Part shown: one piece after another, positions 1 to 32,157 of the stretch
How the letters are laid out: each line of letters starts with the position of its first letter
How positions within the stretch are numbered: the first letter of the stretch is position 1
NCBI GenBank assembly: GCA_024762475.1
Contig: JANTHJ010000025.1
Coordinates: 1 to 32,157, forward strand
Source: Chromatiales bacterium
GTDB lineage: Bacteria; Pseudomonadota; Gammaproteobacteria; Chromatiales; Chromatiaceae
Length of the DNA: 32,157 nt
Direction: 5' to 3'
The notes under the pieces: model-generated
Told to the model about the DNA's origin: nothing
The model's input: the letters and a program-made list of their open reading frames with translations, nothing else
Database searches by the model: none
Program-made: the position numbers and the translations under genes

Positions 1-3
1 ATT

Positions 4-366
4 TGGTGGAGGCGGGGGGAATCGAACCCCCGTCCGCGGATCCTCCGCCTTCGGTTCTACATGCTTAGTCAGTCTATTGTATTTAGCCGCAGGCTGCCCG
101 ACTGACAGGGCATGCCGTACGGCGAGTCCGGTAAGGTTTTAGCGATTTGGCCCCGGACGAGCCTCCTCGCGATTCCATGAGAGTCGACGCCTCTAACCTG
201 GACGCATGGACACGGCTCCAGTGAGACGGCACCCTACCGGGTATTAAGCGGCGAGTGCGTAGTTGTCGTCGTTGGCAACTATTTGGTTTGCAGATGATTT
301 ACGAGGTTCTGCACCTCGGCATGCACCTCAGGTTTTGCAATCCACGTCGAAATCCGTGTCGCCCCC
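4..366 (-). ncRNA. ssrA: tmRNA (transfer-messenger RNA)
   Basis: One-piece tmRNA that rescues stalled ribosomes together with SmpB and tags the nascent chain for proteolysis. Read on the minus strand, the 5' end GGGGGCGACACGGATTTCGACG is the usual tmRNA opening. The 3' end GGTTCGATTCCCCCCGCC plus TCCACCA is a T-arm followed by an encoded CCA. The first seven bases (GGGGGCG) pair with CGCCTCC before ACCA to form the tRNA-like acceptor stem, which fixes both ends. The length of about 363 nt is normal for a gammaproteobacterium. smpB lies upstream on the same strand, as in E. coli. The mature 5' end is normally made by RNase P, so transcription probably starts somewhat upstream. Confidence 0.97.
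244..276 (-). other. tmRNA proteolysis-tag reading frame
   Basis: The internal tag frame of ssrA reads ANDDNYALAA followed by TAA, with GCC as the resume codon. The E. coli tag is ANDENYALAA, so this differs only by Asp for Glu at position 4. The terminal ALAA is the ClpXP-recognised degron. It is not an independent gene. Confidence 0.93.
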
Positions 367-378
367 GAGATCTTCGGC
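354..378. repeat. 25-bp direct repeat, copy at the true tmRNA 5' end
   Basis: A 25-bp segment that spans the mature 5' end of tmRNA (base 366) and about 12 bases on each side. It is repeated exactly at 506-530, in the spacer between ssrA and smpB. The repeat contains the whole 5' half of the acceptor stem. Confidence 0.9.
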
Positions 379-454
379 CTTAGCAGCCATTGTGTTGGCA
401 ACCCTCCCTGGTGGCCCGTCCAGCCCGGCCTTCCATGGCCGGTCGTTCATCCCT

Positions 455-481
455 CGAAAAGCCATGTTAGATGGCTTTTCG
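455..481 (-). terminator. hairpin between smpB and ssrA, possible terminator
   Basis: A perfect 11-bp stem (CGAAAAGCCAT / ATGGCTTTTCG) with a 5-base loop. On the minus strand the descending arm ends in TTTTCG, so only four T residues are available. It lies after the smpB stop and before ssrA, next to two more hairpins (425-442 and 490-515). It could end smpB transcripts or act in processing of a joint smpB-ssrA RNA. Confidence 0.4.
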
Positions 482-505
482 TCGCCAGAGGCGACCGGGA
501 TTCAC

Positions 506-530
506 CCGTGTCGCCCCCGAGATCTTCGGC
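506..530. repeat. 25-bp direct repeat, copy in the smpB-ssrA spacer
   Basis: Exact second copy of the tmRNA 5'-end segment, 152 bp away from the first. After the repeat the minus-strand sequence diverges from tmRNA. Instead it folds locally: GGCGAC and CGGG pair with CCCG and GTCGCC (490-515), so the duplicated acceptor half sits in a hairpin. It looks like a partial duplication of the ssrA 5' region rather than a second gene. Confidence 0.85.
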
Positions 531-572
531 ATTCAGCCTATCACAGTTGGTTGGACAGCAATATGGGGACAA

Positions 573-1058
573 TTATCCCCTTTTAAAGAGTCGCTCCTTG
601 TCCCGCTGCCAGTCTCGTTCCTTGAGATCGGCCCGTTTGTCGTGCAGCTTCTTGCCCTTGCCGACGCCGAATTCCAGCTTCGCACGGCCTTTCTTCCAGT
701 ACAGCCGCATCGGCACCAGGGTGAAGCCCTTGCGTTCCACCAGTCCAATGAGTTTGTTGAGCTCGTAGCGGTGCAGCAGGAGCTTGCGGGCCCTGGTGGG
801 CTCCGGTTTGAAATGGGTGGAGGCGGTGGGCAGGGGGGTGATATGCGCGCCGACCAGGTAGGCCTCTCCCTTCTGGATCAGTACATAGGTGTCGGTGATA
901 TTGGCGCGCTTGTCGCGCAGGCTCTTGACCTCCCAGCCCTGCAGAGCCAGACCGGCCTCATAGGTTTCGCTGATCTCATAGTCGTGGCGGGCCTTCTTGT
1001 TGACAGCGATGAGCGCACCGGCGTCTTTCTTCTGCTTCTTGGATTTTTTGGCCATCAT
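573..1058 (-). CDS. smpB: SsrA-binding protein SmpB
   Basis: RNA-binding partner of tmRNA, needed to load it into the A site of stalled ribosomes. The 161 residues match the family length. The sequence contains the conserved core: an N-terminal lysine-rich start, [15 protein letters not shown], the GWEVKSLR segment, and the AYLVGAHI and TRARKLLLH motifs. The basic C-terminal tail ([16 protein letters not shown]) becomes helical in the mRNA channel in known SmpB proteins. Two successive ATG codons open the frame (1058 and 1055) and no strong Shine-Dalgarno sequence separates them from the upstream TAAAAT stretch, so the exact start is open by one codon. It lies upstream of ssrA on the same strand and divergent from the symporter gene. 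Confidence 0.97.
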
Positions 1059-1098
1059 CCCATTTTATCACGCGGTGACAACGCGCTGCCCGTGCCGC

Positions 1099-1127
1099 TT
1101 GTCCGTTGGGGCATGCTCGCACACAAT
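1099..1127 (+). promoter_or_regulatory. possible sigma-70 promoter of the symporter-ratA-ratB genes
   Basis: TTGTCC (1099-1104), a 17-nt spacer, then CACAAT (1122-1127): four of six matches at each box and ideal spacing. It is about 28 bases before the symporter ATG, in the smpB-symporter divergent gap. This is a consensus match only. Confidence 0.35.
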
Positions 1128-1155
1128 AGCTGGATCACTCACCTGAGTTTCCACG

Positions 1156-2553
1156 ATGGCTGAAAAACTCATCCACAATCAATGGTCCAGCCGCCTGGCC
1201 TTCATGCTGGCTGCGATTGGTTCGGCGGTCGGCCTGGGGAACATCTGGAAATTCCCCTATATCACCGGTGAGCACGGCGGCGGTGCCTTCGTCCTGGTCT
1301 ACCTGGTGTGTGTCGCGCTCATCGGAATCCCGGTCATGATGGCCGAGATCATGCTCGGGCGGCGGGGAAGGGCCAATCCCATCAACACCTTCCGCGCCCT
1401 GGCGGCGGAAGAGGGGGCTTCACCGCTGTGGGCCGGCGTGGGCTGGCTCGGCGTATTCGCTGGATTCATTATCCTTTCGTTCTACAGCGTGGTGGCCGGT
1501 TGGGCACTCGCCTATATCATCGAGGCGCTTCTGGGTCATTTCAAAGGTCTGAGCGGCGATGCCGCCGGGCAATTGTTCGGAGCCCTGACCGGCTCGCCCC
1601 ACAGGCTGCTGTTCTGGCATAGCCTGTTCATGTTGATGACCATGGTGGTGGTGGCGCGCGGGGTGCGCTCGGGACTGGAGCGGCTGGTGACGTGGCTGAT
1701 GCCCCTGCTGTTCGTTTTGCTGGCGGTGCTGGTGGGCTATGCCATGGCGGCGGGCGATTTCAGTCGCGGCTTCCATTATCTGTTCGATGTGAATTTCTCC
1801 GAGGTGTTCTACCGGTGTTCGCCGGAGGGCCAGTGCAGCTTCACGGCCGAGCCGGTACTGGTCGCGCTCGGGCATGCCTTCTTCACGCTCAGCCTGGGTA
1901 TGGGGGCGATCATGGTCTATGGCTCCTATATGCCAAAAGAGGCCTCGATCGCCGGCTCGACCCTGATGATCGCCATTGCGGATACCCTGGTGGCGCTGAT
2001 GGCGGGGCTGGCGATCTTTCCCCTGGTCTTCGCCGAAGGGCTGGCGCCGGGCGCCGGGCCTGGTCTGGTCTTCGTCACCCTGCCCATCGCTTTCGGCAAT
2101 ATGCCCGGTGGCCAGTTGATCGGCACACTGTTCTTCGTGTTGCTGGTATTTGCGGCTTGGTCTTCGTCTATTTCGCTGGTGGAGCCGGCGGTGGCCTTCC
2201 TCACCGAGAACGAGCACCTTTCCCGTCCCCGCGCCGCATTGTTGATCGGGGTGGCGGCCTGGGTGCTCGGGATCGGCTCTGCGCTGTCGTTCAACCTGTG
2301 GGCTGGTGAGGAATACCAGATCTTTGGCAAGACGCTGTTCGACATCAAGGACTATCTGGCCTCAAACATCATGCTACCGCTCGGCGGGCTCTGTATTGCA
2401 TTGTTCGCCGGTTGGATTCTGAGCCGGCGGGTGGCCGAGGAGGAACTGGCGATGCGCAGCCCCCGCCTGTTTGGCCAATGGTATTTCGTGATTCGCTATA
2501 TAGCCCCAGCGGGTATCACGCTGGTATTTCTGAATGCGATAGGGCTGATCTGA
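1156..2553 (+). CDS. NSS-family sodium-dependent transporter (SNF / SLC6 type)
   Basis: Inner-membrane Na+-coupled symporter of the neurotransmitter:sodium symporter family, to which LeuT and TnaT belong; members take up amino acids or related compounds. Near residues 13-38 the protein has the family hallmark of unwound TM1, with GSAVGLGNIWKFPY followed by a GGGAF segment; these residues form Na+ and substrate sites in LeuT. About 11-12 hydrophobic segments follow across 465 residues, the usual length for bacterial members. The ATG at 1156 begins directly before the conserved amphipathic start; its Shine-Dalgarno is weak. The stop overlaps the ratA start (TGATG), so the two are cotranscribed and probably translationally coupled. 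The substrate cannot be told from sequence. Confidence 0.93.
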   Translation: MAEKLIHNQWSSRLAFMLAAIGSAVGLGNIWKFPYITGEHGGGAFVLVYLVCVALIGIPVMMAEIMLGRRGRANPINTFRALAAEEGASPLWAGVGWLGVFAGFIILSFYSVVAGWALAYIIEALLGHFKGLSGDAAGQLFGALTGSPHRLLFWHSLFMLMTMVVVARGVRSGLERLVTWLMPLLFVLLAVLVGYAMAAGDFSRGFHYLFDVNFSEVFYRCSPEGQCSFTAEPVLVALGHAFFTLSLGMGAIMVYGSYMPKEASIAGSTLMIAIADTLVALMAGLAIFPLVFAEGLAPGAGPGLVFVTLPIAFGNMPGGQLIGTLFFVLLVFAAWSSSISLVEPAVAFLTENEHLSRPRAALLIGVAAWVLGIGSALSFNLWAGEEYQIFGKTLFDIKDYLASNIMLPLGGLCIALFAGWILSRRVAEEELAMRSPRLFGQWYFVIRYIAPAGITLVFLNAIGLI

Positions 2554-2987
2554 TGCCGGTGGTGGAAAAAAGCGCGCTGGTCCCTTACTCGGACCGGCAG
2601 ATGTTCGATCTGGTCAAGGATGTCGAGCGCTACCCCGAGTTTCTGCCCTGGTGCAGTGGTGCCGAAATGCTTTCGGACGACGGCGAACGCATCTGCGGTC
2701 GGATCGAGGTCTCACGGATGGGAATTCATCAGGCGTTCACGACCTGCAACCAGTATGAAGCGCCGCATCGGATGTCGATCGAACTGCTGGAGGGGCCGTT
2801 CAAGAAGCTGCACGGCGCCTGGGAGTTCCAGGCGCTGAGAGAGGATGCCTGCAAGGTGATGTTGAGGCTGGAGTTCGAGTTCTCCGGCCATCTGATCAAT
2901 GCGGCATTCGGCAAGGTTTTTCACCAGATCGCGAATACCCTGGTGGAGTCGTTCTGTAAGCGCGCCAAGGAGGTGTATGGTGGATGA
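2553..2987 (+). CDS. ratA: RatA / COQ10-type START-domain protein
   Basis: Small START-like (SRPBCC) domain protein of 144 residues. The family includes E. coli RatA, described as an inhibitor of 70S ribosome association, and the COQ10 ubiquinone-binding proteins. Recognisable segments are the start VVEKSALVPYS, then MFDLVKDVERYPEFLPWC, EGPFKKLHGAW and the C-terminal FHQIANTLVESFCKRA. The ATG at 2553 overlaps the upstream TGA, which argues for coupling and rejects longer upstream starts in the symporter gene. It overlaps ratB by 11 bases. The ratA-ratB-bamE neighbourhood near smpB is conserved in gammaproteobacteria. Whether it acts on ribosomes or on quinones here is unknown. Confidence 0.93.
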   Translation: MPVVEKSALVPYSDRQMFDLVKDVERYPEFLPWCSGAEMLSDDGERICGRIEVSRMGIHQAFTTCNQYEAPHRMSIELLEGPFKKLHGAWEFQALREDACKVMLRLEFEFSGHLINAAFGKVFHQIANTLVESFCKRAKEVYGG

Positions 2988-3342
2988 TGAGCTGATCACC
3001 GTAGAGGTGGCCTATGCCAGGCCGGACGAGCAACGGATCGTCGAGCTGCAGGTGCCGCCGGGAACCACGGTGGGCCAGGCGATCGAAAAATCAGGTATCA
3101 CCGAGCTGTTTCCAGAGATCGATCTGGCCAAGAACAAGGTGGGCATCTTCGGTAAGCTGACCAAGCAGGATGCGGTTCTCCAGGCAGGCGATCGTGTCGA
3201 GATCTATCGTCCCTTGATTGCCGATCCCAAGGAGGCGCGCAAGAAAAGAGCGGCCGAGGGCAAGGTAATGCGTAAGGGTGCCCGCGCAGCCAATGCCGCC
3301 AAGGAAAAGACGACCGGAGAGGAAGAGGCGGGCCAGGCCTGA
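2977..3342 (+). CDS. RnfH / RatB family ubiquitin-like protein
   Basis: Beta-grasp (ubiquitin-like) protein of the RnfH/RatB family, 121 residues, always found next to ratA. The family core runs from ITVEVAYARPDEQ to VEIYRPLIADPKEARKKRA; the lysine- and alanine-rich tail is longer than usual and likely disordered. The start is either ATG 2977 or GTG 2980. The Shine-Dalgarno AAGGAGG ends at 2973, which leaves 3 nt to the ATG and 6 nt to the GTG, so the GTG is better placed; the ATG is listed as the conventional choice. The function of the family is not established. Its stop abuts the convergent bamE stop with no gap. Confidence 0.9.
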   Translation: MVDDELITVEVAYARPDEQRIVELQVPPGTTVGQAIEKSGITELFPEIDLAKNKVGIFGKLTKQDAVLQAGDRVEIYRPLIADPKEARKKRAAEGKVMRKGARAANAAKEKTTGEEEAGQA

Positions 3343-3855
3343 CTATTCCTCGTCCTCGTCGAGCCCAACCGCCTGCAGGGCCTTTCCGACCAGCGTCTTT
3401 GCCTCCGGGTTCCAGTCTGGCACCTTGACCACGCCTTTTTTTGCAACCGGCGCCTGATCTTTTTGAGGTTGCGGCCGGTAATCGCCCACGACACGAGTCA
3501 AACGCCCATTGTCGAAAAAGACCGCAAGGTGCTTGATTTCCGTGGGATGACTCCCTTTGCCGACCGTGTAGGGATAGTCCCAGCGATTCGCATGGAAGAA
3601 ATCGTTTAACGTCGGCGTGCCCAGCACGAAGCGGACCTGCTCCCGCGACATGCCAGGCTTCAGGCGATTGACCTGTTCCTGGGTGACCACATTGCCCTGC
3701 TCGATAGTCGGGCGGTAGATGAAGGGCGCCCGGTCGAGGGCCTGCGGAATGATATCCGTAACGCTGCCGAGCTTCTCGGCACCTTTCCCGATGGTACTGC
3801 AGCCCGTGTTGATCAGGGTTGCCGGCAGAATGATGGAAATGAGAAGCTTGCGCAT
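3343..3855 (-). CDS. bamE: outer membrane protein assembly factor BamE
   Basis: Small lipoprotein of the BAM complex, which inserts beta-barrel proteins into the outer membrane. The SmpA/OmlA domain is clear: IYRPTIEQGNVVTQEQVNRLKPGMSR then VRFVLGTP and a WDYPY segment, about residues 45-100. The N-terminus is a short signal with a Cys at residue 19. The bases before it encode LINTGC, so the -3 position is Asn rather than the usual Leu, a weak lipobox. At 170 residues it is longer than E. coli BamE (113) because of a C-terminal extension ending in DEDEE. It is divergent from fur and ends exactly at ratB. Confidence 0.95.
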   Translation of the reverse strand: MRKLLISIILPATLINTGCSTIGKGAEKLGSVTDIIPQALDRAPFIYRPTIEQGNVVTQEQVNRLKPGMSREQVRFVLGTPTLNDFFHANRWDYPYTVGKGSHPTEIKHLAVFFDNGRLTRVVGDYRPQPQKDQAPVAKKGVVKVPDWNPEAKTLVGKALQAVGLDEDEE

Positions 3856-3857
3856 GA

Positions 3858-3876
3858 GCGATTGGTTATCATTGGC
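3858..3876. promoter_or_regulatory. candidate Fur box between bamE and fur
   Basis: The 19-bp window matches the classical Fur box at about 13 of 19 positions, with one half (TTATCATT, 3866-3873) perfect and the other half poor. It lies in the 94-bp divergent region just before bamE and 74 bp before fur, where autoregulation would be expected. This is a consensus match only. Confidence 0.4.
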
Positions 3877-3896
3877 CCCGTTGGAATCGCTGACAG

Positions 3897-3925
3897 ATCA
3901 TAACGGATTCGTGCAGGCTTTACAT
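3897..3925 (-). promoter_or_regulatory. possible sigma-70 promoter of bamE
   Basis: On the minus strand TGTAAA (3925-3920), a 17-nt spacer, then TATGAT (3902-3897, five of six). The transcript would start about 35 bases before the bamE ATG and cross the possible Fur box. The -35 match is poor. Confidence 0.4.
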
Positions 3926-3949
3926 GCCTGCCGGCCGCCGGAGTTTGCC

Positions 3950-4375
3950 GTGGAAGACACCGATATAAAAAAGGCCGGTCTCAAGGTCACTTTGCCGAGG
4001 GTAAAAATCCTGAAGGTTCTCGAGGCCAACGATGCGCACCATATGACGGCGGAGGATGTCTATCGAAGGCTGCTAGAGCGCAACGAAGAGATCGGACTGG
4101 CCACGGTCTACCGGGTATTGACTCAGTTCGTGGAGGCAGGCCTGGTCGAGCGCCACCACTTCGAAGGCGGGCAGGCAATCTTCGAGCTCAACCGTGGCTC
4201 GCATCATGATCACATCGTGTGCCAGCAGTGCGGGAAGGTGGAAGAGTTCGTAGACGAAACCATAGAGCGTCATCAGCATGCCATTGCCGAGGAGCATGGC
4301 TTCGAAATCGAGGACCATTCCCTGATCATCTATGGCCGCTGCGTGAAGCCCGATTGTCCCAATCGGCCCAAATAG
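3950..4375 (+). CDS. fur: ferric uptake regulator Fur
   Basis: Iron-responsive DNA-binding repressor of 141 residues. The winged helix occupies residues 1-80, with LKVTLPRVKILKVL and LATVYRVLTQFVEAGLV. The dimerisation and metal domain follows, with HHDH at 85-88, the CQQC pair (C91, C94) and a second CVKPDC pair (C131, C136), the structural zinc cysteines. I chose GTG 3950 because GGAG at 3940-3943 lies 6 nt upstream and the protein then starts MEDTDIKKAGLK, as Fur does. The longer open frame upstream would cross the bamE start. Neighbouring bamE is divergent, a frequent arrangement. It ends ten bases before the convergent peptidase gene. Confidence 0.97.
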   Translation: MEDTDIKKAGLKVTLPRVKILKVLEANDAHHMTAEDVYRRLLERNEEIGLATVYRVLTQFVEAGLVERHHFEGGQAIFELNRGSHHDHIVCQQCGKVEEFVDETIERHQHAIAEEHGFEIEDHSLIIYGRCVKPDCPNRPK

Positions 4376-4385
4376 GGTTCAGCCG

Positions 4386-5837
4386 CTACGGCTCTTGCTT
4401 TCGGATAACCTGGACGACAAACTGACCCAGCTTCCGCCCGCTACTGGTCTCCGCGACAACCGGGTAGCGCTGGCCCTTGCCAGCGACCGAGTACTTGGTC
4501 TGCAGCTCGTCACTCAAGGCAATGAGGAACTTACGGTCGTCGCCCCGGTTTCTTACCCCGGCCGGAACCCAGCCCTTGAAATTGAGCTTGGGCGTCACGG
4601 CATTGTTTCCATCGCTGAAGCTGGTCAGCAGTCGTAGCTTGTCGTCGACAGAGAGCTCCAGCACCTCGCCGTTCAGGAGCAGTCGTTTCTCGCCGTTGAC
4701 TTCGACCACGAAGACGCGTGTCTTGCCGGGGCGGTAGCGCCGGGGTTGTCGGTCGAGATGCAGATGCACCTTGCCGATGACCTTGCTCTCCTTGCGAAAG
4801 ACGATATCGGTATTGCGGTCGATGTGGAAGGTATTGCCCAGGTCGTTCAGCCCCCCCTTGCCCTTGACGTCACAGAAAATGCCTCGGGGACTGTTGGCGG
4901 CAATCTTGTTCACGGTAACGGCATCGCCCCGCTTGAGAGGCAATGCGTCGCCAGGCTTGACGACCACAGGAGAACCATTGACGTCGATCTCGACGAATTC
5001 GAGGCGAGGGGATTCGATCAGGACCTTGGGTGTCATCGGGACGATATCGAGCTCGCGCATGAACTCGTTGATGACCAGGTTGTGATACAGGATCTTCAAT
5101 TTGAGGGAGGGGAGGTTCTTCGACGCCTCGACCCCAAACGCCGGCAGGCAGTGATGCCGCAGGGCATAGTAGGTTGCCGTTTTGCGCATGGCCGGGTAGG
5201 GCGTCTTGGGGTCGTTCGTCCGGGTATCGAAGAAGTGCAGATGATGGTCCTTGTTGGCGATCTGGGCATTGACCTTTTCCAGCACCTTGCGGCCCAGCGT
5301 TCCCAGGGGCAGTTCACGCCCATCGCGGCACTCGAAGGCTTCGGCATCGGCGATCAGGGACTGGCCATACCGTTTGGGGTTGCGAAGTTCGTCCACGTAG
5401 ACGGGGTAGTGGAAGCCCCAGCCGTCGTGCAGGTGCAGGAACAGGTCCGCCTCGCCCATCAGCTCCTTGAGCTTGCCGACCACCTTCAGCATCGGGTTGG
5501 GCTTGGGGTTGTCGTGGAACTGCCGGTTCATGTCCCCATCCGGCCCGCGATTGTTGAGCAGGATCGACTTCAGGTTGGCCCTGGGAACGATGATGAGGTT
5601 GCCTTTTTCCAGTTCGATGTCCGAATACTTGTCGGCCGACAGGTAGCCGCCGGGCTCATCCCCCTGGATACCTCCGATCAGTAACAGCGTCTTGCCAGGC
5701 TTCTCACCCTTGATGCGGTAGATATTGAGTTCGTAGTCCGACCCCTGGAAGAAGACGCTGTGGGTAGACTGCGCCATGACCGGCACCGACAGCAATGTCA
5801 GCACCATGACGAGAATCGAGGCGATCCATCGGTTCAT
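4386..5837 (-). CDS. M99/M14-type zinc carboxypeptidase, Csd4/Pgp1-like
   Basis: Predicted periplasmic peptidoglycan peptidase of 483 residues. Residues 1-22 are a signal peptide with a VMA cleavage site. The catalytic segment starts with GGIQGDEPGG, giving a Gln58-x-x-Glu61 metal pair in place of the His-x-x-Glu of ordinary M14 enzymes, and continues to HLHD (H135/H137). In Helicobacter Csd4 the zinc is likewise held by Gln, Glu and His. A NNRGPDGDMNRQF substrate-binding segment lies near residue 95. The rest is beta-rich. Csd4/Pgp1 trims tripeptides to dipeptides in peptidoglycan and sets helical shape in its hosts. I chose ATG 5837 because GGAG lies 6 nt upstream and it overlaps the upstream stop as ATGA. 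The activity is inferred. Confidence 0.85.
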   Translation of the reverse strand: MNRWIASILVMVLTLLSVPVMAQSTHSVFFQGSDYELNIYRIKGEKPGKTLLLIGGIQGDEPGGYLSADKYSDIELEKGNLIIVPRANLKSILLNNRGPDGDMNRQFHDNPKPNPMLKVVGKLKELMGEADLFLHLHDGWGFHYPVYVDELRNPKRYGQSLIADAEAFECRDGRELPLGTLGRKVLEKVNAQIANKDHHLHFFDTRTNDPKTPYPAMRKTATYYALRHHCLPAFGVEASKNLPSLKLKILYHNLVINEFMRELDIVPMTPKVLIESPRLEFVEIDVNGSPVVVKPGDALPLKRGDAVTVNKIAANSPRGIFCDVKGKGGLNDLGNTFHIDRNTDIVFRKESKVIGKVHLHLDRQPRRYRPGKTRVFVVEVNGEKRLLLNGEVLELSVDDKLRLLTSFSDGNNAVTPKLNFKGWVPAGVRNRGDDRKFLIALSDELQTKYSVAGKGQRYPVVAETSSGRKLGQFVVQVIRKQEP

Positions 5838-7105
5838 AATCGGCTCCAATTCTCTTGTTCGATCCAGTAGCGATCATCACAGCCACCGGAGACGATCAGC
5901 GTCTTGCGCCCGGTGTCGTTGATCTCGGCACTGGCGTAGTGCTGGGCGAAGGTCACCTTGAACCGGTTCGGTCCCAGCCGCTGTATTTCGAGGTTATCGG
6001 CCGTGATCCGGTGATGCGGCCGGCGGCCGAAGATGATGGACTTGAACGAGCGGAAGGCCTTGCGGTCGCGCCCCTTTGAATCCTTGAAGGACGCGGCGTA
6101 GCTGTTGACGTAGGCATCCAGGTCGCGCCGATTCCAGGCATCCAGCCAGTGCCGGACGAATGCCGAGACCTTCTTCCCGGACAATTGCGGCGGCGGCAGG
6201 GACGAATATTCTTCCGAAAGCAGCCGCAGGGCATTGCCGACCTTGTGGAAGAACAGGCGCTTCCGGCCGCGGGCATTGATGTTGGCCGCACAGTAGGTCT
6301 GGGTGAAGTCGAACACCACCTGCTCGTGATTCTCGCGCAGGGCGACCACATCGCCGGCCTCGATGGTGCGCTCGCGCTGGTGCTCGAAGATGCGCCGCTT
6401 GCGCGCCAGCCAGTGTGGTTTGTCCAGACCGCCCACACCTTCGAATGCAGGATCGAGCAGATCCTCAAGGCGTGCGAAGTCGCCCTTTTCCCAGGAGCGC
6501 AGGAAATCATCCAGGACACGCATGATTCGCTTGCGTTCACGGGCATAGGTTGTCGAATCGACGAAATCCGCCTTCGAGGTGATTACCACGGGGGTATCCG
6601 GGCTTACCAGCCCACGCAGGGTCTGGATGTCGTGGTTGGCGAATGCGACGCAGCCGAGGGTGGCCTGCTTCTTCTTGTCGTTGTCGTCGCGTCCGTGCAG
6701 CCAGATTCCACTACCGTTACGTCCTTTGAGACGATCGATCGGGTTGGGGTAGTCGAGGGGAAAGGCGCCGGAGCCGTAGCGGGCATCCAGCGCGTCGTCC
6801 GGCAGGTAGGTTATGACCTTGTAGATGCCCTCCGGTGTCTTCTTGTCACCCACGTGGCCCTTGCGCCCGTTGTTCTCTCCCAGCATCAGACCGCCGAACT
6901 GGCGGCGGGTCTCGGGCAACGGCTTGATATCGACCAGATAGGCCGTGTGGCTGGCCTTCTCCACCAGCAGAACCTCGCCCTTGTTCACATCACGGGTGAA
7001 CACGTGGGCCGGGAACTGCTTGGCGAGCGGCGAGTGGGCGAGACTGAGTAGAGAGGCTGCCAGCAGGAGAAGGCGGCCAAGGGTGTTGTTATGTTTCGTG
7101 TGCAT
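5834..7105 (-). CDS. L,D-transpeptidase-fold protein with NTF2-like C-terminus, Csd6/Pgp2-like
   Basis: Predicted exported peptidoglycan enzyme of 423 residues. The N-terminal signal has a hydrophobic stretch LLLLAASLLSLAH near residues 12-24. The YkuD domain spans about residues 45-175, with IWLHGRD (H137) and TLGCVAF (catalytic Cys C152). The second half carries two segments that look like NTF2/SnoaL starts, FLRSWEKGDFARLEDLLDP (about 201) and WLDAWNRRDLDAYVNSYA (about 320). Helicobacter Csd6 and Campylobacter Pgp2 combine the same YkuD fold with an NTF2-like domain and act as L,D-carboxypeptidases. The stop overlaps the next gene as ATGA, so the pair is one coupled unit. ATG 7105 gives a clean signal peptide; its Shine-Dalgarno is weak. 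Confidence 0.87.
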   Translation of the reverse strand: MHTKHNNTLGRLLLLAASLLSLAHSPLAKQFPAHVFTRDVNKGEVLLVEKASHTAYLVDIKPLPETRRQFGGLMLGENNGRKGHVGDKKTPEGIYKVITYLPDDALDARYGSGAFPLDYPNPIDRLKGRNGSGIWLHGRDDNDKKKQATLGCVAFANHDIQTLRGLVSPDTPVVITSKADFVDSTTYARERKRIMRVLDDFLRSWEKGDFARLEDLLDPAFEGVGGLDKPHWLARKRRIFEHQRERTIEAGDVVALRENHEQVVFDFTQTYCAANINARGRKRLFFHKVGNALRLLSEEYSSLPPPQLSGKKVSAFVRHWLDAWNRRDLDAYVNSYAASFKDSKGRDRKAFRSFKSIIFGRRPHHRITADNLEIQRLGPNRFKVTFAQHYASAEINDTGRKTLIVSGGCDDRYWIEQENWSRL

Positions 7106-7116
7106 ACCGGAGCATC

Positions 7117-7129
7117 GGGGCACTGCCCC
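7117..7129. promoter_or_regulatory. short palindrome before the L,D-transpeptidase-like gene
   Basis: GGGGCA and TGCCCC are separated by one base, a perfect 13-bp palindrome 12 bases before the ATG. It lies in the 95-bp gap after recN. It may be an operator or an RNA hairpin; no known site matches it. Confidence 0.25.
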
Positions 7130-7200
7130 TATCGAACTGAATCCCTTGGAAAAACGGCGAAATCCTACCGCATTGCGAGTCACTTGGACAGCACTTGTTG

Positions 7201-8862
7201 TTACTCGGCAGGCAACATCTCACGGGCGTGTGCCAGGGTCTGGGGGGTGATCTCGACGCCACCCAGCATACGCGCGATTTCCTGTACGCGTTGTTCGGGA
7301 TCCAGGGATTCTATCCTCGTCTCGGTCTGCGCCTTGCGGGCCTGCTTGTGCACCTGGAGATGATGATGCGCCTGGGCGGCCACTTGGGGCAGGTGGGTCA
7401 CGCACAGGATCTGTCGGCGCTCGCCCAGGCTACGGAGCAGGCGCCCGACGATCTCGGCCACGGCGCCCCCGATACCCACGTCGACTTCGTCGAAAATCAG
7501 GGTCGGAATATTCCCGCAATCCGCGGTCGCTACCTGGACGGCCAGGGAGATCCGCGACAGCTCACCACCGGAGGCAGCCTCTGCCAGGGGTGCCAGCGGC
7601 TGACCGGGGTTGGCGGTCACGAGGAAGCCGACCCGATCGATGCCATGGCGAGCAGGGCTGTCCGGATCCGCCTCGCAAGCGACCTCGAAGCAGCCGCCCT
7701 GCATGTTGAGGGCCTGCAGTTGCTCGGTGACCACCTGCGAGAGCCGTTTCGCCGCCCGCCGCCGTGCCCGCGACAGCCGGTCAGCCGCCTTGGCATAGTC
7801 GGCCTCCAGCTCGGCGACGCGGGCCCTCAACTGGCCCAGCTGCTGACCGGCATCGGCGAGGGTGTCGAGTTCCTCGCGGAACCTGGCCATTAGCGCTGGA
7901 AGTTCCGGCACCTCTACGCGATGCTTGCGCGCCAGCTCGTGCAGCCGCCCCAGCTGCTCGTCGAGTGCCTGCAGGCGCGCAGGGTCAATTTCCAGCCCGT
8001 CGCGGTAGTGGCGCAGCGCCTGACCGGTCTCGTCCACCTGGATGGCGGCCGATTCGAGCAATTCGCCCAGGGGCGCCAGTTCCGGATCCAGCTCCGCGAG
8101 CTCGACCAGCTGGCGTTGCAGCCGCCCCAGTTGTGACCCGATATCGGATTCAGTGTCCACCAGGGCCAACGCAATCTCGCTGGCCTCCTGTTGCAGGCGC
8201 TCGGCGTGGGCCAGACGCGCATGTTCGGCCTCCAGCGACGCCAGGTTTGCGGCCAGGGGCGTCACCGGTTCCAGCTCGTCAACCTGAAACGTCAGGTAAT
8301 CGATGCGGTTGTGGCGGTCGGTCGAGGCCTCCCGCAGTGAACGATATTCTTCCCGCGCTGCCTGCAATGCCTGGTGCGCCAGGGCAACGGCCTGGCGCAG
8401 TTCTGCGTTGCCGGCGTAGGCATCGAGCAGATCCCGCTGGGCGGCGGGGCGCGTCAGGGACTGGTGGGCGTGTTGGCCATGGATGTCGAGCAATAGCTCG
8501 CCCAATTGGCGCAGCTGGGACTGCGGGATGGGTCGCCCGTTGACATAGGCGCGAGAACGTCCCTCCCGAACCAGCACACGACGCAACTGGCATTGGGTCT
8601 CTTCGTCCAGGTCGTGTTCGCGCAGCCAGGCCAGCGCGTCCGGACAGTCGGACAGGTCGAACTCGCTGCTCACTTCGGCACGTTCGCAGCCGGTGCGAAT
8701 CAGGGACGGGCTGGCCTTGTCGCCCAGGGTGAGACCCAGGGCATCGATCAGGATCGACTTGCCCGCGCCGGTCTCGCCAGTGAGCGCGGTCATGCCGGGG
8801 ACGAAGTCCAGCGTCAGCTCGCGCACGATGACCAGATCGCGTATCGCCAGGTGGACCAGCAT
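7201..8862 (-). CDS. recN: DNA repair protein RecN
   Basis: SMC-like ATPase that helps repair double-strand breaks. The 553 residues equal the E. coli length. The N-terminal ATP site is LTGETGAGKSIL (about residue 30). A long coiled-coil region follows, rich in Leu, Glu, Ala and Arg. Near the C-terminus are the signature ASGGELSRISLA and the Walker B segment PTLIFDEVDVGIGG. I chose ATG 8862, which overlaps the nadK stop as TGATG; a start seven codons further up would precede the conserved MLVHLAIRDLVIV opening. It is downstream of nadK, so the two are coupled. I saw no LexA box directly upstream, though in E. coli recN is SOS-regulated. Confidence 0.97.
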   Translation of the reverse strand: MLVHLAIRDLVIVRELTLDFVPGMTALTGETGAGKSILIDALGLTLGDKASPSLIRTGCERAEVSSEFDLSDCPDALAWLREHDLDEETQCQLRRVLVREGRSRAYVNGRPIPQSQLRQLGELLLDIHGQHAHQSLTRPAAQRDLLDAYAGNAELRQAVALAHQALQAAREEYRSLREASTDRHNRIDYLTFQVDELEPVTPLAANLASLEAEHARLAHAERLQQEASEIALALVDTESDIGSQLGRLQRQLVELAELDPELAPLGELLESAAIQVDETGQALRHYRDGLEIDPARLQALDEQLGRLHELARKHRVEVPELPALMARFREELDTLADAGQQLGQLRARVAELEADYAKAADRLSRARRRAAKRLSQVVTEQLQALNMQGGCFEVACEADPDSPARHGIDRVGFLVTANPGQPLAPLAEAASGGELSRISLAVQVATADCGNIPTLIFDEVDVGIGGAVAEIVGRLLRSLGERRQILCVTHLPQVAAQAHHHLQVHKQARKAQTETRIESLDPEQRVQEIARMLGGVEITPQTLAHAREMLPAE

Positions 8863-9737
8863 CAGCCTTGTTTCCCGCCCCAACCCAATTTGGTCCGCAG
8901 GATCTCGAAGTGGTCGTGCCCCGGTGGATGCAGTAGGCGCAAAGGGTGGGGATGGCGTGCTATCTCCACGGCGTCGTCCCTGCCCAGCTCCAGACTTACC
9001 TGGCCGTCGCAGGTGACCCGGACATGACCTGGATCGGTGCGTCCGCAGACCTGCAGTCGGATGTGGTTGCGGCTGTGCACCACGATGGGTCGATTGCTCA
9101 GGGTATGGGGACAGATGGGGACCAGCGCGAGTGCGTCGAGGGCGGGGCTGAGCAGCGGGCCGCCACCGGAAAGGGCGTAGGCAGTCGAGCCGGTGGGGGT
9201 CGAGACGATCAGCCCGTCCGAGCGCTGCGTATCGATGAAGCTGTCATTGATCCAGGTCTCGAACTCGATCATGCGGGCGGTGTTCCACTTGTGCAGAACC
9301 ACGTCGTTGAGCGCCAGGCAGGGCGACCCGTCTCCAACGCGGCAACTCAACAGAAAGCGCTGTTCCTCGTGATACTGACCCTCCAGCATGCGAGCCAGGG
9401 TGTCGCACATCCGGTCCGGGGAGATGTCCACGAGGAATCCCAGGCGGCCCAGATTGACCCCCACCAGCGGGATCGCCTGACCGCCCAGCTCGCGCGCGGC
9501 GTTCAGGAAGGTCCCATCTCCGCCGATGATGATTGCCAGATCGCAATCGTGCCCCAGATCGGCGATGGTTCGGGCGTCGCCGCGGCCGAGTGCTTCGGCG
9601 GCGTGCGGATCGGCGCGGATCTCCAGTCCCTGTCGCTCGAGAAAGGCGGCAGCGCGCCCCACCGTGGAGCGCAGATCGTCGCTGGCGCCGGGCTTTGCGA
9701 TCAAGCCGATACAGTGAAAATTCGGGGCTGGGCTCAA
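8862..9737 (-). CDS. nadK: NAD kinase
   Basis: Phosphorylates NAD to NADP using ATP. Family motifs are clear: IIGGDGTFLNAAREL (GGDG active site), NLGRLGFLVDI, the LNDVVLH segment, and the GSTAYALSGGGPLLSP loop. I give TTG 9737 as the start because the protein then has 291 residues, against 292 in E. coli, and begins just before the conserved FHCIGLIAKPG strand. The frame is open up to an ATG at 9851, but those 38 extra residues are arginine-rich and unlike the family, and they run over the hrcA promoter. No strong Shine-Dalgarno supports either start, so the start is uncertain while the gene is not. It overlaps recN by one base. Confidence 0.93.
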   Translation of the reverse strand: MSPAPNFHCIGLIAKPGASDDLRSTVGRAAAFLERQGLEIRADPHAAEALGRGDARTIADLGHDCDLAIIIGGDGTFLNAARELGGQAIPLVGVNLGRLGFLVDISPDRMCDTLARMLEGQYHEEQRFLLSCRVGDGSPCLALNDVVLHKWNTARMIEFETWINDSFIDTQRSDGLIVSTPTGSTAYALSGGGPLLSPALDALALVPICPHTLSNRPIVVHSRNHIRLQVCGRTDPGHVRVTCDGQVSLELGRDDAVEIARHPHPLRLLHPPGHDHFEILRTKLGWGGKQG

Positions 9738-9823
9738 GGATTGGTCCGGGTAACGGGATAGGCCCAGAAAGCTAGCATGGCCAGACCAACGAGAAAAGAT
9801 CCGGAACGGTATTCGGCGGGCCG

Positions 9824-9854
9824 CTTGACGGGCGAAAAAATGCCTCCACATAAT
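9824..9854 (+). promoter_or_regulatory. possible dual sigma-70 / sigma-32 promoter of hrcA
   Basis: A sigma-70 reading gives TTGACG (9825-9830), 18 nt, CATAAT (9849-9854), five of six at both boxes. A sigma-32 reading of nearly the same bases gives CTTGACG, 13 nt, CTCCACAT (9844-9851). The 13-nt spacing is the same as in the grpE and dnaK promoters. It is about 64 bases before the hrcA GTG. Confidence 0.55.
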
Positions 9855-9917
9855 GGGTTGGCGTCAACGGGCCGGGTGACGGCCGCCGGCGCCAGCAGTG
9901 GGTAACGAGGACGTATT

Positions 9918-10973
9918 GTGTCTCAACCGGTAGCGGAACAGATCAGCGAACGCGCGCAACACTTCTTAAAGGTGTTGATCGAGCGCTATATACGGGACGG
10001 CCAGCCGGTCGGATCGCGTACGCTCTCGCGTGATTCCGGTCTCGACCTGAGTCCCGCGACCATACGCAACGTGATGGCAGACCTCGAGGAACAGGGGCTG
10101 GTCAGCTCTCCCCATACCTCGGCCGGGCGGGTGCCGACCGCCGCCGGTTACCGGGTCTTCGTCGATACGCTGGTCTCTATCCGCCCTCCCAACAAGCGAC
10201 TCCTGGCGCAGCTGGCACAGCAGTTGCCCAGTGCACGCACAGGCGGCGAGATCATGGAGGCGGCCTCCCGGGTGCTGTCGGAAATGACCCGTCTGGCAGG
10301 CGTGGTCATGGTGCCCAAGCGCAACCAGGAGCGGTTTCGGCAAATCGAGTTCGTGCCGCTTTCCGGCACCCGGGTACTGGCAGTATTGGTCACTTCCGCG
10401 GGCGAGATACTCAACCGGATCATCGAAACCCGCCGCCCCTTCGGGCGCAGTGAACTGGAACAGCTGAGCAACTATATCACCGACCACTACGCCGGCCAGG
10501 ATCTGGAGACGGTGCGCCGCCAGGTGCTGCAAGAGATGCAGGTCACACGCGAGGATATGGATACCCTGATGCAGGAGGCATTGCGCATGGCGCAGAAGGC
10601 TCTGCAGGCGGAAGAGGGCGATGAAGAGGCCGATGTCCTGGTTTCTGGCCAGACCAACCTGATGGATTTCGATGAGTTGGCGCGCATGGACCGACTGCGT
10701 GAACTGTTCGAGGTCTTCGCCGAGAAGCAGCAGATGCTGCATCTGCTCGACCGTTGCCTCGAGGCGGACGGCGTGCAGATCTATATCGGCGAAGAGTCGG
10801 GCTACGATACGTTGCGCGATTGCAGTATCATCACCTCCCCTTACCGGGTCGACGACGAGGTGGTCGGTGTGCTCGGCGTCATTGGGCCCACCCGCCTGCC
10901 CTACGACAAGGTGATTCCCATCGTGGACGTCACTGCCCAGTTGCTGGGTGCCACGCTCAAACTCCACGCTTGA
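9918..10973 (+). CDS. hrcA: heat-inducible transcription repressor HrcA
   Basis: Repressor that in many bacteria binds CIRCE elements upstream of chaperone operons. The protein has 351 residues. The N-terminal winged helix contains RAQHFLKVLIERYIRDGQPVGSR then LDLSPATIRNVMADLEEQGL and SPHTSAGRVPTAAGYR. The GAF-like core ends with TSPYRVDDEVVGVLGVIGPTRLPYDKVIPIVD, the family C-terminus. The GTG start at 9918 has GAGGA at 9907-9911, 6 nt before it. Its TGA stop is part of the grpE -35 element. I could not find the CIRCE half-sites TTAGCACTC or GAGTGCTAA here, so HrcA may act elsewhere, for example at groESL. It is divergent from nadK. Confidence 0.96.
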   Translation: MSQPVAEQISERAQHFLKVLIERYIRDGQPVGSRTLSRDSGLDLSPATIRNVMADLEEQGLVSSPHTSAGRVPTAAGYRVFVDTLVSIRPPNKRLLAQLAQQLPSARTGGEIMEAASRVLSEMTRLAGVVMVPKRNQERFRQIEFVPLSGTRVLAVLVTSAGEILNRIIETRRPFGRSELEQLSNYITDHYAGQDLETVRRQVLQEMQVTREDMDTLMQEALRMAQKALQAEEGDEEADVLVSGQTNLMDFDELARMDRLRELFEVFAEKQQMLHLLDRCLEADGVQIYIGEESGYDTLRDCSIITSPYRVDDEVVGVLGVIGPTRLPYDKVIPIVDVTAQLLGATLKLHA

Positions 10974-10996
10974 AATCCCCTGCCGGGTCCCCATAT
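10969..10996 (+). promoter_or_regulatory. sigma-32 heat-shock promoter of grpE
   Basis: CTTGAAA (10969-10975), a 13-nt spacer, then CCCCATAT (10989-10996): a perfect match to the E. coli sigma-32 consensus. The -35 box contains the hrcA stop codon TGA (10971-10973). It lies 76 bases before the grpE ATG. Confidence 0.85.
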
Positions 10997-11071
10997 CGCC
11001 AGCAGTCATGATGGCGGTCGCCCTAAAGCGGGTGATCTAACGAAATAACAAGGCCTTATGAGAGGTTTTTA

Positions 11072-11656
11072 ATGAGCGACGTTAAGCAATCGGGGTCGAG
11101 CGGGCCCAACGCCGAAGATTCCTTCGAGGAGGAGCTGCAAGAGGTGGAGGCCGAGAGCGTCGAGGCCGAGCATTCTGCAGAGGAACTCGATCAGCTGCTG
11201 CGGGCCGCACGTGCCAAGGCGGATGAGCACTATGACCGGCTGGCCCGCGCACGTGCAGAAATCGAGAATCTCAAGCGCCGGCATACCCAGGAACTGGAAA
11301 AGGCACACAAGTACGCCCTCGACAAGTTCGTCAAGGAGCTGCTGGGGGTGTGGGACAGCCTGGAACTGGGTCATGCGGCGGCCCTGGACGAAAAGGCGGA
11401 CGTGGCGAAGCTGCGCGAAGGCACGGAGCTGACGCTGAAAATGCTCACCGACGTGATGGGCAAGTTCGGAGTCGAGCAGATCGATCCGATCGGCCAGCCC
11501 TTCGACCCGGAGTACCACCAGGCGATGGCGACGGTGCCGCGCGACGATGTGCCGCCGAATACCGTGGTCGACGTGATCCAGAAGGGCTATGTCCTGAATG
11601 GGCGCCTGGTGCGCCCGGCCCTGGTGGCGGTATCGAAGTCGCCGGAGAATGCCTGA
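11072..11656 (+). CDS. grpE: nucleotide exchange factor GrpE
   Basis: Cytoplasmic cochaperone that releases ADP from DnaK. The 194 residues contain an acidic N-terminus (about residues 1-45), a coiled-coil stretch with YDRLARARAEIENLKRRHTQELEKAHKYALDKF given here only by its ends (YDRL to LDKF), and the beta-domain GQPFDPEYHQAMATVP with VVDVIQKGYVLNGRLVRPALV. These are the standard GrpE blocks, and the length is close to the E. coli 197. AGAGG lies upstream of ATG 11072. It stands between hrcA and dnaK, each with its own heat-shock promoter. Confidence 0.97.
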   Translation: MSDVKQSGSSGPNAEDSFEEELQEVEAESVEAEHSAEELDQLLRAARAKADEHYDRLARARAEIENLKRRHTQELEKAHKYALDKFVKELLGVWDSLELGHAAALDEKADVAKLREGTELTLKMLTDVMGKFGVEQIDPIGQPFDPEYHQAMATVPRDDVPPNTVVDVIQKGYVLNGRLVRPALVAVSKSPENA

Positions 11657-11692
11657 CAGGCAGCGATAGCAGAAGAAGATGCGTGGGGAGGC

Positions 11693-11720
11693 CTTGAAAG
11701 CGGGTCACCAAACCCCACAT
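11693..11720 (+). promoter_or_regulatory. sigma-32 heat-shock promoter of dnaK
   Basis: CTTGAAA (11693-11699), a 13-nt spacer, then CCCCACAT (11713-11720). The -35 is perfect and the -10 differs from CCCCATNT at one position. It is in the grpE-dnaK gap, about 43 bases before the dnaK ATG. Confidence 0.82.
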
Positions 11721-11762
11721 GAACAACAGTTTTAACGAATAGCCAACAGATGGAGAACCCCT

Positions 11763-13727
11763 ATGGGCAAGATCATCGGAATTGACCTCGGAACCACCAA
11801 CTCCTGTGTCGCCGTGATGGAAGGCGACACCCCGAAAGTCATCGAAAACAGCGAAGGTGGGCGCACCACGCCTTCTGTCGTTGCATACACCAAGGACGGC
11901 GAGATCCTGGTCGGCCAGGCGGCCAAGCGCCAGGCAGTAACCAACCCCGAAAATACCCTGTTCGCGATCAAGCGCCTGATCGGGCGCCGTTTCGACGACC
12001 CCGTCGTGCAGAAGGACATTGAAATGGTGCCCTACAAGATCGTCAAGGCAGACAACGGCGATGCCTGGGTCGAGGTGAGCGGCAAGAAGATGGCGCCACC
12101 GGAAATCTCGGCCAAGGTGCTGCAGAAGATGAAGAAGACCGCCGAGGATTACCTCGGTGAGACGGTCACCGAGGCCGTCATCACGGTACCGGCCTATTTC
12201 AACGACTCGCAGCGTCAGGCAACCAAGGATGCCGGTCGAATTGCCGGCCTGGATGTGAAACGGATCATCAACGAGCCGACTGCGGCCGCGCTGGCCTATG
12301 GCATGGACAAGTCGCCCGGCGACAAGAAGCTGGCGGTCTACGACCTGGGTGGCGGTACCTTCGACGTGTCCATCATCGAGGTGGCGGAGGTCGATGGCGA
12401 GCGACAGTTCGAGGTGCTCTCGACCAACGGCGATACCTTCCTCGGCGGTGAGGACTTCGACCTGCGGATCATCGATTTTCTGGTCGACGAGTTCAAGAAG
12501 GAGCAGGGCGTCGACCTGCGCCAGGATCCGCTCGCGCTGCAGCGCCTAAAAGAGGCCGCCGAAAAGGCCAAGATCGAGCTGTCCTCGAGCCAGCAGACGG
12601 ACATCAACCTGCCGTACATCACGGCCGATGCCAGCGGTCCGAAGCACATGAACATCAAGCTGACCCGGGCGAAGCTGGAGTCGCTGGTGGACGATCTGGT
12701 GCAGCGGACCCTCGAGCCCTGCAAGGTCGCGCTCAAGGATGCCGGCCTGTCGGCCTCGGATGTCGATGATGTCATCCTGGTCGGCGGCCAGATCCGCATG
12801 CCCAAGGTGCAGGAGACGGTTGAGAAGTTCTTCGGCAAGGCCCCTCGCAAGGATGTCAATCCAGACGAGGCGGTTGCCATCGGTGCGGCCATCCAGGGTG
12901 GCGTGCTCGCTGGTGACGTCAAGGACGTACTGTTGCTCGACGTGACGCCCCTTAGCCTGGGTATCGAGACCATGGGTGGCGTGATGACCAAGCTGATCGA
13001 GAAGAACACCACGATCCCGACCCGGGCATCGCAGATCTTCTCGACTGCTGACGACAATCAGACCGCAGTCACCGTGCATGTGCTCCAGGGCGAGCGTGAG
13101 CAGGCCGCGGCGAACAAGTCGCTGGGCCGCTTCGACCTGGCCGATATCCCGCCAGCACCGCGCGGGGTACCGCAGATCGAGGTCAGCTTCGATATCGACG
13201 CCAACGGCATCTTGCATGTGTCGGCCAAGGACAAGGCCACCGGCAAGGAACAGTCGATCAAGATCACTGCTTCTTCCGGTCTTTCCGAGGGCGAAATCGA
13301 GAAGATGGTCAAGGATGCTGAGGCGCATGCCGAGGAAGACAAGCGCTTCCAGGAGCTTGTCACGGTACGCAACAGCGCGGACGCCCTGATCCATGCGACG
13401 CGAAAGTCGATGGAGGAGCTGGGCGAAGACAAGCTCGAGGCCGGTGAGAAGGAGGCAATCGAGAAGGCCATCGCCGATCTGGAAGAGGCCATGAAGGGCG
13501 ACGACAAGGACGCCATCGAGGCCAAGACCAAGGCACTCGCCGAGGCATCGAACAAGATGGCCGAGCGTCTTTATGGCCAGCAGCAGGGCGGCGCGGAAGC
13601 CGCTGCCGGGGCTGCGGGTGCCGGTGCGGGCGCGGCCGGTGCGGGGGCCGCAGGCGGCGGCGCTCAGGCCGGTACCGACGATGTGGTCGACGCAGAGTTC
13701 GAAGAGGTCGACGACGACAAGAAGTAA
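11763..13727 (+). CDS. dnaK: chaperone protein DnaK (Hsp70)
   Basis: ATP-dependent Hsp70 chaperone of 654 residues. The nucleotide-binding domain begins [20 protein letters not shown] and contains the [14 protein letters not shown] phosphate loop and [12 protein letters not shown]. The interdomain linker [16 protein letters not shown] lies near residue 390. The substrate-binding domain and lid follow, then an Ala/Gly-rich tail and the acidic end [16 protein letters not shown], typical of bacterial DnaK. The ATG has GGAG about 7 nt upstream. One oddity is [11 protein letters not shown], where Hsp70 proteins nearly always have Thr (VGGQTRMP). The gene has its own sigma-32 promoter, and a hairpin separates it from dnaJ. 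Confidence 0.98.
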
Positions 13728-13767
13728 TCGGCAATGCCCGCCTCGGCGGTGCATTTGCCAGCCGAAA

Positions 13768-13795
13768 CGTGCGGTCCGCGAGGGCCGCGCGTTTT
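13768..13795 (+). terminator. terminator or attenuator between dnaK and dnaJ
   Basis: A 10-bp GC-rich stem (CGTGCGGTCC with GGGCCGCGCG, loop GCGA) followed by TTTT. It is 40 bases after the dnaK stop and 50 before dnaJ. Such a structure would let more dnaK than dnaJ be made from one promoter. The T-run is short, so partial termination is likely. Confidence 0.6.
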
Positions 13796-13845
13796 GGTGT
13801 TTCTGAAAGACGCCGTTATGCGGCGACGACCGAGAGTGAGAGTCG

Positions 13846-14988
13846 ATGTCGAAACGTTGCTATTACGAGGTACTGGGCATTCAACGCAATGCTACCGAAG
13901 CCGAAATCAAGAAGGCCTACCGCCGCCAGGCGATGAAATACCACCCTGACCGCAATACCGGTGACGAGGCCGAAGAGGCGGAGCTCCGGTTCAAGGAGGT
14001 CAAGGAGGCGTACGAGATCCTGTCGGACCAGCAGAAGCGGGCGGCCTACGACCAGTTCGGCCATGCCGGGGTGGACGGCGCCGCGGGGGGCGCAGGCGGA
14101 TTCGGTGGCGGCGGCGCCAGCTTCAGCGATATCTTCGGCGACGTGTTCGGCGACATCTTTGGTGGCGGGCGCAGTGGCGGGCATCAACAGGCCTACCGGG
14201 GTGCGGACCTGCGCTACAACCTGGAGCTGAGCCTCGAGGACGCGGTTGCAGGTACCTCGGTGAAGATCAAGGTGCCGACCTGGGTCAATTGCGAGACCTG
14301 TGGTGGCACGGGCGCCAAGCCGGGCTCCTCGCCCAAGACCTGTAGTACCTGCCACGGCGCCGGCCAGGTGCGTATGCAACAGGGTTTCTTCTCTGTTCAG
14401 CAGACCTGCCCCACCTGCCATGGGCGAGGCACCGTGATCGAGGATCCCTGTTCCGCCTGTCGGGGCCAGGGACGGGTGCAGCAGACCAAGACCCTTTCGG
14501 TCAAGGTGCCGCCGGGTGTCGACTCCGGCGACCGGATTCGCCTGGCGGGCGAGGGCGAGGCAGGGGAGAACGGCGGCCCGCCGGGTGACCTGTATGTGCA
14601 GGTGTCGGTGCGCGAACACCCCATCTTCACCCGTGACGATGCCAATCTCTATTGCGAGATGCCGATCCCCTTCACCAAGGCAGCGCTGGGCGGCGAGGTC
14701 GAGGTGCCGACCCTCGACGGCAAGGTGAAGCTCAAAATCCCTGAGGGCACACAGACGGGGCGAATGTTTCGTCTGCGCAGCAAGGGCGTCAAACCGGTAC
14801 GCGGCGGCCCGCAGGGCGATCTGATCGTGCGCGTGGTGGTCGAGACGCCGGTCAAGCTCAATGGAGAACAGCGCCGCCTGGTCGAAGAACTGGACCGCTC
14901 GCTATCGGGAGATGGGAGCAAACACAGCCCCAACGCCCATGGATGGCTGGACAAGGTGAAGGGATTCTTCAAAGATGTCGGGCTTTGA
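13846..14988 (+). CDS. dnaJ: chaperone protein DnaJ (Hsp40)
   Basis: Cochaperone that delivers substrates to DnaK and stimulates its ATPase. The 380 residues have all type I DnaJ parts in order: J domain with [10 protein letters not shown] (about residues 30-40), a Gly/Phe-rich region ([25 protein letters not shown] bounded by GGAGG and RSGG), and four CxxCxGxG zinc repeats ([32 protein letters not shown]). The substrate-binding beta domains and a C-terminal dimerisation tail follow. GAGAG lies upstream of ATG 13846. It follows dnaK after a hairpin, and dapB starts 21 bases after its stop. Confidence 0.98.
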
Positions 14989-15810
<822 letters not shown>

Positions 15811-16006
15811 TCTTGTAGTAGCCACCGAGGACACAGACGCCAGGCTGGCCTCGACCTTGGTCGCCCCTGCGGAGCCTTGCCTCTGTGCCGCCCGCTGACC
15901 GCCCGTTGGAGCGGGTAGCGGCTGTCGTTGAATCAGGCTTCGAGGTCGCCCAAGGGTAATGGCCCCCAAGCGGCCCTTGCCGATCCTCGCATCCTTTGCG
16001 GTTACC

Positions 16007-16723
16007 TCAGCTCTTTCCATAAACCGGGACCGCCGCACCGGTCACGCAGCGCGCCGCCTCGGAGGCGAGAAACACCACCACGTCGGCCAATGCGGCCGGC
16101 GGCACCCAATTGTCGAAATTGGCCTCGGGCATGGCGTCGCGGTTCTGTGGGGTATCGATGGTGCCGGGCAGAATGCAGTTGACGTTGATGTTGTCGAACT
16201 TGTTCTCGGCGGCCAGCGATTCGGTGAGGGTCTTCACCGCGGCCTTGGAGGCGCAGTAGCCCCCCATACGTGCCTTGCCCTCGAGCGCCGCGCGGGCCGA
16301 CACATTGATGATCCGCCCCCAGCCGTTCTCCAGCATATTGGGGATCGTGGCACGGCAGGTGTAGAACACCGAGCGGGCATTGAGGTTCATCATGAAGTCC
16401 CAGGACTGGTCATCGGTGTCCTGGATCAGCGGCCCCATAGTGAAGCCACCGGCGATATTGGCCAGCACATCGACCTGGCCGAAATGGGCGATCACGCTGG
16501 CCAGGCTCTGATTGACCGACTCGGATTCGAGCAGGTTCACCGGGAAGGCGCGGGCCTCGGCGCCGGCCGGCAGTTCATCGATGACCGCCTGGATACCCTG
16601 TTCGTTGAGATCCAGCATGGCCAGGCGAGCATCTCTAGCCGCGAAGGCCGCGGCGACCGCACGCCCCAGATTGCCGGCTGCGCCGGTGATCACGACCACC
16701 TTGTTTTCGAATTCGTTGTGCAT
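16007..16723 (-). CDS. SDR family NAD(P)-dependent oxidoreductase
   Basis: Classical short-chain dehydrogenase of 238 residues. The cofactor loop VVITGAAGNLGRAVA is near residue 10; the usual TGxxxGIG has Asn-Leu at GNLG. ANIAGG is the NNAG-like strand, and INVSARAAL with YCASKAAV provides the catalytic Ser and the YxxxK pair. The frame is open far upstream, but the start ATG 16723 has GGAGGATCGAACC before it, a good Shine-Dalgarno, and begins directly before the Rossmann strand. The substrate cannot be told. It sits alone, convergent with dapB and divergent from fliK. Confidence 0.92.
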   Translation of the reverse strand: MHNEFENKVVVITGAAGNLGRAVAAAFAARDARLAMLDLNEQGIQAVIDELPAGAEARAFPVNLLESESVNQSLASVIAHFGQVDVLANIAGGFTMGPLIQDTDDQSWDFMMNLNARSVFYTCRATIPNMLENGWGRIINVSARAALEGKARMGGYCASKAAVKTLTESLAAENKFDNINVNCILPGTIDTPQNRDAMPEANFDNWVPPAALADVVVFLASEAARCVTGAAVPVYGKS

Positions 16724-16844
16724 GGTTCGATCCTCCCTCCTTGCTGGCACGTCACGTGCATGACTTGTGTCCAGAGTGCCCTGGTAAGTCGAGGGCGGCC
16801 TTTGGTCGGCGCCCCTGGAAGGGCGCAGAATAGCAGGAATAGGA

Positions 16845-17849
16845 ATGCAAGCATTGTTGCAATTGCCCGGCCTTGGGCAGGGTTTGAAATTGGCCGACGG
16901 GCCAGGAACCAAGGGCGAAGCCCGGGGGTCCGAGGCGGCCAGTTCCGAAGATTTCGAGGCGCGACTGGCCGAGCTCAAGGCCGCGATGGAAGAGGCCGGG
17001 GTGACGCCCGAGACGCTCTCGCCAGAGCTGCTGGCGATGCTTCAGCAATGGCTTGTCGGCGGCAGTCCCTTGCCGGAGGCAATACCTGCGGCGAAGGCCG
17101 GCGGCGAGCCGCTGCCGCTGGCCGCGCTGGTGCAGTACCTCGGTTCCCGCCAGGAAGGAAAGACTATGGGTTCTCCCGAAACAACGGCCACCCCCTCGGC
17201 CGCTTCGAGTTCGCCGGCCCCGCTTTCAGCCGCGATCGGAGAGCTATTGGCTGGTGTCGAACAGGGTGTCAGGTTGGATAAGTTTCCGGGGCAGGTCGGG
17301 GACGGGCGTGACACGCTGCTCCCCGGATTGCAGCCGAGCGCGGCACTGCCTGCCGGGCCCGCAGGCGATGCGGCGGCGCTGGGCAGGTCGCTGCTTTCGA
17401 TGCCGGTGCCGCAAAGAGTCGGCGATCCGGGCTGGGGAACGGCGATCGGCGAGCGGCTGGTGTGGATGGTGAAAGGGGAGATGCAACGGGCCGAGCTGAA
17501 GCTCACACCGCCCAATCTGGGTCCCCTGGAGATCCGCCTGACGGTCAACGACGACAAGGCCAGCGTGGCCTTCGTGTCGCATCATGCGGCTACGCGCGAT
17601 GCCATCGAGGCGGCGCTGCCACGGCTGCGCGAGATGTTGGCGCAGGATGCCTTGCAGTTGGTACGGGCCGATGTGGGCGGGGGGCAGCCCGATCACCGCG
17701 GTGCAACCGGCGGCGGTATGGGCGATGGGCGCCAGCAGTCTGAGCGTTTGGATGGGGGGAACATCTCTGGTGATCCCGGCGAGGGTCGAACAGGAGTCGC
17801 GGATGCTGCCGGCTCCGTCGGAGCGGGACTGCTGGATTTGTTCGCCTGA
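16845..17849 (+). CDS. fliK: flagellar hook-length control protein FliK-like
   Basis: Protein of 334 residues with an Ala/Pro/Gly-rich, low-complexity N-terminal two thirds and a recognisable Flg_hook domain at about residues 200-290. That domain contains WGTAIGERLVWMVKGEMQR and AELKLTPPNLGPLEIRL, then VAFVSHHAATRDAIEAALPRLRE, as in FliK C-termini. FliK measures hook length and switches export specificity. AGGA lies 6 nt before ATG 16845. No other flagellar gene is near, so it is an isolated fliK or a FliK-like relative. It is next to lapA, not overlapping. Confidence 0.83.
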   Translation: MQALLQLPGLGQGLKLADGPGTKGEARGSEAASSEDFEARLAELKAAMEEAGVTPETLSPELLAMLQQWLVGGSPLPEAIPAAKAGGEPLPLAALVQYLGSRQEGKTMGSPETTATPSAASSSPAPLSAAIGELLAGVEQGVRLDKFPGQVGDGRDTLLPGLQPSAALPAGPAGDAAALGRSLLSMPVPQRVGDPGWGTAIGERLVWMVKGEMQRAELKLTPPNLGPLEIRLTVNDDKASVAFVSHHAATRDAIEAALPRLREMLAQDALQLVRADVGGGQPDHRGATGGGMGDGRQQSERLDGGNISGDPGEGRTGVADAAGSVGAGLLDLFA

Positions 17850-17924
17850 GGGGCAGATCGGCGACTTCATCCGCCCCCGCACAGACTGCTATGATGTGCG
17901 CTGTTGCAAGAGAGGAAGTCGCCG

Positions 17925-18215
17925 GTGCTCAGTCTCGTCAAGCTCATTGTTGCCGCGTTGCTGGCCTTGCTGGGTGCGGCATTCGCCATCATCAACGACC
18001 AGCCGGTGCAGCTGGATCTGTATTTCGCGGTCGCCAGCATGCCCCTGTCGCTGTTGCTATTGCTGGCGATGGGTGTCGGCTTGGTGCTGGGTGCCGTGGT
18101 GAGCGGCTTCTACTTCATGCGCGTACGCAAGGAGAATGCACGCCTGCGCCGCCAGACCAACCTGGCCGAGCAGGAGGTGAAGAATCTGCGCAGCCTCCCC
18201 ATCAACGGCCGTTGA
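17925..18215 (+). CDS. lapA: lipopolysaccharide assembly protein A (LapA)
   Basis: Small inner-membrane protein of 96 residues, partner of LapB in controlling LPS synthesis through FtsH and LpxC. Two hydrophobic helices (about residues 4-21 and 34-56) are followed by a basic, coiled-coil cytoplasmic end (RVRKENARLRRQTNLAEQE), the DUF1049 layout. AIINDQPVQLDLYF is the typical loop. I chose GTG 17925 because AGAGGAAG lies about 6 nt upstream; a longer frame starts at TTG 17904. The lapB gene starts 13 bases after its stop and pyrF follows, the E. coli order. Confidence 0.92.
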   Translation: MLSLVKLIVAALLALLGAAFAIINDQPVQLDLYFAVASMPLSLLLLLAMGVGLVLGAVVSGFYFMRVRKENARLRRQTNLAEQEVKNLRSLPINGR

Positions 18216-18228
18216 GCGCGATCGACCC

Positions 18229-19398
18229 ATGGAAGAACTGCTTTGGCTGCTTCTGCCTGTTGCGGCTGCCTCCGGCTGGTGGGCGGCCACGCGGACTGCC
18301 CGCAGAAAATCTTCCGCCAATCGGCGCGAGCACAACCCCGTCTATTTCCGTGGTCTGAACCATCTCCTGAACGAGGAGCCGGACAAGGCGATCGATGTCT
18401 TCGTCGAGATGCTCGAGGTCGACAGCGACACCGTCGAGACCCATCTCGCCCTGGGCAACCTGTTTCGGCGGCGCGGCGAGGTGGAACGGGCCATCCGCAT
18501 CCATCAGAATCTCATCGCGCGGCCGGCACTGACCACCGAGCAGCGCGGACAGGCGCTGCTGGAGCTTGGCCAGGACTACCTGCGGGCCGGACTCTATGAC
18601 CGTGCTGAGAACCTGTTCAACGAGCTGCGTCAGAACAAGCTGCATCTGGCCCATGCGCTGCGTCATCTGCTGACGATCTATCAGCAGGAAAAGGACTGGG
18701 AGGCCTGCCTGCGTACCGCCGAGGAACTGGAGCGGCACGCGGGCGAGGATCGCTCGGTGGAGAAGTCCCATTACTATTGCGAGCTCGCCGAGCAGGCGCT
18801 GGAGAAGGGACAGCGCAAGCAGGCGAGGGGGCTATTGCGCAAGGCCCTGGCGGCCAGTCCGAAGTGTGTCCGCGCCACCCATCTGCTGGCACGGGTCGAG
18901 CGAGACTCGGGCAGTACCGCGGATGCGTTGCGCCTGTTGACCTCGATCGTCGAACAGGATCCCGAGTATCTGCCCGAAGTGCTGGAGGAGATCGCCCAGG
19001 CCTACCGTGCGCTTGGCCAGCGGGACCGGCTACGGCGCTTTCTGCTGGAGATGGCGGAGAAATACCCAAATCGTGGTGCCGAACTCTATCTCGTCGAGTT
19101 GGTTCACGAGATCGAAGGCGAGCAGGCGGCTGTCGACTATCTGAGTGCCTATATTGCGCGCACCCCTTCACTGCTCGGACTGATGCGGCTGCTCGAGTTG
19201 CGCTGCACCCGTGCGGACGGACAAAACGACGGCCTGCTGGAACAGGTTCGGACCCAACTGCGCCAGTTGATGCAGGATCGCGGGGCCTACCAGTGCCGCA
19301 AATGTGGCTTCGAGGCCAAGGCGCTGCACTGGCAATGCCCCAGCTGCCACCGCTGGGCTACGATCCGCCGCCGACCCCTGCGCGACAGTGACCTTTGA
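18229..19398 (+). CDS. lapB: lipopolysaccharide assembly protein B (LapB)
   Basis: Membrane-anchored TPR protein that links LPS assembly to LpxC proteolysis. The 389 residues equal the E. coli length. The N-terminal membrane helix ([17 protein letters not shown]) comes first, then about nine TPR units starting with [20 protein letters not shown]. The C-terminus is the rubredoxin-like metal site [20 protein letters not shown] bounded by CRKC and CPSC. ATG 18229 lies directly before the membrane helix; its Shine-Dalgarno is weak. It is cotranscribed with lapA, and pyrF starts 19 bases after its stop. Confidence 0.96.
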
Positions 19399-19417
19399 AT
19401 CCGGAGATCTCTTCGAC

Positions 19418-20122
19418 ATGAACACCGCCGACCCCAAGATCATCGTGGCCCTGGACTTTCCTGCCGAGGCGCCGGCACTGACACTTTTGGAACGGCTGGA
19501 TCCGGCCCTTTGCCGTCTGAAGATCGGTAAGGAGATGTTCACCCGCCTCGGTCCCCGGTTCGTGGACCAGGTGATCGTTCGCGGATTCGATGTGTTTCTG
19601 GACCTCAAGTACCACGACATCCCCAATACCGTGGCCGCTGCCTGCGACGCGGCGGCCGACCTGGGGGTTTGGATGATGAACCTGCATGCATCCGGTGGTC
19701 GGCGCATGATGGAGACCGCCATGGAGCGGCTCGCCGCCCGTGGCGAACGCCCGCTGCTGATTGCGGTGACCATCCTCACCAGCCTGGGAGAGGCGGAGTT
19801 GCACGAGATCGGTTTCTCCGGCACGCCCGAGGACAATGTGCGTCGTCTCGCCTCCCTGGCCCAGGGCTGCGGTCTGGACGGTGTGGTCTGCTCGCCGCGA
19901 GAGGCGGCGACCCTGCGCGCTGAACGGGGTGAGGATTTCCTGCTCGTCACCCCCGGGGTGCGCCCAGCCGGGGCGGCGCTGAACGATCAGACTCGAGTGA
20001 TGACGCCCGCCGAGGCCATGCTTGCCGGAGCCAGCCATCTGGTGGTGGGGCGCCCGATCACCGCTGCCGATGATCCCCTGGCGGCGCTGCGTGCGATCGA
20101 TGCGGAGATCGCAGCCGTGTGA
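19418..20122 (+). CDS. pyrF: orotidine 5'-phosphate decarboxylase
   Basis: Makes UMP from OMP in pyrimidine biosynthesis. The 234 residues contain KIIVALDFP, the catalytic [11 protein letters not shown] (Lys/Asp/Lys/Asp array), [15 protein letters not shown], and the C-terminal VTPGVRP and LVVGRPIT phosphate loops. The ATG at 19418 has GGAG about 11 nt upstream. The lapA-lapB-pyrF order is the same as in E. coli. No clear terminator follows, but a 24-bp palindrome lies 100 bases downstream. Confidence 0.97.
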
Positions 20123-20221
20123 TGGCTCCTAAGGGCGATTCGAGACCTCGGCCGGCGGGCCTTACCGCTTCCCCGCATGCCGGGGGGCAGGAGGGGGCAA
20201 GCCACTGTTTTCACGCCTGCT

Positions 20222-20245
20222 CCCTGCCTCGCGCGCGAGGCAGGG
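20222..20245. repeat. perfect 24-bp palindrome downstream of pyrF
   Basis: CCCTGCCTCGCG followed directly by its reverse complement, with no mismatch. No T-run follows on either strand. It lies in the 178-bp stretch between pyrF and repeat copy A, which holds no gene that I can see. It may be an RNA stem ending the lapAB-pyrF message or a protein site. Confidence 0.6.
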
Positions 20246-20300
20246 GTGGAAAACCGGATTTCTCGGCGCATCTCAAAGGTGTCAGGGCGTGGGGTAGCGT

Positions 20301-20552
20301 TTAACCCGAATATTTCACCCGGTCGCTGAAAAATACTGATAACTTACTGGTTGCAAAAGATATTATTCGTATATTAGCGGGTAACGAAATGTTACCGGTC
20401 CAACGCTGGACGCGTCCTCGCGTCGATCTGGCCGCCCTCAAGCGGTATTTCCTTCCTCACCAATAGGCTGGCTATTGATTCGGTCGGAAATCCGCTCGAG
20501 AACGCCCATCTCGGCACGATCATCGCGTCCCCGGGTGAAATGTCCGGGTTAA
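20301..20552 (+). mobile_element. palindrome-ended interspersed repeat, copy A (252 bp)
   Basis: First of three copies of a non-autonomous repeat (B 22007-22153 inverted, C 28981-29140). Its ends are near-perfect inverted repeats: CCCGAATATTTCACCCGG on the left, the complement of CCCGGACATTTCACCCGG on the right, both outside TTAA. The shared interior of about 110 bp includes AAAAATACTGATAACT and CGTATATTAGCGGGT. Copy A is longer because it has 93 extra bp between two GATC words (20425, 20518). No transposase is encoded. The size and ends suggest a MITE-like element. Confidence 0.75.
20441..20496. repeat. nested hairpin inside repeat copy A
   Basis: An outer inverted repeat (AGCGGTATTTCC with GGAAATCCGCT, one bulged base) encloses an inner one (CAATAG, loop GCTGG, CTATTG). 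It lies in the 93 bp that copies B and C lack. The GATC words at its borders look like a short target duplication or a recombination trace. Confidence 0.6.
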
Positions 20553-20563
20553 CCCGATATAAA
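20535..20563 (+). promoter_or_regulatory. possible outward promoter at the right end of repeat copy A
   Basis: GTGAAA (20535-20540, inside the terminal repeat), exactly 17 nt, then TATAAA (20558-20563, outside it). Four and five of six bases match the sigma-70 boxes. Transcription would run to sat, 187 bases away. Confidence 0.4.
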
Positions 20564-20640
20564 AAGAACCTTGGGGCAGAAACCCTGCAGGTCTGGTAGT
20601 TTTAGCATCCGATAACGCGCTGATACGCGAATGCGCGACT

Positions 20641-20662
20641 TTTTAGATTTTAAAATCAAAAA
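20641..20662. promoter_or_regulatory. AT-rich palindrome upstream of sat
   Basis: A 22-bp palindrome in which TTTT, A, GATTTT is mirrored by AAAATC, A, AAAA with one mismatched pair. It lies in an AT-rich patch unlike the surrounding sequence, 88 bases before sat. It may be an operator. The remaining sequence from 20564 to 20749 has no gene that I can see. Confidence 0.45.
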
Positions 20663-20749
20663 GATAGTGCATTAAATTAAAGCAACCTGTCAGTATTTTC
20701 TGCTGGCGTTCCCGGTTACGTTTGACTCTAGTGCTGGAGGAGAATCCGC

Positions 20750-21940
20750 ATGATCAATCCCGTTGGCTCCGACGAGCTGAAGCCCCTTTTCGTATATGAC
20801 GTCAATGAGCACGAGCAGCTCATGCACGAGGCAGAATCGCTCCCCTCGATCGTGATCAGTTCTCAGGCGGCTGGTAACGCGGTGATGTTGGGCGGTGGCT
20901 ACTTCAGCCCCCTGAAGGGGTACATGGACGTCGCCGATGCCATGGGCGCGGCCGACAAGATGATCCTGACCGACGGCTCCTTCTTTCCGGTTCCTGTCAT
21001 GTGCCTGGTGGAGAGCACCGATTCGATCGGCGATGCGAAGCGCATCGCGCTGCGTGATCCCAACGTCGAGGGCAATCCCGTTCTGGCGGTAATGGACGTC
21101 GCCAGCATCGAGGAAGTCACCGACGAGCAGATGCAGTTCATGACCGAGAAGGTCTATCGCACCACCGATCCGGAACACCCGGGCGTGGCGGCCTTCAACG
21201 GCCAGGGTCGTATCGCCCTGTCCGGCCCCATCAAGGTCTTGAACTTCTCCTACTTCATCACCGACTTCCCGGACACCTTCCGTACCGCGGTCGAGATCCG
21301 CAACGAGATCAAGGAGCGCGGCTGGAACAAGGTCGTTGCCTTTCAGACCCGCAACCCCATGCACCTGGCCCACGAAGAGCTGTGTCACATGGCGATGGAG
21401 CGCACCGGCGCGGACGGCCTGGTGATCCACATGCTGCTGGGCAAGCTCAAGCCGGGCGACATCCCGGCGCCGGTACGTGACGCGGCGATCCGCAAGATGG
21501 TCGAACTCTACTTCCCGCCGAACAGCGTAATGGTTTCCGGCTACGGCTTCGACATGCTGTATGCCGGTCCGCGCGAGGCGGTGCTGCATGCCTACTTCCG
21601 CCAGAACATGGGCGCGACCCATTTCATCATCGGTCGCGACCACGCGGGCGTGGGCGATTACTACGGCGCCTTCGACGCCCAGACCATCTTCGACGAGGAG
21701 GTGCCGCCGGGCGCCCTGCAGATCGAAATCTTCAAGGCCGACCACACCGCCTGGTCGAAGAAGCTCAACAAGGTGGTGATGATGCGCGAGGCGCCGGACC
21801 ACACCAAGGACGACTTCATCCTGCTGTCGGGCACCAAGGTGCGTGAGATGCTGGGCCAGGGCATTGCCCCGCCGCCGGAGTTCTCGCGTCCGGAGGTGGC
21901 GCAGATCCTGATCGACTACTACCAGGGCCTGAACAAATAA
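20750..21940 (+). CDS. sat: ATP sulfurylase (sulfate adenylyltransferase), dissimilatory type
   Basis: Interconverts ATP plus sulfate with adenosine phosphosulfate plus pyrophosphate. In sulfur oxidisers it runs in the ATP-forming direction after APS reductase. The single chain of 396 residues has the Sat motifs: QTRNPMHLAHEEL near residue 200 (the QxRNP and HxxH nucleotide motif), GRDHAGVG, and LSGTKVREML near the C-terminus. The Riftia symbiont enzyme has the same length. It is not the two-subunit CysDN type. GGAGGAG precedes ATG 20750. It stands alone between inverted repeat copies A and B, with its own terminator. Genes for APS reductase are not in the window. Confidence 0.96.
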   Translation: MINPVGSDELKPLFVYDVNEHEQLMHEAESLPSIVISSQAAGNAVMLGGGYFSPLKGYMDVADAMGAADKMILTDGSFFPVPVMCLVESTDSIGDAKRIALRDPNVEGNPVLAVMDVASIEEVTDEQMQFMTEKVYRTTDPEHPGVAAFNGQGRIALSGPIKVLNFSYFITDFPDTFRTAVEIRNEIKERGWNKVVAFQTRNPMHLAHEELCHMAMERTGADGLVIHMLLGKLKPGDIPAPVRDAAIRKMVELYFPPNSVMVSGYGFDMLYAGPREAVLHAYFRQNMGATHFIIGRDHAGVGDYYGAFDAQTIFDEEVPPGALQIEIFKADHTAWSKKLNKVVMMREAPDHTKDDFILLSGTKVREMLGQGIAPPPEFSRPEVAQILIDYYQGLNK

Positions 21941-21962
21941 TCAGGCGCTACGCGCGATCGAG

Positions 21963-21995
21963 AACCCGCCCGGCCCCGGCCGCGGCGGGTTTTTT
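21963..21995 (+). terminator. rho-independent terminator of sat
   Basis: AACCCGCC and GGCGGGTT pair around a GC-rich loop and are followed by TTTTTT. It lies about 23 bases after the sat stop. Confidence 0.88.
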
Positions 21996-22006
21996 CTTGC
22001 CCGGAG

Positions 22007-22153
22007 TCAGCCCGAATATTTCACCTGGGGGCGCGAGGGCGCGCCCAGCGGTTGCCCAGCAACATTTCGTCACCCGCTAATATACGCAGGATACCTTTGG
22101 CGACCAGTGAGTTATCAGTATTTTTCAGCGACCGGGTGAAATATTCGGGTTAG
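22007..22153 (-). mobile_element. palindrome-ended interspersed repeat, copy B (147 bp, inverted)
   Basis: Reverse-oriented copy of the family. Read on the minus strand it begins CCCGAATATTTCACCCGGTC and ends with the complement of the same motif. It lacks the 93-bp insert of copy A and about 11 bp near the right end. With copy A it brackets sat and its terminator. The remaining bases to 22391 hold short tandem and REP-like repeats and no gene. Confidence 0.75.
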
Positions 22154-22168
22154 TGTGGAAAAACTCAC

Positions 22169-22195
22169 CACAGAGATCACAGAGGCCACAGAGGG
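22169..22195. repeat. 9-bp tandem repeat, three units
   Basis: CACAGAGAT, CACAGAGGC and CACAGAGGG follow one another exactly. Similar CACAGAG runs are found between genes in many gammaproteobacteria. Confidence 0.6.
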
Positions 22196-22247
22196 GGTAG
22201 CATTCAGAGAGACGGCCGGTATGGACAGCAAGCTGATACACCGCCTC

Positions 22248-22302
22248 GTCGGGTTGAAACCCGGCCTACGGGACCGGGTGTAGGTCGGAATTCATTCCGA
22301 CA
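22248..22302. repeat. pair of REP-like palindromic units
   Basis: Two related stem-loops in opposite orientation. The first (22248-22270) is GTCGGGTTGAAACCCGGC plus CTACG; the second (22279-22302) is TGTAGGTCGGAATTCATTCC plus GACA. The two tails CTACG and GTAG are inverted relative to each other. This is a typical REP doublet, which a RAYT transposase mobilises in other genomes; no RAYT gene is here. Confidence 0.6.
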
Positions 22303-22364
22303 AATCGCTGTCTGGGCGGTTACCCTTTTCCATGATCACGAGTGTGGCCAGGGCCTCATGGGAG

Positions 22365-22386
22365 CTAGCCCGAATGTTTCACGAGG
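22365..22386 (+). repeat. solo terminal motif of the interspersed repeat, before nudF
   Basis: CTAGCCCGAATGTTTCAC then GAGG. It matches the ends of copies A, B and C except for a few bases, but no internal part of the element follows. Its last bases are the nudF Shine-Dalgarno. Confidence 0.55.
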
Positions 22387-22391
22387 ACGAC

Positions 22392-23003
22392 ATGAACTAC
22401 CGCTACGAATTGCTGGAGAGCGAACGGATCTGCGATGGCTTCCTCAAGCTGGACCGGCACCGCTTGCGGCATGCGTCATTCCGCGGCGGCTGGTCCGCCC
22501 CCATCGTGCGCGAGCGATTGGAGGATCTGGCCGCGGCCTCTGTTCTGCTCTACGACCCGGAACCGGATGTCCTGGTCTTCGTTGAACAGTTCCGGGTGGG
22601 ACTGATGGGCCAGGTGGAGCCCCCCTGGACCCTGGAGACCGTCTCGGGCTTTTGCGACAAGCGACACGAGCGGCCCGAGGACGTGGTGCGCCGCGAGGTG
22701 GTCGAAGAGACAGGCTGCGAGTTGCTGGCACTCCTGCCCATCGGCCGCTTCTTCGTCAGTCCGGGCATCTCGTCCGAACAGATCCACCTGTATTGCGGGC
22801 GGGTGGACAGCCGCGGCGCACAAGGCATCCATGGGCTTCCCGAGGAAGGTGAGGAGATACGCGTGGTGAAGATGGATCGGACCGAGGCCATGGGCGAGCT
22901 GTTCGGCCGGCTCAACTCGACCAGTGTGCTGATGGCGATGCAGTGGCTGGCGCTCAATCTGGAAGTCGTAAGACGGGCCTGGCTACCCGCCGGGAGGGTG
23001 TAA
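22392..23003 (+). CDS. nudF: Nudix hydrolase, ADP-ribose pyrophosphatase type
   Basis: Predicted to cleave ADP-ribose to AMP and ribose 5-phosphate. The 203 residues are similar in length to E. coli NudF. The start YRYELLESERICDGFLKLDR and the VLLYDPEPDVLVFVEQFRVG strand are typical. The Nudix box is near residue 85: GFCDKRHERPEDVVRREVVE then ETGCEL. The RE-x-x-EE-x-G core is intact, but the segment from the first Gly to Glu has six residues instead of five. VSPGISSEQIHLYCG follows, like the SPG loop of ADP-ribose enzymes. I chose ATG 22392, with GAGG 5 nt before it, over ATG 22374. It is convergent with the secretin-N gene and overlaps it by 21 bases. Confidence 0.85.
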   Translation: MNYRYELLESERICDGFLKLDRHRLRHASFRGGWSAPIVRERLEDLAAASVLLYDPEPDVLVFVEQFRVGLMGQVEPPWTLETVSGFCDKRHERPEDVVRREVVEETGCELLALLPIGRFFVSPGISSEQIHLYCGRVDSRGAQGIHGLPEEGEEIRVVKMDRTEAMGELFGRLNSTSVLMAMQWLALNLEVVRRAWLPAGRV

Positions 23004-23789
23004 ATCGGCGGGGAGCACCCGAACCGATATCTGCAACTGGTTTTCGGCGCGGGTGGTGGCACGAATACCGATACCGTGCTGGCGCCCTGAGCTGCTGGTC
23101 TCGATGCTGCCAACCGGAATCCATTCGCCCAGCCGTCCGGTGACCACGGTCGCGGCCTGTTGGGTGCGGAACTCGCCGGTGCGGGCTGCTGGACGTTCGG
23201 CCTGTTGATAGACCTCGACCGTCACCTGGTCGCCATGCACCCGGGGGAGCACATAGATGCCGGTGGTGATGTCCTTGTATTCGAGGTGCATGCGCTCGTT
23301 CGTATACGGACCATCCTGCCAATGCTCCACCTGATAGATGGGCACCGAGCGGCCGATCTGGATCAGGGCAGGGCGCCCATCCAGGGTCCGCACCCGCTGC
23401 ACGCCTTCGCCGCGACGTCGGGTATGTCCGGCAAAGGCGCGCACCTGCGCCTGCATGCCATAGGTGTCGATGTCCACCGTGGCGCCTTGCCGCTCGCGTC
23501 CACTGCCGGTCTGCACTTCCACGATCAGATCGCGTGGGGCGCGGTCCAGCTGCTGGATGAGCCGCCGAACCTCGTCGAGACGTCGGAATGGTGCGCGCAC
23601 GATCAAGCGATTGTCATAGACCGAGACCGAACCGTCTTTGCCCAGCAAATCCCTCAACGGCGGCACCAGGTCGCTGGCGAGGCGATGGCGCACATCGAAG
23701 ATGGTGGTTTCTTCGGCCGATAGTGCCTGGAGCGGCAGCCACACGACCAGCAGTAGAAGCAGCAATCGGGAGACAGGGATTTTCATCAT
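22983..23789 (-). CDS. stand-alone secretin N-domain protein, exported
   Basis: Protein of 268 residues with a signal peptide (MMKIPVSRLLLLLLVVWLPL then QALSA). Residues about 30-90 form a secretin short domain: TTIFDVRHRLASDLVPPLRD, NRLIVRA and VRRLIQQLDRAPRDLIVEVQ. A beta-rich region with VTVEVYQQ and TVVTGRLGEWIPVGSI follows; it resembles part of the secretin core, but the length is too short for a full secretin pore. Similar short proteins are annotated as secretin N-domain or NolW-like. The start is ATG 23789 or the next codon. It is the last gene of the DMT-roxA-GNAT group, 14 bases after GNAT. Function unknown. Confidence 0.72.
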   Translation of the reverse strand: MMKIPVSRLLLLLLVVWLPLQALSAEETTIFDVRHRLASDLVPPLRDLLGKDGSVSVYDNRLIVRAPFRRLDEVRRLIQQLDRAPRDLIVEVQTGSGRERQGATVDIDTYGMQAQVRAFAGHTRRRGEGVQRVRTLDGRPALIQIGRSVPIYQVEHWQDGPYTNERMHLEYKDITTGIYVLPRVHGDQVTVEVYQQAERPAARTGEFRTQQAATVVTGRLGEWIPVGSIETSSSGRQHGIGIRATTRAENQLQISVRVLPADLHPPGG

Positions 23790-23803
23790 CTGTCCAGTGT
23801 AGC

Positions 23804-24244
23804 TCACGCCAGAGGGCGCGACATGCGCCGGTGCGCAATGCCGGCATCCTGAAAGACATCGCCCTCGGGGCGAAAGCCGTGTCGGCGATAGAAGCCCTCT
23901 ACAGAACACTGGGCGTTGAGAAACACCGATTTTAGTCCGGCCTGTTGGGCGAGCGCGATGAGCCTCTCGAGCATGGCGCTGCCGATGCCGCAGCCCCGCC
24001 AGTCTCGGCGTACCGCCATGCGGCCGATATGGCCGTTGGCCAGGAGGCGGCCGGTGGCCAAGGGCGTCGTCCCGGTGGCATCCCATACCAGCAGGTGCAG
24101 GGCCTGCGGGTCGCCGGCATCTTCCTCCAGTTCGGCCGGCACCCCCTGTTCGTCCACGAAGACCTCGAAACGGATGGCCAACAGGGTGTCGCGGGCCTGT
24201 ACCCAGTCCACCTGCTCGATGCGGAAGCGACTCGCCTTACTCAT
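23804..24244 (-). CDS. GNAT family N-acetyltransferase
   Basis: Small acetyltransferase of 146 residues. The acetyl-CoA loop RRDWRGCGIGSAMLERLI near residue 80 fits the RxxGxG/A motif. FEVFVDEQGVPAELEEDAGD is the N-terminal segment seen in the YjcF/ElaA-like subgroup, and FYRRHGFRPEGDVFQDAGI is its C-terminal block. I chose ATG 24244, which overlaps the roxA stop (GATGAGTAA), so it is translationally coupled to roxA. Target unknown. Confidence 0.88.
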   Translation of the reverse strand: MSKASRFRIEQVDWVQARDTLLAIRFEVFVDEQGVPAELEEDAGDPQALHLLVWDATGTTPLATGRLLANGHIGRMAVRRDWRGCGIGSAMLERLIALAQQAGLKSVFLNAQCSVEGFYRRHGFRPEGDVFQDAGIAHRRMSRPLA

Positions 24245-25397
24245 CGCTCTGCAGCCAGCCGCGGGTGACCAGTTCGGCCAGCAGGGCATCCAGCAAGTCA
24301 GGATTCGGTGGCAGGGGCAGCCGATCGATTGGCAGCTGTCGCTGACGACAAAGGACGGCCAGTGCCGGTGCCAGTGCCTTGTCGACGTCCAATGCTTCAC
24401 CCTGGCAACACAGCGTCAATGTATCCGCATCGGTTTCGAGCAACGCGAATCGCGCCCAGGGATGCCGATACAGCCACCGGCCCTCGGTACGCCAATGGGC
24501 CGACTGTTCCGCAGAGGTCGGTCGCTCACAGGGGTCAATCTCGAAGCCGGGCTTGGGTTCGGTCAGATAGCCGCCCAGCCAGCGTCGAAATGCCGCATCG
24601 TCTTGGGGTACACCGCCCTGCATCAGGCTGCAGGCATTTGCGATGTCCTGTCGAGACAATCTGGTCGGATTCTCGACGGGACCTTTGATGCTGTCGCCGA
24701 GGTGGGGGCGCTCGCCCTGTGCAAGGTGGGCTGCCCAGGCGGCCATCAGTTCCGCGTCCGACGGGCCGCGCATGCCCACCGACCAGGTCATGCACTCGCC
24801 GAGTGCAGTCCCCCAGTGTCCGACCCTGGGTGGCAGATAGAGCACATCGCCTGGTTCGAGCACCCAATCCTCGTCCACTGGAAAACCCCTGAGCACCCGC
24901 AGGGGGCAGTCTTCGAGCAGATCCTCTTCGGTGAATGCCCGGTCGCTAAGGCGCCAGCGGCGCCGTCCTGCCGCCTGAATGAGAAACACATCATAGTGGT
25001 CGATATGGGGCCCCACGCCGCCACCGTCGACTGCATAACTGATCATGATGTCATCGAGGCGCCAGTCCGGTATGAAATCGAAGGCATCCAATAGCGCTGC
25101 AACATCCGGCAGGTGCTTGTCGACATCCTGCACCAGCAGGGTCCAGCCCCGTTCCGGCAAGGTGCCGAATACGGTCTCGTCGAAGGGCCCGTGTTGCAGC
25201 GACCACTCGGTGTCGCCCGTCCGGCAGATCAGGCGAGACTCGATATCCGGTTCGCAGGCCAGACCGGCCAGCTCATCCGGCGCAAGCTTTAGACACTCGG
25301 GGGACAAGGCCTGCCGCAGCACCACCGCTCGCCGCTGCCAGTATTCGGCGAGAAAGCGTTGCCTGGAAACATCTCTGAATATCAGTGGCGGAATCAT
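24237..25397 (-). CDS. roxA: ribosomal protein uL16 arginine 3-hydroxylase (RoxA/YcfD)
   Basis: 2-oxoglutarate and Fe(II)-dependent oxygenase with a JmjC-type cupin; E. coli YcfD hydroxylates Arg81 of uL16. The 386 residues match the family. The iron triad is visible as GPHIDHYDVFLIQ (H131, D133) and VGHWGTAL (H194). ISYAVDGGGVGPHIDHYDVF precedes a WRL strand, as in the family. The C-terminal winged-helix region ends with LLDALLAELVTRGWLQSDE. The ATG overlaps the DMT stop as ATGA and its end overlaps the GNAT start, so three genes are coupled. Confidence 0.93.
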   Translation of the reverse strand: MIPPLIFRDVSRQRFLAEYWQRRAVVLRQALSPECLKLAPDELAGLACEPDIESRLICRTGDTEWSLQHGPFDETVFGTLPERGWTLLVQDVDKHLPDVAALLDAFDFIPDWRLDDIMISYAVDGGGVGPHIDHYDVFLIQAAGRRRWRLSDRAFTEEDLLEDCPLRVLRGFPVDEDWVLEPGDVLYLPPRVGHWGTALGECMTWSVGMRGPSDAELMAAWAAHLAQGERPHLGDSIKGPVENPTRLSRQDIANACSLMQGGVPQDDAAFRRWLGGYLTEPKPGFEIDPCERPTSAEQSAHWRTEGRWLYRHPWARFALLETDADTLTLCCQGEALDVDKALAPALAVLCRQRQLPIDRLPLPPNPDLLDALLAELVTRGWLQSDE

Positions 25398-26329
25398 GTT
25401 GATCGGTCGGGGACACCCTGGCGGTGCCGGGGAGAGTCGGCCGACGGCAGGCGGCCGCTACCGGTGACGAGGGCGGATATCAGAATCAGCAGCGCGCCAC
25501 CCGCCGTTGCCAGGGTGACGGTCTCGCCCCAGAACAGCCATCCCAGAACCGCGCCGAATACCACCGAAAAGAAAGAGAAAGGGGCGAGGCGCCCTGCGGG
25601 TGCCCGTCCCATGCCCCGTGACAGCATGAGTTGTCCACCGGTCGCCAGCAGCCCGGTCAAGACGACCCATCCCACGGCGGTCGGCGTTGGGGTTTGCCAC
25701 AACCAGGGCAGCGGGGCAGTGGAAACCAGCAGGCCTGTGAGTGCGAAATAGAAAACGATCAGCTCTGGCGCCTCACTATGGGTGAGTCGTCGAACCGTTA
25801 CCTTCGCCAATGCGGCCAACAGACCTCCGGCGAGCGCCACCAGTGCGACCGGGTCTATACCCTGGTCGTCCGGTGCGAGGATGACCAGTACCCCAGCGAA
25901 ACCGATACCCAGCGCGATGGGAATACGCCACCCCAGGGGCTCGTGCAGCCAGGCCAGCGCGATCAGGGGAATGAACAGCGGCGCGGTGAGCTTCAGCAGC
26001 ATGGCCTCGGCCAGGGGCATGTGGGCAATGGCGTAGAAGAAGCAGTACATGGCGGCAGTGCCGCTGAGCCCCCGCAACAGGTGCAGCCAGGGCACTCCGG
26101 TTGCCAGACGCTGGACTCCGCCGCGTGCCGACAGCCAACTCAGCAGGATCGCGGCGCCCACGAGATTTCGGCCGAACACGATCATGGCGTTGTCGAGTTC
26201 GACTGAAGCCATGCGAATCGCTCCGCCCATGGCGGCGAACAGAAACTCCGAGGTCATGATATAGAGTCCGCCCGCCAGGATGCCGCGATGGTGATGATGC
26301 CGAGAAGGATGTCGAGCAGCGTGAATCAT
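25394..26329 (-). CDS. DMT superfamily (EamA) transporter
   Basis: Inner-membrane protein of 311 residues with ten predicted helices in two EamA halves. The first helix begins at about residue 16 (GILAGGLYIMTSEFLFAAMG); AEAMLLKLTAPLFIPLIAL is in the first half and WVVLTGLLATGGQLMLSRGM in the second, with FSVVFGAVLGWLFWGE the usual EamA end. The first 15 residues include an HHHH run; a start at M25 would cut the first helix, so ATG 26329 is preferred. The substrate is unknown. It heads the coupled group with roxA and is divergent from the OmpA-like gene. Confidence 0.9.
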   Translation of the reverse strand: MIHAARHPSRHHHHRGILAGGLYIMTSEFLFAAMGGAIRMASVELDNAMIVFGRNLVGAAILLSWLSARGGVQRLATGVPWLHLLRGLSGTAAMYCFFYAIAHMPLAEAMLLKLTAPLFIPLIALAWLHEPLGWRIPIALGIGFAGVLVILAPDDQGIDPVALVALAGGLLAALAKVTVRRLTHSEAPELIVFYFALTGLLVSTAPLPWLWQTPTPTAVGWVVLTGLLATGGQLMLSRGMGRAPAGRLAPFSFFSVVFGAVLGWLFWGETVTLATAGGALLILISALVTGSGRLPSADSPRHRQGVPDRST

Positions 26330-26372
26330 TTAGTTTGGACCTGCAGTGGGCAGTTCGCCAGTGTCGGGAACC

Positions 26373-26416
26373 GAAGACGCGAATATTATGACGTTTTGAT
26401 GTATGGAAGACGCGAA
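26373..26416. repeat. direct repeat pair upstream of the OmpA-like gene
   Basis: GAAGACGCGAA occurs at 26373-26383 and 26406-26416, exactly 33 bp apart, which is about three helical turns. The second copy ends just before the candidate -35 box. The arrangement fits two binding sites for one regulator on the same face of the DNA. Confidence 0.5.
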
Positions 26417-26419
26417 GGC

Positions 26420-26448
26420 TTGAACTTTGTGCGACATGTCGGTCTAAT
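26420..26448 (+). promoter_or_regulatory. probable sigma-70 promoter of the OmpA-like gene
   Basis: TTGAAC (26420-26425), a 17-nt spacer, then TCTAAT (26443-26448, five of six). The transcript would begin near 26455 and have a leader of about 85 nt. Confidence 0.55.
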
Positions 26449-26493
26449 GCGACGCAGTGGCGGAGAGGGTGTCTCCAATCTGCGTAATACGTC

Positions 26494-26509
26494 ATCCCCG
26501 ATGGGGGAT
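26494..26509 (+). other. leader hairpin upstream of the OmpA-like gene
   Basis: ATCCCC, loop GATG, GGGGAT: a short perfect hairpin that ends 31 bases before the ATG and about 20 before the Shine-Dalgarno. Outer-membrane protein messages often carry protective 5' stems; it may stabilise this RNA. Confidence 0.45.
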
Positions 26510-26540
26510 CAATTTGGAAACTTGTTGGGGAGGAAATTCC

Positions 26541-27311
26541 ATGTTCCAAAAAACCGAAAAGAAGCTTTTCGCTATTGCTCCCATCGGTCTGGCCATCGGC
26601 CTGGCGTTTGGCAGCATCGGCACCGCCAGCGCGGCAGCACATGGCGGTATGAAGATGAATGGTCCTTACGTGCTGGACAGTGCCGGCAAGGTTGTCGTGG
26701 ACGGCAGTGGTAAGTGTGTGAAATCGCCTGGCGGTTTCTCGATCTCCATCCCGGAGTGCGGCGATGCCATGGCGGCGGAAGGCCCGAAGGACTCCGACGG
26801 TGACGGTGTCACCGACGACAAGGACGAGTGCCCCGATACGCCGAAGGGTGTTGCAGTCAACGCTGCCGGTTGCCCGAAGGACAGTGACGGTGACGGCGTG
26901 GCCGACTACATGGACAAGTGCCCCGGCACCAAGGCAGGCGCCCGGGTCAACAGTGACGGCTGCGAGATCATTGAGAACGTGACCATTCAGACCACCGTGG
27001 ATCACTTCGATTTCGACAGTGCCGAGCTGAAGCCGGCCATGATGGCGGAACTGGACAAGATCGCGGACAAGATCAAGGCCACCAATGGTGATGAGAAGAT
27101 TCTGGTCATCGGCCATACCGACTCCACCGGCCCTGAGGCCTACAACCAGCGCCTGTCCGAGCGTCGTGCCCAGGCCGTAGCCGATTATCTGGCTGGCAAG
27201 GGCATTACCAATCTGAGCATCAAGGGCATGGGCGAGAGCCAGCCGGTCGCAGACAACGGTACTCGCGACGGCCGCGCGATGAACCGACGCGTCGAGATCG
27301 TGGTTCAGTAA
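26541..27311 (+). CDS. OmpA-family outer membrane protein with TSP3 repeats
   Basis: Exported peptidoglycan-binding protein of 256 residues. The signal peptide ends near ASA (about residue 31). Two thrombospondin type 3, calcium-binding-type segments follow: DSDGDGVTDDKDECPDTPKG and DSDGDGVADYMDKCPGTKAG. The OmpA C-terminal domain covers about residues 150-256, with HFDFDSAELKP, VIGHTDSTGPEAYNQRLSERRAQ bounded by HTDSTG and SERRA, and NRRVEIVV at the end. No eight-stranded barrel is visible, so it is probably anchored otherwise or periplasmic. GGGGAGGA lies 6 nt before ATG 26541, a strong site that fixes the start. Confidence 0.93.
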   Translation: MFQKTEKKLFAIAPIGLAIGLAFGSIGTASAAAHGGMKMNGPYVLDSAGKVVVDGSGKCVKSPGGFSISIPECGDAMAAEGPKDSDGDGVTDDKDECPDTPKGVAVNAAGCPKDSDGDGVADYMDKCPGTKAGARVNSDGCEIIENVTIQTTVDHFDFDSAELKPAMMAELDKIADKIKATNGDEKILVIGHTDSTGPEAYNQRLSERRAQAVADYLAGKGITNLSIKGMGESQPVADNGTRDGRAMNRRVEIVVQ

Positions 27312-27341
27312 GCGAACCTGGTCGCTTGGCGGCCAGTTCGA

Positions 27342-27373
27342 AAAAAACCCCGACCAATTGGTCGGGGTTTTTT
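27342..27373. terminator. bidirectional rho-independent terminator
   Basis: A perfect 14-bp stem, AAAAAACCCCGACC with GGTCGGGGTTTTTT, loop AATT. It lies 30 bases after the OmpA-like gene and 24 bases after the minus-strand HD-GYP gene, so it serves both converging genes. Confidence 0.95.
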
Positions 27374-27397
27374 GTGCCTGGCAGTTCTGTCCGGTGC

Positions 27398-28657
27398 TCA
27401 GATCGCGTGCGCCAGATCCTTTAGGAGGCCGTCCCGCTTCAGCTGATGTAGATCGATACCCAGATCCCGCGGCTTGTGTATGTTCACGATATACAGGGGC
27501 TTGCCATCCGGCCCCTTGGGATAGCTGGCCAGCTCGACTATCGTGGCGCCCTCTTCCTTTTTCCCGGATTCGGGCAGGATCAACACCTTGGGACGCAGCT
27601 GGAACCGGGGGCTGTTCTCCAGCACCATGGCATATCGACCATCGCTCAACTCCACCAGGGTTCCGGGTGGATACACCCCGATGGTCCGTATGAATCGGGT
27701 CACCAATCGGCCGTCCCATTGTCGCCCGCTGCCCTTGGTGAGGATCTTGAAGGCCTCCATGTGGGTCCGGCCGCTGTCGTAAATCCGATCGGAAGTGATG
27801 GCATCATAGGCATCGGTGACCGAAACGATCCGTGTGTAGAGTGTCATCTGATCGGCCGAGAGACCGCGGGGATAACCCTTGCCATCCACCCGCTCATGAT
27901 GCCCATGCGCTACATCCAGGGCGTTTGCGTTGACTCCATCGGTGGACAGGAGGATGTCCCGACCATGCACGGGATGGGCCTTCATGATCTCCATCTCTTC
28001 GTTGGTCAGGCGCCCCGGCTTCTTCAGCACCTCGTCCGGGGTCATGATCTTGCCGATGTCATGCAACATCCCGCACAGGCCAACCTCGTTGAGCTGTTGC
28101 CGGTCCAGGCCCAATGCACGGCCCAGGGAGATCGAAAGCACAGCCACGCTGAGGCTGTGCTCCGAGGTGTATTCGTCCTTGTGCCGAATGCGCGTGAGCA
28201 GGGTCATCGCATCCGGGTTCTCGAGGATGTTGTCGACGCAGTGAGAAACGACTTCCCGGGCCGCCGGCGTATCGATCGCCTTGCCCAGGCGCACGTCATC
28301 CATGATGTTGCGCACCAGCCGGTTGGATCCTTCATAGACCTTTTCTGCCTTGGCGACGGTTTCTTCGACAGGCGTTTCGAACTGTGCGCGACCCTTTGGG
28401 CGGGCGAAGAACGGACGATGTTCGGAAGGTTTTTCCTGGCGTTTCGGCTCCACATATTTGAGATGGTCTATTACCACCGTCTCGCAATGCTGACGGACGG
28501 TCTCGATGTCCTCCACCGTTTCCACGGTGAAACCCTGAAAGAGAAAGGGCGTTTCCTCCCAGGGGCGGTCGAGTTCGGTGACATACATGCCCGGCTCGAG
28601 TTCTTCGACCGGGATGCGGATCTTGTGACTGGTCTTGAATTGTCCTGGTGTAGCCAT
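27398..28657 (-). CDS. HD-GYP domain cyclic-di-GMP phosphodiesterase
   Basis: Predicted to hydrolyse cyclic di-GMP and so influence motility or biofilm. The 419 residues start with a DUF3391 region (about 10-130: IPVEELEPGMYVTELDRPW). The HD-GYP domain spans about 150-320 with EHSLSVAVLSISLGRALGL, the metal pair MLHDIGK (H199, D200), KAHPVHG, and GHHERVDGKGYPRGL with GYP at 261-263. All residues needed for metal binding are present. I chose ATG 28657 because the protein starts directly before DUF3391; the frame is open up to a TTG at 28747. AGGGA is only one base from the ATG, so the start is less sure. A shared terminator follows. Confidence 0.9.
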   Translation of the reverse strand: MATPGQFKTSHKIRIPVEELEPGMYVTELDRPWEETPFLFQGFTVETVEDIETVRQHCETVVIDHLKYVEPKRQEKPSEHRPFFARPKGRAQFETPVEETVAKAEKVYEGSNRLVRNIMDDVRLGKAIDTPAAREVVSHCVDNILENPDAMTLLTRIRHKDEYTSEHSLSVAVLSISLGRALGLDRQQLNEVGLCGMLHDIGKIMTPDEVLKKPGRLTNEEMEIMKAHPVHGRDILLSTDGVNANALDVAHGHHERVDGKGYPRGLSADQMTLYTRIVSVTDAYDAITSDRIYDSGRTHMEAFKILTKGSGRQWDGRLVTRFIRTIGVYPPGTLVELSDGRYAMVLENSPRFQLRPKVLILPESGKKEEGATIVELASYPKGPDGKPLYIVNIHKPRDLGIDLHQLKRDGLLKDLAHAI

Positions 28658-28980
28658 GTCCCTGGGATCTCGCGAAACTCCTGAAGCGGTTATCGGCCGA
28701 TGTTGCAGAACTTTAGGGTGCCTCGCCACAAACTGCCCCGGCTCCAATCAGGGCGTGCTGCGGTATGAACACCCTGGCGCCTGGTGGTGAAATCTGCACA
28801 GATGGCGGCCGATGTGGTCAGCCCCTCTCCGATGCCCGAGGAGGACCCGAATCGTCCGGATCTTTCACATGAGCAACGAGCAAAGTGGGAAGCAGTTTCG
28901 CAAATCCTGCGGAAGTCTGCCAGGCTTTCGCTTGTATCCCCGACGAGGGCATCCCTGTCCGTCATTTGCAGGTGGAAAAC
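28658..28980. other. gene-free stretch between HD-GYP and repeat copy C
   Basis: No recognisable gene. A plus-strand frame runs from 28784 into copy C and to its end (118 codons), and a minus-strand frame covers 28690-29103 (137 codons); neither resembles a known family and each crosses the repeat. I could not assign promoters here. Confidence 0.5.
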
Positions 28981-29140
28981 CTGGCCCGCATACTTCACCC
29001 GGTCGGCGAAAAATACTGATAACTCATTGGTCGCCAGAGATATTCTTCGTATATTAGCGGGTGACGAAATGTTGCCCGGCCAACGCTGGACGCGCCCTCG
29101 CACCGATCATCGCGTCCCCCGGGTGAAATATCGGCGCTAG
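28981..29140 (+). mobile_element. palindrome-ended interspersed repeat, copy C (160 bp)
   Basis: Third copy, same orientation as copy A. It begins CCCGCATACTTCACCCGG at base 28985 and ends with the inverted form GGTGAAATATCGG and CGCTAG. It lacks the 93-bp insert of copy A and keeps ACCGATCATCGCGTCC, which copy B has lost. Its right end stands two bases from the purB stop codon, so purB messages read through it. Confidence 0.75.
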
Positions 29141-29142
29141 GC

Positions 29143-31133
<1,991 letters not shown>

Positions 31134-31157
31134 GATCGACTCCTTTTCGGTTTCTGT

Positions 31158-31175
31158 ATTGAGTGCATTGAGTGA
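31158..31175. repeat. 9-bp tandem repeat before the lipoprotein gene
   Basis: ATTGAGTGC followed by ATTGAGTGA, in the 70-bp gap between hflD and the lipoprotein gene, where its promoter should lie. No clear -10 and -35 pair is visible around it. Confidence 0.4.
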
Positions 31176-31203
31176 ATCAAATGCCGGGGCCTTCGACACA
31201 GGT

Positions 31204-31833
31204 TCAGGCATTTTGTTCCGCCAGGTCCATGGCAATTCCCTCATAGGCGCGGCGGCGGGTCAGCAGATGCCAGCGCTTGCCCCCGCACTGTCGCCAAAGC
31301 ACCGCTGCCCGGAGCCCGGCGAGCAAGGCCGCCCGGATGTCATCGGTGATCTGCGGATTCTGCAGGTACATCGGCTCTCCCTTCACCATGATCTGCGGGG
31401 GAACCGGGCTGATATAGGTCTGGTACAGGCGCGCCAGCTGGGCATTGAGCGTAAACCCCGGAAGCTCGACATGCACCTGTTTTTCCTTGAGATTTTCCAA
31501 ATCTTCGGTCAGATTGTCGATTCTTTCCCGGTCGCCCATCAGCTTGTCGCCGTGATGGATCAGTGAAATCACATAGCCGGCGATCTCCAGATCCCGCTCC
31601 GCGGGCGAGGCCAGCTGGGCGATCAAGGTCCGCAGCCCCCACTGCAAACCCTCGAGGCCGCCGAACGGAGAGGCGACATCCGCAGGATCGAAGTCGAACA
31701 GCGCCTGAATGGTCTGCTCCAGCGCGCTGCGATCACAGCGCCCGCTCCGGGCCAGATCCTTGACCAGCCGGGCCGCCTGAAATACAGCGGCAAGCGCAAC
31801 AACCCGGTCACGTTCGCTGTAGTCTCTGCTCAC
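31204..31833 (-). CDS. hflD: high frequency lysogenization protein HflD
   Basis: Peripheral membrane protein of 209 residues (213 in E. coli); in E. coli it affects lambda lysogeny by binding CII. The DUF489 blocks are ERDRVVALAAVFQAARLV at the start, LISQ-like SLIHHGDKLM, LARLYQTYISPVPPQIMVKG bounded by LARLYQ and IMVKG, and IRAALLAGLRAAVLWRQ. I chose GTG 31833 because GGAGGAA lies 8-9 nt upstream and the protein then starts SRDYSERDR, as in the family. It overlaps mnmA by four bases (GTGA), so the two are coupled. Confidence 0.95.
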   Translation of the reverse strand: MSRDYSERDRVVALAAVFQAARLVKDLARSGRCDRSALEQTIQALFDFDPADVASPFGGLEGLQWGLRTLIAQLASPAERDLEIAGYVISLIHHGDKLMGDRERIDNLTEDLENLKEKQVHVELPGFTLNAQLARLYQTYISPVPPQIMVKGEPMYLQNPQITDDIRAALLAGLRAAVLWRQCGGKRWHLLTRRRAYEGIAMDLAEQNA

Positions 31834-32157
31834 TGGATGATTCCTCCTCCAAGACAGGTCTCGGCGCGGTAGAAGACCACGGACTGGCCGGGCGTGATGG
31901 CCCGCTGAGGCACTTCGAACAACACGTGCGCCACCCCATCTTTCAGCTGCACCCGGCAGGCCTGTAGTGGCTGACGATGGCGACACCGGGCCAGGCAGGT
32001 GAACTCGGCCGCAGGGGCCTCGCCTGCCACCCAGTGGAGCTGTTCTGCCGTCAGTTCCTCGCGCATCAGTGCCGGATGATCATGTCCCTGGGTCACCTGT
32101 AGTACGTTCCGTTCGAGATCCTTGCCCACCACGAACCAGGGCGCCAGGCTGTGTCCG
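31830..32157 (-). CDS. mnmA: tRNA-specific 2-thiouridylase MnmA, C-terminal part
   Basis: The 3' end of mnmA, cut by the window edge; only about the last 108 codons are present. MnmA thiolates U34 of tRNAs for Lys, Glu and Gln. The C-terminal beta-barrel shows APWFVVGKDLERN, VTQGHDHPALM, and the end ITPGQSVVFYRAETCLGGGI, all typical of the family. The catalytic cysteines and ATP site are outside the window. It is the first gene of the mnmA-hflD pair. Confidence 0.95.
   Translation of the reverse strand, partial: GHSLAPWFVVGKDLERNVLQVTQGHDHPALMREELTAEQLHWVAGEAPAAEFTCLARCRHRQPLQACRVQLKDGVAHVLFEVPQRAITPGQSVVFYRAETCLGGGIIQ

Follow-up and report, generated by a model that had tools for sequence, protein, structure and literature searches.

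A conserved, transposase-free palindromic repeat family in Chromatiaceae, probably mobilized by IS1380-type transposases

Three related repeats in the window (the whole 32,157-bp stretch that was analysed) were found to belong to a family of short interspersed elements, classed as a MITE on its sequence features, which is probably non-autonomous and moved in trans by a DDE transposase of the IS1380 family. The unit was about 244 bp long, carried inverted tips CCCGRATATTTCACCCGG at both ends, and was flanked by 4-bp YTAR repeats. It was an imperfect palindrome over its whole length and folded as one long hairpin; no conserved reading frame was noted in the 244-bp unit.

Base-by-base reading and the repeat search placed copy 1, a full-length element of 244 bp, at 20305–20548 on the plus strand. 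Its left tip CCCGAATATTTCACCCGG (20305–20322, plus strand, also found by the tip search), its right tip CCGGGTGAAATGTCCGGG (20531–20548, plus strand) and its TTAA target duplications on the left (20301–20304) and right (20549–20552) were read base by base; the bases next to the right duplication matched relatives without the element. The inner imperfect palindrome of copy 1 (20408–20530, plus strand) was delimited by a self inverted match, a core model match at 20401–20537 and the fold. Copy 2 (139 bp, 22011–22149, minus strand) and copy 3 (152 bp, 28985–29136, plus strand, outer ends altered) were defined by reading, repeat search and fold, and comparison of the folds showed that both had lost the inner palindrome. 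Copy 2 lay between the target repeats TCAG (22007–22010, one mismatch to TTAG) and TTAG (22150–22153), and copy 3 between CTGG (28981–28984, one mismatch to CTAG) and CTAG (29137–29140), the end of purB (29143) following two bases further on. A lone tip, CTAG-CCCGAATGTTTCAC (22365–22382, plus strand), was found by reading and tip search directly upstream of the likely NUDIX start. The three copies were the longest direct and inverted repeats of the window (124 nt, 86%; 121 nt, 88%; 120 nt, 88%) and lay between pyrF and sat, between sat and the NUDIX gene, and between an HD-domain gene and purB, respectively. The earlier note had described them as related interspersed repeats placed between genes and lacking a transposase, and reading and repeat search confirmed this for all three.

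A search of the window's own genome with a 252-bp query gave 45 alignments (best non-self E value 1.3e-102), and the 14-base tip, with at most one mismatch, gave 52 matches versus 0 for the reversed control; the three-copy repeat is therefore not due to chance. This whole-genome search, which had been called for, revealed further copies, and 39 copies and fragments were tabulated. Contig ends cut 9 of these 39, which gives the element a bearing on assembly. Pairwise differences among 23 near-full copies had a mean of 14% and a minimum of 5.5%. Since even the closest near-full pair was still 5.5% apart, the copies of this genome appear to be old. The assembly held no IS1380 transposase (PF13701); the driver seems to be gone from this genome, and its copies would now be decaying. 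Loss of the central palindrome in copies 2 and 3 was probably due to slippage between short direct repeats.

Identical 4-bp flanks were found in 14 of the 26 own-genome copies having both ends (the right flank of C129 was set by hand), and 8 more had a one-base mismatch, with copy 2, by reading, as a ninth. In other genomes, most complete elements shared the length of 244 bp, and 44 of 70 elements had identical flanks (shuffled mean 15.4, maximum 26). The family showed the features of a MITE, being short and transposase-free, with terminal inverted repeats, target duplication and many interspersed copies; ends common to an autonomous element were found in relatives (IS1380), but not in its own genome. 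A search for empty sites in relatives gave no clean two-sided site; copy 1 could be read at its right junction only. There, the relatives L150 and L151 had TTAC or TTGC directly before CCCGATATAAAAAG, where the window had TTAA; to the left of copy 1, the window carried extra sequence missing from these relatives.

Of 210 genomes from the bacterial family, 22, belonging to 10 of 61 genera, contained the element core in the core model search. The earlier note had proposed a probably recent, MITE-like family of modest divergence in this genome. The MITE-like part was upheld by the tips, the 4-bp duplications, the 39 copies and the IS1380 tips and target, but the recent age failed on the distances and the missing PF13701 match, and the scope of one genome was too narrow. 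In the related genome G163, five copies had 0–2 differences in 244 bp and occupied five unrelated CTAG sites; these copies appear to be recent and point to movement. The element consensuses of G068 and G196 were 6.6% apart with tmRNAs 19.5% apart, while those of G199 and G200 were 24% apart with tmRNAs 0.5% apart. This disagreement between element and tmRNA distances suggests horizontal spread, and subfamilies of the element, judged by their consensuses, appear to cross genus boundaries. Phages and plasmids had no match to one full copy, and a 29-base pattern representing the commoner subfamily of the other genomes was not matched exactly in viral contigs.

IS1380-type tips matching those of the element occurred in eight relatives (G001, G008, G032, G034, G036, G041, G042, and G222). 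The outer 13–17 bp of the element recurred in the IS1380 copies of relatives, and both were flanked by duplications of one type. In G041, a complete genome, all 15 of 15 IS1380 duplications were identical (13 YTAR, 2 GTAG); in G222, 10 of 11 were identical (9 YTAR, 1 TTCA), and one IS1380 directly abutted the right end of a MITE copy. The check for a full-length element with the same ends succeeded for the tips in relatives, but the interior differed and the own assembly had no IS1380 transposase. Compared with three intact IS1380 elements, the element had an unrelated interior, with likeness mostly limited to the tips and one 67-base alignment (66%, E value 0.001) between the G068 element consensus and the IS1380 of G042. 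Origin by internal deletion of a sampled IS1380 was unsupported, as similarity to the three intact elements hardly went past the tips. At an E value of 0.001, PF13701 had matches in 9 of the 19 other element-bearing genomes and none in 10, G163 included; in a search for a hidden autonomous element in G163, the ORF lists of 2 of 14 further tip regions contained no transposase. Under the IS1380 reading, the transposase would bind the tips common to IS1380 and the MITE and move the unit, which would insert at YTAR with duplication of the four bases.

Another transposase family with YTAR targets, such as an IS5-like one, is an unlikely driver. The lack of a PF13701 match in the own genome and G163 would fit it, and MITEPsy1, listed as IS5?, duplicates CTAG or YTAA (PMC3189936); a duplication of the YTAR type is therefore not specific by itself. 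However, the tips of MITEPsy1 (GGAAGGTCTGAAAAAGCC) are unlike those of the element, with which the IS1380 tips match, and the element was on the same ground rejected as an IS5-derived MITE of the MITEPsy1 type. It is very improbable that the repeat is an immobile extragenic palindrome, spread through recombination or local copying: the whole-length palindrome, the intergenic placement and the old copies of the own genome agree with this, but the target duplications, the IS-family tips and the near-identical G163 copies at five unrelated sites do not.

The hairpin bears on a further explanation. Among 16 genome consensuses, at least two Watson-Crick types occurred at 25 of 63 pairs, and two-sided change cells between genomes numbered 21 versus 4.1 in shuffles. 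The whole-length hairpin was maintained between genomes by compensatory changes, a pattern that fits DNA or RNA alike. A conserved structured RNA, probably of the minus strand, carried on a transposable unit and serving the host or the element, would agree with these changes and with the greater stability of the minus strand in 16 of 16 consensuses. Such an RNA is nevertheless decidedly unlikely. The copies had no Rfam match, tmRNA being the sole match in the window; own-genome copies showed no compensation (101 one-sided and 4 two-sided changes, with 2.6 of the latter expected); and 3' gene-end copies were, by reading, about equally frequent in both orientations. The GU/AC counts depended on which strand was folded, and since the tmRNA control behaved alike, this test had no power. 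For an element moved by IS1380 transposases, the palindrome may, judging from the compensatory changes seen between lineages, aid the copies that spread, via propagation or host tolerance.

Among 25 scorable own-genome copies, 11 lay exactly on a stop codon. YTAR contains TAA or TAG, and because this target is duplicated, insertion on a stop codon would restore the stop and leave the gene whole. The open-frame-length test showed no enrichment in the own genome (12/26 vs. 135/318 control sites) or in other genomes (5/15 vs. 15/76 control sites); its rule was judged too loose, as 42% of own control sites pass, and the result still counts against enrichment. If upheld in larger samples, stop-codon placement would be a simple route of harmless insertion.

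MITEs are usually viewed as products of deletion within a single insertion sequence that do not last long. In contrast, the length of this family stayed close to 244 bp in several genera, its fold was likewise retained, and it appears to be an unusually conserved MITE. Tentatively, it may be a long-lived MITE lineage independent of any single IS, keeping only the tips that are read by IS1380-type transposases and a hairpin needed in cis, passing from genus to genus although it encodes no transposase, and settling on stop codons via YTAR. A role of the hairpin in cis is proposed because compensatory changes occurred between lineages and none above chance among resident copies of the own genome. 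The element would be a natural system for what, beyond tips, a transposase-free parasite must conserve.

ERIC-type repeats are full-length imperfect palindromes of related genera, and their size and ends are probably different from those of the element. A literature search, with most subscription journals outside it, found no description of the family. The element resembled the IS1380 copies of relatives in its outer ends and 4-bp YTAR duplication, and differed from them as a unit without a transposase gene and with an interior unrelated to that of three intact ones. For IS1247, an IS1380 element of a Paracoccus study, a 5-bp duplication is listed (PMC3281130). MITEPsy1 of Pseudomonas syringae likewise lacks a transposase and makes a 4-bp duplication, but it is 100 bp long, has other tips and is considered a derivative of an IS5-like element (PMC3189936). 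QMITE1 and QMITE2 of Coxiella burnetii are similarly MITEs, described as frequent in 3' untranslated regions, and some of their copies lie at the ends of genes (PMC5896051, PMC10969869); the duplications of QMITE2, however, are 7–11 nt and variable in sequence (PMC5896051). By description only, the element is also likened to the Chunjie MITE of Geobacter uraniireducens, given in a review as 178–235 bp with 38 copies, 37 of them reportedly intergenic (PMC10969869).

The three interspersed repeats that the earlier note had described in the window were real. They comprised one full-length copy (copy 1, 20305-20548; flanks TTAA/TTAA by base-by-base reading) and two shorter ones (copy 2, 22011-22149, minus strand, TCAG/TTAG; copy 3, 28985-29136, CTGG/CTAG), each between 4-bp repeats. 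A lone tip lay at 22365-22382, and the tmRNA gene (4-366, minus strand) served as control RNA. By its features, the element is a MITE, which bears out its earlier description as MITE-like, and its tips and duplication match the IS1380 type. The genes adjoining the copies were pyrF, sat (ATP sulfurylase), a NUDIX gene, an HD-domain gene and purB. The draft genome consisted of 3.0 Mb in 190 contigs, the window being contig C25; in named records, the closest sat loci found were those of MAG J047 (96% protein identity) and Chromatiaceae bacterium CTD079 (95%). Upstream of sat and adjoining copy 1, CCCGATATAAAAAGAACCTTGGGGCAG (20553-20579) was shared almost unchanged by loci L150 and L151, with similar sequence in L149 and L152; it may be a conserved leader or control site.

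The whole-genome search for further copies that the earlier note had proposed gave 45 alignments to the 252-bp query, and 39 copies and fragments were tabulated, nine of which end at contig ends, so that two pieces may come from one copy. The table excludes five loci (C1:85258, C17, C44, C51, C60) with a weaker match or a tip only. Divergence from a 250-bp consensus, built from the 23 rows that were 220 bases or longer and taking in parts of the duplications, was 2-19%, with a pairwise mean of 14% and a minimum of 5.5% (23 rows). At these values the view that divergence was modest and the copies probably recent does not hold for this genome, where the family is old. The genome also carried, at L069 998-1248 and L068 1038-1056, another element that shared the tips and had a different interior (CACAAAGGCG after the tip); that in L068 was seemingly broken at CTAG by a repeat beginning GGAAGGTCTGAAAAA, which resembles the MITEPsy1 tip.

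Target duplications were counted in 26 of the 39 rows, those with both ends, and the remaining 13 were left out. Identical 4-bp flanks were found in 14 and a one-base difference, as scored, in eight; copy 2, its end shifted in the scoring, is a ninth one-mismatch copy when read directly, and the right flank of the C129 copy, where two tip bases are missing, was placed by hand. From 104 best hits in other genomes, 71 two-tipped elements were extracted (33 dropped, with a tip missing or too changed). Once a row truncated at a contig end was removed, flanks were identical in 44 of 70, compared with 15.4 on average and at most 26 after shuffling, three rows from genome G199 being apparently framed one base off. 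The flank sequences in these genomes (n = 142) were mainly CTAG (52), TTAA (36), TTAG (16) and CTAA (10).

Gene calls from a small codon-usage caller trained on ten window genes were used to score 26 of the 39 copies; none was spanned by a called gene, and one call overlapped a copy by 84 bases. One scored copy had no gene call, leaving 25, with convergent (9), tandem (15) or divergent (1) neighbours. In 11 of 25 copies, the neighbouring gene ended with the flanking YTAR as its stop codon, compared with 23 of 224 non-genic YTAR sites in 400 kb of the genome under the same caller (p 1.5e-5); the background includes sites at MITEs, and copies were scored in shorter stretches. A cruder open-frame rule gave no stop-codon enrichment, which counts against this result. 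Ten of the 11 proteins ending at a MITE-flanking stop were scanned; eight had Pfam hits over the cut-off, and several matches reached the domain end (e.g., RecR with its C-terminal domain). The stop codon was present before MITE insertion, because nothing separated the flank from its YTAR until then. By our reading of the gene calls, both orientations were about equally frequent among gene-end copies.

The consensus folded end to end (-118 kcal/mol on the plus strand, -143 on the minus strand). In an alignment of the element's core (22 sequences), 96.5% of cells paired, and both-side changes occurred in 8 of 36 pairs. Two-sided changes were seen in 21 cells, compared with 4.1 in shuffles and at most three with partners slid, counts that relatedness of the sequences inflates. 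Across the consensuses of 16 genomes, at least two Watson-Crick types were seen at 25 of the 63 pairs. The 20 scored copies of the own genome had 101 one-sided and four two-sided changes (one still paired; 2.6 expected). Among within-genome copies of the eight genomes scored, 286 changes were one-sided and 15 two-sided (10 of these paired), compared with about six two-sided ones expected (summed); the excess was greatest in G196 and G077 and may reflect subfamily structure. Since the two-sided excess is found between genomes and almost none among the own copies, the hairpin is kept between lineages and is simply decaying here. The hairpin may work as DNA or as RNA. The minus strand was more stable in all 16 consensuses; GU/AC counts tracked whichever strand was folded, as they did in the tmRNA control (11 of the 16 genomes). 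The palindrome was lost in five own copies (copies 2 and 3, C28, C49a and the C10 copy, row C66) with four distinct breakpoint pairs, and slippage between short direct repeats probably removed it.

The claim of a family "in this genome" was too narrow. With no more than 15 candidates per genome scored under stricter filters, R1, a covariance model for the core, found it in 22 of 210 family genomes and 10 of 61 genera; over 80 named sat loci, R1 found L199 only. DNA similarity alone gave matches in 6 of 55 relatives, own genome included. Sister species G003, G004 and G006 carried elements about 230-260 bp long that had the same tips; the G004 and G006 elements shown also folded end to end, with largely different interiors, and one from G004 scored 33.6 bits with R1. 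L199 (about 3366-3530; R1 40 bits) and L233 (about 1500-1690; 54 bits) held elements that were more distantly related, their tips altered (TTATTCAT; CATTTCTCACC) and their core still recognisable.

In genome G163, the family appears to have moved recently, since five copies with 0-2 differences in 244 bases lie at five different CTAG sites. In the G163 locus L377 (2024-2760), about 740 bp between two MITE-type tips carried genes for a YoeB-like toxin and a YefM-like antitoxin; this may be a cassette that is bounded by tips and lacks a transposase. In L382 (2041-3270), also from G163, an unrelated reading frame of 221 aa separated the left and right parts of the element, which lay about 1.2 kb apart.

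Distances between element consensuses agreed poorly with tmRNA distances (r 0.24; 55 pairs, 11 genomes): G068 and G196 differed by 19.5% in tmRNA and 6.6% in the element, and G199 and G200 by 0.5% and 24%. We read this mismatch as suggesting that subfamilies were exchanged horizontally; the alternative would be that old subfamilies have sorted.

A search of 55 genomes with the profile of the IS1380-family transposase (PF13701) gave matches in 21, over the cut-off in 17, and none in the own genome. As to the full-length element with the same ends and a transposase that the earlier note had proposed looking for, IS1380 elements with such tips were found in relatives and none in the own genome. 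IS1380 tips were of the MITE type in G041 (CCCGAATATTTCATAA and CCCGGATGTTTCATAA) and G222 (CCCCAATATTTCACAA and CCCGCATGTTTCACCC), and similar at both ends in G042 and G001. In G008, G032, G034 and G036, where one end was visible, that end had a MITE-type tip, TTATTCA replacing TATTTCA in the last three; no such tip was seen at some other IS1380 loci (e.g., L124, L129, L130, L132). Identical 4-bp repeats bounded 15 of 15 fetched IS1380 copies in G041 (13 YTAR, two GTAG) and 10 of 11 in G222 (nine YTAR, one TTCA), where one copy directly abutted the right end of a MITE. Judged by its tips and duplication, the MITE looks like an IS1380 substrate, and an IS1380-type transposase is its likely driver. 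Against this driver, 10 of 19 element-bearing genomes, including G163, had no PF13701 match at E 0.001. Three intact IS1380 elements showed hardly any likeness to the MITE beyond the tips. In G001 (L110 1751-4400, contig C375), the right end of an IS1380-like element occurred four times at spacings of 878-879 bases, perhaps a tandem array made by one-ended events.

Among described elements, MITEPsy1 has the same duplication as the MITE, but different tips (PMC3189936). Chunjie, as described in a review (PMC10969869), is similar in size and copy number. In a piggyBac study, IS1380 is the outgroup and the usual piggyBac duplication is TTAA (PMC10813416); because of this, and by analogy only, the TTAA and CTAG targets of the MITE would fit the wider piggyBac/IS1380 group.
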